NCBI RefSeq assembly: GCF_010731715.1
Contig: NZ_AP022587.1
Coordinates: 4,650,001-4,714,000 of the forward strand
Reading direction: 5' to 3'
Source: Mycobacterium stomatepiae
Lineage (GTDB): Bacteria; Actinomycetota; Actinomycetes; Mycobacteriales; Mycobacteriaceae
DNA: 64,000 nucleotides
Below are positions 1 to 64,000 of the stretch, piece after piece; position 1 is the stretch's first letter, and every line of letters begins with the position of its first letter. The position numbers were made by a program, and so were the translations under genes. Under the pieces are notes generated by a model. The model was not told the DNA's origin and ran no database searches. It saw only the letters and a program-made list of their open reading frames with translations.

Positions 1-1284
1 GCGGTACCGGCGGAAGCGGTCGCCGACTACGAGCGGGTGCTCGAGGATGTGGACCTGGCCTCGATCGCGGAGCGCGAGCGGCTGCTGCGGCACGACGTCA
101 AGGCGCGGATCGAGGAATTCAACGCCCTGGCCGGTCACGAGCACGTGCACAAGGGGATGACCAGTCGCGATCTGACCGAGAACGTCGAGCAGCTCCAGAT
201 CCGGCGATCGCTGGAGCTGGTTTTCTCCCATGGGGTGGCGGTCGTCGCGCGGCTGGCCGAGCGGGCCGTCACGTATCGCGATCTGGTGATGGCCGGACGC
301 AGCCACAATGTTGCCGCACAGGCCACCACGCTGGGCAAGCGGTTCGCGTCCGCGGCTCAGGAGACGCTGATCGCGCTGACCAGGTTGCGCGAATTGATCG
401 ATCGCTATCCGCTGCGCGGCATCAAAGGCCCGATGGGCACCTCGCAGGACATGCTCGACCTGCTGGACGGTGACGCGGTCAAACTGGCCGAGCTCGAACG
501 GCGTGTCGCTGAATTCCTGGGTTTTGCAACAGTTTTGACCAGTGTTGGGCAAGTCTATCCGCGCTCGCTGGACCACGACGTGCTGTCCGCGCTGGTGCAG
601 TTGGGTGCCGGGCCCTCGTCGATGGCGCACACCATCCGGCTGATGGCGGGCCACGAATTGGTGACGGAGGGATTCGCGGAGGGGCAGGTCGGTTCCTCGG
701 CGATGCCGCACAAGATGAACACCCGCAGCTGCGAACGGGTCAACGGGCTGCAGGTGGTGCTGCGCGGTTACGGCTCGATGGCCGCCGAGCTGGCCGGCGC
801 GCAGTGGAACGAGGGCGACGTGTTCTGTTCGGTGGTACGTCGAGTCGCCTTGCCGGACAGCTTCTTTGCCATCGACGGCCAGATCGAGACGTTTTTGACA
901 GTGCTCGACGAGTTCGGCGCCTACCCGGCGGTGATCGAGCGGGAGCTCGATCGCTACCTGCCGTTCCTGGCCACCACCAAGGTGTTGATCGCGGCCGTGC
1001 GGGCCGGCATGGGGCGAGAGGCCGCGCACCACGTGATCCGGGAACATGCGGTGGCAACGGCATTGGCGATGCGGGAACGGGGCGCCGAGCCCGATCTGCT
1101 GGACCGGTTGGCCGCCGACGAGCGACTGCCGCTGGACCGTGCGGCGTTGGACGCCGCGCTGGCCGACAGACAGGCGTTTACCGGTGCCGCTGCCGATCAG
1201 GTCGATGAAGTTGCCGCGCAGGTCGATTCGTTGGTGGGCCGCTACCCGGACGCGGCCAAGTACGCTCCGGGCGCGATCCTGTGA
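1..1284 (+). CDS. purB: Adenylosuccinate lyase PurB, 5'-truncated by the window edge
   Basis: PurB cleaves SAICAR to AICAR and adenylosuccinate to AMP plus fumarate, so it acts twice in purine synthesis in the cytosol. The reading frame is open from base 1, so the N-terminus lies outside; 427 residues are visible. The fumarase/aspartase superfamily signature [12 protein letters not shown] is seen at about 700-735, with the upstream [10 protein letters not shown] segment typical of the family. The stop overlaps the next start in GTGA, so the P450 gene is translationally coupled. The family is about 470 residues, so only some 45 residues are missing. Confidence 0.97.
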
Positions 1285-2537
1285 CCCTCGCCGGCGCCCT
1301 GTCTGGGATCGACTTCACCGACCTGGATAATTTGGCCAACGGTTTTCCGCACGAGTTGTTCGCCGTGCACCGTCGCGAGGCGCCGGTCTATTGGCATGAG
1401 CCGACCGACAATACCCCGGACGGCGAGGGCTTCTGGTCGGTTGCGACCTACGCGGAAAGCCTTGCCGTGCTGAAGGACCCGGTGACATACTCGTCGGTGA
1501 CCGGTGGTGCGCGACCGTTCGGCGGGACGCTTTTGCAGGACTTGTCCATCGCGGGTCAGGTGCTCAACATGATGGACGACCCGCGGCACTCGCAGATCCG
1601 GCGACTGGTCAGCTCCGGCCTGACGCCGCGGATGATCTCCTGCGTCGAAGACGACCTGCGGACCCGGGCCCGACGGCTGCTCGATGATGTGGTGCCCGGC
1701 GAACCGTTCGACTTCCTCGTCGACATCGCTGCCGAACTACCGATGCAGATGATCTGCATTCTGCTGGGAGTGCCTGAATCCGAACGGCATTGGCTGTTCG
1801 AGGCCATCGAGCCGCAATTCGACTTCGGTGGCTCGCGCAAGGCCGCGTTATCTCAGCTCGCCGCGTCGGAAAGAGACGCCGCGGCGGGGTCGCGGATGTA
1901 CAGCTACGGCCAAGAGCTGATCGCGTCGAAACGTGCCAACCCGACCGACGACATGTTGTCGGTCGTCGCCAATGCGACGATCGACGAGGTGGACGGACCG
2001 GTGCCGTCGGATCTCGAGGTGTATCTGTTCTTCAGCCTGCTGTTCAGCGCCGGCGCGGAGACGACTCGCAACGCGGTTGCCGGCGGGTTGCTGTCGCTGG
2101 CCGAGAATCCGGACCAGTTACGTTCACTGCGTGCCGATTTCGATCTGCCGCCGACGGCGGTCGAGGAAATGGTGCGGTGGACGTCGCCGTCGCCGTCCAA
2201 GCGGCGCACTGCCACCCGCGACGCCGTGCTCGGCGGGCAGTCGATCGAAGCCGGACAGAAGGTGCAGATTTGGGAAGGCTCGGCCAACCGCGACGCCGGC
2301 GTCTTCGACCGCGCCGACGAATTCGACATCGAGCGAAAGCCCAATCCGCACTTGGGCTTCGGCCAGGGCGTGCACTACTGCCTGGGGGCCAATCTGGCCC
2401 GCCTGGAGCTGCGCGTGCTGTACGAGGAGCTGCTGACGCGCTTCGGCGCCGTACGGGTGGTGCGGCCCGTCGAATGGACACGAAGCAACCGGCACACCGG
2501 CATCCGGCATTTGGTCGTCGAGCTGCTCGAGGCGTAG
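1281..2537 (+). CDS. cyp126: Cytochrome P450, CYP126-like
   Basis: A 418-residue soluble bacterial P450. The I-helix oxygen-activation motif AGAETTRN, the K-helix ExxR (EMVR) and the heme-ligand loop [10 protein letters not shown] with the cysteine thiolate are all present in the expected order. Position directly after purB, with a 4-base GTGA overlap, matches cyp126 (Rv0778) of M. tuberculosis. The natural substrate of that family is not established, so a substrate is not assigned. The redox partner is not encoded nearby. The stop is convergent and abutting with the next gene. Confidence 0.93.
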
Positions 2538-3158
2538 CTAGCGCGCGCGAATCGTGATCCCCGCCGAGCGCAGTTCCAGCGCCGCCAGCGCACGGATCGT
2601 GAACGGATCTTCGTGACGCCACCCACCGACCGGATCGGTGCTGACGGCGGCCAGCTTCGCCGGCGAACGGTTCGTCAGGGCCCGCAGCGCCAGCAGCTGT
2701 TCGCCGGCCGGGGTGGCGGCCAGCGCGGTCACGGTCAATTTGCGCCGGAAGAACCGCAGGCGCAGGTAAAGCCACGGCATCGTGGCGATGAGGATCGGCG
2801 GAGCGATCACGGCGAGCGCCAGCAGCACCGCGAGCCAGCCGGCCGTGGTGTCCAGCTCGTGCAGGGCGCCCGCGATCTCGACGGCGGCGTCGCCGGCCGA
2901 CGTGAGCGGCTTGCTGACCGTATCGCCGACCACCGGGATATGTTGAGCGCCATGGCCCGCGGACGCCAGGCTGCCGGCGATGCTGTGGGTGCCGTCCTCG
3001 ACTTGTCGGCCGGCGTCGGCGATCGTCGAGATGGCTTCGTAGACAGCGGTGCCGACGAACAACCAGATCGCTGTCCACACGACGATGACGGCATCGCTGA
3101 ACAGCTGGGCCAGCAATCGGCCGGGCGTGGTGGCGTAGGGCAGAAAGCGCGATCGCAT
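2538..3158 (-). CDS. Conserved membrane protein (Rv0779c-like)
   Basis: A 206-residue protein with two hydrophobic segments, near residues 15-40 (LLAQLFSDAVIVVWTAIWLFVG) and 105-130 (WLAVLLALAVIAPPILIATM), separated by a Gly/Ala-rich extracellular-type stretch. The C-terminal basic part follows FRRK. I start at the ATG at 3156-3158; the frame stays open far upstream into purC on the other strand, but that part is antisense coding and is not credible. It is divergent from purC by 57 bases. No enzymatic motif is visible; function unknown. Length and position match Rv0779c. Confidence 0.85.
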   Translation of the reverse strand: MRSRFLPYATTPGRLLAQLFSDAVIVVWTAIWLFVGTAVYEAISTIADAGRQVEDGTHSIAGSLASAGHGAQHIPVVGDTVSKPLTSAGDAAVEIAGALHELDTTAGWLAVLLALAVIAPPILIATMPWLYLRLRFFRRKLTVTALAATPAGEQLLALRALTNRSPAKLAAVSTDPVGGWRHEDPFTIRALAALELRSAGITIRAR

Positions 3159-3203
3159 AACCTCGATCACAGCACAGCCCCAGGCCCGGGGTGGGCTTCC
3201 CGA

Positions 3204-3209
3204 TAGGCT
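3204..3209 (+). promoter_or_regulatory. -10 element of a leaderless purC promoter
   Basis: TAGGCT fits the mycobacterial TANNNT -10 consensus and ends exactly six bases before the purC ATG at 3216. That spacing places the transcription start on the start codon, so purC is probably a leaderless mRNA. No Shine-Dalgarno sequence is seen in front of this ATG, which agrees. Confidence 0.6.
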
Positions 3210-3215
3210 GGCCCG

Positions 3216-4109
3216 ATGCGCCCTGCACTGTCGGACTACCAGCATCTGGCCAGCGGTAAGGTCCGCGAGCTGTACCGCGTCGACGACGACCATCTGTTGC
3301 TGGTCGCCAGCGACCGGATCTCGGCTTACGACTTCGTCCTGGACAGCACGATCCCGGACAAGGGCCGCATCCTCACCGCGATGAGCGTGTTCTTCTTCGG
3401 CCTTGTCGAGGCTCCCAACCACCTGGCCGGACCGCCCGACGACCCGCGCATCCCCGACGAGGTGCTGGGGCGCGCGCTGGTCGTGCGACGGCTGGAGATG
3501 ATGCCGGTGGAGTGTGTGGCCCGCGGCTACCTGACCGGCTCGGGACTGCTCGACTATCAGGCGACCGGCAAGGTTTGCGGCATCACGCTGCCGCCGGGCC
3601 TGGTCGAGGCCAGCAAGTTCGCCCAGCCTCTGTTCACCCCGGCGTCCAAAGCCGCCTTGGGCGATCACGACGAGAACATCTCCTTCAACCGGGTGATCGA
3701 GATGGTGGGGGCGGTACGCGCCAACCAGCTGCGCGACCGCACGCTGCAGATCTACGTGCAGGCCGCCGATCACGCCTTGACGAAGGGAATCATCATCGCC
3801 GACACCAAGTTCGAATTCGGCACCGACGCCGACGGCAACCTGCTGCTGGCGGACGAGATCTTCACCCCGGACTCCTCGCGGTACTGGCCCGCCGAGGACT
3901 ACCGCGTCGGGGTGGTGCAGACCAGTTTCGACAAGCAGTTCGTCCGCAATTGGCTCACCAGCCCCGAATCCGGCTGGGACCGCCAGGGCTCCCAACCCCC
4001 GCCACCGCTACCGGACGACATCATCGACGCCACCCGTGCCCGCTATATCAATGCCTACGAAAGGATTTCCGGTTTGAGTTTCGGTGACTGGATCGGCCCG
4101 GCCGCATGA
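3216..4109 (+). CDS. purC: SAICAR synthetase PurC
   Basis: Phosphoribosylaminoimidazole-succinocarboxamide synthase joins CAIR and aspartate with ATP, the step before PurB. The 297 residues equal the usual mycobacterial length. Family motifs are present: GKVRELY near residue 12, SDRISAYDF near 33, [11 protein letters not shown] near 100, and IADTKFEFG with [12 protein letters not shown] near 195-225. The start is set by the leaderless promoter. The stop overlaps the next start as ATGA, coupling it to ptrB. Confidence 0.97.
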
Positions 4110-6256
4110 CGGAGCCAATTACGCCACCCGTCGCGAAGCGGGTGGAGACCACCCGCGAGCACCATGGCGACGTGTTCGTCGATCCGTACGAGTGGCTGCG
4201 CGAAAAGTCGAATCCCGAAGTCATCGACTACCTGGAGGCCGAGAACTCCTACGTCGACCAGGCTCTTGCCCACCTGGAACCGTTGCGGCAAAAGATTTTC
4301 GATGAGATCAAGGCGCGTACCAAGGAAACCGACTTGTCGGTGCCGACCAGGCAGGGTGACTGGTGGTACTACTCGCGCACCTTCGAGGGAAAGCAGTATC
4401 GCGTCCAATGCCGTTGCCCGGTAGCCGATCCCGACGACTGGGCTCCGCCGGTTCTGGACGAGAACACCGACATACCGGGCGAACAGGTTCTGCTCGATTC
4501 GAACGAAGAGGCCGAGGGTCACGACTTCTTTGCCCTCGGCGCCGCCCTGGTCAGCCTGGATGCCAATCTGCTCGCGTACTCCGTCGACGTCATCGGTGAC
4601 GAGCGGTACACGCTGCGGTTCAAGGACTTACGCACCGGCGAGAAATATCCCGACGAAATCGCCGATATCTCCAGCGGCGTGACATGGGCGGCCGACAACC
4701 GGACGGTGTACTACCTGACCCTGGACGACGCCCACCGCCCCGACAAGGTGTGGCGGTATCGGCTGGGCTCGGGGGAGCCGTCGGAGTTGGTGTATCACGA
4801 AGCTGACGAACGGTTCTGGGTCGGAGCGGGCCTGAGCCGAAGTGAGGCGTACGTCTTCATCGCGTCGGGATCGTCGGTGACCTCCGAGGTCCGCTACGCC
4901 GACGCCACCGACCCGCGGGCCGAGTTCACTGTGGTGCTGCCAAGGCGCGACGGTGTCGAATACTCGGTGGAGCATGCGGTGGTCGGGGGAGAAGATCGCT
5001 TCCTAATCCTGCACAACGACGGCGCGGTGAACTTCACGCTCACCGAGGCCCCGGTAAGCGATCCCACCCAACAGCGCACCCTGATCGAGCACCGCGACGA
5101 CGTACGCCTCGAAGCCGCTGACGCGTTTGGTGATCATCTGGTGATCAGCTACCGGCGTGCGGCGCTGCCGCGAATCCAGTTGTGGCCCATCGGTTCCGAC
5201 GGTGAGTACGGTGACCCCGAGGAGATCGCGTTCGATTCCGAGCTGATGTCGTCGGGCCTGGGCGCCAATCCGAACTGGGTTTCCCCCAAACTGCGGGTCA
5301 GGGCGGGATCGCTGGTGACGCCGTTGCGGGTCTACGACATCGACCTGGGTACCGGCGAGCGCACCCTGTTGCGTGAGCAGCCCGTGCTCGGCGACTACCA
5401 CCCCGGCGACTACGTCGAGCGTCGCGACTGGGCGCTCGCCGCCGACGGGACCCGCATTCCGGTGTCGATCGTGCATCGTGTCGGCCTCGAATTCCCGGCG
5501 CCCACTCTCATCTACGGCTACGGCGCCTACGAAATATGCACGGATCCAACCTTTTCCATCTCGCGGTTGTCGCTACTGGACCGGGGCATGGTGTTCGTCA
5601 TTGCCCACGTCCGCGGCGGGGGAGAAATGGGCCGGCTATGGTATGAGCACGGAAAGCTGCTGGAGAAGAAGAACACCTTTACCGACTTTGTCGCGGCGGC
5701 ACAGCATTTGGTGGACGCGGGAGTGACGCGCCCGCACGAACTGGTGGCGTTGGGGGGCAGTGCCGGTGGGCTGTTGATGGGCGCGGTGGCCAACCTGGCG
5801 CCCGAGCTGTTCGCCGGGATCCTCGCTCAGGTCCCGTTCGTCGACCCGCTGACCACGATCCTGGATCCGTCGCTCCCGCTGACCGTCACCGAGTGGGACG
5901 AGTGGGGAAATCCGTTGAGCGACAGCGAAGTCTATGCATACATGAAGTCATACTCGCCCTACGAGAATGTCGAGACGAAGAAGTATCCCGCCATTCTGGC
6001 GATGACGTCGTTGAACGACACCAGGGTCTACTACGTGGAGCCGGCTAAGTGGGTGGCGGCGTTGCGACACGCTAACGGCGACGGCAACCCGGTGCTGCTC
6101 AAGACGCAGATGGCGGCGGGCCATGGCGGCGTCAGCGGCCGCTACCGGGGGTGGGAAGAGACCGCGTTCCAATACGCGTGGCTGCTAGCCGCTGCCGACG
6201 GCGACCGCTACGGCCGCGGCGAGGAAAACGATCTCGGTGGCGGTCCGCAGGGGTAG
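4106..6256 (+). CDS. ptrB: Oligopeptidase B (prolyl oligopeptidase family)
   Basis: A 716-residue serine peptidase of family S9A that cleaves short peptides after basic residues, usually cytosolic. The N-terminal seven-bladed propeller is followed by the alpha/beta-hydrolase domain. The nucleophile motif GGSAGG lies near residue 553, the catalytic Asp is in SLNDTRV near 637, and the His is in AAGHGG near 672. In M. tuberculosis this locus is split into ptrBa and ptrBb; here it is one uninterrupted frame. The start overlaps the purC stop (ATGA). Confidence 0.95.
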
Positions 6257-6359
6257 CCGGGTCGTCATCGACTGAGGCGGAGTGGGCATCCGGGACACAC
6301 GGCCGCGCGGGCAGACCGTGCCGCCAATCGCGACGATGCTGTTCGAGGGGTAAGCGGGG

Positions 6360-8000
6360 TCAGTCGGCCGGCGTTGCCGCGGGCTCGGGTTCTTCCTCGG
6401 GCTCCGGTCGCTTCGTCGGCAGGAACGCGGCCGGGACGATCGTCACCACCAGCATGGCGATGGCCACCACGAACACGGCCGTGTACGCGTGGGAGAGGGC
6501 GAGCGACACGTTCTTCGCGAACTCGGGGCCCAGGGTGTTCCACGCGGATGCCGAGGCCTCCACCGGCATGTTGTGTCCGCTGGCTTGCTGCTGCGCTGAG
6601 ACCATCTTGTTCGCGGTGATCAGGGCGTCGCTGTGGTTGAACAGCTGAGTCAGGATCACGCCCAGGAACGCGGCCCCAATCGACCCACTCACCTGCTGGT
6701 TGACGGTCACCAGCGTGGTCCCGCGGGCGACCTGGTGTGGGGCCAGGGACTGCAGCACCGCCGCCGACAGCGGCGTTGTCGTACAGCCGATACCCAGGCC
6801 CATCACCGCGAGCCCGATCAGCAGCGTCGGGGTGTAGGGGGTTTGCGTGGCGACGCCGTAGGTGAAGATGCCCAGGCCGATTGCCATCACCGGTAGGCCG
6901 ATCAACACGACCATGCCCGGTCCATGTTTGTCCATGAAGGCCCCGGCGAGCGGCATCGTCAACAGGGCGCCGAGGCCGACCGGCACCAAATGCATTCCGG
7001 ATTGCATAGGCGTTTGGTGCATCGCGAGCTGGAAGTAACTCGGGACCAGCAGCCCGATCCCGATGAACGGAGCCCCGAATACCAGCAAAGCCAGATTCGC
7101 GTGCGTCACCACGCGGTTCTGGAAAAGCCTCAGATCGATGAGCGGGTGGTCGGTCCGAAAGGAGTGGAAGACGAATGCCGCGATCAACACCAGACCGGCG
7201 AGCGTCGGTGCCCACACGCGGTAGTCGGTTACCGTGCCGGCCGCCGGGATGAACGACACCCCGGAGAGGAAAAGCGTGACGCCGGGCGGCAGCAGCACCA
7301 CGCTGACGACGTCGAGTGCTTCCGACGGGGCGGGACGATCTTTGGGAAACGTGATCGCCGCCAGAATGATTGCCGCCAGGCCGATCGGCAGGTTGATCAG
7401 GAAGATCCACTGCCAGCCATAAGCGCCGACCAGCCAGCCGCCCAGGATCGGCCCGCCGATCGGGCCGAGCAGGATCGGAATTCCGCCGATCGCCATCAAG
7501 CGGCCCACCCGATGCGGGCCTGCTTCGTGTGTCAGGATCACGAAGCTCAGCGGCATCAGCATGCCGCCGCCGACACCTTGGATTACTCGAAATATGATGA
7601 GCACCAATATATTTGGCGATATCGCGCACAGCAGCGAGCCCAGCATGAACACCAAGACCGAACCGATGAACAGTCGTTTGGTGCCGAACCTGTCGGCGGC
7701 CCACCCGGTGACGGGGATAACGGTGGCAAACGCCAGCATGTAACCGGCGACCGTCCAGGAAACGACGGCCTGGCTGGTGTTGAGCTCCTTGACGAAGGTG
7801 CCCTGTGCGACCGCGACGACGGTGGTGTCCAGGATCGCCATCACGGCGGCCAGCCCGCACACGAAGACGACGCGGAACAGTTTGGCGTCGAGTTTGTCGG
7901 GGTAGTCACGAGCGCCCGCAGCTGCGTGTCCGCTGGAAGCCATGGGCACCGCGAGGTTGGGAGCTGCAGAGCGCGCTCGTTCCACGGCGTCGCTGAGCAT
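6360..8000 (-). CDS. MFS drug transporter, DHA2 (EmrB/QacA) family, copy 1
   Basis: A 546-residue inner-membrane proton antiporter with about 14 predicted helices. Family motifs visible are the TM1 motif LDTTVVAVAQ, motif A (GWAADRFGTKR) after TM2, and motif C-like GPIGGPILGGW in TM5. I chose the ATG at 7998-8000 (product begins MLSDAVERARS) because the second copy starts with nearly the same residues. Position matches emrB (Rv0783c). The gene downstream on the same strand is intact ptrB, convergent. Substrate unknown. Confidence 0.9.
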   Translation of the reverse strand: MLSDAVERARSAAPNLAVPMASSGHAAAGARDYPDKLDAKLFRVVFVCGLAAVMAILDTTVVAVAQGTFVKELNTSQAVVSWTVAGYMLAFATVIPVTGWAADRFGTKRLFIGSVLVFMLGSLLCAISPNILVLIIFRVIQGVGGGMLMPLSFVILTHEAGPHRVGRLMAIGGIPILLGPIGGPILGGWLVGAYGWQWIFLINLPIGLAAIILAAITFPKDRPAPSEALDVVSVVLLPPGVTLFLSGVSFIPAAGTVTDYRVWAPTLAGLVLIAAFVFHSFRTDHPLIDLRLFQNRVVTHANLALLVFGAPFIGIGLLVPSYFQLAMHQTPMQSGMHLVPVGLGALLTMPLAGAFMDKHGPGMVVLIGLPVMAIGLGIFTYGVATQTPYTPTLLIGLAVMGLGIGCTTTPLSAAVLQSLAPHQVARGTTLVTVNQQVSGSIGAAFLGVILTQLFNHSDALITANKMVSAQQQASGHNMPVEASASAWNTLGPEFAKNVSLALSHAYTAVFVVAIAMLVVTIVPAAFLPTKRPEPEEEPEPAATPAD

Positions 8001-8224
8001 CTCCCGAGCATATCGAGACGATCCCGCGATTTTGTCGCTTTTGCCCGTATTCCCGATCCGCAAGCGGGGCTGTCGGGCTGCTATATGCGCTTGCCATCCA
8101 CCTGGGTGTGATCTTCTAGACGTCCTGCAGGCGTGAATGCAACGCGCGGCGAATCAATGCCCGGAGCAATTTTCGCCAAACGGTGCTTCGGATAGCAAAG
8201 TCCAGTTCAGCGTGGCAATCGTGA

Positions 8225-9823
8225 CTATTCGACGGCGGTTTGAATGGCCGGCTTTTTTGGCAGAAATGACGCCGGGATGATGGTAAATGCCACCAATACC
8301 ACGGCGACCACGAATACGGATGTATGGGCGTGTGAAAGGTCGCGCAGCAAGTTAGCAGAAAAGTTTGGGGCCAGTGACTGGTGTGGTATTTGGGACGGAT
8401 CGACCGGCACACCGCTGACCGCGGCCTGCTGCTGTAGCGCCGCGAGCTTGTTCGCGGCGGTGATGTCGTCGCTGCGGTTGAATTGGTTGGTCAGGATCAT
8501 CGCCATCAGGGCGGTTCCCACCGAACCCCCCACCTGATGACTGACGCTCATCAGCGTCGTGCCGCGGGCAATCTGGTGCGGCGCCAATGCCACCGAGAGC
8601 GGCATCATCGCGCACCCCATCCCCAGGCCCATGATCGTTAGCGCAGTCAGCAGCGTGGGTGCATATGCGGCGTGCCTGGCCACCCCGAAAGCGAACGTCC
8701 CCAAACCGGCGATGATCATCGCGATACCGGCCAGCACGTATTTGCCCGGTCCATGCCGATCGACGAGCGGACCGGCCAATCGCATGGTCAGCATGGCGCC
8801 GAGTCCCTGCGGGATCAGATGCACCCCGGCCTGCATCGGCGTCTGGTGCAGCACCTGCTGGAAATAGCTCGGAAGCAGCAGGCCGGCCCCGAAGAAGGCG
8901 CCGGCGAACAGCAGCATCGTCACATTGGCCCGGGTGAGCACCGGGTTCTGGAACAGGTGCAGATCGATCAGCGGGTGATCCGTGCGACGCAGCGCGTGCG
9001 CGACGAACGCCGCGGTCAACACCAGGCCGATGGCCGCCGGTATCAGGACCCGGCGATCGGCTACCGTCCCGCAGCGCGGGATCGACGACACCGCGAACAG
9101 GAACGTCGCCAATCCGGGTGAGAGCAGCAGTCCGCCGACCATGTCGAATGTTTCCGATCGGGCGGGGTGATCGCGGGGGAACACCACCCATGCCAGGACG
9201 AAGATGGCCGCCCCGATCGGCAGGTTGATCAGGAAGATCCACTTCCAGCTGGAGGTGTCGATCAGCCAGCCGCCCAGGATCGGGCCGGCGATCGGGGCGA
9301 GCAACATGGGAATGCTCAAGATCGACATCAACCGGCCGAGGCGCCCGGGGCCCGCTTCGCGCGTCATGATCATGAATCCCAGCGGCATCAGCATGCCGCC
9401 GCTGACGCCCTGCACTACGCGAAATATGATGAGCTGCAAGATCGTTGACGCCAGCGCGCATAGCAGCGAGCCCAACACGAATGCCACCACCGAGCCCATG
9501 AAGAGCCGTTTGGTGCCGAACCGGTCGGCCGCCCAGCCGGTCAGTGGGATGACGGTCGCCAACCCGAGCGTGTAGCCGGTCATCGTCCATGCGACGACGG
9601 CCTGATTCGACTCGAAGTCGGCGATGAAGGTGCGTTGCGCGACGGTGACATCCAGGATCGCCATGATCGTGGCCAGCAGACATACGCCGGAGATCCGCAA
9701 CAGCGGGGCGTCGAGTTTGTCCGGATAAACACGCTCCTCGGCACCCAGCAGCCCCGTGGGGGCGAGGGGCAGCGCGGCGTCGCCCGCTGCAGAACGGGCC
9801 TTGTCCATGGCGTTGCTTAGCAT
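8225..9823 (-). CDS. MFS drug transporter, DHA2 family, copy 2 (tandem paralogue, possibly impaired)
   Basis: A 532-residue paralogue of the neighbouring pump, starting MLSNAMDKARS, with motif A (GWAADRFGTKR) and GPIAGPILGGW intact. It clearly arose by tandem duplication. Compared with copy 1 it lacks three residues in the TM1 motif (LDVTVAQ instead of LDTTVVAVAQ) and about four residues in a late helix (PLSVALAPHQ instead of PLSAAVLQSLAPHQ). Both are in-frame deletions inside conserved helices, so transport may be altered or lost. It is separated from copy 1 by 224 bases. M. tuberculosis has a single copy here. Confidence 0.88.
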   Translation of the reverse strand: MLSNAMDKARSAAGDAALPLAPTGLLGAEERVYPDKLDAPLLRISGVCLLATIMAILDVTVAQRTFIADFESNQAVVAWTMTGYTLGLATVIPLTGWAADRFGTKRLFMGSVVAFVLGSLLCALASTILQLIIFRVVQGVSGGMLMPLGFMIMTREAGPGRLGRLMSILSIPMLLAPIAGPILGGWLIDTSSWKWIFLINLPIGAAIFVLAWVVFPRDHPARSETFDMVGGLLLSPGLATFLFAVSSIPRCGTVADRRVLIPAAIGLVLTAAFVAHALRRTDHPLIDLHLFQNPVLTRANVTMLLFAGAFFGAGLLLPSYFQQVLHQTPMQAGVHLIPQGLGAMLTMRLAGPLVDRHGPGKYVLAGIAMIIAGLGTFAFGVARHAAYAPTLLTALTIMGLGMGCAMMPLSVALAPHQIARGTTLMSVSHQVGGSVGTALMAMILTNQFNRSDDITAANKLAALQQQAAVSGVPVDPSQIPHQSLAPNFSANLLRDLSHAHTSVFVVAVVLVAFTIIPASFLPKKPAIQTAVE

Positions 9824-10013
9824 ATCGAATCGTTTTCCGATCCGGTCGCTGGTTCGCGTTTGCTCGATGGTGCGCCGGTATGGCCGTCGCCCCGCGGCGG
9901 GCCGGGTGCGCCTGAAGGCGATCGGAGTGAACGGCCCAGCGCCGTTGCGTGAAAGCCGTATCGGACCACAAAGTGACACCTGGCGTACGCGTCGATATAC
10001 GCCTACAGTCTGC

Positions 10014-10763
10014 GTGTCCTTCACCATCCCGACATCTGCGCTCGTCAAACTGCGGGCTGTGGGTGGAAAACTGATCGTCTCGGTCTCAGGGATAGGCGAG
10101 CGCACCCTGGACGACGTCGAGGCGTTCTGCGCACAAATGGATTCCCGCAAGGTGCCGGTTTCGTTGCTGGTGGCGCCGCGCCTGTCCGGCGACTACCGCC
10201 TCGACCACGACCCGCGCACCGTCGAGTGGCTGAGCGCCCGGCGCGCTGGCGGTGATGCCATCGTGCTGCACGGCTATGACGAGGCGGCCACCAAGAAGCG
10301 GCGTGCCGAGTTCGCCATCCTGCGGGCACACGAGGCCAACCTGCGGCTGATGGCCGCCGACCGGGTGCTCGAGCACCTCGGACTACGTACCCGGCTCTTT
10401 GCCGCGCCAGGCTGGACCGTCTCGCCTGGGGTAGTTAAATCCCTGCCGAACAACGGATTTCGGCTGCTGGCTGATTTACATGGGATCACCGATCTGGTCC
10501 GCCACACCACCGTGCGCACCCGCGTCCTCGGCATCGGCGAGGGTTTCCTCACCGAACCGTGGTGGTGCCGCATGGTGGTGCTGTCCTCCGAGCGCGTCGC
10601 GCGTCGCGGCGGCATCGTGCGGGTGGCCGTCGCGGCCCGTCAGTTGCGCAAACCGGGACCGCTGCAGGCGACGCTGGACGCCGCCGATCTCGCTTCGATG
10701 CATGGGTGCGAGCCGACGGTGTATCGCTGGCGACCCGACAAGGCGATTTCCGACGCGGCCTGA
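10014..10763 (+). CDS. DUF2334-like polysaccharide-deacetylase-fold protein (Rv0784-like)
   Basis: A protein of about 249 residues with features of the DUF2334 branch of the polysaccharide deacetylase fold: LLVAPRLSGDY near the start, DAIVLHGYDEA with a metal-type His, and FAAPGWTVSPG in the middle. It may act on carbohydrate substrates, but the catalytic residues of classical NodB enzymes are not all obvious. The start is uncertain: GTG at 10014 is used, GTG at 10059 is an alternative, and the open frame continues upstream to 9756. It is divergent from MFS copy 2 and lies just upstream of the FAD dehydrogenase. Confidence 0.75.
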   Translation: MSFTIPTSALVKLRAVGGKLIVSVSGIGERTLDDVEAFCAQMDSRKVPVSLLVAPRLSGDYRLDHDPRTVEWLSARRAGGDAIVLHGYDEAATKKRRAEFAILRAHEANLRLMAADRVLEHLGLRTRLFAAPGWTVSPGVVKSLPNNGFRLLADLHGITDLVRHTTVRTRVLGIGEGFLTEPWWCRMVVLSSERVARRGGIVRVAVAARQLRKPGPLQATLDAADLASMHGCEPTVYRWRPDKAISDAA

Positions 10764-10803
10764 CGAAGCCGTCTGATTGGACCGGGCACTACCCTGGTCC
10801 GAC

Positions 10804-12480
10804 ATGAGCGACTCTCCGGTGGCACGCTTCGCCGCTGACGCGATTGTTGTCGGGGCGGGATTGTCCGGCCTGGTGGCCGCCTGCGAGCTGGTGGACCGCG
10901 GCTTGCGGGTGCTGATCCTCGACCAGGAGAACAGTGCCAATCTCGGGGGTCAGGCCTTCTGGTCGTTCGGTGGTCTGTTCTTTGTCGACAGTCCCGAGCA
11001 GCGTCGGCTGGGCATTCGGGACAGTCACGAACTCGCGTTGCAGGATTGGTTGGGCACAGCGGCTTTCGATCGCGACGAGGACTACTGGCCACGGCAATGG
11101 GCCCACGCCTACGTGGATTTCGCGGCCCGGGAGAAGCGCAGCTGGCTGCGCGAACGCGGTCTGAAGCTCTTTCCGTTGGTGGGCTGGGCCGAACGCGGTG
11201 GGTACAACGCACAAGGACACGGCAACTCGGTTCCCCGGTTCCATATCACCTGGGGCACCGGGCCTGCCCTGGTCGACATCTTCGCGCGTCAGCTGCGGGA
11301 TCGTTCGACGGTCCGCTTCGCACACCGGCACCAGGTCGACGAATTGATCGTGGAGGGCGGGGCGGGCGGCGCGGTGACCGGCGTTCGGGGCACCGTACTG
11401 GAGCCGTCGACCGAAGCTCGCGGCGTGCCGTCATCGCGAAACGCGGTGGGGCAATTCGAATTTCGCGCATCTGCGGTGATCGTGACCAGCGGTGGGATCG
11501 GTGGCAATCACGATCTGGTGCGCAAGAACTGGCCGAAGCGGATGGGCCGGGTGCCCGAGCAGATGCTGAGTGGGGTGCCGGCCCATGTGGACGGCCGGAT
11601 GATCGGTATTTCCCAGCACGCCGGGGCTCGCGTGATCAATCCGGACCGGATGTGGCATTACACCGAGGGCATCACCAATTACGACCCGATATGGCCACGG
11701 CACGGCATCCGGATCATCCCGGGCCCCTCGCCACTCTGGCTGGACGCGGTCGGTAACCGGTTGCCGGTTCCGCTGTATCCCGGGTTCGACACGTTGGGCA
11801 CGCTGGAATACATCACCAAATCCGGGTACGACTACACCTGGTTTATCTTGAACGCCAAGATCATCGAGAAGGAATTCGCCCTCTCGGGACAGGAGAAGAA
11901 CCCGGATCTGACCGGGCAGAGCGTGCGTGAGTTGGTTCGTAACCGGGCCAGCTCCGGGCCGCCCGGACCGGTCCAGGCGTTTGTCGACCGCGGTGTGGAC
12001 TTCGTCAGCGCGGATTCGTTGGGCGAGTTGGTGTCCGGCATGAACAAGCTGCCCAATGTGGCCCCGCTGGATTATGCGACGGTGGAGGCCGAGGTGACGG
12101 CCCGCGATCGCGAGGTCGTCAACAAGTTCAGCAAAGACGGTTAGATCACCGCGATCCGCGCAGCCCGCGGATATCTGGGCGACCGGCTGGGCCGGGCGGT
12201 GGCGCCGCACCGGTTAACCGATCCGAAAGCGGGCCCGCTGATCGCGGTCAAGTTGCACATCGTGACGCGAAAGACGTTGGGCGGCATCGAGACCGACTTG
12301 AGCGGGCGGGTTCTCAAGGATGGTGGCACTCCGCTGGCCGGCCTGTACGCGGCCGGCGAGGTGGCCGGATTCGGCGGTGGCGGCGTGCACGGCTACCGCG
12401 CCCTGGAGGGCACGTTCCTGGGTGGCTGCATCTTCAGCGGCCGGGCCGCCGGCCGCGGCGCCGCCGCCGACATCAGTTAG
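10804..12480 (+). pseudogene. FAD-binding dehydrogenase (KSTD-like, Rv0785 family) interrupted by an in-frame TAG
   Basis: The frame encodes a flavoprotein of the fumarate-reductase/3-ketosteroid-dehydrogenase type: dinucleotide motif VVGAGLSGLVAACEL near residue 15 and the FAD-closing motif GLYAAGEVAGFGGGGVHGYRALEG near the C-terminus. Translation from the ATG at 10804 stops at TAG 12142-12144 (codon 447), after FSKDG. The same frame then continues open for 111 codons and holds the second half of the FAD-binding region. Full length would be about 558 residues, close to the 566 recalled for Rv0785. A CAG to TAG change is the simplest explanation. The truncated product would lack essential cofactor contacts. 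Confidence 0.85.
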
Positions 12481-12512
12481 CTGTTGTCCGCTCTCGCATG
12501 GGAAGCCAACCG

Positions 12513-13151
12513 CTAGAAGGTGACGCCGCTTTCTTCGGGCAATACCTGGAAGTCGGTGTCGGTCATCTCGGTGAACCGGCCGTAGTAAATGCCCCTGGCA
12601 TCGGGAGCGACGATGCCTTGGTGGATAGGCACCGCGCGCGTCGGGGACACCGCCCGCAGGTAATCGATGGCCTCGGAGATCTTCATCCACGGGGCGGCCG
12701 CGGGAGCGGCCAACACGTCCACCGGCTCGTCTGGCACGAACAACGCGTCACCGGGATGCATCAACCGCGCGCGGTGCTCGCCGTCGCCCACCAGATACGA
12801 AAGGTTCTCTATCACAGGGATTTCCGGGTGAATCACCGCGTGCTTTCCGCCGAGCGCCCGGATCGTCAGTTCGCCGACCGTCAGCTCGTCGCCGGCATGA
12901 ACCGGTTGGAAGGGGGCGTCGAGTTGAGCCGCGGTTTGTGAGTCGGTGTACAGCGCCGCGTGGGGATTGGCCTCGATCAGCGCCGGCAGCCGCGCGGGGT
13001 CGACATGATCCGGGTGCTGGTGCGTGATCAGGATGGCGTCCAGGCCAGTGATGCCCTCGAACCCATGCGCGAAGGTCCCGGGATCGAAGAGCACGCTAGT
13101 GTGATCGAACTCGGCAAGTAGGCAGGCATGTCCGAAATGCGTCAGTTGCAT
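12513..13151 (-). CDS. Metallo-beta-lactamase-fold hydrolase, UPF0173-like (Rv0786c-like)
   Basis: A 212-residue MBL-fold protein. The metal-binding motif THQHPDHVD (HxHxDH) lies near residue 48, and further His residues follow in GGKHAVIHPE and near MHPGD and IHQG. The short form without extra domains resembles the UlaG/UPF0173 group. The start ATG is at 13149-13151; the longer open frame upstream is antisense to the next gene and not used. It converges with the decayed FAD dehydrogenase. Substrate unknown. Confidence 0.85.
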   Translation of the reverse strand: MQLTHFGHACLLAEFDHTSVLFDPGTFAHGFEGITGLDAILITHQHPDHVDPARLPALIEANPHAALYTDSQTAAQLDAPFQPVHAGDELTVGELTIRALGGKHAVIHPEIPVIENLSYLVGDGEHRARLMHPGDALFVPDEPVDVLAAPAAAPWMKISEAIDYLRAVSPTRAVPIHQGIVAPDARGIYYGRFTEMTDTDFQVLPEESGVTF

Positions 13152-13183
13152 GTCTACGATTGTGCCCTGACGGGGGTGGTCGT

Positions 13184-13861
13184 GTGCGCGTAGTTTTCGC
13201 GACGATGCTGGTCGCCGGTGGCCTGGTGGCCGCCCTGATCTTCGTGGTCCCCGCATCCGCCGAACCGGAGACCTGCCCGCCCGTCTGCGACCAGATCCCC
13301 TCCACCGCGTGGATGCAACAGCGGGCCGTGCCGCTGAATTCGACTTACAACTGGCCCGCGTTCGCGGGCCTGTCCGCGCAAACGACCGGGACCGGGGCGG
13401 GACCACGGTTCCGGTTCGAGGAGCTGTGCGCCGCGCAGCCGCTGGCGCAAGACCCGCGCGCCTCGGCGGTCGCGGCCCGCGCCACGGTGGCTCACCCGGA
13501 CGGCCAATGGCAGCTGAGGGCCCAGATCGTGCATTGGCGTGGTGACACCGCCCGTGGCGGATCCATCGCGTCCTCGGTGTTCGGTAACGCCATCGCGCTG
13601 CTGCGGGGCTGTCAGCTGGGGGCGCCGTTGCAGTCGCCGTCGATCACCACCGACGAACCGACCCGGATGGCCGCGGTCATCAGCGGCCCGGTGATCATGC
13701 ATACCTACCTGGTCGCACACGTCGCGAGCAGCACGATCAGCGAGCTGACGCTGTGGAATACCGCGCCGCCGCAGCCGCCGTGGCCCTCGATCGCGGACAA
13801 CCAGGTGCTGGACTCGATGACGGCTCCGCTGTGCGAGGCCTACATCGCCTCGTGCCCGTGA
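13184..13861 (+). CDS. Secreted conserved protein (Rv0787 position)
   Basis: A 225-residue protein with a clear Sec signal peptide: basic start, hydrophobic core LVAGGLVAALIFVV, and a likely cleavage after PASA near residue 25. The mature part has paired cysteines (TCPPVC near 30, further Cys at LCAA, GCQ, LCEAYIASC), which suggests disulfides outside the membrane. I use the GTG at 13184; a TTG at 13160 is in frame. No known domain recognised. It sits upstream of purS, with a promoter-like TAGAGT between them. Confidence 0.7.
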   Translation: MRVVFATMLVAGGLVAALIFVVPASAEPETCPPVCDQIPSTAWMQQRAVPLNSTYNWPAFAGLSAQTTGTGAGPRFRFEELCAAQPLAQDPRASAVAARATVAHPDGQWQLRAQIVHWRGDTARGGSIASSVFGNAIALLRGCQLGAPLQSPSITTDEPTRMAAVISGPVIMHTYLVAHVASSTISELTLWNTAPPQPPWPSIADNQVLDSMTAPLCEAYIASCP

Positions 13862-13885
13862 GCCGCGTCCAGCAACGGCCGCCGG

Positions 13886-13891
13886 TAGAGT
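13886..13891 (+). promoter_or_regulatory. Probable -10 element for purSQ
   Basis: TAGAGT fits the mycobacterial TANNNT -10 pattern. It would give a leader of about 28 bases that contains the strong ribosome-binding site AGGAGG just before the purS GTG at 13926. Confidence 0.4.
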
Positions 13892-13925
13892 TGGCGCCGA
13901 CAGCGACTCGTCAGGAGGAACGCCG

Positions 13926-14165
13926 GTGGCGCGGGTGATCGTTCATGTGATGCCCAAAGCGGAGATTCTCGACCCGCAGGGTCAGGCGATTGTCGGCGCG
14001 TTGGGCCGACTCGGACATCCTGGGATTTCAGATGTCCGTCAGGGCAAGAGGTTTGAGCTCGAAGTCGACGACAGTGTCGATGATTCCGTGCTCGCCGAGA
14101 TCGCCGAATCGCTGTTGGCCAACACCGTGATCGAGGACTGGACGATCAGCCGGGAAGTGCAGTGA
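13926..14165 (+). CDS. purS: FGAM synthase subunit PurS
   Basis: A 79-residue protein that bridges PurL and PurQ in the three-part phosphoribosylformylglycinamidine synthase. The sequence has the family's [10 protein letters not shown] start, DPQGQAI and the conserved [11 protein letters not shown] strand. The start is a GTG preceded by AGGAGG nine bases upstream. It overlaps purQ as GTGA, so the two subunits are coupled. purL itself lies 20 kb away at 34647. Confidence 0.95.
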
Positions 14166-14836
14166 CGGCGCGGATCGGCGTCATCACCTTTCCCGGGACG
14201 CTGGACGACGTGGACGCCGCCCGTGCGGTGCGCCGCGTCGGCGCGGAGGCGGTGAGCCTGTGGCACGCGGACGCCGACCTCAAGGCGGTCGACGCGGTGG
14301 TGGTGCCGGGCGGGTTCTCCTACGGCGACTATCTGCGGGCCGGCGCGATCGCCCGCTTCGCCCCGGCGATGTCCGAAGTGGTGTACGCGGCGGGCCGCGG
14401 TATGCCGGTATTGGGGATTTGCAACGGTTTTCAGGTGCTGTGCGAGACTCGGCTGCTGCCCGGGGTGCTGACCCGCAACGCCGGTCTGCACTTCGTCTGC
14501 CGTGACGTGTGGCTTCGGGTGGCATCGAACGCGACGGCGTGGACGTCGCGCTACGAGCCCGACGCCGACCTGCTGGTTCCGCTGAAATCGGGCGAGGGAC
14601 GGTATGTGGCGCCGGAGAGCGTGCTCGACGAACTCGAGGGCGAGGGACGGGTGGTGTTTCGGTACCACGAAAACATCAACGGCTCGATGCGTGGCATCGC
14701 CGGCATCAGCTCGGCCAACGGCCGCGTCGTCGGGTTGATGCCACACCCCGAGCATGCCATCGAGGCGTTGACCGGCCCCTCCGACGACGGGCTGGGCCTG
14801 TTCTACTCAGCGCTCGACGCCGTGCTCGCCGCCTGA
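14162..14836 (+). CDS. purQ: FGAM synthase glutaminase subunit PurQ
   Basis: A 224-residue class I glutamine amidotransferase that supplies ammonia to PurL. The nucleophilic cysteine sits in [12 protein letters not shown] near residue 85, the early motif is GVITFPGT, and the catalytic His/Glu pair is in MPHPEHAIE near 198. The GTG start overlaps the purS stop by four bases. This is the last conserved purine gene before the accessory block. Confidence 0.96.
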
Positions 14837-14842
14837 CGTCAC

Positions 14843-17262
<2,420 letters not shown>

Positions 17263-18063
17263 CTAGCCCAGGATGGGAAACCGGCGCTGGGCGGCCAGCC
17301 TCTTGAGCGCGGCTTCCATCACCGATCGCACGTGCGCGTCGACCTCACCGATGTCGGGGTCCCTGCCGAACCGGTCGATGACGTCGATCGGCTCCAGCAC
17401 CTCGGTGACGATCTTGGACGGCAGCGGCAGGTTCGGCGGGAAGATGACGCTGAGCCCGAATGGGAAGCCGAAACTGATCGGCAGAATGTCCACGCGGGCC
17501 TTGGTGATTCCCAGCTTGCGGGCCAGCCAGTTGCCGCGGGTCAGAAAGAGCTGCGTCTCTTGGGCGCCGATCGAGACGGTCGGCACGATCGGCACTCCGG
17601 CTTCGATGGCGGTCCGCACATAGCCGGTGCGGCCATTGAAGTCGATGGTGTTCGCGCTCAGCGTGGGCCGGTAGGAGTCGTAGTCACCGCCCGGGAAGAC
17701 CAGCACGACCGCGCCCGAATGCAGTGCGGAGGCGGCATTTTCGCGACTAGCTTCGATGACCCCCGCCCGGCGCAGCCAGCCGTCCAGCGGTCCCAGGAAC
17801 ACCCCGTAGTGGGCCAGGGTGTACACCGGCCGGTCGTAACCGAACTTGTCGTAGAAGGCTGAGGAGAAGATCAAGACGTCGGGCGTGAAGATGCCGCCGG
17901 AATGGTTGGACACCGCCAGAGCCCCTCCGGCCGGCGGAACGTTGTCAAGGTTTCGCACCTCGGACCGAAACCAGCGGTTGACGACGGGGCCGACTGTGTT
18001 CTTCACCTGTTCGGTGAAAGTCGGATCCCATTTGGCGGTTTCGTGTTTGTCGACGTCGCCCAT
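17263..18063 (-). CDS. Lysophospholipid-acyltransferase-like protein
   Basis: A 266-residue PlsC-type acyltransferase. The motif I equivalent is SNHSGGIFTPD near residue 54 (NHxxxxxxD form), motif III is VLVFPGGDYD near 125, and motif IV-like VPIVPTVSIG is near 166. No strong signal peptide is visible, so it is a peripheral membrane enzyme. ATG 18061-18063 is used; an in-frame ATG at 18084 would add seven residues. Its stop codon adjoins that of the SDR, tail to tail. Confidence 0.85.
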   Translation of the reverse strand: MGDVDKHETAKWDPTFTEQVKNTVGPVVNRWFRSEVRNLDNVPPAGGALAVSNHSGGIFTPDVLIFSSAFYDKFGYDRPVYTLAHYGVFLGPLDGWLRRAGVIEASRENAASALHSGAVVLVFPGGDYDSYRPTLSANTIDFNGRTGYVRTAIEAGVPIVPTVSIGAQETQLFLTRGNWLARKLGITKARVDILPISFGFPFGLSVIFPPNLPLPSKIVTEVLEPIDVIDRFGRDPDIGEVDAHVRSVMEAALKRLAAQRRFPILG

Positions 18064-18456
18064 CGCGATCCCCCGCGGTTGCATTCGGAATCATCAGTTG
18101 CCAGCGCGGGGCCGTTCCCCGAGGGCACACCGCGTGCGACATATGCTACTCTCTTTTTTAGAGAATTTTATATCCGTTTGCTGGGAGCTATCACGCACGG
18201 GAAATGACCGAAGCTGCTCGGGTTAGTGGTACGCGACGGACTGGATACCGCTCGTGCGCAACAGGGCCCTGCACCTCCAGCGCCATCCCTGGCCGGACAT
18301 GCTGGTGGAGACGCGCACAGTGACCGGCTGGCGCGCTATCCGATGCGGCTGGTCACTCCGACCGCGCGCCAATTTCTCAAACGCTATACGCACCCGCGCG
18401 GCGCGATCCGCGCCGAGTTCGGCGACCCCCGGCCCGACACCGTCTGATCAGCCCGC
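18064..18456 (+). other. 393-base gap with an AT-rich promoter-like island and possible gene remnant
   Basis: Around 18145-18175 there is an AT-rich island unlike the surrounding GC-rich DNA, with the short palindrome TCTCT-N5-AGAGA (18150-18164). It probably holds the promoter of the acyltransferase. From about 18226 to 18447 a short plus-strand frame ends in LVTPTARQFLKRY and similar protein-like text. A neighbouring frame reads ALHLQRHPWPDMLVETR. This looks like a small frameshifted remnant, but I cannot name a parent family. Confidence 0.3.
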
Positions 18457-18921
18457 TCAGCCGGCGTCCAGCACCAACGGCTGTGCGGGACACTCGGCCA
18501 CCGAGTCCAGCTCGGCGAAGAACTCGATCGCGGCAGCGATGGTGTGGTCGATGTAGGTGGCGAAGTCGTCGAAGGCGACGGGCTCGCGGATCTTCCGGGA
18601 GCTGCGCGCGATGACGCCAACCCGCTGCGGGTCAGAGGACCCGCGGACGGTTACCACGACGTCACGGCTGCGGCGATTCCACGATTCGGCAAGGTCGGCC
18701 AACTCGGCGCCGTCGGTTGCGGGGAAGAAGCAGCCGGGAGTGACTTGGATCGCGAATTCGTCCCGGTGCCAACGGGAGATCCCGAGGTGGACATGGAGCC
18801 GCCGCGGGCGGGTGTTGGCGACGTAGAATAATTCACCGTCGTGCTGGCCGCGGAAGTAGCGGCTGCCGCGGGTGCACAGGTAGCGTTCGATCAGGTCGGC
18901 GGAAAACGCCTCAGTGGTCAT
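18457..18921 (-). CDS. YbjN-domain-like conserved protein
   Basis: A 154-residue soluble protein. The layout (short N-terminal helix, a strand-rich middle with RLHVHLGISRWHRDEFAIQV, and a late helical part DDFATYIDHTIAAAIEFF) resembles YbjN/type III chaperone-like proteins common in actinobacteria. No catalytic motif is visible. It stands alone between two gaps of about 400 bases. Function unknown; the family call is moderately sure. Confidence 0.6.
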   Translation of the reverse strand: MTTEAFSADLIERYLCTRGSRYFRGQHDGELFYVANTRPRRLHVHLGISRWHRDEFAIQVTPGCFFPATDGAELADLAESWNRRSRDVVVTVRGSSDPQRVGVIARSSRKIREPVAFDDFATYIDHTIAAAIEFFAELDSVAECPAQPLVLDAG

Positions 18922-19344
18922 GAATTATATGGTGAGGCCTGCGGCTTTACGGATCCTTTGAGTCGGGTGATGTGTCGGCAAAGAATCTGTTGAGAATTTG
19001 CTGAGATTGTAACGATCTAGTCACGTTAAGTCACTGTCCCGCAACGGAATACAGCTGAATCGGTTGCGTAATCGGGGCAATACGCGCACCGGCACGTTCA
19101 ACCGGCCGGCGACGTTCTGCATGCTCACCGGAGTGTGCCGAGCACTCGCCTAGCGTCAGCGCCAGTGCCCGGTCAAGGCTATCTGGGCAACGAAATTCTG
19201 GACGGTTGCCCGTCGGCGGGTCGTGGGCGCGAAGTTTGCGGACGAAGACGGGACAGACGGCTCACATACTTGCGCGGGCTACGCTGGTATCGAATGTTTT
19301 TCGCGCACCGCCGGCTCGATGAGCGCGGCTCAGGAGGGGTAATC
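18922..19344. other. 423-base gap without a recognisable gene
   Basis: The left half is AT-richer than its surroundings and contains the inverted repeat TAACG-N9-CGTTA (19010-19028), followed by TCAC repeats at 19021 and 19031. It probably carries the promoter of the YbjN-like gene (leftward) and perhaps that of the VOC gene (rightward). I see no tRNA, no terminator with a U-tract and no convincing small ORF. Confidence 0.3.
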
Positions 19345-19743
19345 GTGGGGTTCGCCATCGAACGGTTCGACCACATCGTCATCAATTGCCACGATGTCGA
19401 GGCCACCGCCGCATGGTACGAGCGCGTTCTCGGGATGAAGCGCGAGACGTTCGGCCAATCCAAGCGAACGGCGCTGTGCTTCGGAAATCAGAAGATCAAC
19501 CTGCGGCCCGTCGGCGCGCTCGCCGACGACCCCGATTGGGTCACCGGAGCCGTCGAAGCGGCGGGTTCGGAAGACCTGTGCTTTATCACCGCGTCCAGTC
19601 CCGACGAGGTCCGCGCACATCTCGAGGCGTGCGGCGTGGAGATCGCGTCGGGACCCGTCAGCAAGACCGGCGCACTGGGGCCGATGACCTCGCACTACTG
19701 CCGCGACATCGACGGCAACCTCGTCGAAATCGCGGTCTACTGA
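19345..19743 (+). CDS. VOC-fold (glyoxalase/bleomycin-resistance) protein
   Basis: A 132-residue vicinal-oxygen-chelate protein. It begins with the typical ERFDHIVINCHDVEATAAWYE (metal His near residue 9) and ends with SHYCRDIDGNLVEIAVY, where the Glu is the usual last metal ligand. The start GTG at 19345 has AGGAGG upstream. Members catalyse isomerisation, epimerisation or C-C cleavage at a divalent metal; the substrate cannot be told. Its last seven bases overlap the end of the cupin gene on the other strand. Confidence 0.88.
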   Translation: MGFAIERFDHIVINCHDVEATAAWYERVLGMKRETFGQSKRTALCFGNQKINLRPVGALADDPDWVTGAVEAAGSEDLCFITASSPDEVRAHLEACGVEIASGPVSKTGALGPMTSHYCRDIDGNLVEIAVY

Positions 19744-20204
19744 CCGCTTTCGAGTGGATACAGGGCGGGCAGGTTGACCACGATGGCCTCCTGGCTCCTG
19801 CGTGCGATCACGACCTCCGCGATCGTGTTCGGGTCGGGATTCTCTTCGCGGTGCGGCAGAAACGGCGGGATGAACACGTAGTCGCCGGGTGCGGCCGTGA
19901 TGCGTACCTCGTCGACGCCGTCGTGAAAGACGAACTCGGGGTTGCCGCTTCGCACATAGATCGCTGTCTCCGACTCGCCGTGGTGATGATTGGACGACAC
20001 GGTCGAGGGTAATGCGTGGGTCTCACCCATCCATAGCTTCTCGGCGCCGACCGATTTGCCGGACAGCGCCGCAAACCGTCGCAGTCCTTCCGACTGTGCG
20101 GTATCGGAGCTGATCTCCGACGCCTTGATGTGGTGCACCCGGCTCTGCGGCACCCGCTGTGAAGTGCCGTCGAAGTCTGGGTGAAATCCGTCCGCGGTAG
20201 CCAT
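19737..20204 (-). CDS. Cupin-domain protein
   Basis: A 155-residue single-cupin protein. Motif 1 is SNHHHGESETAIYVRSG near residue 70 with the metal-binding His cluster and Glu, and motif 2 is PGDYVFIPPFLPHREEN near 105. This is a compact mononuclear metal site typical of small dioxygenase or isomerase cupins. It is the last gene of a leftward run (24381 to 19737) whose upstream end carries the TGGG-N8-CCCA operators. Confidence 0.87.
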   Translation of the reverse strand: MATADGFHPDFDGTSQRVPQSRVHHIKASEISSDTAQSEGLRRFAALSGKSVGAEKLWMGETHALPSTVSSNHHHGESETAIYVRSGNPEFVFHDGVDEVRITAAPGDYVFIPPFLPHREENPDPNTIAEVVIARRSQEAIVVNLPALYPLESGQ

Positions 20205-20221
20205 CCCCGCCCCCTTCGCAA

Positions 20222-21670
20222 CTATCGGCTATCCGAATCCCGGTAGGCCTCAAGGAATCTCAGCCACAGCTCACTGATCGTGGGGAAGCACGGCACCGCG
20301 TGCCACAACCGATCGATGGGAACCTGGCCGGCGACGGCGATGGTGGCTGAGTGCAACATTTCGGTGGCACCCGGCCCGACCAAAGTCACGCCGAGCAGAT
20401 GGCGCTGATCCTCATCGACCACCATACGCGCACGGCCGGTGTAGCCATCGGCATACAGCTTGGCTCCCATGACGACGTCACCGATTTCGATGTCGACGGT
20501 GCGTACCCGATGACCGGACTGCACGGCCTGCTCGGCCGTCAGGCCGACGGCGGCTGCTTCGGGATCGGTGAAGAACGCCTGCGGTATGGCGTGGTGATCG
20601 GCAGTCGTGGCATGGGTACCCCAGGGCTCGGTATGCAGCGGTGTCCCGGCGGCGCGGGCTCCGATCGCCGCGCCCGCAATGCGCCCTTGGTACTTGCCCT
20701 GATGAGTCAACAGGGCACGGTGATTCACGTCGCCGGCCGCGTAGAGCCAACCGTCCTCGATGGCTTTCACCCGGCAGGTATCGTCGACCTCGAGCCAGCT
20801 ACCCGGCGTCAATCCCACTGTGTCCAGACCGATGTCGTCAGTAAGCGGCGCGCGGCCCGTTGCGAAAAGTATTTCGTCGACCAGCAATTCATCGTCATTG
20901 TCGAGTTCGATCGTGACGGGCCCGTCCGGGTCGGGTCGACGAAGCGCGCGCACCGACACACCTAGCCGCACCTCCGCACCCGCGTCCGCCAGCCCGCGCC
21001 CGATCAGCTCGCCCACGAAGGGCTCCATCTTCGGCAACAGACCGGAGCCCCGCGCCAGCAACGTCACCGAGGAACCGAGCCCTTGCCATGCCGTTGCCAT
21101 TTCGACCCCGACACCGCCGGCGCCGACCACTGCGAGGCGGTCGGGGACATCGCTGCTGTCGGTCGCCTGACGATTTGTCCATGGTCGGGCCTTGGTGAGG
21201 CCGGGCACGTCGGGCAGCGCGGCCTTGCTCCCAGTGCACACAACCACCGCGTGCCGGGCAGTTAGCGTGAGCGCGTCACCACTTGCTGTCGCGACGACGA
21301 CCCGCCGGGCACCGTCCAACCGGCCGTGCCCACGCACCAGTGTCGCTCCGATTCCGGCCACCCACTCGGCCTGGCCGGTGTCGTCCCAGTTGGTCACGTA
21401 GCGATTTCGTCGGCCGAAGACACCGGTGGGGTCGATCCGCCCGGTGACCGCTTCGCGAGCACCGTCGACGCGGCGCACATCGGACACGGCGAGCACCGGT
21501 CGCAGCAACGCCTTGCTGGGCACGCAGGCCCAATACGAACATTCACCCCCGACTAACTCGCGCTCGACGACCGCGACGCCTAATCCCGCGGCTCGGGCGC
21601 GCTCTGCCGCACTCTGTCCGATTGGTCCCGCGCCGAGTATCATCACGTCGACTTCCGTGTCGGACGCCAT
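20222..21670 (-). CDS. FAD/NAD(P) disulfide-reductase-family oxidoreductase (MerA/Lpd-like)
   Basis: A 482-residue flavoprotein. [13 protein letters not shown] near residue 13 binds FAD, the redox pair is CSYWAC (CxxxxC) near 43, and [12 protein letters not shown] near 180 binds NAD(P). The second FAD motif LYAAGDVN lies near 315. The C-terminal dimer motif reads [11 protein letters not shown] instead of the classical HxHPTxSE, so the usual catalytic His before Pro is Phe. That points away from a true lipoamide or mercuric reductase. Rv0794c of M. tuberculosis, at the same position, is probably related. Confidence 0.85.
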
Positions 21671-21694
21671 CGTCGGAATCGCCTCGCTTTCGGG

Positions 21695-22417
21695 TCAGTA
21701 TGTCGAGCTGGGCGGCGGCCCGTCACTGGGGCGTGGCCCGGTGATCAGTTGCTCGGCGAGTTGGTGCAGATCGTTTGCCACGAGATCAGGTTGCGGCAGG
21801 CCCTCAACCGGCAGCGGCGGATTACCCGGCCTGGTGATCAGGGCGGTGCGGTAGCCGACATTGTGCGCGCCGAGCAGATCCCACACGTGGGCGGCCACCA
21901 TCATGCACTCGGTGGCTGCCACGCCGAGCGCCTCGCATGCGTGCCGGTAGACCACGGGCGAGGGCTTGAAGGCGCGACACGATTCCACACTGAGCTGTCG
22001 ATCGAATAGCGATGCGAGCCCTGCGTTGTCCAACGGCGTCGAAACTCCGGGTCGGTGTGGCGAGTTCGTCAGCGTTACCAGGCGAAAACCGTTGTCGCGC
22101 AGTGCGGTGAGGGCTCCTTGGGCGTCAGGGTGTGCCGGCATGGTGCGCATCTGTTCCTGGAGGCGACGCGCGTCGGCGTCGGCGACTTCCACTCCGTAGA
22201 TATCGGCCAGCATGCGTAATGCGCCGCGACCGATCGTGAAGAAGTCCACATACATGTCGGCGAGGGTGACCGTCATCGAGTACGTGACGAGCTGGCCGAA
22301 CCATTCGCGCAGCACCCGTTCGTCGCCGAACAACTCTCCGAAAAGCGGTGCGATGGACTCGATATCGATCAGAGTCTCGTTGACGTCGAATACCAGGACA
22401 GACGGTGTCATCGGCAT
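21695..22417 (-). CDS. Haloacid dehalogenase, type II-like (HAD superfamily)
   Basis: A 240-residue HAD hydrolase. The nucleophile motif is VFDVNETLID near residue 9, the Ser/Thr motif is LVTLTNSP near 117, the Lys is in FKPSP near 151, and the end motif is AAHVWDLLGAHNVG near 176. These match L-2-haloacid dehalogenases rather than phosphatases. Start ATG 22415-22417 lies two bases after the stop of the DUF427 gene, so the two are co-transcribed. The natural substrate is unknown. Confidence 0.87.
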   Translation of the reverse strand: MPMTPSVLVFDVNETLIDIESIAPLFGELFGDERVLREWFGQLVTYSMTVTLADMYVDFFTIGRGALRMLADIYGVEVADADARRLQEQMRTMPAHPDAQGALTALRDNGFRLVTLTNSPHRPGVSTPLDNAGLASLFDRQLSVESCRAFKPSPVVYRHACEALGVAATECMMVAAHVWDLLGAHNVGYRTALITRPGNPPLPVEGLPQPDLVANDLHQLAEQLITGPRPSDGPPPSSTY

Positions 22418-22419
22418 GC

Positions 22420-23283
22420 CTAATGCTTTCCCAACACCTCATCGGTGTCCAGCCCGCGGTCGACGCCGTGCGGAATGACGGTCTGGCCGGGCTCGAGGTG
22501 CAGCTGCTCGCCGTCGAGGTAGACGTCGATCTTGTCCGGCTCGAAGGACACCAGGTTGCTCACCCGCTCGACCTCGGTCCACGCATTCACGTAGGACCAG
22601 GCCGCACGTTTGCGCTCGCCGACGTCGTAGTAGGAGGCGATGCCTTTGTAGGGGCAGAAGGTTTGTCCGTCAACGGATTCGAGTGCGGACTCGTCGACAT
22701 CATTGCGTGGTACATACCAGCGTGGGGCAAACCCGGATTCATACAGCGCCAAAGGGTGCCGTGTATCAGCAACCACCCGATCGCCATCGCGGATGACGAG
22801 ATGCCTTGAGGTCGAGCGAATGTCGATGCGATGGTAGGCATCGGCGGCATGCCCGACGATGCGTTCGTCTTCCTCATAGAAGGCATCCATCCCACGCCAT
22901 GCGAACGCTACCCTTCCATCCAATACGGCGGCGTGTCGTGGTAACTCGACGTGTTGCCAAGCGGCGTGCTGCGCCTCGTGCTTACCGACCCGGACGGTGA
23001 ACCATTGGGTGTCGCCCAGGCCTTTATGTGGCGTCACCCGGTCCTCGGAGACCAGGATGCCCGCTTCGATGTCACCGGTCGGGAAGTAGGCCACCGGGTA
23101 CCGTCCCGGCTCATGCAGCAAGACCACGTCTTCGCTGTCGGCGACCCACCGCTCGCCAAACCGCACCCGCAAGCGCCGGCGCAACGGCTCCGCGAATAGC
23201 AGGCGGGGCGGCATCGGCTGTTCGGTGAGGAAGTGTCCGATCGACGCGGTCGCCAGCGGACCTTGTTGCCATGCCAAACCCAT
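22420..23283 (-). CDS. DUF427 protein with two tandem domain copies
   Basis: A 287-residue protein. The second half has the classical DUF427 text (LALYESGFAPRWYVPRNDV, then FCPYKGIASYYDV). The first half repeats it weakly (VLLHEPGRYPVAYFPTGDI, then TPHKGLGDTQWFTV), so it is an internal duplication. DUF427 proteins are small beta-tent folds of unknown function, often beside oxidoreductases. It lies in the leftward run with the HAD, flavoprotein and cupin genes. Confidence 0.85.
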   Translation of the reverse strand: MGLAWQQGPLATASIGHFLTEQPMPPRLLFAEPLRRRLRVRFGERWVADSEDVVLLHEPGRYPVAYFPTGDIEAGILVSEDRVTPHKGLGDTQWFTVRVGKHEAQHAAWQHVELPRHAAVLDGRVAFAWRGMDAFYEEDERIVGHAADAYHRIDIRSTSRHLVIRDGDRVVADTRHPLALYESGFAPRWYVPRNDVDESALESVDGQTFCPYKGIASYYDVGERKRAAWSYVNAWTEVERVSNLVSFEPDKIDVYLDGEQLHLEPGQTVIPHGVDRGLDTDEVLGKH

Positions 23284-23328
23284 AGTCTTTCCTTGTCTTT
23301 CGCGCGAGCGGGCGGGTCGTGTCGTGTG

Positions 23329-24381
23329 TCAGTCCATGACCACGACGATCTTGCCGCCAGCTTCTCCGGACTCGGCTACTCGGTGTGCCTCGCGAATGTC
23401 GTCGAACGAGAACACGCGCGCGGGCTTCGCGTCGAGAGTGCCGTCAGCCACCTCCCGGGCGATCTCGCTCAGCGGTATGTCGGACACCTCGAAACCTGGG
23501 TTCCCGAAGACGGGACTGGCGAAGAAGCTGAAGCTCACGCCGCTGGGCATGCGCGCCAACGGGTTGAAATCCCCAATCGGGTCAAGGCCGCCCAGCCATC
23601 CCGCGAGGCAGGCGGTGCCGCCGACACGCAGCATGTCCAGGGAATCGAGGATGGTGCTGTTGCCGACGAGGTCGAGCACCGCGTCGATCTGCTTGGCCTC
23701 GGCGATATGAGCCGCAAGGTCGGGCCGCTCCACCTCGACGCGAGGAGCGCCGAGCCGCTGCAGCAAGGGAAAACGCTTCTCGCTGCGCGCGGTCGCAATG
23801 ATGTTGGCTCCCGTGATGTCCGCCATCTTCAGGGCGGCCTGGCCCAACGCCGACGTCGCGCCGCGGATCACCAGCGTCTGTCCCGATGTCAGCTTGAGAT
23901 TGCGGAACAGGCACGTCCAGGACGTCGCATAAGTTTCCGGCAATGCCGCCAGTTGCGACCACGGGAGGTCGGATTCCATCAGGGTGACGTTCGCCGCGCG
24001 TACCCGGGTGTATTCCGCGTAGCTGCCGTTGATAGTCCGGCCCAGGCCACCCATCAGGGCCGCGACCTTGGCGCCGACCGGAAACTCGCCGCCCGGGCAC
24101 GAGTCGACGATGCCGACGCATTCGATACCGCTGACTTCGGCGGCTTCGGCCCACTCTCCTCGGCGCATGTGTATCTCGGCATGGTTAATGCCGAAGCCCT
24201 TGACCTCGATCACCACTTCGCCGGCTTTGGGCAACGGCTTGGGGATCTCGGTGTGCACCAGGCGGTCGAGCCCGCCGAACCCGGTCAGGATGATCGCCCG
24301 CATCGTGTCGCCGCCGGGCTGCTCCCGGACCACGGCCGGGGAGGTCGGCAGGGTGGGGGCAGCGCCGCTCGTGGTGGCCAT
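23329..24381 (-). CDS. Zinc-independent MDR-family quinone oxidoreductase/alcohol dehydrogenase-like
   Basis: A 350-residue medium-chain dehydrogenase. The GroES-like N-terminal part (EVVIEVKGFGINHAEIHMRRG) has Asn-His in place of a catalytic zinc Cys, as in quinone oxidoreductases. VIRGATSALGQAALKMA near residue 190 is the nucleotide motif, and the C-terminus ends EAGGKIVVVMD. ATG at 24381 has GAGGAA upstream; a second start at 24303 would remove a 26-residue extension. It heads the leftward run and has two TGGG-N8-CCCA operators 54-99 bases upstream. Confidence 0.88.
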   Translation of the reverse strand: MATTSGAAPTLPTSPAVVREQPGGDTMRAIILTGFGGLDRLVHTEIPKPLPKAGEVVIEVKGFGINHAEIHMRRGEWAEAAEVSGIECVGIVDSCPGGEFPVGAKVAALMGGLGRTINGSYAEYTRVRAANVTLMESDLPWSQLAALPETYATSWTCLFRNLKLTSGQTLVIRGATSALGQAALKMADITGANIIATARSEKRFPLLQRLGAPRVEVERPDLAAHIAEAKQIDAVLDLVGNSTILDSLDMLRVGGTACLAGWLGGLDPIGDFNPLARMPSGVSFSFFASPVFGNPGFEVSDIPLSEIAREVADGTLDAKPARVFSFDDIREAHRVAESGEAGGKIVVVMD

Positions 24382-24434
24382 GACATTCCTCGTTCCAAAT
24401 GGTCGGCCAGACTTCGGTATCGATGCGCCTGAAA

Positions 24435-24458
24435 ATTATGGGGCGCATGACCCATAAT
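24435..24458. promoter_or_regulatory. TGGG-N8-CCCA operator, copy 1 (perfect palindrome)
   Basis: ATTATGGG, eight bases, CCCATAAT: perfect 8-base arms. It lies in the 139-base gap between the oxidoreductase start and the end of the first TetR gene. It is the best copy of the five-member family and probably a TetR-dimer site. Confidence 0.7.
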
Positions 24459-24480
24459 TATGGGCTACCTAGCCCAAAAT
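24457..24480. promoter_or_regulatory. TGGG-N8-CCCA operator, copy 2
   Basis: ATTATGGG, CTACCTAG, CCCAAAAT. The inner part TGGGCTA-CC-TAGCCCA is also fully symmetrical. It directly adjoins copy 1, sharing two bases, so two dimers could sit side by side. Confidence 0.65.
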
Positions 24481-24520
24481 TGTCCAGCCCGCGAGACGTG
24501 CCAATCGGTCGTCGCGGCGT

Positions 24521-25177
24521 TCAGGACTTGCGTTTGCGCGTGGCGTTCTTTTGCCGCCGCGGTGCGGTGGTGAAGGAGCGCACGTAGTCGACCGCGGCGT
24601 TGACCGCGACCCGCAGCGGCTCGGCCTCGCCGGTGGCGTGTGTGACCATCGCACCGCCCTGATGCGCGATGACCAGCGAGGCGGCCAGGTGGCGCGGGTC
24701 TGCGTCGGCGCGCAGGTCGCCGCGGCGGCGCATCGCGTCGAGGCCGGTGCGGAACAGCTCGAGCCATTGGTCGTAGCCGTGCGCGAGGTCGTCGCGAACT
24801 TCGTCGTCGGCCTCGATCAGTTCGCCGGCCAGCGAACCGTAGACGCATCCGCCCAGCCGGTACACGGTGTCGATGTCGGCGACGCATGCGTCGGCCCATG
24901 CTTGCAGTGCCTCGATGTTGTCGAGCGTGCCGAGCCGAGGTTGGGTGTGAAACTCGACGACGTCATCGCGGCGCGCGGCGATGACCTCGCGGGTCAGGTC
25001 GCGTTTGTCGCGGAAGTAGTGCGAGATCTGCGATCCGCCCACCCCGGCGGTGCCGCGTACCTCGTCGATGCTGGTGTTGGCCACGCCGCGCTCGAACATG
25101 AGCCGGGCCGCGACATCGATGATGCGGGCCCGGGTCGCCTGTCCCTTGCGGGTGAATCGCGGCCTCTCGTCAGTCAC
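24521..25177 (-). CDS. TetR-family repressor, paralogue A
   Basis: A 218-residue regulator. The N-terminal helix-turn-helix spans about residues 10-57 (RARIIDVAARLMFERGV, then TAGVGGSQISHYFRDKRDL). The C-terminal ligand domain includes GGCVYGSLAGEL. The basic tail RRQKNATRKRKS is unusual for the family. GTG start at 25177 overlaps the stop of paralogue B as GTGA, so the two are coupled. Together with B it is the likely reader of the five operators in this block. Confidence 0.9.
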   Translation of the reverse strand: MTDERPRFTRKGQATRARIIDVAARLMFERGVANTSIDEVRGTAGVGGSQISHYFRDKRDLTREVIAARRDDVVEFHTQPRLGTLDNIEALQAWADACVADIDTVYRLGGCVYGSLAGELIEADDEVRDDLAHGYDQWLELFRTGLDAMRRRGDLRADADPRHLAASLVIAHQGGAMVTHATGEAEPLRVAVNAAVDYVRSFTTAPRRQKNATRKRKS

Positions 25178-25875
25178 GTTGTCGCCCTGGGCTTTCCACG
25201 TCGACCACCGGGACGGCGTGGAGGCCGCGGCACGCGTTCTTCGGGGTCGGTGGCAAACATTCGCAGATAGTTGACCGCGAACCGGGTGGCGTCGGCATGT
25301 GGCCACTCCGCCCGGTAGGTGAAGGCCAGCGTGGCACCGCCTTGGTGGGCGCTGATGATCGCGAGCGCCAATTTCCGCGGGTCGGCGCTCGCGATCAGGG
25401 CCCGGTTGTCCTTCATCCGCTGAATCGCGACCTCGAGCAAATCCACCCACTGCCAGTAGCCCGTCGCCAACGTCGCGCGAGTCGCGTCGTCGGACTTGGC
25501 CAGCTGCGCGGTCAGCGCGTGGTAGGTCGGTGTGCCACCGGAGGTTCCGATGCGGCGGAGATAACGTAGGTTCAGATCGATCCAACGCTCGAAGTCGTCG
25601 AACGTGTCCAGGTCGCCAAGTGTGGGCTGGCGGTGGAAGTCCAGCACCACGCCGATCTGTCGCCTGATCACGGCGCGAATCAGGGTGCCCTTGTCGGCGA
25701 AATAATGGGCGAGCTGAGAGCCGCTCACCGAGGCGGCCTTGCGCACGTTCTCCATGTTGGCGGCCGACAGGCCCTCGGTCACGATCAGCTGGGCGGCGGC
25801 CTGCACGATCCTGTCGCGGGTGGCACGCCCCTTGGCGGTCAACCGTTGTTCGTCCTGAACATCGGGATAGGCCAT
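25174..25875 (-). CDS. TetR-family repressor, paralogue B
   Basis: A 233-residue regulator that shares the GSQxxHYFxDKxxLxRxVI recognition-helix region with paralogue A, so the two arose by duplication and may bind related sites. The Arg/Pro-rich tail is long. An operator copy lies 30-53 bases upstream of its start, which suggests autoregulation. The next gene upstream is the alpha/beta hydrolase; that gene's frameshifted 3' end overlaps this start by 37 bases. Confidence 0.9.
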   Translation of the reverse strand: MAYPDVQDEQRLTAKGRATRDRIVQAAAQLIVTEGLSAANMENVRKAASVSGSQLAHYFADKGTLIRAVIRRQIGVVLDFHRQPTLGDLDTFDDFERWIDLNLRYLRRIGTSGGTPTYHALTAQLAKSDDATRATLATGYWQWVDLLEVAIQRMKDNRALIASADPRKLALAIISAHQGGATLAFTYRAEWPHADATRFAVNYLRMFATDPEERVPRPPRRPGGRRGKPRATT

Positions 25876-26822
25876 CGCGTCAGGCTAACCCGCGAGCGCC
25901 GCCGATTATGGGATATGCAGCCCATTGCGGTCCGTGCCGCGCGCGGGCCCCGGCTAGGCGGGCACGCGTTCCCAGAGAAGGTGCGGATCAGCCTGGCGAC
26001 CTCGTCGAGTGCGGACTCCAGCAGGAAGTGCCCGCCGTCGAGCAGATGAATCTGCGCGTCGGGAAGGTCGTCGGCGAACGCTTCGGCGCCGGCGGGTCCG
26101 AAGATCTCGTCACCCCGGCCCCACACCGCGAGCAGCGGTACCCGGGTGGCGCGAAAATACTCGTGCACCTGCGGGTACATCGGCGCGTTGGTGGCGTAGT
26201 CGCGGAACAGTTTCAGTTGCACCAGGTCGTTGCCGGGTCGCGAAAGCAACGCGAAGTCGTGCTCCCAGCAGTCGGGATCGACGAGTGTCTCGTCGGCCAC
26301 GCCGGTGAGATACTGCCACCGGGTGGCATCGAGGCTGAGGAATTGGCGTATCGGCGTCTCGGTCTCGGTGGTCGGGTCAGCCTGGTAGGCCCACACGGTC
26401 TTCCAGAAGCCTTCCACGAAGCCGGCGTCGTAGGCGTTCCCGTTCTGGCTGATGATCGCCGTGATGGCGGACGGATCGCGCAGCGCCAGCCGCCAACCGA
26501 TCGGCGCGCCGTAGTTCTGCACGTACATCGCATACCGGTCGATGCCGAGGCCGCGCAGCAGGCCGACGGTCAGGTCAGTCAGAGCATCGAAGGTGTAGTC
26601 GAACTCGGTGACGGCCGGGGCATCAGAAAGCCCGAAGCCCAGGTGGTCGGGCGCGATCACGTGGAAACGGTCGGCGAGTGCCGGGATCAGATGCCGGAAC
26701 ATGTGGGAGCTGGTCGGAAACCCGTGCAGAAGAACCAACGCCGGCCTGTCCGCGTCCCCGGCCTCCCGATAGAACAGCCGATGGCCGTCGATGGTCGCGT
26801 AACGATGATGAACAGCCGGCAT
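25839..26822 (-). CDS. Alpha/beta-hydrolase (epoxide hydrolase/dehalogenase-like) with Asn at the nucleophile position and a frameshifted C-terminus
   Basis: The fold is clear: HGFPTSSHMF oxyanion loop near residue 34, PDHLGFGLSD near 58, acid in GRGDEIFG, and His in LDGGHFLLE. The nucleophile elbow reads YVQNYGAPIG, with Asn103 (AAC at 26514-26516) where this family normally has Asp. After LIRTF the frame runs 45 residues further, into the TetR start. Restoring one base near 25975-25982 gives WERVPA and a TAG at 25954, a normal length of about 289 residues. Both changes suggest decay, or an altered activity. Confidence 0.8.
   Translation of the reverse strand: MPAVHHRYATIDGHRLFYREAGDADRPALVLLHGFPTSSHMFRHLIPALADRFHVIAPDHLGFGLSDAPAVTEFDYTFDALTDLTVGLLRGLGIDRYAMYVQNYGAPIGWRLALRDPSAITAIISQNGNAYDAGFVEGFWKTVWAYQADPTTETETPIRQFLSLDATRWQYLTGVADETLVDPDCWEHDFALLSRPGNDLVQLKLFRDYATNAPMYPQVHEYFRATRVPLLAVWGRGDEIFGPAGAEAFADDLPDAQIHLLDGGHFLLESALDEVARLIRTFSGNACPPSRGPRAARTAMGCISHNRRRSRVSLTRWPIPMFRTNNG
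25905..25928. promoter_or_regulatory. TGGG-N8-CCCA operator, copy 3
   Basis: ATTATGGG, ATATGCAG, CCCATTGC. It sits 30-53 bases before the start of TetR paralogue B. If the hydrolase originally ended at TAG 25954, the site falls in a proper intergenic gap, which supports both the operator and the frameshift reading. Confidence 0.6.
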
Positions 26823-26857
26823 GGAATTCCTCCTGCGCCACGTGGCCTGGAGTAGCA

Positions 26858-26881
26858 TTTTTGGGATGTGTAACCCAGTAT
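26858..26881. promoter_or_regulatory. TGGG-N8-CCCA operator, copy 4
   Basis: TTTTTGGG, ATGTGTAA, CCCAGTAT. It lies 36-59 bases before the hydrolase start, on the hydrolase side of the divergent promoter region. Confidence 0.6.
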
Positions 26882-26942
26882 GCACCAAATTCGTCGACTC
26901 GCAATAGTCCCGCGGGAGTTGACCGCTCGGCAGGCCCGGAAT

Positions 26943-26966
26943 ATTCTGGGTCGTACATCCCAATCC
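26943..26966. promoter_or_regulatory. TGGG-N8-CCCA operator, copy 5
   Basis: ATTCTGGG, TCGTACAT, CCCAATCC. It lies 19-42 bases before the SDR start. Read on the opposite strand, copy 4 matches it at 16 of 18 core bases (CTGGGT..ACATCCCAA), so the two sites mirror each other across the divergent promoter. Confidence 0.6.
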
Positions 26967-26984
26967 GTCGGGTGAGGAGCATCC

Positions 26985-27701
26985 GTGGGTAACACGTTGC
27001 GGGACAAGACCGTCGTGGTGGTCGGCCGCGGCAGTGGCATCGCACGTGCGGTGGCTCTGCTGGCACACGGCGAGGGCGCACGCGTCATCGTGGCCGGACG
27101 CGACCAGGGCAAACTTGCCACCGCACACCGCGATAGTGACATCAGCGCCGAGGTCGTCGATCTCACCGACGACGCGTCGATCGCGGCGCTTGCCGATCGG
27201 GTAGGCGCCGTGGACCACGTGGTGTCGACCGCCTCCGCGCGGGCGCGGGGTGCCCTGGCATCGCTGGAACGCCGCAACCTGCAGCTGTCCTTCGACACCA
27301 AGGTCATCGGGCCGACGATGTTGGCCAAACATTTTGCGGCGCAGATCAGCCCGGGCGGCTCGTTCGTATTGTTCTCGGGCGTGCATGCCTTCAAGCTGAA
27401 CACCGGATACCTCGGGGTGGGCATCACCAATGGAGCCGTGGATTTCCTGGCCCGCTGGCTGGCCGTCGAGCTCGCGCCGACGCGAGTCAACGCGATTTCG
27501 CCCGGAGTCATCGATACCGGGGCATGGGACGCCCTGGGCGAAGAGGGCAAACGCGACTACTTCGCGCATATCGCGGCGGGCAACCCGGTGGGGCGCATCG
27601 GCACCCCGGAGGACGTGGCGAACGCGGTGCTCTTCGCCATGAACAACACCTTCATGACCGGAATGACGTTGAGGGTCGACGGCGGCGAGCCACTGATTTA
27701 G
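26985..27701 (+). CDS. Divergent short-chain dehydrogenase lacking the YxxxK pair
   Basis: A 238-residue Rossmann protein. The nucleotide motif reads GRGSGIARA near residue 14, and the C-terminal PGVIDTGAW and MTGMTLRVDGG are typical of classical SDRs. Where YxxxK is expected the text is VGITN (in YLGVGITNGAVDF), so both catalytic residues seem replaced. It may bind NAD(P) without standard catalysis. GTG at 26985 follows GAGG. An operator precedes it and the MOSC fusion follows 29 bases downstream, so the two form one unit. Confidence 0.8.
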   Translation: MGNTLRDKTVVVVGRGSGIARAVALLAHGEGARVIVAGRDQGKLATAHRDSDISAEVVDLTDDASIAALADRVGAVDHVVSTASARARGALASLERRNLQLSFDTKVIGPTMLAKHFAAQISPGGSFVLFSGVHAFKLNTGYLGVGITNGAVDFLARWLAVELAPTRVNAISPGVIDTGAWDALGEEGKRDYFAHIAAGNPVGRIGTPEDVANAVLFAMNNTFMTGMTLRVDGGEPLI

Positions 27702-27730
27702 GCTCTTTCGCAAAGCCAAAGGAGACGACA

Positions 27731-29430
27731 GTGGGCAGGCTTGTGTCGGTGAATGTCGGCATGCCCAAGAACGTGCAGTGGCGCGACAAGACGGTCTATA
27801 CCGGCATATGGAAGACGCCGGTCGACGGGCCGGTCATGGTGCGCCGCCTCAACATCGACGGCGACGGCCAGGGCGATCTGGGCGGCCACGGGGGCGAACA
27901 ACGTGCCGTCATGGTCTATCAGGCCGAGTCGTATGACTTCTGGATGCACTACCTGAATCGCGGCGATCTGGTACCGGGCCACTTCGGCGAGAATTTCACC
28001 ATCACCGGGCTCTCCGACCAGGAAGTGTGCATCGGCGACCGTTACCGGATCGGCGATGCCGAGTTCGAGGTTACCCAGCCGCGGGTCACCTGCTTCCGGG
28101 TCGGTTTGCGTCTCGACGAACCCGAGATGCCCAATCTTCTTGTTTCCCAACACCGTCCAGGGTTCTACTTTCGCGTCATCACCGAGGGTCATGTCCAGGC
28201 CGGCGACGACATCGTGCGGACCCGTCGCGGCCGACACGAGCTCAGTGTCGCCGACGTCGACGCGCTGTTGTATCTGCCGAACCGCAACCCCCCTACGCTA
28301 CGCAAGGTCGTCGATGTTCCAGCGTTGAGCCCCGGGTGGCAGCAATCGTTCAACGACATGCTCGCCTCGGGGGAGGAGTCGGCGCCGGAGATCGGCGTTG
28401 GACCGGGGTGGAACGGATTTCGGCCATTGCGGGTCACCGCGGTACGCCGGGAGAGTCCGTCGGTGCTGTCGATCCGTTTCGAGTCCGACGACCATGCCCC
28501 GTTGCCACCGCCGCGGCCCGGGCAATACCTGACCGTGCGACTTCCCGGGGCCGGCGATCCGATACCGCTGCGCAGCTATTCGCTCTCCGGCGATCCCGTG
28601 GCGGGCGACTACCGGATCAGCGTCAAGCGCGAAGAGTGCGGTTTGGCCAGTCGATGGTTGCACGCGCACATCGAACCGGGATCGGTTATCGAAGCCGCGG
28701 CCCCCGCGGCGATTTCTATCTCGCCGACGACGACAGGCCGGTGGTGCTGATGTCGGCCGGAATCGGTATCACTCCCGTCCTGGCGATGCTGCATGCGCTG
28801 GCGGCGGCCCGCAGTACCCGCGACGTCTGGTGGCTGCATACCAGTCGCAATCCCGAAACCCAAACCTTTGCAGATGAAGTCACGACCCTGATCGAGTCGC
28901 TGCCAAATGCTCGGCAGCGGGTGTTCTATACCCAGACGCAGGGCCGTTTGGGCCAGCAGGCCATCGCGGCGCTTGGGCTTCCGGTCGATGCCGCCGCATA
29001 TCTTTGCGGCCCAACCTAATTCATGACCGACATGCGCGACGCCCTGACTGCCTCCGGGCTCGTCGGCGCGCGCATCCACAGTGAGCTCTTCGGTGCGCTG
29101 CCGGCGATCAATCCCGGCGTCGTCGACGGGGCCCCGCGGGTCCCGCCCCATGCGCCGGACGGCCCACCGGGGGTCGGGCCGTCAGTTACCTTCGCGCGCA
29201 GCGGTCTTACCGCCAGCTGGTCTTCCGACTACGGGACCATCTTGGATTTCGCGGAGGCATGCGACGTACCGACCCGTTTCTCGTGCCGAAGTGGCGTCTG
29301 CCACTTGTGCGAGACGGGCGTCGTCGCTGGTACAACCCAGTATGTCCAGGCTCCATTAGAGCTACCCGGACCGGGGACGGTGCTCATCTGCTCGGCAGCG
29401 CCCGACAGCGACCTGGTGCTCGATCTTTGA
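27731..29430 (+). pseudogene. MOSC - flavin reductase - 2Fe-2S ferredoxin fusion, broken by a frameshift and a stop
   Basis: Three parts are readable: an N-terminal MOSC domain (DGQGDLGGHGGEQRAVMVYQ, with the Cys in TCFRVGL), an FAD/NAD reductase (PLRSYSLSGD; SAGIGITPVLAMLHAL; YLCGPT), and a ferredoxin with Cys ligands in SCRSGVCHLC and LICSA. The frame breaks at the C run 28701-28705: one more C restores AAAPRGDFYLADDDRP. A TAA at 29017-29019 then interrupts CGPT-x-FMTDM. Corrected length is about 566 residues. Start GTG at 27731 has AAAGGAG. Intact relatives would be electron-transfer reductases. Confidence 0.87.
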
Positions 29431-29620
29431 TCGAGCGAAAGCCATTGCGGGCACAGGGGAAGCCCCAGGAGGTCATCGCGCGCGTCAACCGGGCGATGCC
29501 CGCCGAAGGTTGTGGTGTACGCGACCGGACAACTTCGCCGAGCCGGTAATCCTGCAGGCCCTCACTCGCACTTTGTCTGCGGATTTACAGGATCGATGAA
29601 GCACTCGTCTGTTGCGGGTC

Positions 29621-30421
29621 CTAAGAACCCAGCGCGACCGACGCCTCGGTGGTGTAGCACAGGAACGTCAGGGTCTCCTGCAGATACAGCTGCACGGTGT
29701 CGGCATCGTGACTGCTGTAGCCGATGGAGACGTCGGTGCCCAGCTGCAGATCGAAGTCGCCGCCCCGGGTGGTCAGCACGAAAGCACCGTCAATGGCGGG
29801 CGCCCAGATGATGTCGCCATTCACCAGCCGGTTGATGTGCTCGAGGATCGGATACCCGTGCTCGGTGGTTTCGCTGACCTTCGTATAGATATCGGCAGAC
29901 AGCAGAACCGAATACGGGCCGTCGACACCGGCCAGCCGTAGCTCGGACAGCGCCTGCGTGATGATGTCTGGTATCTCGCGAGGGTCGTCAGGCAACTGCA
30001 GCGCGGGATTCGAACTGCTGTTACGGATTCCGTCGATCGACGCCGCCGGGTAGCCCTCGAAGATGGCGCGGTCCTCGACGAATGCCAGTTTCTTGGCGGC
30101 CTCTTTGACGGGATCCCAGTCGGAGTCCTGCGAGCCACGCTCCACGTCGTCGATCTCGTCGCGGGATAACGTGAACGGAACACGCAGGCGGACAAGAGGT
30201 TTGCTGGACCGCAAGTGAGCCACCACACCATCGGTCGGAGCCTGCACGTCGACCAGCCGGCCCGTGCTGACCGCGGCCGTGACCGGCCCGCCGGGCTCGC
30301 TGACGTCGACCACCCGACGTCCGGCTATGTGGCGCTTGAACGTTCGCGTCGCTTCCAATTCGATTTCAGCCCAGGCGACGTCGGTGACCGGCGCCAGATT
30401 GCGGTAGAGGTTGTTCGTCAT
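29621..30421 (-). CDS. enc: Encapsulin nanocompartment shell protein (Cfp29-like)
   Basis: A 266-residue shell protein with an HK97-type capsid fold. Family landmarks include the start MTNNLYRNLAPVTDVAWAEI, the segment GRRVVDVSEPGG near 35, and the C-terminal strand TVQLYLQETLTFLCYTTEASV. It assembles into an icosahedral shell around the peroxidase encoded just upstream. The start overlaps the peroxidase stop as ATGA, so cargo and shell are coupled. Length equals Cfp29 (Rv0798c) as I recall it. Confidence 0.96.
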   Translation of the reverse strand: MTNNLYRNLAPVTDVAWAEIELEATRTFKRHIAGRRVVDVSEPGGPVTAAVSTGRLVDVQAPTDGVVAHLRSSKPLVRLRVPFTLSRDEIDDVERGSQDSDWDPVKEAAKKLAFVEDRAIFEGYPAASIDGIRNSSSNPALQLPDDPREIPDIITQALSELRLAGVDGPYSVLLSADIYTKVSETTEHGYPILEHINRLVNGDIIWAPAIDGAFVLTTRGGDFDLQLGTDVSIGYSSHDADTVQLYLQETLTFLCYTTEASVALGS

Positions 30422-31437
30422 CGGGTGGTTCCTTTCAGGCTGCCGATCGAAAGTGAGCCGTCATCAGTGGGGGACGTTTCCGGCCGCTCTGTCTCGAGCG
30501 GTGCGGGAAGGGGCGGCGGATCGTCGAGGAAGTCGATGGTGGGGGAGAAGAACAGTCCACCGGTCAGCGCAGTCGAGAAGTCAAGCACGCGATCGGTGTT
30601 GCCCGGCGGATCACCGAGAAACATGTTACGCAACATGCGTTCGGTGACCTCGGGTGTGCGCGAATAACCGATGAAGTAGGTGCCGTACTCGCCTTTGCCG
30701 ACTTCACCGAACGGCATGTTGGCGCGCACGATCTTCAACTCGTTGCCGTCGTCGTCTTCGATGACGTTGAGCGCGATGTGGGCGTTGGAAGGCTTGACGT
30801 CGTCGTCCATCTCGATGTCTTCGAGCTTGGTGCGGCCGAACACCATTTCCTGCTCCGTGACCGACAGCGAATCCCACGCCGACATGTCGTGCACGTACTT
30901 CTGCACGTGCACGTAGCACCCGCCGGTGAAGTCGGGATCCTCGTCGCCGATCGCGGTGGCGTTGACAGCGATTGGGCCGTCGGGATTTTCGGTGCCGTCG
31001 ACAAAGCCGAGCAGATCGCGGTTGTCGAAGAACCGAAAGCCGTGCACTTCGTCGACGACACTGACGGCGCCGGCCATCGACTTGAGGATGCGGCCCGCGA
31101 GCTCGAAACAGACGTCCAGCGACTCGGCCCGAATATGGAACAGCAGGTCGCCGGGAGTGGCCGGCGCGCTATGCCGCGGTCCGCTCAGCTCGACGAAGGG
31201 ATGCAGTTCGGCCGGGCGTGGTCCGCCGAACAGCCGATCCCAGGCGTCCGACCCGATCGAGGTGATCACCGACAGGTGCTTGGTGGGGTCGCGAAAGCCG
31301 ATGGCGCGCACTAGGCCCGAGATGTCGGGCAGCGCACCGTTCACGGTTGCCTCGCCGCCATCGTCGATCGTTACGACCAAAAAGATCGCGGCGGGTGTCA
31401 ACGGCGTGAGGATGGGCTGGGGCTGAACCGGAGGCAC
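30418..31437 (-). CDS. dyp: Dye-decolorizing peroxidase, encapsulin cargo
   Basis: A 339-residue heme peroxidase of the DyP type B group. The GxxDG motif is GFVDGTEN near residue 150, the proximal His is in NAHIALN, and the distal Arg is in VRANMPFGE. The C-terminus ends SLSIGSLKGTTR, the short peptide that docks cargo inside encapsulins. I start at GTG 31435-31437 (VPPVQPQPIL), which matches the known mycobacterial N-terminus. The frame stays open upstream to 31617 but overlaps the divergent aminopeptidase gene. Confidence 0.95.
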   Translation of the reverse strand: MPPVQPQPILTPLTPAAIFLVVTIDDGGEATVNGALPDISGLVRAIGFRDPTKHLSVITSIGSDAWDRLFGGPRPAELHPFVELSGPRHSAPATPGDLLFHIRAESLDVCFELAGRILKSMAGAVSVVDEVHGFRFFDNRDLLGFVDGTENPDGPIAVNATAIGDEDPDFTGGCYVHVQKYVHDMSAWDSLSVTEQEMVFGRTKLEDIEMDDDVKPSNAHIALNVIEDDDGNELKIVRANMPFGEVGKGEYGTYFIGYSRTPEVTERMLRNMFLGDPPGNTDRVLDFSTALTGGLFFSPTIDFLDDPPPLPAPLETERPETSPTDDGSLSIGSLKGTTR

Positions 31438-31546
31438 CCTGGTGACCTTAGCGTGGCGACGGCGAGCGCAGGAAGTGCGCGAGTGAGGAGTCGCGCAATT
31501 GGGCCCAGCGTGAACTGCGTGCTCGCGGACAGCCATGATGTTGGAC

Positions 31547-32806
31547 ATGTCGGCCAGCGCCGCAGGCCTCTGCGAATTCATCGACGCTTCTCCGTCCCCG
31601 TTCCATGTCTGCGCCACGGTGGAGGGGCGGCTCCTTGCCGCCGGCTACACCGAACTGCGCGAAGCCGAGCCGTGGCCCGGCGAACCGGGACACTTCTTCA
31701 CCGTCCGTGCGGGATCACTGGTCGCCTGGAACACCACCGGTCCAGACGGTCCGTTTCGGATCGTCGGCGCGCACACCGACAGCCCTAACCTGCGGGTCAA
31801 GCAGCATCCGGACCGGGTGGTGGCGGGCTGGCAGGTGGTGGCGCTGGAGCCCTACGGCGGGGCGTGGCTCAACTCCTGGCTCGACCGCGATCTGGGCATC
31901 AGCGGGCGACTGTCGGTGCGGGACGGCTCCGGGCTGGACCACCGGCTCGTCCGGATCGACGATCCGATCCTGCGGGTGCCGCAGCTGGCCATTCACCTTG
32001 CCGAGGACCGCAAGTCGGTGACGCTGGACCCGCAGCGGCACGTCAACGCGGTCTGGGGTGTCAGCGACCAAGCGCGTGCATTCGTGGACTACGTGGCCGG
32101 CCGCGCCGGGGTGGCACCGGCCGACGTGCTGGCCGCCGACCTGATGACGCACGATCTGACCCCGTCGACGGTGCTCGGCGCCGACGACAGCCTGCTCAGC
32201 GCACCCCGGCTGGACAACCAGGCCAGTTGCTATGCCGGGCTGGAGGCATTGCTTGCGGCCGAACCGCGCGCCAACGTGCCGGTGTTGGTGCTGTTCGACC
32301 ATGAGGAGGTCGGCTCGTCGTCGGACCACGGGGCGCAGTCCAACCTGCTGAGCACCATTCTGGAGCGCATCGTGCTCGCGGCCGGCGGCAACCGGGAAGA
32401 CTTCCTGCGTCGGCTGCCGGTATCGCTACTGGCCTCGGCCGACATGGCGCACGCCACCCACCCCAACTACCCGGAGCGCCACGAGCCCGGCCACCTGATC
32501 GCGATCAACGCCGGGCCGGTACTCAAGGTGCACCCCAATCTGCGGTACGCCACCGACGGGCGCACGGCGGCGGCGTTTGCGCTGGCCTGCCAGCAGGCCG
32601 GGGTCGGGTTGCAGCGCTACGAGCATCGCGCCGATCTGCCGTGCGGTTCGACGATCGGGCCGATGGCCTCGGCACAAACCGGCATCCCCACCGTCGACGT
32701 CGGCGCCGCGCAGCTCGCGATGCACTCCGCACGCGAGATGATGGGTGTCCAAGACGTGGCCGCCTATTCCGGTGCGCTGCAAGCGTTTTTGTCGCCCGTG
32801 GCATAG
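31547..32806 (+). CDS. pepC: M18 aspartyl aminopeptidase
   Basis: A zinc-dependent cytosolic aminopeptidase of family M18 (about 419 residues). The metal-site motifs are [14 protein letters not shown] near 70, [16 protein letters not shown] near 220, [13 protein letters not shown] near 250 and the late His in [15 protein letters not shown] use the ATG at 31547 ([11 protein letters not shown]); in-frame ATG codons at 31535 and 31538 would add a few residues. It is divergent from the encapsulin operon, as in M. tuberculosis (Rv0800). Confidence 0.94.
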
Positions 32807-32817
32807 GGTTTGGCGAT

Positions 32818-33165
32818 ATGGCGCTCCACGTGGAAATGGTCACCATCGATTGCAGCGATCCGGCGACGTTGGCCGGGTGGTGGGCGCAGCACTTCGGTGG
32901 CACGACGCATGATTTGCTCGCCGAAGAATTTACAGTGGTGACCTTGTCTGACGGGCTACAGCTCGGATTCCAGAAGGTGCCGGATCCCACGCCGGGGAAA
33001 AACCGCGTGCACCTGGATTTTGGTGCCCAGGACGTCGAGGAAGAAGTGTCGCGGCTAACGGCCGCGGGAGCCACAGAAGTCGGTCGGCACAGCTTCGGGG
33101 ATGATTTTCGCTGGGTGGTACTGGCCGACCCCGAAGGCAATGTGTTCTGCGTGGTCCGTCAGTAA
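32818..33165 (+). CDS. VOC-fold protein (Rv0801-like)
   Basis: A 115-residue glyoxalase-fold protein: ALHVEMVTIDCSDPATLAGWW at the start, PGKNRVHLDF near 60 and VVLADPEGNVFCVV at the end. The first metal-site His is replaced by acidic/Thr residues (VEMVTIDCSDP), so it may not bind metal. The length equals Rv0801. It follows the aminopeptidase by 11 bases and is probably co-transcribed. Confidence 0.88.
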   Translation: MALHVEMVTIDCSDPATLAGWWAQHFGGTTHDLLAEEFTVVTLSDGLQLGFQKVPDPTPGKNRVHLDFGAQDVEEEVSRLTAAGATEVGRHSFGDDFRWVVLADPEGNVFCVVRQ

Positions 33166-33244
33166 CTCGATCCGCCGTCGAGCAGCGCGTGCTGCCGCTC
33201 GTGAGCGGGCGAAAGAGCGGGGCGCCGACCAACGCCTTCGTCGT

Positions 33245-33301
33245 CCGCCCCGGGGCGTTGGGCGGCTCGGTGAGACACTCGGTGTGCTCTGAGCGGAGCA
33301 C
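33245..33301. terminator. Hairpin region between converging genes
   Basis: Two stem-loops lie between the convergent VOC and NTF2-like genes: the perfect palindrome CGCCCCGGGGCG at 33246-33257, and GTGCTC-N6-GAGCAC at 33284-33301. There is no U-tract on either strand, as is usual in mycobacteria. A bidirectional terminator is the simplest reading. Confidence 0.4.
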
Positions 33302-33314
33302 TGCGGGCCTGAAT

Positions 33315-33713
33315 TCAGCCCCGCTCTAGGAACAGTGGGTCGTAGCGGATGACGTTCTCCACGACGATGCCGTCGCGAGTGCGGACCCGGTCGAGCCCGC
33401 GGATCCGGAACGGGCCGTCCGGCCCGGTGCCGCGCCCGATGTAGTGCACAAACACCAGCTGCTCATCCGGGGCTGCGCCGGATACCGTCGCGCTGTCGAC
33501 GACCTCGAGCTGTAAATCCGGTGCGGCATCGAGAATTTCGGCGATCTTCGCCGTGTACGCCTCGATCCCGCGGACCGGTTCCGGGTCACCCGGCCAGTAG
33601 CCGACGATGTCGTCGGCCAGAATGTCCAGCCCGCGTGAAAGGTCGGGAGCCGCCCAAAACGCTGCGAACAATTCGGCGCTGAACTTCGGTCCAGCAGAAG
33701 CGATGTCGGTCAT
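33315..33713 (-). CDS. NTF2-like/SnoaL-type protein
   Basis: A 132-residue protein with the cone-shaped NTF2-like fold pattern: helix ELFAAFWAAPDLSRGLDILADD, IEAYTAKIAEILDAAPDLQLEV, and late strands [29 protein letters not shown]. Such proteins include small isomerases and hydrolases; no substrate can be named. ATG at 33711-33713 has GGAGGG upstream. It is divergent from the XRE regulator, and this pairing usually means the regulator controls it. Confidence 0.8.
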   Translation of the reverse strand: MTDIASAGPKFSAELFAAFWAAPDLSRGLDILADDIVGYWPGDPEPVRGIEAYTAKIAEILDAAPDLQLEVVDSATVSGAAPDEQLVFVHYIGRGTGPDGPFRIRGLDRVRTRDGIVVENVIRYDPLFLERG

Positions 33714-33828
33714 GATTCCCTCCAGGGGCAGACGCTCCGGTTGAGCGCGTTCGTCGGCAAGCGTGTCCCGGCGCGCTGCGGCAGCACAATTACCTCCGAG
33801 GTCATCGCCGTGACTACGCAAACGTCGT

Positions 33829-33834
33829 TACCGT
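33829..33834 (+). promoter_or_regulatory. -10 element of a leaderless promoter for the XRE gene
   Basis: TACCGT followed by exactly six bases and then the GTG at 33841. There is no ribosome-binding site, which fits leaderless transcription starting on the start codon. Confidence 0.45.
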
Positions 33835-33840
33835 GAACGG

Positions 33841-34629
33841 GTGAGCCACGCGCCCGTCGGTGTCCTGTTGCGCGAATGGCGCACGCGCCGACGAGTCAGC
33901 CAGCTCGACCTATCGCTGAGTGTCGGTGTGTCGGCGCGGCATCTGAGCTTCATCGAGACCGGGCGCTCGCGACCGAGTCCGGAGATGGTGCTCACCCTGG
34001 CCGAGGGCCTCGACATTCCGCTGCGGGAACGCAATGCGCTGCTGCTCGCCGCCGGATTTGCCCCGCGCTAGCAGGCGCGCCCGCTGGACGACGCGGCCCT
34101 CTCCCCGGCCCGGGACGCGGTGCAACGCCTGCTCGACGCGCACGACCCGTACCCCGGTGTGGTCATCGACCGGTGCTGGAACATCGTGGGGGCCAACGCC
34201 GCCGCGTCTGCGCTCACCGCCGGCCTGCCCGAGGAACTGCTCGGCCCGCCGGCCAACATCTACCGGCTGTGCCTGCATCCCGACGGCCTGGCCGCGCGGA
34301 CCCTGAACTTCGGGGAATGGGCGGGCTACCTATTGCACCAGCTGCAGCGCACGATCGCACTCACCGGCGACCCGGCACTGCGGGCCCTGGGCGAAGAGGT
34401 GCGCGCCTACCCCGGCGTCGCGGTGGCCGCGAAACCCTGGGGCACTCCATCGGACGGCGCGTCGTTGCTCGTTCCGTTCGTGCTCGATGCCGGCGGTGGC
34501 CACCGGTTGTCGATGTTCACCACCCTGACGACGTTCGGCACTCCGCTCGACGTCACGCTCGCCGAATTGGCCGTCGAATTGTTCTATCCGGCGGACGTCG
34601 AAAGCGCCCGCCTGCTGCGCGGCGAGTAG
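33841..34629 (+). pseudogene. XRE-family regulator with MmyB-like sensor domain, interrupted by TAG
   Basis: The N-terminal helix-turn-helix (LLREWRTRRRVSQLDLSLSVG, then SARHLSFIETGRSRPS) ends at GFAPR, followed by TAG 34069-34071 (codon 77). The same frame then stays open to 34629 and encodes a PAS-like MmyB ligand domain (AVQRLLDAHDPYPGVVIDRCW; LGEEVRAYPGV; HRLSMFTTLTTFGTP). Homologues read APRY here, so TAC/TAT to TAG is likely. The short product keeps only DNA binding and could still repress without sensing. Full length would be 262 residues. Confidence 0.87.
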
Positions 34630-34634
34630 CTCTT

Positions 34635-34640
34635 TAGACT
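34635..34640 (+). promoter_or_regulatory. -10 element of a leaderless purL promoter
   Basis: TAGACT, then six bases (GTGTGC), then GTG at 34647. The spacing matches leaderless mycobacterial promoters and decides between the candidate starts 34641, 34647 and 34680. Confidence 0.6.
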
Positions 34641-34646
34641 GTGTGC

Positions 34647-36956
34647 GTGACTGTCTCCGGAGCGGGCGCCCGTACTCACGTGGCCGACACCGTCGAACAC
34701 GCAGCCGCCACCCCCGACCAGCCGCAGCCGTTCGGCGAATTGGGCCTTAAAGACGACGAGTACCAGCGGATTCGCGAGATTTTGGGCCGCCGGCCCACCG
34801 ACACCGAGCTGGCGATGTACTCGGTGATGTGGAGCGAGCACTGCTCCTACAAGTCGTCGAAGGTCCATCTGCGCTACTTCGGCGAGACCACGACCGACGA
34901 GATGCGCGCGGGCATGCTGGCCGGCATCGGCGAGAACGCGGGCGTGGTCGACATCGGCGACGGGTGGGCCGTCACGTTCAAGGTCGAGTCGCACAACCAC
35001 CCGTCCTACGTCGAGCCGTACCAGGGCGCGGCGACCGGCGTCGGCGGCATCGTGCGCGACATCATGGCCATGGGCGCCCGACCGGTCGCGGTGATGGACC
35101 AGTTGCGGTTCGGCGCCGCCGACGCACCCGACACCCGGCGCGTGCTCGACGGCGTGGTCCGCGGCATCGGCGGCTACGGCAACTCGCTGGGCCTGCCCAA
35201 CATCGGCGGTGAGACCGTCTTCGACGCGTCGTATGCGGGCAACCCGTTGGTGAACGCGCTGTGCGTGGGGGTGTTGCGCAAGGAGGACTTGCACCTGGCG
35301 TTCGCCTCGGGAACCGGCAACAAGATCATCCTGTTCGGCGCGCGCACCGGTCTCGACGGCATCGGTGGCGTATCCGTGCTGGCGTCGGAGACCTTCGGCG
35401 GCGACGAGGGCGGCGGGCCCGGGCGCAAGAAGCTGCCCTCGGTCCAGGTCGGTGACCCGTTCACCGAGAAGGTGCTGATCGAGTGCTGCCTGGAGTTGTA
35501 TGCAGCGGGCATCGTGATCGGCATCCAGGATCTTGGTGGTGCCGGATTATCTTGTGCGACTTCCGAACTCGCATCGGCCGGTGACGGCGGCATGCGTGTG
35601 GAGCTGGACACCGTTCCGTTGCGCGCGGCCAACATGACGCCCGCCGAGATCCTCTCCAGCGAGTCGCAGGAGCGGATGTGCGCGGTGGTCGCCCCGGAGA
35701 ACGTCGAGGCCTTCCTGGCGGTGTGCCGGAAGTGGGAGGTGCTGGCGACGGTGATCGGTGAGGTCACCGATGGTGATCGGCTGCGCATCACCTGGCACGG
35801 CGAGACCGTCGTCGACGTGCCGCCACGCACCGTGGCGCATCAGGGGCCGGTGTACGAGCGTCCGGTGGCGCGCCCGGAATCGCAGGATGCCCTTAACGCC
35901 GACCGGTCGAGCGGTCTGCCCCGGCCGGTCACCGGTGACGAGCTGCGCGCGACTTTGCTTGCGCTGCTGGGGAGTCCGCATCTGTGCAGCCGGGCATTCA
36001 TCACCGAGCAGTACGACCGCTATGTGCGTGGCAACACCGTGCTGGCCGAGCACGCCGACGGCGGGGTGCTGCGCATCGACGAGTCCACCGGCCGCGGGAT
36101 CGCGCTGTCGACCGACGCCTCGGGTCGCTACACCAAGCTGGATCCCTACACCGGAGCCCAGCTCGCGCTGGCCGAGGCGTACCGCAACGTCGCGGCCACC
36201 GGGGCCGTCCCGGTCGCGGTGACCAACTGCCTCAACTTCGGCTCGCCCGAAGATCCCGGGGTGATGTGGCAGTTCTCCCAAGCGGTCCGAGGACTCGCCG
36301 ATGGCTGTGTCGCCCTCGGGATTCCGGTGACCGGTGGCAACGTGAGCTTCTACAACCAGACCGGAACGGCCCCGATCCTGCCCACTCCGGTGGTGGGCGT
36401 GCTGGGCGTGATCGACGACGTCGACCGGCGTATCCCGACCGCGCTGGGCACCGACCCGGGAGAGTCCCTGCTGCTGCTGGGCGACACCCGCGACGAGTTC
36501 GACGGGTCCATTTGGGCGCAGGTGACCGGCGATCATCTCGGCGGGTTGCCGCCCGCGGTCGACCTGCCGCGCGAGAAGCTGCTGGCCGAGGTGCTCAGCG
36601 CGGCATCGCGCGACGGGTTGGTGACCGCGGCCCACGACCTGTCCGAGGGCGGGCTCGCCCAGGCCATCGTGGAATCGGCGCTGGCGGGTGAAACGGGTTG
36701 CCGCATCGTGCTTCCCGAGGGCAGCGATCCATTCGTGACGCTGTTCTCCGAGTCGTCGGGCCGGGTGCTGGTCGCGGTGCCGCGTGCCGAGGAGAGCCGG
36801 TTTCGGTCCATGTGCGACGCGCGCGGACTTCCCGCCGCCCGTATCGGCGTCGTCGACTCGGACTCGGACTCGGTCGAGTTTCAAGGCTTGTTCACGGTGC
36901 CGCTGGCCGAGCTGCGCGCGACGTCCGAAGCGGTGCTGCCGCGATTCTTTGGCTGA
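34647..36956 (+). CDS. purL: FGAM synthase large subunit PurL
   Basis: A 769-residue ATP-dependent synthetase that converts FGAR to FGAM using ammonia from PurQ; PurS bridges the two. Key segments: [12 protein letters not shown] near 55, [23 protein letters not shown] near 110 (ATP/metal site), [11 protein letters not shown] in the middle, and [11 protein letters not shown] near 570 in the second half. The M. tuberculosis protein (754) begins at the equivalent of GTG 34680, which is also possible here. It lies 20 kb from purSQ. Confidence 0.95.
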
Positions 36957-37001
36957 TCGCGCCGGTTCGTCGCGTCCCGGCAGGCTTGCGCCGCAACCGA
37001 T

Positions 37002-38300
37002 TTACCCGGTGTGCACGCGGTCCTGCTGATCGGGGACGACGGTGCCGTCGGGACCGAGCAGTGGTGCCTGGCCGCCCTGAGGCGCGTCGGAACCCTGTGT
37101 CGCGCAGGGGTAGGGCGGGCTTGCGCCCAAGGGGCCGATGAACATCGGGTTGACCAGCCATCGTCCGTCGAGATCGGCGTAGGCCCGGCACATCAATTCG
37201 ATCTGGTTGCGATTGATCACCAGGTGCAGTGCTGTCGCGTCGGCGACGAAGGTGGCGTCTCCGTCGGAGTCGCCAGCCCCGAACACCTGGCGCCGCTGCT
37301 CGGGCAGCTGGTCGAAGGCGCCCGCCCCCTGGACGCCGAACACCTGCTCGTTGATCCGGCAGCGCTTGCCCTCGTTGTACGGGGTGGATGGCTCCCCACC
37401 GCAAAGGGCCAATCGCGACGTCAGCACGTCGCCGTCGTGCTCGGTGCGGGTGCCCATCACCCGGTCGGCCGAGATTCCCAGGTCGGCGGCCCAGACCCGC
37501 ACCACCGGCTCGGGCGAGGCGGAGATGATCCGTACGTCAAATCCGTTGGCCTGCAGGGTTGCGACGAGATCTCGCATCTGGGCGTAGTAGCGAATCCACC
37601 CGGTTTGGCGGGTACTGCCCACCAATTGATCGGTGCCCTCGGGTGCGTCCAGGTTTTCCCGCCGGGCCGCTTCGGCGAATCCGGTTAGGTCAGCCTCGGT
37701 CCAGCCGGCCAGCAATTGTGCCGCCCAAGCGGCGGCGGGATTGATGCGTCGACGGTTGTAGCCGGTGAATGCCGGTGCGCCCGTTCTGGTCTGGCGATCG
37801 CCGGCTATCGAGAGCAGTTCGTCGGCGCAGCCGGGATTGGCTCCCGTCGGCAGCGGCTGGCCCGGGGGAGCCAGTGCGCCACAGGCGGAGGCCAATTCCT
37901 CGGCGGCCGCCGGGGTGAGGTATTGGCTTGTCGTGCTCCAATTTCCGTCGGTGGGCTGACGCAGCTTCGAGTTGCGCACCATCCACCAGAAGGTCGCGGA
38001 GCCGATGTCGTTCTTCACCATGGTGCCGTCCCAGTCGAACAGCGCCACCGGCGCGTCGTTCGTCTCGGGCTCCAGCTTGCCGCAGCTGCCCAGCTTGCCG
38101 ATCATCGCGTTGAGCCGGTCCCGGTTGTCGCCGTACCAGCCGGGATCGGCGGCCAGGGTGCGACAGCCATTGTCGCTGGCGTCGCCTTCGCGATGGTCGC
38201 CCGAATCGCCACAGCCCGACAGTGACGCCGCGGTGATCGCCAACGCCATGAGTCGGCGTGCGACGGCCGCAGTCCGGTGAGAAGTCATCGTCTCTTTCAT
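37002..38300 (-). CDS. HAD-superfamily phosphatase, predicted lipoprotein
   Basis: A 432-residue exported protein. The start ATG at 38300 overlaps the MCE stop (ATGA). The signal sequence ends in the lipobox LSGC near residue 34, so it is lipid-anchored on the outer face of the membrane. The HAD nucleophile motif FDWDGTM lies near 89, motif II is IISASP, and the late acidic motif is VFGAGDSDGDATF. This is the layout of a phosphoserine-phosphatase-like hydrolase with a large cap. Substrate unknown; coupling to an Mce protein suggests a lipid or phospholipid head group (inference). Confidence 0.82.
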   Translation of the reverse strand: MKETMTSHRTAAVARRLMALAITAASLSGCGDSGDHREGDASDNGCRTLAADPGWYGDNRDRLNAMIGKLGSCGKLEPETNDAPVALFDWDGTMVKNDIGSATFWWMVRNSKLRQPTDGNWSTTSQYLTPAAAEELASACGALAPPGQPLPTGANPGCADELLSIAGDRQTRTGAPAFTGYNRRRINPAAAWAAQLLAGWTEADLTGFAEAARRENLDAPEGTDQLVGSTRQTGWIRYYAQMRDLVATLQANGFDVRIISASPEPVVRVWAADLGISADRVMGTRTEHDGDVLTSRLALCGGEPSTPYNEGKRCRINEQVFGVQGAGAFDQLPEQRRQVFGAGDSDGDATFVADATALHLVINRNQIELMCRAYADLDGRWLVNPMFIGPLGASPPYPCATQGSDAPQGGQAPLLGPDGTVVPDQQDRVHTG

Positions 38301-39511
38301 GGGTTGATGGTGTTGTCGCCCAGTTGGCGGCCCCACACGTATTCCACTGCGAGTGGTGAACCGACTTCGAAGTGGTTGTACGGGGCTACGCTCGCACCGG
38401 TATCCATGACCAGATAGGGAGCCGGCCACAGTTCGCGGGTGATCGATTTCCAACAGCCCGGCCGCCCGCCGGGGCCACCGTGCGCATTGGTCCGCGGCAG
38501 GTTCTCGGGATAGATGTACGGATTGGGCGCTCCCGCGATCGAGCCCGAGGAGTGCGCCCCCAGCGCATAGCCGTTGTCGCCGAGCGCGACGTGCAGCTTG
38601 GGTGCGACCTCGTTGAAATTGCGTATGGTGCAAAAGATTTCGGGGCTGTATTCGTCCAGTAGCTGGGCGGTGGGGACGAGATCGGCGGCCCCGCGCGAAA
38701 AGTACGGTCTGCTGCGCTCGAACACGTCGGCGCCGCTGTTGCCCAATCCCGCCGCCGCCAGCAACGCCGCATCCAGATCGCCCTGCTGCCGGTTGAGCGT
38801 TCGCGCGGTCGTCACCACGTGCTCGAGCGCATCCCACAAGTCCGGGGCGGCATCGGCATAGGTGTCGCCCAGCGCCGCCAGCTGGGCAATATCGACGCGT
38901 AGCCGTGGCAGCTGCGGATTCACGTCGTCGAGGATCGCGTTGCCGTTGAGCAGTGAGGCGCCGAATTTCTCCCCCAGCCCGGCCAGCGCCTGCGCCGTCG
39001 CGGACAGCGTCAGGTTCACCTTGACAGGATCGATCTTCTCGGTGATCGACGTCAGCGTCTCGAACAACGTGTTGAACTCGGTCGTCACCGTCGTCGCGTC
39101 GATTACCATAGACGGTGTAATCGATTGTGTTGTAGGGTGTTTCGGCGAACTCAAGGCGACGTATTTGTTGCCGAACACCGTGCTCGCCTTCACTTCGGCC
39201 GCCACGTTGGCAGGAATCATGTTGACGTACTTCGGGGTCACGTCCAGCACCACTTTGGCGGCCGGCTTGCCGGCCCGGGTGATCTCGGAGATACCGGCCA
39301 CCCGGCCGATCTCGACACCGTTGTAGGTGACCTTGGAACCGGGATCCATCACCAGACCCGCGCGGGCGACCACCATCGTCAGCTTCGTTTTCGGTGTGAA
39401 GTCTCCGCGAAACTGCGAGTACAAGGCCAACCCAACGAGCCCCATGACCACGATCGTCACGAGTCCGATGGTCTTGTATGGGGGCGGCGGCCGTGAGCGA
39501 CGACGCTCCAT
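38297..39511 (-). CDS. Orphan Mce-family protein, MceA type
   Basis: A 404-residue protein with a basic N-terminus, one membrane anchor (IGLVTIVVMGLVGLALYSQF) and the MCE/MlaD domain (KLTMVVARAGLVMDPGSKV, YNGVEIGRV). A helical needle-type region follows, and the end APYNHFEVGSPLAVEYVWGRQLGDNTINP is characteristic of MceA proteins. Normal mce operons carry YrbEA, YrbEB and MceA to MceF; here only the A-type gene is present, with a HAD lipoprotein coupled by ATGA. It may feed into a transporter encoded elsewhere. Confidence 0.88.
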   Translation of the reverse strand: MERRRSRPPPPYKTIGLVTIVVMGLVGLALYSQFRGDFTPKTKLTMVVARAGLVMDPGSKVTYNGVEIGRVAGISEITRAGKPAAKVVLDVTPKYVNMIPANVAAEVKASTVFGNKYVALSSPKHPTTQSITPSMVIDATTVTTEFNTLFETLTSITEKIDPVKVNLTLSATAQALAGLGEKFGASLLNGNAILDDVNPQLPRLRVDIAQLAALGDTYADAAPDLWDALEHVVTTARTLNRQQGDLDAALLAAAGLGNSGADVFERSRPYFSRGAADLVPTAQLLDEYSPEIFCTIRNFNEVAPKLHVALGDNGYALGAHSSGSIAGAPNPYIYPENLPRTNAHGGPGGRPGCWKSITRELWPAPYLVMDTGASVAPYNHFEVGSPLAVEYVWGRQLGDNTINP

Positions 39512-39530
39512 GATTCTGAGACCCTAAGGT

Positions 39531-39920
39531 ATGGCCGCCCGCGATAGCGCCGTTCCGGCCAAGACACGTCAGGTCCTAATGACCGTGGCGGACTGGCTGC
39601 GCGACGAATCCCGTCCGGCACCGGATCGAGCCACATTGGCGACGGCGGTTCGGCTCACCGCACGCACCCTGGCCGCGCTGGCACCGGGCGCCAGCGTCGA
39701 GGTCCGGGTCCCGCCGTTCGTCGCGGTGCAGTGCGTGGCCGGGCCGAAACACACCCGCGGCACGCCGCCCAATGTGGTGGAAACCGATCCTCGGATGTGG
39801 TTGCTGCTGGCCACCGGAATCGTGACGCTCGCCGACGCGAAGGCCGCCGGATCGCTGACGTTATCGGGGGCTCGGGCGGGTGAAATTGACCACTGGTTGC
39901 CCCTGTTCGATATGGGCTGA
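39531..39920 (+). CDS. Sterol-carrier-like small protein (Rv0807-like)
   Basis: A 129-residue soluble protein, equal in length to Rv0807. The pattern ARTLAALAPGASVEVRVPPFVAVQC followed by NVVETDPRMWLLLATG and a late AGSLTLSGARAGEIDHWLPL fits the bacterial SCP-ortholog family, a putative lipid-binding fold. No catalytic motif is seen. AAGG lies just before the ATG. It is divergent from the MceA gene and upstream of purF. Confidence 0.8.
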   Translation: MAARDSAVPAKTRQVLMTVADWLRDESRPAPDRATLATAVRLTARTLAALAPGASVEVRVPPFVAVQCVAGPKHTRGTPPNVVETDPRMWLLLATGIVTLADAKAAGSLTLSGARAGEIDHWLPLFDMG

Positions 39921-40001
39921 ATATAACCTTGAACTGCAGGTTTAGGGTGACACGCCGAGAACATTTGGGTTCAACACGCCCAACAGAGTCGTCCCCGGGG
40001 C

Positions 40002-40026
40002 TTACGTGCCCGTAAACTTCCTTACG
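40002..40026. promoter_or_regulatory. Alternating TTACG/CGTAA half-sites before purF
   Basis: TTACG (40002-40006), CGTAA (40011-40015) and TTACG (40022-40026) form two overlapping inverted repeats about 30-55 bases before the purF start. This looks like a protein-binding operator, but no known mycobacterial purine regulator is implied. Confidence 0.35.
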
Positions 40027-40056
40027 TCACTACCCCTCGCTAGGGAGCCGCCCACC

Positions 40057-41592
40057 GTGACCGTCGCTGGATCAGATGAATCCGAGCAGGACCTGAACTC
40101 GCCCCGCGAAGAGTGCGGTGTATTCGGGGTTTGGGCCCCGGGCGAGGAAGTCGCCAAACTCACTTACTACGGCCTCTACGCGCTGCAGCATCGCGGCCAG
40201 GAAGCCGCCGGCATCGCCGTCGCCGATGGATCTCAAGTACTGGTCTTCAAGGACCTCGGCCTGGTCAGTCAGGTGTTCGACGAGCAGACGCTCGCGGCCA
40301 TGCAGGGCCACGTCGCGATCGGGCACTGCCGGTACTCCACCACGGGTGACACCACCTGGGAAAACGCCCAGCCGGTGTTCCGTAACACCGCGGCCGGCAC
40401 CGGGGTTGCCTTGGGACACAACGGGAATCTGGTCAACACCGCTGAACTTGCCGCCCGCGCGCGCGACGCGGGTTTGATCTCGAAGCGTTACCCGGCCCCG
40501 GCGACGACGGACTCCGACATCCTGGGCGCGCTGCTGGCCCATGGCGCTGCCGACTCCACCCTGGAGCAGGCGGCGCTCGACTTGCTGCCGACCGTGCGCG
40601 GCGCCTTCTGCCTGACCTTCATGGACGAGAACACGCTGTACGCCTGCCGCGATCCCCACGGGGTGCGGCCGCTTTCGCTCGGACGCCTGGATCGCGGTTG
40701 GGTGGTGGCCTCGGAAACCGCCGCGCTGGACATCGTCGGTGCCTCGTTCGTCCGCGACATCGAGCCGGGTGAATTGCTGGCGATCGATGCGGACGGGGTG
40801 CGGTCCACCCGCTTCGCCAACCCGACTCCCAAGGGTTGCGTCTTCGAATACGTCTACCTGGCCCGGCCGGACAGCACGATCGGCGGCCGATCGGTGCACG
40901 CTGCCCGGTTGGAGATCGGCCGCCGGTTGGCCCGCGAGCGGTCGGTGGACGCCGACCTGGTGATCGGCGTGCCGGAATCGGGCACACCTGCGGCGGTGGG
41001 ATACGCGCAGGAGTCCGGCATTCCGTACGGGCAGGGCCTGATGAAGAACGCCTACGTTGGGCGGACCTTCATTCAGCCGTCTCAGACGATCCGCCAGCTG
41101 GGCATCCGGCTGAAGCTCAACCCGCTCAAAGAGGTGATCCGCGGTAAGCGGCTCATCGTCGTCGACGACTCGATCGTGCGCGGCAACACCCAGCGTGCGT
41201 TGTTGCGCATGCTGCGCGAGGCCGGCGCCGTCGAGGTGCACGTGCGCATTGCCTCGCCGCCGGTGAAGTGGCCGTGCTTCTACGGCATCGACTTCCCGTC
41301 GCCGGCCGAATTGATCGCCAACGCCGTCGAGGACGAGGAAGAGATGCTCGAGGCGGTGCGGCATGCCATCGGCGCCGACACGCTGGGCTACATCTCGCTG
41401 CGCGGCATGATCGCGGCGACCGAACAGCCGGCCTCCCGCCTGTGTACCGCCTGCTTCGACGGCAAGTATCCGATCGAGCTGCCCAGCGAGACCGCGCTGG
41501 GCAAGAACGTCATCGAGCACATGCTCGCCAATGCGGCGCGCGGAGCGGAGCTCGGCGATGTTGTGGCCGACGAGGTTCCCGTCAACCACTGA
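40057..41592 (+). CDS. purF: Amidophosphoribosyltransferase PurF
   Basis: PurF makes phosphoribosylamine from PRPP and glutamine, the first committed purine step. The catalytic cysteine is in EECGVFG at residue 20; the preceding 19 residues are the propeptide that is removed. The PRPP-binding motif is LIVVDDSIVRGNTQRAL near residue 370, and Cys residues near the end (CTACFDG) suit the 4Fe-4S cluster of this class. GTG at 40057 has AGGGAG upstream; GTG 40006 is a less likely start. purM follows after 60 bases. Confidence 0.95.
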   Translation: MTVAGSDESEQDLNSPREECGVFGVWAPGEEVAKLTYYGLYALQHRGQEAAGIAVADGSQVLVFKDLGLVSQVFDEQTLAAMQGHVAIGHCRYSTTGDTTWENAQPVFRNTAAGTGVALGHNGNLVNTAELAARARDAGLISKRYPAPATTDSDILGALLAHGAADSTLEQAALDLLPTVRGAFCLTFMDENTLYACRDPHGVRPLSLGRLDRGWVVASETAALDIVGASFVRDIEPGELLAIDADGVRSTRFANPTPKGCVFEYVYLARPDSTIGGRSVHAARLEIGRRLARERSVDADLVIGVPESGTPAAVGYAQESGIPYGQGLMKNAYVGRTFIQPSQTIRQLGIRLKLNPLKEVIRGKRLIVVDDSIVRGNTQRALLRMLREAGAVEVHVRIASPPVKWPCFYGIDFPSPAELIANAVEDEEEMLEAVRHAIGADTLGYISLRGMIAATEQPASRLCTACFDGKYPIELPSETALGKNVIEHMLANAARGAELGDVVADEVPVNH

Positions 41593-41638
41593 TTGGATCC
41601 TTCAAAGACGTTCGATTCCGGCGGGAAGCACCTACCGG

Positions 41639-41644
41639 TAGCCT
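41639..41644 (+). promoter_or_regulatory. -10 element before purM
   Basis: TAGCCT ends eight bases before the purM ATG at 41653, so a leaderless or near-leaderless transcript is possible in addition to read-through from purF. Confidence 0.4.
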
Positions 41645-41652
41645 TTATCGCG

Positions 41653-42747
41653 ATGACGGATCCCGGAAAAAGCCCCGGCGAAGAACCGGGCAGTCAGGGC
41701 ATTACTTACGCGTCGGCCGGGGTGGATATTGAAGCCGGTGACCGCGCGGTCGATCTGTTCAAGCCGCTGGCGGCAAAAGCCACCAGACCCGAGGTGCTTG
41801 GCGGGTTGGGCGGATTCGCCGGCTTGTTCGCACTGCGTGGCGACTACCGCGAGCCGGTGCTGGCGGCCTCCAGTGACGGCGTCGGCACCAAGCTGGCGGT
41901 AGCGCAGGCGATGGACAAGCACGACACCGTCGGCCTCGACCTGGTGGCGATGGTGGTCGACGACCTCGTCGTCTGCGGTGCCGAACCGCTGTTCCTGCAG
42001 GATTACATCGCCGTCGGCCGCACCGTGCCCGAACGAGTGGCAGCGATCGTCGGCGGCATAGCCGAGGGATGCGTCCGGGCCGGGTGTGCACTGCTGGGCG
42101 GCGAGACCGCCGAGCACCCCGGTTTGATGGAGCCCGACCACTACGACATCTCCGCGACGGGTATCGGCGTGGTCGAGGCTGACGACATCCTGGGGCCCGA
42201 CCGGGTGAAACCCGGCGACGTCATCATCGCGATGGGATCGTCAGGCCTGCATTCCAACGGATACTCGCTGGCGCGCAGCGTCCTGCTCGAGATCGATCGG
42301 ATGAACCTGGCCGGCTACGTGGAGGAATTCGGCCGCACGCTGGGCGAAGAGTTGCTGGAGCCCACCCGGATCTACGCCAAGGACTGCCTGGCGCTGGCCG
42401 CCGAAACCCAAGTCCGCACGTTCTGCCACGTCACCGGTGGCGGACTGGCCGGCAACCTGCAGCGCGTCATCCCGCACGGATTGGTCGCCGAGGTGGACCG
42501 CGGCACCTGGACGCCCGCGCCGGTGTTCGCGATGATCGCCCAGCGCGGCCGGGTGGAGCGCGCCGAGATGGAGAAGACCTTCAATATGGGAGTCGGCATG
42601 ATCGCCGTCGTCGCACCCGAGGACACCGACCGCGCCCTGGCGATTTTGACCGCACGGCACCTGGATTGCTGGGTGCTGGGGACGATCTGCAAGGGCGGAA
42701 AAGAAGGCCCGCGCGCCAAACTGGTTGGGCAGCACCCCAGATTTTAA
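41653..42747 (+). CDS. purM: AIR synthetase PurM
   Basis: Phosphoribosylformylglycinamidine cyclo-ligase closes the imidazole ring using ATP. The 364 residues equal the usual length. Motifs: ASSDGVGTKLAVAQ near 75, GLDLVAMVVDDLVVCGAEPLF near 98, GCALLGGETAEHPG near 140 and MGSSGLHSNGYSL near 190. The start ATG at 41653 (MTDPGKS) matches the M. tuberculosis protein; a longer frame from 41593 is not needed. Confidence 0.95.
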   Translation: MTDPGKSPGEEPGSQGITYASAGVDIEAGDRAVDLFKPLAAKATRPEVLGGLGGFAGLFALRGDYREPVLAASSDGVGTKLAVAQAMDKHDTVGLDLVAMVVDDLVVCGAEPLFLQDYIAVGRTVPERVAAIVGGIAEGCVRAGCALLGGETAEHPGLMEPDHYDISATGIGVVEADDILGPDRVKPGDVIIAMGSSGLHSNGYSLARSVLLEIDRMNLAGYVEEFGRTLGEELLEPTRIYAKDCLALAAETQVRTFCHVTGGGLAGNLQRVIPHGLVAEVDRGTWTPAPVFAMIAQRGRVERAEMEKTFNMGVGMIAVVAPEDTDRALAILTARHLDCWVLGTICKGGKEGPRAKLVGQHPRF

Positions 42748-42810
42748 GGGGCTGCGCCTAACTGGGACCAACACTGTGCCGATGCACGCGGCATCGGCAC
42801 GGAGCAAGTT

Positions 42811-42993
42811 CTAGCGACGCCAGTCGTCTTCGCGCTCCCAAGATTCGTCGGCGCCATCCAGCTCGCCGGAGGACGGGTCCGCCTCGGACCCTGCGAGCTC
42901 GCGCTGAAGCCGATCGAAGTCGGTCTGCGGGGAGCTGTATTTAAGTTCTCGAGCAACCTTGGTCTGCTTTGCCTTAGCCCGGCCGCGGCCCAT
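42811..42993 (-). CDS. DUF3073 small conserved protein (Rv0810c-like)
   Basis: A 60-residue, highly charged protein: MGRGRAKAKQTKVARELKY at the start and an acidic tail ending DESWEREDDWRR. It is widespread and strongly conserved in Actinobacteria, always with this Lys/Arg-rich start, but its function is unknown. It is transcribed leftward, convergent with purM. A structured leader lies just upstream. Confidence 0.9.
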   Translation of the reverse strand: MGRGRAKAKQTKVARELKYSSPQTDFDRLQRELAGSEADPSSGELDGADESWEREDDWRR

Positions 42994-43010
42994 GGGGGAA
43001 CCCCCTCGCG

Positions 43011-43064
43011 CAATAACGGAGCGGCCTAGCGAGTAGGCGGCTCCGATCTCTGGTGTCGTTATTG
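43011..43064 (-). promoter_or_regulatory. Structured 5' leader of the DUF3073 gene
   Basis: An outer stem CAATAACG/CGTTATTG (43011-43018 and 43057-43064) encloses an inner hairpin GGAGC-g-GCCTA, loop GCGAG, TAGGC-g-GCTCC (43018-43044). It ends about 18 bases before the start codon. This could be an RNA element acting on translation, or a compound operator. Confidence 0.45.
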
Positions 43065-43139
43065 TCCTGCCAACAGCTTACCGTGCCTCGCGGATGAGCG
43101 TCGGTGCCCCCTGTCCGCCGTGTTGGACTTCATCGAACA

Positions 43140-44231
43140 TTATCTCGCGCCGCCCCGCAGCCGCTCGACGGCCAGCCGCCCCGCGCCGATCTGCTCGCTG
43201 GGCGGCAGGGAATCGGCGTCGATGACGGCCGCGACCGAGGCCTCGGGGCCGGTCGCCAGTTCGGTGCCGGCGGGCAGTCCCCGCTTGAGCAACGCCAGCG
43301 CGATCGGCCCCAGATCCACGTGATCGACGGCGGTGCCCAGCCGTCCCACCGCACGCCCGCCCGCCAGCACCGGGTCGCCGGTGCAGGGTCGGTCCACCGA
43401 GCCGTCAAGGTGCAACAGCACCAGCATTCGGGGCGGTTTGCCCAGGTTGTGGACCCGGGCGACGGTCTCCTGCCCTCGGTAGCAGCCCTTGTCCAGGTGG
43501 ACGGCCCCGGCGCCGGGACCACCGATCCACCGCACCTCGTGCGGAATCGTGCGTTCGTCGGTGTCGACGCCGAGGCGCGGGCGCACCGCCGCGACCCGAT
43601 GGGCCTCGTAAGCCCACACCCCGGCCGGTCGCACGCCGGCCTGCGCGAAGCGGCCTTGCCAGCCGGCCGCGTCGGCACGCGGCACCAGCAGGTCGAGCTC
43701 GATCTGGCCGGCGGGGGCCGGCATCCGCCGCACAAAGCCGCCGCCGGCCAGCGCAATGGCGACCAGCTCGTCGGGCAGGGCGCCCAGGGCAAGCACGTCG
43801 AGCACCGCGCGGTCGGCCAGTCGGGGACCGATCAGCGACAAGACCGCCAGGTCGGCGGCGGCCGGCGTGACGTCGGACCAGAACACCATCTTGCTCAGGT
43901 AGCTCAGCAACGGCTCGCCGCGCCAGGGTTCGGTGTCGAGATAGGTGACGCCGCCGAGTTCGGTCTGCAGCCAGTGGTCCTCGACGCGGCCCTGCCCATC
44001 CAAGCTCAGATTCTGGGTGCTGGACCCGTCGGGAAGCTCGCTGACGTGCTGGGTCGAGATGTTGTGTAGCCAGTTCTGCCGGTCCGCGCCGGTCAGCGTC
44101 AGGACCGCGCGGTGCGAGCGGTCCACCAGCACCGCATCGGTTTCGGCCGCGCGCTGCTCGCTGAACGGATCGCCGTAGTGCCAGACCGCGCCGGCGTCGG
44201 GTCCCGAATCGGGTGCGGGTACTGCAGTCAT
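43140..44231 (-). CDS. ygfZ: Folate-binding protein YgfZ (Fe-S cluster repair)
   Basis: A 363-residue protein of the GcvT-like folate-binding fold that supports synthesis or repair of Fe-S enzymes. The family signature KGCYRGQE lies near residue 243. The N-terminal LTLTGADRQNWLHNISTQHV and the late LALLKRGLPAGTEL are also typical. ATG 44229-44231 has a strong GGAGGAG upstream. It is divergent from pabC, matching Rv0811c/Rv0812. Confidence 0.92.
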   Translation of the reverse strand: MTAVPAPDSGPDAGAVWHYGDPFSEQRAAETDAVLVDRSHRAVLTLTGADRQNWLHNISTQHVSELPDGSSTQNLSLDGQGRVEDHWLQTELGGVTYLDTEPWRGEPLLSYLSKMVFWSDVTPAAADLAVLSLIGPRLADRAVLDVLALGALPDELVAIALAGGGFVRRMPAPAGQIELDLLVPRADAAGWQGRFAQAGVRPAGVWAYEAHRVAAVRPRLGVDTDERTIPHEVRWIGGPGAGAVHLDKGCYRGQETVARVHNLGKPPRMLVLLHLDGSVDRPCTGDPVLAGGRAVGRLGTAVDHVDLGPIALALLKRGLPAGTELATGPEASVAAVIDADSLPPSEQIGAGRLAVERLRGGAR

Positions 44232-44321
44232 GTGCGCCGCTCCTCCTTTTGCTCTGCCTCGTCGCCCCCGCCAGTCACACGTCAACTCTACGGATTCACC
44301 TCTGCCCGGCCTCACGCCCGC

Positions 44322-44381
44322 GAACGTGCGGCCAGCCGCGGATTCGGCGGTGAGCGTACGGCTGGCCGCGCATTCGGCAAC
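44322..44381. repeat. Two imperfect 30-base tandem repeats
   Basis: Units 44322-44351 and 44352-44381 match at about 22 of 30 bases (core CGTRCGGCYRGCCGCGNATTCGGC), with a partial third unit from 44382. They lie in the ygfZ-pabC divergent promoter region. Confidence 0.5.
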
Positions 44382-44412
44382 GGGTGTGTGCTGGCCCCCG
44401 GTTCGCGGCGGC

Positions 44413-44418
44413 TAGGCT
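44413..44418 (+). promoter_or_regulatory. -10 element of a leaderless pabC promoter
   Basis: TAGGCT ends eight bases before the ATG at 44427, and no ribosome-binding site intervenes. The same hexamer precedes purC. Confidence 0.5.
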
Positions 44419-44426
44419 CTGTCGGC

Positions 44427-45317
44427 ATGGCAGCCCAGACGGGTGTGATCGTCACCCTCGACGGCGAAATACATCCGCCCGGCGCCCCGCTGCTGCATGC
44501 CGACGACCTCGCGGCCGTTCGCGGTGACGGTGCCTTCGAGACCCTGTTGGTCCGTGACGGCGGGGCGTGTCTGGTCGGGCCGCATCTGCAGCGCCTGACC
44601 CAGTCGGCCAAGTTCATGGATCTACCCGAGCCGGACCTGGCGAATTGGCGGCGCGCGATCGACATCGCCACCCGGGAATGGGTGGCCGGCTCGTCCGGCG
44701 AGGGGGCAATGCGGTTGATCTACAGCCGCGGTCGCGAGAGCGGTTCGGGGCCCACCGCGTACGTGATGGTCACCGCTGTCCCGGAACGGGTGGCCGTGGT
44801 TCGCAGCAATGGGGTCGCGGCGATCACGCTGGACCGGGGGCTACCCGCCATCGGTGCCGGCGAGATGCCGTGGCTGCTGGCCGGTGCGAAAACCCTGTCG
44901 TACGCGGTGAATATGGCCGCGCTGCGGCACGCCGCCAGGCAGGGCGCCGGCGACGTGATTTTCGTCAGCTCGGACGGCTACATCCTGGAGGGCCCGCGTT
45001 CGACGGTGGTGATCGCCACCGATTCGTATGCGGGCCCGGACAGCAATCTGTGCCTGCTGACGCCGCCGCCCTGGTATCCCATCTTGCGTGGCACCACCCA
45101 GCAGGCGCTGTTCGAGGTCGCGCGCAGCAAAGGCTACGACTGCGACTACCGGGCGCTACGGGTTTCAGATTTGCTTGCCGCCCAAGGTATCTGGCTGGTT
45201 TCCAGCATGACACTGGCGGCCCGTGCGCACACGCTCGATGGCCGCCCGCTGGGCCGCTCATCGATGACCGAGGACTTCGCCCAACTGGTGGACGCGGCGA
45301 TCGTCAGCGATCGCTGA
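44427..45317 (+). CDS. pabC: Aminodeoxychorismate lyase / class IV aminotransferase-fold PLP enzyme
   Basis: A 296-residue PLP enzyme that makes p-aminobenzoate for folate. The catalytic Lys is in GAKTLSYAVNM near residue 155, the phosphate-binding regions are LRGTTQQALFE and the Gly-rich LEGPRSTVVI, and GDGAFETLLVRDG lies near 33. Class IV aminotransferases (D-amino-acid, branched-chain) look similar, but the length and locus match Rv0812, which has been described as the lyase. Confidence 0.88.
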   Translation: MAAQTGVIVTLDGEIHPPGAPLLHADDLAAVRGDGAFETLLVRDGGACLVGPHLQRLTQSAKFMDLPEPDLANWRRAIDIATREWVAGSSGEGAMRLIYSRGRESGSGPTAYVMVTAVPERVAVVRSNGVAAITLDRGLPAIGAGEMPWLLAGAKTLSYAVNMAALRHAARQGAGDVIFVSSDGYILEGPRSTVVIATDSYAGPDSNLCLLTPPPWYPILRGTTQQALFEVARSKGYDCDYRALRVSDLLAAQGIWLVSSMTLAARAHTLDGRPLGRSSMTEDFAQLVDAAIVSDR

Positions 45318-45416
45318 GCGCTGAACTGTGTTGTCGGCTCGCACAGCGGCGAGTACGGTCGGCCGTACACAAGAAGGGAGGTGGTCCGCGAAATTGATAG
45401 CTTCATGGACATGTGA

Positions 45417-45488
45417 GGTGGCTACGCGCTAGCTGCAATGGCTACCGAAGACCTAGCGATTCACGCTGGCGAATTCCCCGTAGCCACC
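45417..45488. other. 72-base structured element, three-way-junction-like
   Basis: A perfect 10-base outer stem, GGTGGCTACG (45417-45426) with CGTAGCCACC (45479-45488), encloses CGCTAG/CTAGCG (45427-45432 and 45453-45458) and a short ATTC/GAAT stem (45459-45474). The size is tRNA-like, but there is no T-arm consensus and no CCA or usual anticodon loop. A 29-residue plus-strand ORF, ATG 45438 to TAG 45527, runs through it. It is possibly a small RNA or part of a terminator; the active strand cannot be told. Confidence 0.45.
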
Positions 45489-45489
45489 C

Positions 45490-45536
45490 GGCCCCCGAGC
45501 TTCCCGGTCTGTCCAATCGGGACATAGCTCGGGGCC
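45490..45536. terminator. Long hairpin between converging pabC and TIR genes
   Basis: GGCCCCCGAGC (45490-45500) pairs with GCTCGGGGCC (45527-45536) with one bulged C. Inside it TCCCG (45502-45506) pairs with CGGGA (45518-45522). It directly follows the 72-base structured element. It has no U-tract but is strong enough to act as a bidirectional terminator. Confidence 0.45.
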
Positions 45537-45553
45537 GCTCCATGTTTGGGCCG

Positions 45554-47056
45554 CTATTGAATGCTTCGCGCCGCGATCTGTTCGGCAATTTTGCCGGCTT
45601 GGCCGGGAGCGGCATCCGGGCCGCACACCGTCACGTCGATGACGTTGGCGCCCTCCGCGTGCAGCACGTGGTGGCATGTCTTTGCGCTGTCCGCGCGGGT
45701 GCGCTGCTGCGCAATCTTGGGCACGGTCCCATCGACTTGAGCGAACGTGTAATCAAAGCTTCTGCCATTGAGCTTCTCGGTCACCGTCTTTCCGGCGCAG
45801 GCCTTCCACTTGTCCGCGGATTGCTGGACGAACGCGCTCGCCTTATCGGGCGACGAGAATTGCGAGATACCCTCGATGATCCGCAGCGGCGGGTCCTGTC
45901 CGGGCGAGTGCACGATCAGCCCCGTGGTCGCGGTGAATCCGCTGGCGCCCTGGTAGACCGCCGCGATGGTGGGCTCGAAAGCGCCGGCGCACTCCGGATC
46001 GGACAGCGTGTACTTGGGGCTGCGCAGCTGACTGACTTTTTCGCCGGGCACCAACGCTGGGTCACCCACGATGGTGCCGACCTCCGGGGCTCCGAGCAAA
46101 AAGGTGTCCAGCTTCGACGATTCGACACCCGAATCCGCCGCCGTCGGTACCGAATTCGAGCCGGACGCCTTCGGGGCCGGCTTTGTTTTGCCGCCCTGGG
46201 TGGTCATCACCACCACGATCGCGATTGCGGCGATGACCGCCACCGCGGCACCGCCGATGATGATCAGCCGCTTGTTCGACCCGCCGCCGGCCCCGCCACC
46301 GCTCACGGCGGTCGGGACGGTGACCGCGTTCGCGCCGGTCGGTGCTGCCGCGGGAGTCGCGGCAGCAGCCGGAGACGCGGTGGCCCCCGCGGGCGAAACG
46401 TCCTTGGCTTCGATTTCGGCTAGCACGTTGTCGATTTCGCTTCGCGTGCGGTAGGTGACGTCGTGTCGCAGTCGCAGCATGCGCAGCAGTTGCGCGATGT
46501 CGCCGCGGGCGCTGGGGTCGTCGCCGTCCTCGTCGAAACCCGACCGCAACTCGACCAGCAGCTGGAGCTGCTGCTGCGGGCTGAGCTCTTTTTCGGCGAG
46601 GGTATTGCCCAGCCGGGTGATGTAGCCGAACGGCACCGGGGGCTCTTCGGGCAGCGGATCCGGCAGCGGCACGGGCTTGCTGCGAAGCGCGTGCACGGCG
46701 GTGACCAACTGAATGCCGGCATCGACCGTCGGCTCCCGGTAGTCGATGATCTGCAATGCGGCAAGGGGATTCACGCGCATGCTGTCGACTTCACCGATCC
46801 GGACCGGAAGGATCGGACGGCCGAGGGCCTGGGCGTAGCGCAGCTCCGCCTGGCTCGGCTTTGATTGCAGCCAGTTGCTAGACAGTGCGACGATGAACAC
46901 CTCACAGTCGCGGATCTGCTCGAGGATTTTGGCCCACCACGAGTCGCCGCCGAGCTCTTGGTCGAACCACACCTGGTTCTGCCCGCGGCGAAGCGCGGTG
47001 GTCAAAGCGTCGACCGTGGACCGATCTTGGCTCGAGTAGCTGATGAACAGCGCCAT
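45554..47056 (-). CDS. TIR domain - transmembrane - PknH-type sensor fusion protein
   Basis: A 500-residue protein with three parts. Residues 1-125 form a TIR domain: FISYSSQDR, QVWFDQELGGDSWW, and SSNWLQSKPSQAELRY with Glu71 at the usual NADase glutamate position. After a Pro/Ala-rich linker comes one membrane helix (LIIIGGAAVAVIAAIAIVVVM, 264-284). Residues 305-500 resemble the extracellular PknH C-terminal sensor, with four Cys (PECAG, KACAG, TCHHV, VCGPD). So an outside sensor is tied to an inside TIR. GGAG precedes the ATG. A membrane RyR protein lies upstream on the same strand. Confidence 0.87.
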   Translation of the reverse strand: MALFISYSSQDRSTVDALTTALRRGQNQVWFDQELGGDSWWAKILEQIRDCEVFIVALSSNWLQSKPSQAELRYAQALGRPILPVRIGEVDSMRVNPLAALQIIDYREPTVDAGIQLVTAVHALRSKPVPLPDPLPEEPPVPFGYITRLGNTLAEKELSPQQQLQLLVELRSGFDEDGDDPSARGDIAQLLRMLRLRHDVTYRTRSEIDNVLAEIEAKDVSPAGATASPAAAATPAAAPTGANAVTVPTAVSGGGAGGGSNKRLIIIGGAAVAVIAAIAIVVVMTTQGGKTKPAPKASGSNSVPTAADSGVESSKLDTFLLGAPEVGTIVGDPALVPGEKVSQLRSPKYTLSDPECAGAFEPTIAAVYQGASGFTATTGLIVHSPGQDPPLRIIEGISQFSSPDKASAFVQQSADKWKACAGKTVTEKLNGRSFDYTFAQVDGTVPKIAQQRTRADSAKTCHHVLHAEGANVIDVTVCGPDAAPGQAGKIAEQIAARSIQ

Positions 47057-47208
47057 CGCAGTCTCCTAGGGTGAAGGGGAGCGAACGAACTGGGGCGAAA
47101 GCCTGCCTGCGCGACCCGTACGCACATGCGCCGATACCGTATCAGTGTTGGGCCCCTTCAGGATGCGCAAATTTTCAGCGCTAATTGGACTCGGCAACAG
47201 GCGGCCGG

Positions 47209-49581
47209 TCACCCCTCGCCACCGTCTGGGGCATGGGCTTCTTCGGGCGGTCGGTATGCGGCATAGCGCCGGGCGAACTCGTCACCGGGGACCGGCCACT
47301 GCTCACCGCTGGCTCCGCGCACAATCCAATCGCCTTCGCCGGCATTCGTCGGCCCCTCCAGGGTGTTGATGGTCTCGCCCGGATAAGCCGGGCGGGCTTG
47401 TACCCGCCCCTTGCGTTGCCACTGCCCGTCGCCCGCGGGCTCGTAGGTGTCCCGGAAAATGTCGTCACGCACCGACCAGAGCTTGCCGTCCTCGGAGATC
47501 GCCCAGTCGCCCGCATCGGCGCGCATCGTGTGTCCGGAGTCCGACGTCCATGTCCATGGCGCGCTTCGTTGTTCGGCGGCCACCGTCCCCACCCGGGTGA
47601 ACGATTGCCACAGCGGGCGTGAACGAAAGCCCAGCTGCCGCAGGCTCCACAGCGTGCCCGCCAGGCTGCGCACCGCGGCGTTGAGCAGCTCGGGGTCGGC
47701 CTCCACCACCGACCAGTCGACGAGCTTGTTGTGGATCTTGCGCGAGTCATCGCGCGGCGTACCGTATTTCCAGCCGTTGCGGCGGTAGTAGCGACACCAG
47801 TCCTCGTGCTCGGCCTGAGCCATCCGCACCGACGAGTCTTGGTCGAAGCCCATCAGCCCAAGCTGTTCCAGCGGCGTCAACTCCGCCATTTCGCTGCCGG
47901 ACAGTTGGGTGGGTGGGCTGCCCCAGGTGTTCCAGGTGTGTCCCGCGATCTGCTCCACCATCCACAGCGCGTTGCGGACCTGGCGCCGGTTGGACCCGCG
48001 GTAGAACTCGTTGAGCTCGGCCCACGGCACCGATGCGGGCCCCCGCGTCCAGCTCGGGTCGATCGTGGCGACATAGCGCTCGTGGATCAGCCGCGCCGCC
48101 CGCTCCCAGGCGTCCTGTACCTGACCCTCTTGGGTATCCAGCACCAGCGAATAGGACTGCAGCCGGCCGACGACCTGGATGGAATCGTCGGTGATGCTGG
48201 TGTTCAGGTCCGAGGCGTAGATGGGCATGTCGGGGAAGCGGGCGGCCAGCCTCGCGGCGGTTGTCCCGGCATGGGCGTCGACGAAGATCACCGCGCTGGT
48301 CGCGGGGTCGACGTCACCGATCAGCTTCAGCATCGCCGGTATCGTCGGCGCCTCCGCGACCGCGTCGATGGTCGGGCCCTCCGATACGAATCCGGCTTGC
48401 TGACGGTGGAACTCGTGATCGCGCAGGTACTCCTCGGCGTCTCGTTCGACGAGGGTCAGCGCCGGCAACGCCACCGCGCCGGGCGGAGTGTAGAAGTCAC
48501 GCTCCAGGGCGCGCTGGGTCAGATCCGCGCACAGTGCCAGTGTCAATTGCGAAGTGCCGCAGACGAATACGCGTTTGATTCGCCCCGCTGCCAGGACGCC
48601 GTCGAGCAGCCGGCCCGCGGTCACCTCGTATTTGCCGACCACGTCGGCCGCCCAGCGGGTATCCGATCCGCCGAACTGCTGGGCGCGCCAGGCCTGGGCC
48701 AGCTAGGGATCGTCCATGCGAACGATCAGCGGCAACCGTCGCTTGTGGGCGATTTCGGACAGACGGCGGCTGATCTGATCCAGCCACATCAGGTTGAGTG
48801 CCGGGTCGGGCGCCATCAGGTAAAGCCGAGACAGGCGGCGCCACAGCCGAAGTGACACCAGGGTCGACGGCGTGTTGAAGTCCACCAGCACCACCCGGGC
48901 GCCTTGGCGGCGGGCCCGCTGCACGCGCTCGTCGCTGGCACCGGTGATGACCACGAGGGTGCCGCGCCGGTCCAAGGTGCGCGCGACGGCGCTGATCATC
49001 GACTGGGTGTCACTGTCGACACCAACGATGGCAGTGACGGATTCGGCCCAGTTGGCCCGCAGTCGGTCCACCTGTGACCGGAAGACCCCGACCACCGCGC
49101 CGCCCAATCCGGTGAAGATCGCCGACAGCGCGGCGATCCGGGCCAGTTCCAGGCCCACCGGTGTCGGGCTCGGGCAGGTTTTCCCGCTGACGGAGAAGTC
49201 GCCGGTGCCGCCCTTGACTAGACTCGCCGTCGCCATCAGGGGAGTGAAGAAGGCCGGATGGTTGGCGTCGTGACATCCCCAGTACGAAGTCAGCCCGAGC
49301 ACCGCCGTCATCGGGACCAGGGCTGCAATCAGGGTGAACGAAACACCCACCACACGGTGGCTACCCGAGCGGAAATTCAACACCGACGCCCAAATGAGCA
49401 CGACGACAACGACGGCGAGCGTCGGCATCGATCCCGGCTCGCCGAACCACCCCAGCCAGGCCGGAAATGAGTCGTCGATGGACGGGCGCGCATCCAGCAC
49501 GGCCAGGTAGGCGATCAACACCAGGCCGACGGCGGTTACGGCCCAACGCAATATGGGCGAGGGTGCCCTCGTGGGACGCAT
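47209..49581 (-). pseudogene. Membrane TrkA/RCK-like protein with RyR domains, interrupted by TAG
   Basis: From ATG 49581 the frame gives about four membrane helices (within residues 10-160) and a TrkA-N-like Rossmann domain (AIVGVDSDTQSMISAVA; VVLVDFNTPS). It stops at TAG 48703-48705 (codon 293) after VRMDDP. The same frame continues LAQAWRAQQFGG, then a second Rossmann region (RVFVCGTSQLTLAL) and two RyR-like segments (WAELNEFYRGSNRRQVR; HEDWCRYYRRNGWKYG). TGG to TAG is likely. Full length would be 790 codons, recalling RCK-regulated channels of the CASTOR/POLLUX type. An internal GTG near 48642 could restart the distal part. Confidence 0.8.
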
Positions 49582-49700
49582 CCGCCGATCTCCCTTCGCG
49601 CGGCCGCTCGGACGTCGAACAGTACACGCAAAAGATCGGCCGAAGGCAATGGTTTTGGTGCGAGCGCCCAAATACCTACGCGGGCAACAGCAGCGGGCCG

Positions 49701-50369
49701 CTAGCCGACGAATCGCGACAGCCGCGCCGACAGGTGCGGCACCAGCCCGCCGTCGGCGTCCACCCGCTCCTCGACGTAGGCGAGGTCGCCGCCCTCGACG
49801 ATGCCGTAGAGGCGCTTGGCGCCGCCGACCAGAACGCCCGACCGGCTGCGCGCCAGGGCATCGGTCACCAACTCCCACGACGACTGGTTGCGTGGGCGCC
49901 CGTAGAAGAGCTCGACATAGCCCGACGAGTGGGCGAGCAACAGCTCGATGGCCTGAGATTCGCTCGGGTCGTCGGGATCGAGCACGAAACGCCAGAAGCC
50001 GGTCTCGCGCAGGCCGGGCTCCTGGTAGGCGCCGTCGGTGTCGAGCTGCCAGGATCTGGCTTCCCAGTTCAGGTAGTCGCCGCCGTCGTGGGAGACCACG
50101 ATCTGCTGGCCGAACCGGTAGTCGCCGTCGGACCCGCGGCCCTCGCCCTCACCGCGCCACACGCCGACCAGTGGCAGCAGGGCCAGCAGCGCGTCGTTGA
50201 GGTTGGCGCCTTCGCGCAGGTTCGCGGTGTCGGCCGGGATCGGCAGGTCGTCGAATGCAGGGATGTTGCGGGCCGCGGTCACCTTGGCGCGTTCGGCGGC
50301 GGCAGCCACCGCGCGGCCGCCAGAATTTGCAGAGCCGGCCGGGCCCTCTGGGTCATCGTCGTACGTCAC
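49701..50369 (-). CDS. Nitrobindin/FABP-like beta-barrel protein (Rv0813c-like)
   Basis: A 222-residue protein with the nitrobindin motif GVWRGEGEG (GxWxGxG) near residue 70, the strand [12 protein letters not shown], and a late His in [11 protein letters not shown] that could be a heme ligand. The Rv0813c structure is described as fatty-acid-binding-protein-like. The first 45 residues are probably disordered. GTG at 50369 overlaps the stop of a tiny membrane-protein gene in GTGA, so translation is coupled. Confidence 0.88.
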
Positions 50370-50464
50370 GACTCGTCGGTAATGAGCCGGTAGAGGGTGT
50401 ACAGCGCAAACCAGGAGATGACCACCACTGCCGCGACCAGCATGATCTCGAAGAAGAGCACCAC
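50366..50464 (-). CDS. Tiny single-helix membrane protein, leaderless and coupled to the nitrobindin-like gene
   Basis: A 32-residue frame from GTG 50464 (or GTG 50461) that reads as one membrane helix ([20 protein letters not shown]) and ends RLITDES. TAGACT at 50477-50472 on the minus strand lies seven bases before GTG 50464, so the transcript would be leaderless. The stop TGA overlaps the GTG of the next gene. The promoter position, coupling and helix together argue for a real gene; function unknown. Confidence 0.7.
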
Positions 50465-50531
50465 GCTGCCGAGTCTATTCGTTTCACGCCGTCAACCGCG
50501 CTTCCGGGGGATCCCGTCACGGCATCAGCGC

Positions 50532-50834
50532 TCAGGCGATCTTGACGTCCACTTCGTGGATGCCGGCGCCCGACGGTGCCACGACGGCGTCGCCGTTGCC
50601 GGCCTTGGACAGGGCACGCAGCGTCCAGGATCCGGGTGCGGCGAAGAACCGGAAGTCACCGGTGGCCGATGCGACGACCTCGGCCGTGAACTCGTCGGAC
50701 GAGTCCAGCAGGCGGACGAACGCGCCACCGACGGCTTGGCCGTCACCGTCCACGACGCGGCCGGTGATCACGGTTTCCTTCTCCAGGTCGACGCTGGCGG
50801 GCAACGTCTGTCCTTGCCTAGGTGCAGAGCACAT
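50532..50834 (-). CDS. sseC2: DUF1416 protein SseC
   Basis: A 100-residue protein, the same length as Rv0814c. The sequence is a small beta-sandwich pattern (VITGRVVDGDGQAVGGAFVRLLD, then GDFRFFAAPGSWTLRALS) typical of DUF1416 and carboxypeptidase-regulatory-like folds. It always follows the cysA thiosulfate sulfurtransferase gene, here with only one base between, so it is thought to act in sulfur transfer. The biochemical role is unknown. Confidence 0.92.
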   Translation of the reverse strand: MCSAPRQGQTLPASVDLEKETVITGRVVDGDGQAVGGAFVRLLDSSDEFTAEVVASATGDFRFFAAPGSWTLRALSKAGNGDAVVAPSGAGIHEVDVKIA

Positions 50835-50835
50835 A

Positions 50836-51669
50836 TCAGCTTCCCAACTCGATCGGGGCGCCCACCAGGGAGCCGTATTCAGTCCAACTGCCGTCGTAGT
50901 TCTTGACGTTCTTATGCCCGAGTAATTCCTGCAGAACGAACCAGGTGTGCGACGAACGCTCCCCGATTCGGCAGTACGCGATCGTTTCCTTGGTGCCGTC
51001 CAGACCGGCGTCGGCGTACAGCTTGGCCAACTCCTCGTCCGACTTGAAGGTGCCGTCCTCATTAGCGGCGCGGCTCCACGGGACGTTGATCGCTCCCGGA
51101 ATGTGTCCGGGTCGCTGGCTCTGCTCCTGCGGCAGGTGTGCAGGGGCCAGGATCTTGCCGGAGAACTCGTCGGGGGAGCGTACGTCGACCAGGTTCTTGG
51201 TGTTGATGGCCGCGATGACCTCGTCCCGGAACGCCCGGATGGTGTTGTCCGGTGGTGCCGCGCTGTACGAGGTGGCCGGCCTGCTGACGGTGTCGGCGGT
51301 CAGCGGGCGGCCGTCGAGCTCCCACTTCTTGCGGCCGCCGTCGAGCAGCTTGACATCGGCGTGGCTGTAGAGCTTGAAGTACCAGTAGGCGTAGGCGGCG
51401 AACCAGTTGTTGTTGCCGCCGTAGAGGACCACGGTGTCGTCGTTGGAGATGCCGCGCTCGGACAACAGTTTGGAGAACTGCTCGGCGTCGACGAAGTCGC
51501 GCTTGACCTGGTCCTGCAGATCGGTGCGCCAGTCGAGCCGGATCGCGCCGGCGATGTGGCCTCCGTCGTACGCGCTGGTGTCCTCGTCGACCTCGACGAA
51601 CACGACGTTCGCCGTGTCGAGATTTTTCTCAGCCCACTCGGCGGAGACCAGGACGTCGGAGCGTGCCAT
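50836..51669 (-). CDS. cysA2: Thiosulfate sulfurtransferase (rhodanese) CysA2
   Basis: A 277-residue tandem rhodanese. The inactive N-terminal domain has AYDGGHIAGAIRLDW; the active C-terminal domain has the catalytic loop CRIGERSSHTWF with its persulfide cysteine near residue 233. It transfers sulfane sulfur from thiosulfate to an acceptor. The length equals Rv0815c. It is in an operon with DUF4395 upstream and sseC downstream, behind a poly-cysteine short ORF. Confidence 0.95.
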   Translation of the reverse strand: MARSDVLVSAEWAEKNLDTANVVFVEVDEDTSAYDGGHIAGAIRLDWRTDLQDQVKRDFVDAEQFSKLLSERGISNDDTVVLYGGNNNWFAAYAYWYFKLYSHADVKLLDGGRKKWELDGRPLTADTVSRPATSYSAAPPDNTIRAFRDEVIAAINTKNLVDVRSPDEFSGKILAPAHLPQEQSQRPGHIPGAINVPWSRAANEDGTFKSDEELAKLYADAGLDGTKETIAYCRIGERSSHTWFVLQELLGHKNVKNYDGSWTEYGSLVGAPIELGS

Positions 51670-51707
51670 GGTTGGGGATCCTTTCGATTAACTGCGATGA
51701 ACTGTGG

Positions 51708-52178
51708 TTACGCCGGACCGGCGGTCGGTCGAAGGCGAACCACGAGCGGGTAAAGCTGGCAGCCCAGACAGATGCCAAAGGCCGCATTCAGGAACGCCGC
51801 CACCAGGGCGAAAGCCGTCGCGACGACGCCCACCAAGGGCGCACCGATGGCGAATCCGGCGGTACCGACGATCGCGAAGATCAAGCCGACCAATTGCGCG
51901 AATTTCAAGGGAGCCACCGGTTCGCGCTCTTTGACCGGGTCCAGCCGGGGTGCCACCAGGGTGGCGAACAGCCGGCCATAGGGGTGGCGGCGCGGCCCGG
52001 CGAGAGCGCCGATCGCGAAGACCACGGCCTGCAGACCCAGAATGATCGCCGCCGCCGGCGGGCTCAGTGCCGAGACGAGCAGCGTCACGACCAGTACCGC
52101 GGTGGTGACCCAGGCGACGAACCTGGGTCCGCGGACGTCGACGCGGTCCAGCTGGGCGCCGGGATTATTGCTTGACAC
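51708..52178 (-). CDS. DUF4395 membrane protein
   Basis: A 156-residue protein with about four membrane helices (VAWVTTAVLVVTLLVSAL; ILGLQAVVFAIGALAG; LVGLIFAIVGTAGFAIG; VVATAFALVAAFLNAAF) and a C-terminal CLGCQ pair near the last helix. DUF4395 proteins are regular partners of cysA-type rhodaneses and thioredoxins, perhaps carrying sulfur or sulfite across the membrane (inference). GTG 52178 has AGGAG upstream. The poly-Cys ORF ends 94 bases before it. Confidence 0.88.
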   Translation of the reverse strand: MSSNNPGAQLDRVDVRGPRFVAWVTTAVLVVTLLVSALSPPAAAIILGLQAVVFAIGALAGPRRHPYGRLFATLVAPRLDPVKEREPVAPLKFAQLVGLIFAIVGTAGFAIGAPLVGVVATAFALVAAFLNAAFGICLGCQLYPLVVRLRPTAGPA

Positions 52179-52272
52179 GAGAGACTCCTATTTGCCTGTT
52201 GCACGGAAAAACTGAAGACATGCCACGGTGGGGTTCCGGGCTGTCCGAGCGCTGCGCGGCGGGCGCGGCTAC

Positions 52273-52347
52273 TCAGCAGCTACAGCAACAGCGACAACAA
52301 CAACCCGCGATGCGGCACAGATCGACTGCGCGACGCCTGGTGAGCAT
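52273..52347 (-). CDS. Poly-cysteine short ORF, probable cysteine-responsive attenuator
   Basis: A 24-residue ORF ending AGCCCRCCCSC: eight cysteines in all, seven of them in the last nine residues, followed by TGA. It lies directly upstream of the DUF4395-cysA2-sseC genes. In M. smegmatis, poly-cysteine leaderless short ORFs in front of homologous sulfur operons were shown to act as cysteine-responsive attenuators. The start may be ATG 52347 or ATG 52356, three codons earlier. Ribosome stalling when cysteine is short would open the downstream genes. Confidence 0.85.
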   Translation of the reverse strand: MLTRRRAVDLCRIAGCCCRCCCSC

Positions 52348-52397
52348 GGGCTCCATGCGGGATGACACGTCGGTCAGCTTACCCAATGACATCGCGA

Positions 52398-52820
52398 TCA
52401 AGCCAACAGCGGTTCGAGCGCGGAGCGCAGGTCGGCGGCCTTGGGCACGCCGGATGCTCGGTATCGCTGGCGTCCGTCGACATCGAAGATCAGCGTGGTC
52501 GGCAGGGACAGTACCGAAAAGCGGCGTGCCGCTGCCGGGTTGGCGTCGATGTCGACTTCGACATGGGCGACGTCGCCCATGTTGTCGCAGACCTGATCGA
52601 CCACCCTGCGCACCCGATCGCAGGGTCCGCACCACGGTGCGCTGAAATGCACGACGGTCGGCCCGGTGCTGGAAAGACCCAGGTCCGCGGCGGCGGTGCC
52701 GGTGCTTTGGCCCGGGTCGGAATCGACTTCTTTGACGCTGCCGGAGCGCCGAGTCATCAGCCAGCCGGCGACCGCCGCCAGGGCGAGCGCCGCGACGATC
52801 GCGACGACCACAGTTGTCAT
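52398..52820 (-). CDS. thiX: Thioredoxin-like protein ThiX
   Basis: A 140-residue membrane-anchored thioredoxin. An N-terminal helix (VVVAIVAALALAAVAGWLM) is followed by a thioredoxin fold with the active site WCGPC in SAPWCGPCDRVRRV near residue 71 and the cis-Pro region LSLPTTLIF. The length equals Rv0816c. It sits at the head of the sulfur operon, just before the poly-Cys ORF, and probably supplies reducing power for persulfide handling. Confidence 0.92.
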   Translation of the reverse strand: MTTVVVAIVAALALAAVAGWLMTRRSGSVKEVDSDPGQSTGTAAADLGLSSTGPTVVHFSAPWCGPCDRVRRVVDQVCDNMGDVAHVEVDIDANPAAARRFSVLSLPTTLIFDVDGRQRYRASGVPKAADLRSALEPLLA

Positions 52821-52896
52821 CGGCGCCGCTCTTCACCGCAAGGGGGAGGAGCCCCCACCCCAATGCTTGGCGCCGCATCGTCGACAGTGCGTGTCA

Positions 52897-53700
52897 TTAC
52901 CGTTTAAACACTTCCAGGGTCACGGTTACTCCCGTGGTGATGCCTTCGATGATCACGTCCGAGCCGCGTGCCCCCACGGTGCGCGGTGCCACGCCGAACG
53001 GAAGCCGCTGATCGGGCAGTCTGGCGGTGAAGACGTGCAGCACCGCGTCGCGCTTATCGTCCGGGACGGTTTGGTTGGCGGTATCCGGTCCGGTGAGGAT
53101 GCCGGTCGGGGTGAACACCAGCGTTGCCGGGTCATCGGGGGCGATCGAAAGGTCCATCGAGACGCTGACCCGATGATCGAAGTTTGCCGATTTCGGCGTG
53201 CCGCTGAACACCAGCCCGTGGCTGCCCGAAATGCCCGACTCGGTGGTACCGCCGGTGGCGTCGTTGGTCTCGGCGGGTGGCGCCTCCACCATCAGGTCGT
53301 CCATGCCGAGGTATCGGCCCAGGTGCGTCGAGTCGAGGATGATGCGGCTCTCCAGCTTGCCCACCGGCAGCTTCGCATCGGGTCTGATCAGCCACGACGC
53401 GTAGGTCAGGTCGATCGAATGCATGGTGGCTTCGAGGGTGGCCTTACCCGTCGGCGCGTGATCGATGCCGTTTGCCTTGATCTCCAGCTCCCGGTAGTGG
53501 CGCTGCATCGCCTCCGGAATGAAGGGAAAGGCCAGGATGGCCACGAAGGGATCCGACTCCAGATTCGCCGCCTCCCGCACGCTGCGCGACAGGTGGTATT
53601 CGGCGTAGATGCTGGCGCCGTAGTCCACGCCAACGATGCCGCCGACGATGATCGCCACGGCTGACACCGCGGCGATCACACTGATCAGCACCCTGCGCAT
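52897..53700 (-). CDS. lmeA: DUF2993 protein, LmeA-like lipomannan-elongation factor
   Basis: A 267-residue exported protein with an N-terminal membrane segment (VLISVIAAVSAVAIIVGGIVG) and a DUF2993 body (FPFIPEAMQRHYRELEIKANG; THLGRYLGMDDLMVEAPP). LmeA (Rv0817c) is described as a periplasmic phospholipase needed for mature mannan chain length in lipomannan. I start at ATG 53698-53700; the upstream frame to 53799 is less likely. It is transcribed away from glnR. Confidence 0.85.
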   Translation of the reverse strand: MRRVLISVIAAVSAVAIIVGGIVGVDYGASIYAEYHLSRSVREAANLESDPFVAILAFPFIPEAMQRHYRELEIKANGIDHAPTGKATLEATMHSIDLTYASWLIRPDAKLPVGKLESRIILDSTHLGRYLGMDDLMVEAPPAETNDATGGTTESGISGSHGLVFSGTPKSANFDHRVSVSMDLSIAPDDPATLVFTPTGILTGPDTANQTVPDDKRDAVLHVFTARLPDQRLPFGVAPRTVGARGSDVIIEGITTGVTVTLEVFKR

Positions 53701-53893
53701 CCGAATATTGTGGCGCAGACCGGCGCGGCGCGCGGCGGGGGATTGCGGTCCGGATAACCTCGTGGCGGGGCTCACAGTAGCAACCAAGGACACGCACAAA
53801 GGCCAGGTGGCACGTTATCGTAAGGTGGCCTGGCCGCCAACGCGACGTGGCTTTATGAATCAGGGAGATGCCATTCCCACGAGCTGAAGGGGC

Positions 53894-55614
<1,721 letters not shown>

Positions 55615-55651
55615 GGAGAAAGCGCAGGCAGAGGTGGCGTGCCAGCTGATT

Positions 55652-55706
55652 GTTCACCGCACGTTCACCTAGGCGCTCTTGGTGACGGGGCGTCAGCGCA
55701 TAGTTT
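55652..55706 (+). promoter_or_regulatory. Pho-box promoter of the pst operon
   Basis: GTTCACC is repeated at 55652-55658 and 55663-55669 with 11-base periodicity, the direct-repeat layout of a RegX3-type Pho box. It is followed by -35 TTGGTG (55679-55684), a 16-base spacer and -10 TAGTTT (55701-55706). This predicts induction of pstSCAB on phosphate starvation. Confidence 0.6.
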
Positions 55707-55752
55707 CGAGCGGCGGCCGCATGCGTCGAAACTGCGTCAGAAAGCGAGACAG

Positions 55753-56874
55753 GTGAGCCTGGGCAACGTGGGCAAGACGCTGGCGGCGGTGTTGGCGATC
55801 ACGATGATCGGTGCGGGCCTGACTGCCTGCGGCAGCGATGACAACCACCACGGCCCGGTCTCGGGAGCGGGGTCGGGACCCGCCGGCACGCCGAGCTGCC
55901 AAGGCAAGAACGAACTGACCGCGGAAGGATCGACGGCCCAGCAGAATGCGATGGCGGTATTGAGCCATGTCTGGGGTCAGTACTGTCCGCGTAAGTCCGT
56001 GGCGTACAACCCGACCGGGTCGGGCGCGGGCCGCGAGCAATTCATCGCCGGCCACGTCGACTTCGCCGGGTCGGATTCGCCGCTGATCGCCGACCAGATC
56101 CTGCCCGCCACCAAACGGTGCAACGCCAACCCCGCGTGGGACTTGCCACTGGTGTTCGGCCCGGTAGCCTTGGTCTTCAACCTGCCCGAGGTCAAGACGC
56201 TGACCCTCAACAGTGACGCGCTGGCCCGGATTCTGACCGGACGGGTCGCGGTCTGGAATGACCCCATCCTGACGGCGCTCAATCCCGGTATCCCGATGCC
56301 CGACACCAGGATCAGGCCGATTTACCGGATGGATTCATCGGGTACCACCGACAATGTGCAGAAGTTCCTGACGGCCTCCGCGCCGGAGAGCTGGTCGCGG
56401 GGAGTGGGCGCCGAGTTTCAGGGCAGTGTCGGCGAGGGAGCGACGAAGTCGTCCGGTGTCATCCAGGCGGTGCGGGCCACCCGCGGCGCGATCGGATACG
56501 TCGAGAAGGGCTTCGCCGACCAGGCAGGCCTTCCCTACGCGCAACTCGCCACGGCCAGTGGTGTGGTTCCGCTGACAACCGAAACTGCCAGCACCGCCAT
56601 CAACACGGCAACCTTCGTGTCCAGCGGCAACGACCTGGTGCTGAACCTGGATTCGATGTATGGCACCCAGCAGCCGGGTGCCTATCCGTTGGTGCTGGCC
56701 ACTTACGAGATTGTCTGCTCCAAGGGTTACGACGCGGAGACCGCCAGGGCGATCAAGTCGTTCCTGACCGTCGCCGCCGACACCGGTCAGGCCAACCTTG
56801 CTTCGGCCGGCTACATCCCGTTGACCGATAAGGTCAAGGAACGACTGGTCGCCGCGATCAATGCGATGCAGTAG
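55753..56874 (+). CDS. pstS: Phosphate-binding lipoprotein PstS
   Basis: A 373-residue substrate-binding protein. The signal peptide (VLAITMIGAGLTAC) ends in the lipobox LTAC, so it is anchored outside the membrane. Phosphate-site motifs: EGSTAQQNAM near 60, GSGAGREQFIAG near 90, FAGSDSPL, and MDSSGTTDNVQKF near 200. GTG at 55753 is preceded by a purine-rich AGCGAGACAG. A Pho box precedes the gene and pstC follows after 48 bases. Confidence 0.94.
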   Translation: MSLGNVGKTLAAVLAITMIGAGLTACGSDDNHHGPVSGAGSGPAGTPSCQGKNELTAEGSTAQQNAMAVLSHVWGQYCPRKSVAYNPTGSGAGREQFIAGHVDFAGSDSPLIADQILPATKRCNANPAWDLPLVFGPVALVFNLPEVKTLTLNSDALARILTGRVAVWNDPILTALNPGIPMPDTRIRPIYRMDSSGTTDNVQKFLTASAPESWSRGVGAEFQGSVGEGATKSSGVIQAVRATRGAIGYVEKGFADQAGLPYAQLATASGVVPLTTETASTAINTATFVSSGNDLVLNLDSMYGTQQPGAYPLVLATYEIVCSKGYDAETARAIKSFLTVAADTGQANLASAGYIPLTDKVKERLVAAINAMQ

Positions 56875-56922
56875 CCCTCGGATCCAAGGAGCGATACCAA
56901 AACCGGCAGTGACGGATTCACC

Positions 56923-57954
56923 ATGACGACGCCAGATCCACCCCAGGCGGGTTCGGGCGCGGTCGCGTCCTTTCCGGAGGCGCCAGTCGTACCCATCCGC
57001 CCGTGGAAGGGCGTGCAATCCCGCTTCGGGGACCGGATATTTCGCAAACTCGCGGAAACGTCGGCGGTCCTGATCGCCGTCGTCGTCATTGCGATCGGCG
57101 GGTTCCTACTGCTGCGCGCGATACCGGCGTTGAAGCGCAACCAAGAGAACTTCTTTACCTACCGCGGCAGCTGGGTTACCACCAACACCTCGGCGATGCA
57201 CTTCGGCATCCTCGACCTGCTGCAGGTGACGGTGCTCATCTCGGTGTTCGCGTTGATCGTTGCCATGCCGGTCGCACTCGGCGTCGCGATCTTCCTCACC
57301 CAGTACGCGCCGCGGCGGCTTGCCGGGCCGTTGGCCTACACCGTTGATTTGCTGGCCGCGGTGCCCTCGATCATCTACGGCGTGTGGGGCCTCTACGTCT
57401 TGGCTCCGCAACTGCGGCCCGTCGCGACCTGGCTGAATCAGTCGCTGGGTTGGTTCTTCCTATTCGCCGACGGCACCGCGTCCGCGGGCGGCGGCGGCAC
57501 GATTTTCACCGGCGGGATCGTGCTGGCGGTGATGATTCTGCCGCTGATCACCGCGGTCACCCGCGAAGTGTTCGTGCAGACACCGCATGAACAGATCGAG
57601 GCCGCGCTGGCGCTCGGCGCTACCCGCTGGGAGGTGGTCACGACGACGGTGCTGCCGTTCGGTAGGTCCGGGTACGTCAGCGGTGCGATGCTGGGGCTGG
57701 GTCGCGCCCTGGGTGAGACGGTGGCGCTGCTGATCATCTTGCGCGGCACGCAACAGGCGTTCGGCTGGTCGTTATTCGACGGCGGTTCGACGTTTGCGAC
57801 CAAGATCGCCGCCACCGCATGGGAATTCAACGACCGGTTCAAGGCCGGCGCGTATATTGCCGCTGGACTGGTGCTCTTCGTGCTGACCTTTGTAATCGAT
57901 GCCGTGGCGCGCGGCGCCCTTGCCGGGATCAGGAAAGGCAGGCGCGCGCGGTGA
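56923..57954 (+). CDS. pstC: Phosphate ABC transporter permease PstC
   Basis: A 343-residue integral membrane permease with about six helices. The EAA-type coupling loop is IEAALALGATRWEVVTTTVLPFGRSG near 230. N-terminal IAVVVIAIGGFLLLRAIPAL and the later VDLLAAVPSIIYGVWGLYVL match PstC. ATG start 56923; the stop overlaps pstA as GTGA. It forms the channel with PstA. Confidence 0.95.
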   Translation: MTTPDPPQAGSGAVASFPEAPVVPIRPWKGVQSRFGDRIFRKLAETSAVLIAVVVIAIGGFLLLRAIPALKRNQENFFTYRGSWVTTNTSAMHFGILDLLQVTVLISVFALIVAMPVALGVAIFLTQYAPRRLAGPLAYTVDLLAAVPSIIYGVWGLYVLAPQLRPVATWLNQSLGWFFLFADGTASAGGGGTIFTGGIVLAVMILPLITAVTREVFVQTPHEQIEAALALGATRWEVVTTTVLPFGRSGYVSGAMLGLGRALGETVALLIILRGTQQAFGWSLFDGGSTFATKIAATAWEFNDRFKAGAYIAAGLVLFVLTFVIDAVARGALAGIRKGRRAR

Positions 57955-58865
57955 CCTCGATCTTCGACCGGCCGCTGAAGGCGCGCACGCTGTCCCGGCT
58001 CGGCCGTCGCCGCCGAGCTTCGAACATCGTTGCGACGGTGTTGGTTTCGCTGTCCATGCTTATTGCACTGGCGCCGCTGCTGTGGGTGCTGTGCGCGGTC
58101 ATCGTCAAAGGCTGCAAGGTGATCGCGTCGACGTCGTGGTGGACGCATTCGCAAGCTGGGACGACGCCGTTTCTGGCCGGGGGTGGCGCGTATCACGCGA
58201 TCGTCGGCACCCTGCTGCAGGGGGTGGCCTCCGCCGCGATCTCCGTCCCGATCGGTGTGATGCTCGCGATCTATTTGGTCGAGTACGGCGGTGGCACCAG
58301 TCTCGGCAGACTGGCGACATTCATGGTCGACATCCTGTCCGGTGTGCCATCAATTATTGCCGCATTGTTCATCTACGCGTCGTGTGTGGCCACCCTTGGC
58401 CTGGGCCGTTCGGGTTTCGCGGTGTCATTGGCGCTGGTGCTGTTGATGGTTCCGGTGATCGAGCGGTCGACGGAGGAGATGTTGCGCATCGTTCCGGTTG
58501 ACCTCCGCGAGGCCAGCTACGCGCTGGGCGTGCCGAAGTGGAAAACCATTGTCAGGGTAGTGATTCCGACCGGATTGTCGGGCATCGTCACGGGCATCAT
58601 GCTGGCGCTGGCCAGGGTGATGGGTGAAACGGCTCCGCTGCTGATCCTGGTCGGCTATTCGCAGGCGATGAACTTCGACATCTTCAACGGGTTCATGGGA
58701 ACGCTGCCTGGCATGATGTTCAACGAGACAGCGTCGGGCGCAGGCGTTAACCCGATTCCCACGGATCGACTCTGGGGAGCCGGGCTAACGCTTATCGTCA
58801 TGATCGCCGTTATCAATGTCGGAGCCAGGGTGGTCTCGATGATGTTTGCGCCCAAGAAGTCCTAG
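57951..58865 (+). CDS. pstA: Phosphate ABC transporter permease PstA
   Basis: A 304-residue permease, partner of PstC. The EAA-type loop is [27 protein letters not shown] near 195, and [18 protein letters not shown] is near 125. GTG 57951 overlaps the pstC stop by four bases; the in-frame upstream extension to 57819 is not used. The next gene pstB starts 13 bases after the TAG stop. Confidence 0.95.
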
Positions 58866-58878
58866 GGAGGAGTGCTGG

Positions 58879-59655
58879 GTGGCAAAGCGTTTGGACTTGA
58901 AAGACGTCAACATCTACTACGGATCGTTTCAAGCGGTCGCCGACGTGACGCTGTCGATTCTCCCGCGCAGCGTGACGGCCTTCATCGGCGCGTCTGGGTG
59001 CGGCAAGACGACGGTGCTGCGCACATTGAACCGGATGCACGAAGTCATCCCCGGTGCCCGGGTGGAGGGCACTGTGTTGCTCGACGACGAGAACATCTAC
59101 GCCCCGGGCATCGACCCGGTGGGTGTGCGACGTGCGATCGGCATGGTGTTTCAGCGGCCAAACCCGTTTCCAGCCATGTCTATTCGTGACAACGTGGTGG
59201 CGGGCCTGAAGCTGCAGGGGGTGCGCAATCGTCGGCTGCTCGACGACATCGCCGAGCACTCGCTGCGGGGCGCCAACCTGTGGGATGAGGTCAAGAACCG
59301 ACTGAACCGGCCCGGTGGCGGTCTATCCGGCGGGCAGCAGCAGCGGTTGTGCATCGCGCGCGCGATCGCCGTGCAACCCGATGTGTTGCTGATGGACGAG
59401 CCGTGTTCGGCGCTGGACCCGATCTCGACGATGGCGATCGAGGAACTGATCAGCGAGTTGAAGCAGGACTACACGATCGTCATCGTCACGCATAACATGC
59501 AGCAGGCCGCCCGCGTCAGCGATCACACGGCGTTCTTCAACCTGGAAGCGGCGGGAAAGCCCGGTCGGCTCATCGAGATCGACGACACCGAAAAGATCTT
59601 CTCCAATCCCGCGCAGAAGGCCACCGAGGACTACATCTCCGGTCGCTTCGGCTAA
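58879..59655 (+). CDS. pstB: Phosphate ABC transporter ATPase PstB (PhoT)
   Basis: A 258-residue ABC ATPase, equal in length to PhoT (Rv0820). Walker A is GASGCGKTT near residue 36 (with Ala where Pro is common), the Q-loop is [13 protein letters not shown], the signature is LSGGQQQRL near 148 and Walker B is [16 protein letters not shown] 58879 follows AGGGAGG. It completes the pstSCAB transporter and converges with phoU. Confidence 0.96.
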
Positions 59656-59659
59656 GGGA

Positions 59660-60328
59660 TTACGACGTCGTCGACGCCGTCTCGTCTTCGGGCAACTTGC
59701 CGGTCGCCTGGAATATGACGCGCCTGGCCACCTCGACGGCGTGATCGGCGAAACGTTCGTAGAAACGGCCCAGCAGTGTCACGTCGACGGCGGCCGCGAC
59801 GCCGTGCTTCCATTCGCGATCCATCAGCACCGAGAACAGGTGCCGGTGCAGGTCGTCCATCGCGTCGTCTTCTTCGCGGATCCGGGCCGCCTTCTCCGGG
59901 TCACGGGACAACACGACCTCTTGTGCACCGTTACCTAATTCGACTGCAACCCTGCCCATTTCGGCGAAGTAACCGTTGACCTCCTCGGGCAGAGCGTGTT
60001 GAGGATGGCGCCGGCGCGCGATCTTGGCGACGTGCAGCGCCAGCGCGCCCATCCGGTCGATGTCGGCCACCATCTGGATGGCGCTCACGATGGACCGGAG
60101 GTCGCCGGCCACCGGCGCCTGCAGCGCTAGCAGCACGAAGGCACTCTCCTCGGCGCGAGCGCTCAAAGCCGCTATCTCTTCGTGGCCGGAGATCACCTGT
60201 TCGGCGAGGACGAGGTCGGCCTGCAGGAGCGCTTGGGTTGCCTGCTCCATGGCTACCCCCGCCAGCCCGCACATCTCGCCAAGGCGCTCGGACAAATCCG
60301 AGAGTTGCTCATGATATGCGGTCCGCAT
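59660..60328 (-). CDS. phoU: Phosphate signalling protein PhoU (PhoY2-like)
   Basis: A 222-residue all-helical protein made of two PhoU repeats. The metal-binding acidic motifs are seen as [18 protein letters not shown] near 90 and [18 protein letters not shown] near 190 (ExxxD type). PhoU proteins shut down the PstS/SenX3-RegX3 signal when phosphate is plentiful; PhoY2 affects persistence in M. tuberculosis. It ends four bases from the pstB stop, tail to tail. Confidence 0.94.
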
Positions 60329-60385
60329 GTTGCCAAGCCTACTAACTCGGCGTCGGAATCGGCGATCTACTGAAGCGAAATACGG

Positions 60386-62527
60386 TTATTCACAGCTGGT
60401 ATCGGCGGCGTTCGTCACCGACAGATCGTCCGGCAATTTCGTCGGCGCGCCTCCCGGGCTGCGATCGATCTGGACGGACAGCGACGAACCGCTGGGCGCG
60501 GGAGTGGAAACCGACTTGAAATCGGGGCCGAGCACCACCTGGACGACCTGCCCGTAGCCGGAGACCCGGGCGACCTTCGAGTTGGCGAACGCCGACGCGA
60601 CCGTCGCGGCCGCCAGCTCGTTGCCGAGCGAGAAGAACACCGTCGTGGCATTGAGTGAACTCGGATAGTCGTCGGGTGACATCACATTGAACCCGTTGCG
60701 CTGAAGCTGGTTGGTGGCGGTGGCGGCCAGCCCGCTCTGTGCGGTCGCATTGGAGACCCGCACGGTGATCTCGTCGGGCGAGGCCGTCGTCACCTGCTCG
60801 CGTCGCGCCTCGGGTGCGGCGCTCGGCGCTGGTGCTGGTTTCTTGGGGGTGGGTGCGGTCGTCGGCCCCGACGTCGGTGTGGTCCCGAGGTTCTGCGCGT
60901 TCTGGTCGTTTTCTTCGGGCAGCGGATCGTCGTTGATGATCGCGTTGAAGAGCGCCTTCATGTCGGCCGTCCGCGGCGGTTCGTCGCCGTTCTGGTCGGT
61001 GACACCGGTGGGCACCGTGACGAACGTGAAGTGCCCGGCCGCCATCTTCTGCAGCGACTGGCCTAGCTGAACAAGGTCCTTGGTCTGAACGTTGTCCACG
61101 CGGCTGTTGCTGATGAACATGTTGACGACGTTGTTGAGCTTGTTGAGGTCGGTCAACGTGTCCTCGGAGATCAGCGAACGCAGCAGCGACGACAAGAACA
61201 ACTGCTGGCGCTTGATGCGGCCGTAGTCGCCGTTGAACTCCGTGGTGACCTGGCGGGCCCGCACATAGTTCAGCGCCGTCGGGCCATCAATGACCTGGCG
61301 TCCCGAATGCTCGAGGACCGTGCCGAGTTCGTAGTCGTGCAGCGGCGTCTTGCTGCACACCTCGACACCGCCGAGTGCCTCGACCATCTTGGCGAAGCCG
61401 GCGAAGTCGACGGCGATGAACCGATTGATGCTCAAGCCGGACAGCTTCTGGATTTCCTTCACCAGACATTTCGGGCCGCCGAAGGAGAACGCCGAGTTCA
61501 GTTTGGTCTCGGTGTAGACCATCTTGGAACCCCACGTCTTCGTCTTTTCGTCGTAGAGGGGTCCGTATTGTCCGGTTTCGGGGTTCCACGCTTCGCATTG
61601 CATCGGCGTGATCGCCAGGTCGCGCGGGAACGAGACCGCCACCACGCGTTTGCGGTTGGCGGGAATGTTGACCAGCATCACGGTGTCCGACCGGGCGCCC
61701 CCGGCGTCCTCGGTGTCGCCGGCGCCCATGTCGGCGTTCTCGCCGGAGCGCGAGTCCATGCCGACGATCAGGAAGTCTTCGTCGCCGTACTGCGCGCTGG
61801 GATCGACGATGTCGCCGGAGTTCGGGTCGAGCGCGTTGACGACGTTGAGCCGGTGGTTCTTCGACGCGCTCCACTGCCACGCACCGCCGGTCAAGACCAG
61901 CGTCACCCCGGCACACAGCGCGGCCATCGACCGAACGGCCAGCAGTAACGGCCGTCGCCGCGACTCCTGTTTCGACGACGACTTCGCGGCAGATTTCGGC
62001 CGCCGGGTCCGCTTCGGCTTGACCGGGGGCGACTCGGCCGGGTCCTCGACCGCCAGCTCGAGTGCGGGCTCGTCGACGTTCGGGTAGTTCGTGAGGCCGA
62101 GATCGGGAACCTCCGAGACCACGTCAAGCGAGTAGGCCGGGGTGTCGATGACCTGGGTGTCCTGCAGGTCGGCGCACATCTCCGGATCGGGTTCGGCGGG
62201 TTCGTCGTCGAGCGCCGCGCGCCGGTGATGAGTGCCGGTGCTGCCGGCACCGACCTTGGCGATCAGGTCCGCGACGCTGAGTGCGCCGGAGGCGTGACTG
62301 CCGCCCCGGTCGGTGCGGCGGGCCGGCCGCTCGTCGGCCTGGCTGTCTTCGGCTGCCGGGGCGGGTGGTTCGATCTGCCATCGATGGACGCTGTTATCGC
62401 CGGGCGGTTCGGAGAATCGCTCCCACGGAGCGGCGCTGAGTGCGGCGGGCGAGGTCGCGGCGGCCGGTTGCCGGTCGCGCGGGTCACGGTGGTGGCCAAG
62501 AGTGGCGTCTACCTCGCCGTCACCCAT
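60386..62527 (-). CDS. LytR-CpsA-Psr (LCP) family protein with LytR_C domain
   Basis: A 713-residue cell-wall ligase-type protein. About 205 cytoplasmic, Pro/Ala-rich residues precede the membrane helix (SMAALCAGVTLVLTGGAW). The LCP catalytic domain follows (DFLIVGMDSRSGEN, GARSDTVMLVNIPANRKRVVAVSFPRD, NYVRARQV near 385-440) and then a C-terminal LytR_C domain (EITVRVSNATAQSGLA). LCP enzymes link arabinogalactan to peptidoglycan. It matches Rv0822c, whose exact role is less certain than that of the main ligase. Confidence 0.9.
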   Translation of the reverse strand: MGDGEVDATLGHHRDPRDRQPAAATSPAALSAAPWERFSEPPGDNSVHRWQIEPPAPAAEDSQADERPARRTDRGGSHASGALSVADLIAKVGAGSTGTHHRRAALDDEPAEPDPEMCADLQDTQVIDTPAYSLDVVSEVPDLGLTNYPNVDEPALELAVEDPAESPPVKPKRTRRPKSAAKSSSKQESRRRPLLLAVRSMAALCAGVTLVLTGGAWQWSASKNHRLNVVNALDPNSGDIVDPSAQYGDEDFLIVGMDSRSGENADMGAGDTEDAGGARSDTVMLVNIPANRKRVVAVSFPRDLAITPMQCEAWNPETGQYGPLYDEKTKTWGSKMVYTETKLNSAFSFGGPKCLVKEIQKLSGLSINRFIAVDFAGFAKMVEALGGVEVCSKTPLHDYELGTVLEHSGRQVIDGPTALNYVRARQVTTEFNGDYGRIKRQQLFLSSLLRSLISEDTLTDLNKLNNVVNMFISNSRVDNVQTKDLVQLGQSLQKMAAGHFTFVTVPTGVTDQNGDEPPRTADMKALFNAIINDDPLPEENDQNAQNLGTTPTSGPTTAPTPKKPAPAPSAAPEARREQVTTASPDEITVRVSNATAQSGLAATATNQLQRNGFNVMSPDDYPSSLNATTVFFSLGNELAAATVASAFANSKVARVSGYGQVVQVVLGPDFKSVSTPAPSGSSLSVQIDRSPGGAPTKLPDDLSVTNAADTSCE

Positions 62528-62655
62528 GCTCTATCCGCCTCCGAAGCTCCGCTACCGCCGTCAGTGATGTCCGTGCGCCAATTCACGCAGCGCCGTGCCA
62601 TCCGCGCTGCCACTTCGCTACCCGGTTAGGTCGCGCCATACTCCATAGCCCCTGT

Positions 62656-62679
62656 GTAGCGGGTTAAACGAGCCGCTAC
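62656..62679. terminator. Inverted repeat downstream of dus
   Basis: GTAGCGG (62656-62662), ten bases, CCGCTAC (62673-62679): perfect 7-base arms in the 223-base gap between dus and the LCP gene, both leftward. It lacks a U-tract. It may be a terminator for dus or an operator for the LCP promoter. Confidence 0.35.
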
Positions 62680-62750
62680 CCAAGCCCAATCCAGCAGGTC
62701 CACATCGTACTGACTTATGGCCGCCGACGCGATTTCGAGCGGGGTTCGGC

Positions 62751-63884
62751 TCAGCCGCCGGAGTGCATGACGTCGGCTCCGGCCGGAACCGTGCAGTCAT
62801 CGGGATCGTCCAGCCAGCCTTCCGGCAGGCTGACCCGGGCCGGCGATCCCTGCCGGCCGCGCGGCCCGGTCGCCGCCTCCGGGAATTCGACGCTGCCGTC
62901 CAGCCGGCCCAGCAGGGCATCGAGCTCGTCGAGCGTCTTCACGAGGGCCAGCGCCCGCCGTAAATCGGAGCCGGCCGGGAAGCCATGCAGGTACCAGGCG
63001 ACGTGTTTGCGGATGTCGCGCATGCCCTTGTCTTCGCCGAAGTGTGCGGTGAGCAGTTCGCCGTGCCGGCGCACGATGTCGGCGACCTCGCCGAGCGTCG
63101 GCGGGGTGGGGGCCGGGCTTCCGGTGAATGCGGCCGACAGTTCGGCGAACAGCCAGGGCCGGCCCAGGCAGCCGCGGCCGATGACGACGCCGTCGCAGCC
63201 GGTGCTGGCCATCATGGTCAGCGCGTCGCTCGCGTCGTAGATATCGCCGTTGCCGAGCACCGGGATCGTCTTCACCTGCTGCTTGAGCAGGGCGATCTGC
63301 TCCCAGTCCGCGGTGCCGGAGTAGCGCTGGGCGGCGGTGCGGGCGTGCAGCGCGACGGCTGCCGCGCCTTCGGCTTCGGCGATGCGGCCGGCGTCCAGGT
63401 GCGTGTGGTGCTCGTCGTCGATGCCGATGCGGAACTTCACCGTCACCGGAATGGCGGTGCCCTCGGTGGCGCGCACCGCGGCGGCGACGATCTGGCCGAA
63501 CAGCCTGCGCTTGAACGGCAGCGCCGCACCACCGCCGCGCTTGGTGACCTTGGGAACCGGGCAGCCGAAGTTCATGTCGATGTGGTCGGCCAGGTCCTCG
63601 TCGGCAATCATCTTGGCCGCCGCGTAGGTGGTGGCCGGGTCGACGGCGTAGAGCTGCAGCGAGCGCGGCGATTCGTCCGGGGAGAACGTCGTCATGTGCA
63701 TCGTCACCGGATGCCGCTCGACGAGGGCGCGCGCGGTCACCATCTCGCAGACGTAGAGGCCGCTGACCGTGCCGACCTTCGACTGCTCGAGTTCACGGCA
63801 CAGCGTCCGGAAAGCAACGTTGGTCACGCCTGCCATCGGGGCCAGCACCACCGGGCTGGCGAGCGTGATCGGGCCGATGCGCAA
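62751..63884 (-). CDS. dus: tRNA-dihydrouridine synthase
   Basis: A 377-residue FMN enzyme that reduces uridine in tRNA D-loops. Motifs: LAPMAGVTNVAFR near 15, the catalytic Cys in DMNFGCPVPKVTKRGGGAAL near 105, VTVKFRIGID near 145, ALHARTAAQRYSG near 180 and GNGDIYDASDA/GCDGVVIGRG near 215-240. The start appears to be TTG at 63882-63884, 17 bases after the desA1 stop; no ATG or GTG fits better. It is probably co-transcribed with desA1. Confidence 0.93.
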   Translation of the reverse strand: MRIGPITLASPVVLAPMAGVTNVAFRTLCRELEQSKVGTVSGLYVCEMVTARALVERHPVTMHMTTFSPDESPRSLQLYAVDPATTYAAAKMIADEDLADHIDMNFGCPVPKVTKRGGGAALPFKRRLFGQIVAAAVRATEGTAIPVTVKFRIGIDDEHHTHLDAGRIAEAEGAAAVALHARTAAQRYSGTADWEQIALLKQQVKTIPVLGNGDIYDASDALTMMASTGCDGVVIGRGCLGRPWLFAELSAAFTGSPAPTPPTLGEVADIVRRHGELLTAHFGEDKGMRDIRKHVAWYLHGFPAGSDLRRALALVKTLDELDALLGRLDGSVEFPEAATGPRGRQGSPARVSLPEGWLDDPDDCTVPAGADVMHSGG

Positions 63885-63901
63885 TTTCGTTCCGAGCCGG
63901 A

Positions 63902-64000
63902 CTACCGGCGGCTCATCGCCAGCTTGCCGGCGGTCTGGTGCAACTCGAACGCGGTGACCTTCTTGCCCGTGCGTGCTTCCCGCTCGAGCTGGCGCTGCTT
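63902..64000 (-). CDS. desA1: Acyl-ACP desaturase DesA1, 3' end only
   Basis: Only the last 32 codons are in the window, ending ELHQTAGKLAMSRR then TAG at 63902-63904. This C-terminus is typical of mycobacterial DesA1, and desA1 (Rv0824c) is the expected neighbour of dus. The catalytic di-iron site lies outside. Confidence 0.8.
   Translation of the reverse strand, partial: KQRQLEREARTGKKVTAFELHQTAGKLAMSRR

Follow-up and report, generated by a model that had tools for sequence, protein, structure and literature searches.

A TIR gene beside an interrupted RyR gene in Mycobacterium stomatepiae: candidate remains of a TIR-to-channel signalling unit

Do a TIR protein and a membrane protein with a RyR domain, whose genes lie next to each other in a mycobacterial chromosome, belong to one signalling unit, and is this unit whole in the genome where it was noticed? 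The window analyzed here is a stretch of 64,000 nucleotides of Mycobacterium stomatepiae (contig NZ_AP022587.1, positions 4,650,001 to 4,714,000). Our reading, to which we give a probability of about 0.58, is that it holds the remains of a two-gene, Thoeris-like TIR-to-channel signalling unit in which, when whole, a NAD derivative made by the TIR protein would gate a RyR/RCK channel-like protein. The features assigned are as follows, where RyDEP is the protein gp78 of mycobacteriophage DyoEdafos (PMC13232231).

44112..45317, plus strand: flanking gene, class IV aminotransferase (PF01063), also a neighbour in relatives
45554..47056, minus strand: TIR-transmembrane-PknH_C gene, 500 amino acids, ATG start, open frame intact
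45566..46126, minus strand: PknH_C ectodomain (PF14032) with four invariant Cys, 128.3 bits (cut-off 27)
46208..46264, minus strand: single transmembrane helix, residues 265-283, by hydropathy
46727..47047, minus strand: TIR domain (PF13676), residues 4-110, TIR_2 74.8 bits (cut-off 28)
46844..46846, minus strand: Glu71 codon, invariant in 39/39 aligned rows
47209..48642, minus strand: C-terminal piece of the RyR gene, 477-residue open frame, by open frame and profiles
47257..47607, minus strand: two beta modules (limits from the model of the intact relative P0005), the second being PGDYG (PF14083), 30.1 bits (cut-off 27)
47635..47898, minus strand: RyR (Repeat12-type) domain (PF02026), 34.4 bits (cut-off 27.4), limits likewise from the model of P0005
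47680..47682, minus strand: Asn321 codon of the C-terminal piece, at the catalytic-acid position of RyDEP (D117)
47731..47733, minus strand: His304 codon of the C-terminal piece, aligned with RyDEP H100
47797..47799, minus strand: Trp282 codon of the C-terminal piece, aligned with RyDEP W78
47806..47808, minus strand: His279 codon of the C-terminal piece, aligned with RyDEP H75
48703..48705, minus strand: in-frame TAG interrupting the RyR gene; relatives carry intact copies
48703..49581, minus strand: N-terminal piece of the RyR gene, 292 amino acids, terminating at the TAG
49216..49248, minus strand: pore-helix-like segment, residues 112-122, between membrane helices 3 and 4, from models
49701..50369, minus strand: flanking gene, nitrobindin-type heme-binding barrel (PF08768), also a neighbour in relatives

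The two genes are in tandem on the same strand with a gap of 152 bp; an earlier note on this DNA, made from the sequence by a model, had this right, as it did the joining of an intracellular TIR domain, through one helix, to a four-cysteine PknH-type sensor. By hydropathy and a model of the piece, the N-terminal part of the RyR gene encodes four membrane helices and the beginning of the first RCK-like domain, and the C-terminal part encodes the remaining RCK-like domains followed by the RyR domain and the PGDYG modules. The real start of the aminotransferase gene may be further downstream than listed.

The same note took the second gene for one protein and overlooked the in-frame TAG, which rules out a single intact RyR protein in this genome. 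Intact homologues of 780-790 amino acids without the break are present in close relatives (P0002-P0010), with 91-95% identity to the C-terminal piece, and remnant or broken RyR copies were found in several genomes. Unless the TAG is a sequencing error, the receptor half has probably been lost from the window genome, and the TIR/RyR unit is probably non-functional in this strain. Since the RyR partner is interrupted here, the unit described below is that of the relatives.

Glu71 of the TIR domain stands at the catalytic-glutamate position of TIR NADases, as the earlier note had proposed. It is invariant in the window protein and 38 homologues, all of the TIR-PknH_C type, and Glu is found at this position in 79 of the 80 aligned TIR domains from the loci. 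Judged by sequence, the protein looks like a TIR of the NAD-cleaving kind; its TIR fold is assigned from profiles (TIR_2). The ectodomain matches PDB 4esq (1.2e-30), with C356, C420, C461 and C478 invariant in 39 aligned sequences, and it is fast-evolving, its median identity to the window being 50% versus 85% for the TIR domain. A comparison with PADLOC 2023 gave the TIR protein no strong whole-protein match to a known defence system and nine partial ones, of which seven fall in the TIR part, the best at 1.2e-6, and two cover residues 207-307, and gave no match for the two RyR pieces of the window, P0005 or P0012.

For the RyR protein, an RCK-channel-like fold is predicted. The model of P0005 resembles GsuK (4.6e-7), Slo1, TrkA and the Repeat12 domain of RyR3, and that of the N-terminal piece of the window has MthK as its top Foldseek match (2.1e-5, aligned over residues up to 77-292). 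The pTM of the models is 0.65-0.67, and the rmsd is about 10 or more where an alignment fits pore and RCK together. GsuK structures with bound ADP and NAD are among the matches. In the models an RCK-like fold follows the last membrane helix, and the putative pore helix, the neighbourhood of which is conserved, lies between membrane helices at residues 77-100 and 142-178. None of 37 aligned proteins has a G[YFL]G motif in the segment that links helices 3 and 4; because this GYG-type filter is absent, potassium selectivity is unsupported, and the identity of a potassium channel was rejected. The membrane helices and Rossmann/RCK-like domains described earlier are supported by the structure models, but the TrkA_N profile (PF02254) scores 15.9 bits in the window piece, under its cut-off of 23.8, and reaches E 0.01 in 6 of 37 relatives. 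In RyR proteins of another family it scores 43.7 and 48 bits.

The supposition that the pairing is conserved across genomes was borne out. Among 43 RyR loci of 41 mycobacterial genomes, 32 have a TIR_2 gene no more than 6 kb away versus 0.28 expected, and outside the nitrobindin locus 29 of 39 have one versus 0.25; these counts exclude four TIR matches under the family cut-off, one of which, in G192, is 5.3 kb from the RyR gene. TIR is present in 70 of 79 named loci, a sample overlapping the former. TIR_2 was detected in 40 of 41 RyR-positive genomes (chosen from 98 with matches, mainly for RyR outside the nitrobindin locus; G236 is the exception) versus 12 of 40 RyR-negative ones (from 150, taken roughly in handle order with low-completeness genomes skipped). 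Eleven of 96 loci showed no TIR gene within about 7 kb by either method; a contig end truncates at least one of the eleven, and in three a TIR gene lies at a distance of 8.8-9.0 kb. The pairing persists where the orientation, the locus or the architecture of the TIR protein differs (TIR-PknH_C, TIR-nSTAND1-WD40 and TIR-WD40). In some other Actinobacteria the partner of the RyR gene is the TIR-like DUF4062, which is reported to be a TIR-like NADase in PMC13174449, and a mobilizable Rhodococcus plasmid, the one record found by a plasmid search, carries its RyR gene between a divergent DUF4062 gene, to one side, and WD40 and TIR genes, to the other. No description of the TIR-RyR gene pair was found in the literature searched, which did not cover one preprint on TIR signalling systems.

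In about 50 loci the pair occupies one fixed chromosomal site between housekeeping-type genes, which is unlike a typical defence island. Such a site, between nitrobindin and pabC-type genes and with vertical-looking inheritance, would also suit a housekeeping circuit for envelope or osmotic stress rather than defence, in which PknH_C would sense an envelope or redox signal, TIR would make a nucleotide and the channel-like protein would adjust ion balance. The RCK-channel fold, which serves osmotic and ion homeostasis, is among the model matches. We nevertheless consider this circuit unlikely, since the partners are swapped for STAND/NACHT-WD40 and DUF4062 proteins, a copy is on a plasmid, RyR-gene matches are patchy (98 of 248 genomes of the genus, with the match confined to the PGDYG end in four), copies are broken or remnant in several genomes, and the ectodomain evolves fast.

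The RyR-like segments of the earlier note do score against the RyR family in the window, and PF02026 is matched in 36 of 37 relatives at E 0.01. According to PMC13232231, a 2026 preprint in which phage, not bacterial, domains were tested, isomers of cADPR are bound or cleaved by RyR domains from phages. The equivalents of RyDEP H75, W78 and H100 are present in the window, and among bacterial RyR domains they are His in 90/91, Trp in 91/91 and His in 91/91; these counts use 92 rows from 96 neighbourhood loci (L142, L162, L163 and L164 missing), one being gapped at these columns. At the catalytic-acid position, 55 of the 91 have Asn and 11 have Asp, and among the 50 window-type loci (L069-L118) 43 have Asn and 2 have Asp. 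Of the RyDEP-type catalytic dyad, His and Asp, the window has His and carries Asn for Asp. Phage RyR binders without cleavage can also carry Asp at this position. The six phage RyRs in an alignment of 102 sequences, which is short, group in a single clade (support 0.98), and by this separate clade a derivation of RyDEP from the mycobacterial receptors is unlikely. A tblastn scan of viral_contigs with A1 found no relative.

Membership in the same domain family as RyDEP, together with the kept ligand-contact residues, would be expected also if the RyR protein were an off-switch that degrades or sequesters the TIR signal and not an effector. We hold this to be distinctly improbable, because the window and 80 of 91 domains lack the catalytic acid (sequestering is compatible with its loss), the RyR domain forms one protein with a gating ring and a membrane module that is channel-like, and the six phage proteins stand in their own clade of the short alignment. 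Still less probable, in our estimation, is sensing by the RCK domains in place of RyR, with NAD+ loss or ADP-ribose rise acting on the gating ring: the ADP- and NAD-bound GsuK structures would agree with it, but the RyR ligand residues are nearly invariant and TrkA_N scores weakly. That the genes are chance neighbours with unrelated functions is hardly credible, for although TIR is missing from some RyR loci and a number of TIR-PknH_C genes are far from any RyR gene (seen in part in a search with the TM and PknH_C half of the TIR protein as query), adjacency exceeds a uniform expectation about a hundred-fold and in several arrangements.

We return to the TIR-to-channel unit. In its intact form, in relatives, the TIR protein would be both sensor and enzyme: the fast-evolving ectodomain, or a WD40/STAND module at other loci, may detect trouble, and the TIR domain would convert NAD+ to an ADP-ribose-type nucleotide. 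The RyR protein would be receptor and effector, binding the nucleotide in a RyR domain attached to the RCK-like gating ring, and the bound nucleotide would alter the state of the channel-like pore in the membrane, by which the growth of an infected or stressed cell would stop. Gene anatomy, pairing and the conservation of catalytic and ligand-contact residues were observed, and the RCK-channel-like fold is predicted, whereas we infer the identity of the nucleotide, its binding, the gating and the role in phage defence. The circuit drawn in the earlier note (sensor outside, TIR inside, product gating the RyR/RCK protein) fits the models and what PMC13232231 describes; the literature searched yielded no experiment on these proteins that dealt with ligand, gating or phage. 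More tentatively, a cyclic or other ADP-ribose nucleotide made by TIR might open the RyR/RCK channel. The pair would then correspond, in prokaryotes, to the disputed cADPR-ryanodine-receptor axis of animals, and would be one of the host targets against which the RyDEP enzymes of mycobacteriophages evolved.

The conserved mycobacterial TIR/RyR pair looks like a bacterial alarm circuit. If this is true, bacterial TIR signalling can act via a ligand-gated channel with a domain of animal ryanodine receptors, and mycobacteria gain a candidate host circuit for the signal destroyed by RyDEP, the anti-defence effect of which was tested in B. subtilis, mycobacterial tools wanting, according to PMC13232231. 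It would also be a small bacterial system for a long-standing question, namely whether RyR domains are a direct target of cADPR-type nucleotides.

Comparison with known systems is as follows. Thoeris type II, as outlined in PMC11204291, consists of TIR and a ThsA TM-macro effector for which membrane perturbation is proposed. In both systems a TIR gene adjoins a membrane effector with a nucleotide-binding domain, but here this domain is RyR instead of macro, the four membrane helices make up a pore-like module set on RCK-like domains, and the TIR protein is anchored in the membrane and carries an ectodomain of its own. With Thoeris type I, TIR plus a SIR2-SLOG ThsA in PMC11204291 and PMC12948488, the pair shares, as proposed, a TIR enzyme feeding a receptor-effector. 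The SIR2-SLOG or TM-macro effector of Thoeris is missing, as Pfam scans detected no SIR2, SLOG or macro domain in the window pieces (E up to 1) or 37 relatives (E up to 0.01). RyDEP has the same domain and ligand-contact His/Trp/His, but according to PMC13232231 it is a 138-residue phage glycosidase that ends signalling; it has the catalytic Asp, which most bacterial domains here lack, and belongs to a separate clade. The RCK-gated potassium channels MthK, GsuK and Slo1 likewise have a pore module, here predicted for the last two helices, followed by RCK-like gating domains; unlike them, the RyR protein lacks the GYG filter and adds RyR and PGDYG modules, and compared with MthK it has two extra membrane helices. 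The Repeat12 domain of animal ryanodine receptors, the ligand role of which is unsettled according to PMC13232231, has the same fold and conserved ligand residues and is also attached to a channel (here a predicted one), while channel body and size are unrelated. Finally, PknH-type sensor kinases have the ectodomain family in common with the TIR protein (PDB 4esq), with TIR here in place of the kinase.

Both genes of the pair lie on the minus strand, with the TIR gene as the downstream one, between two flanking genes:

44112-45317, plus strand, class IV aminotransferase (pabC-type) gene, one flank
45554-47056, minus strand, TIR-transmembrane-PknH_C gene, a clean frame of 500 residues
48642 to 47209, minus strand, C-terminal piece of the RyR gene, a frame of 477 residues, in phase with the N-terminal piece
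from 49581, minus strand, N-terminal piece of the RyR gene, interrupted by a TAG at 48703-48705
49701-50369, nitrobindin-type gene, the other flank

The 500-residue protein has a single hydrophobic helix and scores 74.8 bits for TIR_2 (cut-off 28) and 128.3 bits for PknH_C (cut-off 27) in Pfam. Glu71 and the four ectodomain cysteines are invariant in 39 aligned sequences, all of the TIR-PknH_C type. Of the parts measured, the ectodomain evolves fastest (median identity to the window protein 50%, versus 85% for TIR and 81% for the RyR C piece; 49-50 loci), as expected for a sensor under changing pressure. A second TIR gene of this genome lies outside the window (G000:C1:5456855-5457202, a 377-aa frame).

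The earlier note described the neighbouring RyR gene as coding for one membrane protein; this holds for intact relatives of 780-790 residues with 91-95% identity to the C piece, including those of Mycobacterium sp. pR1184 and M. ahvazicum (both 94%), and fails in the window, where the TAG splits the frame. The genome is one 6.21-Mb contig, 100% complete, its sole RyR match is the one in the window, and the TAG may be a sequencing error. The two pieces were analysed separately, and natural intact relatives were used for full-length work.

In the model of an intact relative, P0005 (pLDDT 82.5, pTM 0.67), a short helix (112-122) sits between three membrane helices and a long fourth one, followed by two Rossmann-type domains, the RyR domain and two beta modules. 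Among solved structures, the channel and gating part best matches GsuK with ADP (4.6e-7), Slo1, TrkA and MthK, and the RyR part matches RyR Repeat12 structures. For the window N piece (pLDDT 84.1, pTM 0.65) the first Foldseek match is MthK (2.1e-5), and residues 77 to 292, namely pore module and RCK, align with full-length MthK. The RCK part alone fits with an rmsd of 2.1 over 98 residues, while joint pore and RCK fits have an rmsd of roughly 10 or higher, which makes the position of the pore relative to the ring unreliable. Since a GYG-type filter was found in none of 37 proteins, yet many residues of the helix 3-4 segment reach 80% conservation or more in the alignment, the modelled protein is best worded as channel-like, with the ion unspecified.

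Of 248 sampled genomes of the genus, 98 have a match to the C piece; the match is limited to the PGDYG end in G108, G120, G134 and G222, and some others are broken copies. Of the 96 neighbourhoods fetched, 93 have a called RyR frame. A window-type TIR gene is the next same-strand gene in 50 of these (PknH_C part recognised in 46) and the divergent upstream gene in seven. Because most tandem pairs share the nitrobindin/pabC site, they represent one inherited arrangement rather than independent evidence, and the weight for pairing is carried by arrangements elsewhere. There the TIR-PknH_C gene is found in tandem at L128 and divergently at L123-125, L127 and L150-153, and other mycobacteria have TIR-nSTAND1-TM-WD40 (~1400 residues) or TIR-TM-WD40 (~940-980 residues) neighbours, architectures known from a Pfam scan of one each (L130, L132) and otherwise from clustering and the TIR profile.

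A TIR_2 match lies within 6 kb in 32 of 43 RyR loci (41 genomes), versus 0.28 expected under uniform placement, and in 29 of 39 outside the nitrobindin site (0.25 expected); the median is two TIR genes per genome. TIR_2 is present in 40/41 RyR-positive versus 12/40 RyR-negative genomes examined (Fisher p 2.9e-11, which is too small a value since genomes share ancestry and were chosen by us). In 79 named loci, a sample overlapping the 43, TIR is present in 70 (44/45 at the nitrobindin site, 26/34 elsewhere), and it is present in four of five further Mycobacterium loci (L196, L197, L199, L200).

No TIR was found by tblastn or the TIR profile in 11 of the 96 loci (L119, L120, L122, L126, L129, L136, L139, L156, L157, L159, L163). 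Among these, L136 stops at a contig end, L156, L157 and L159 have TIR at 8.8-9.0 kb, and L120 has an open RyR frame with the TIR gene absent. Some TIR-PknH_C genes are far from any RyR gene. In G224 the RyR gene and the only TIR_2 gene are ~1.08 Mb apart (G224:C1:2103397, G224:C1:1023564), so that action at a distance could be tested there. Only remnants or a broken form of the pair are left in L072, L146, L161, L162 and L164, from genomes with the nitrobindin-type locus, three of these 3.2-3.3 Mb. L148, L149, L156, L157, L159 and L196 have the PGDYG part separated from the RyR open frame, in L148 and L149 on the far side of the TIR gene. Eight loci have a patatin-like phospholipase gene, possibly a further effector, close to the RyR and TIR-STAND-WD40 genes (L130:8407-9558, the one scanned, PF01734 2e-27; its cluster c21 further in L131, L140, L141, L147, L148, L149, L155).

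The window RyR domain scores above the Pfam cut-off and matches Repeat12 structures and PDB 35tm, a 139-residue RyR-domain protein whose fitting length suggests the phage glycosidase RyDEP (DyoEdafos gp78). PMC13232231 reports that RyR domains of phages can bind cADPR isomers or cleave them. In an alignment of 91 bacterial domains with six phage RyR proteins, gp78 among them, the H75, W78 and H100 positions were His in 90, Trp in 91 and His in 91, all kept in the window. The catalytic D117 position is Asp in all six phage proteins; it is Asn in the window, and of the bacterial domains 55 have Asn, 11 Asp and 25 another residue (Asn 43, Asp 2 in the 50 loci L069-L118). This mostly non-Asp position predicts that the bacterial domain binds more than it cleaves, an argument short of proof because binding-kind phage proteins can retain Asp. 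Phage proteins stand apart from bacterial ones in a short tree. P0323, a related protein, has two RyR-type domains in tandem. The C-terminal PGDYG module of the window's RyR gene (47257-47607) matches function-unassigned phage proteins (H1-H42), from phages of Staphylococcus, Gordonia, Lactobacillus and others as well as an M. abscessus prophage.

Outside Mycobacterium, an RyR relative (37% identity over 96% of query) lies on a mobilizable Rhodococcus plasmid. It has a divergent gene for a DUF4062 protein on one side (39.7 bits against a cut-off of 24.7) and annotated WD40 and TIR genes on the other, the latter slightly under the TIR_2 cut-off (27.3 versus 28 bits). PMC13174449 reports DUF4062 to be a TIR-like NADase. 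A more distant TrkA_N-RyR family, two of whose RyR proteins were Pfam-scanned, occurs in 14 loci of another bacterial family (L181-L194). DUF4062-NACHT-HEAT neighbours are Pfam-confirmed in L192 and L193, and in L185 and L191 the neighbour agrees with these in size; at the remaining ten the neighbours differ, and the TIR profile used here matches none of them. With such mixed neighbours, the TIR link is partial outside Mycobacterium. In the actinobacterial loci L185 and L191-L193 the TrkA_N-RyR gene overlaps a ~170-aa gene, which in L192 has no Pfam match.

Most likely, the TIR protein would be sensor and maker of a signal, and the RyR protein would receive it and act on the membrane; the receptor half of this circuit is probably broken in the window strain. 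What suggests a role in defence is that partners are swapped with STAND, NACHT and WD40 proteins, that presence is patchy, that a copy is plasmid-borne and that several genomes hold broken copies. A physiological role is the alternative, and the fixed chromosomal site is its best argument. No description of the TIR-RyR pair was found in the literature searched, whose coverage of relevant works is incomplete. The defining effector domains of Thoeris were sought and not found, and therefore we file the pair not as a Thoeris member but as a variant of TIR signalling systems, new as far as that literature goes.
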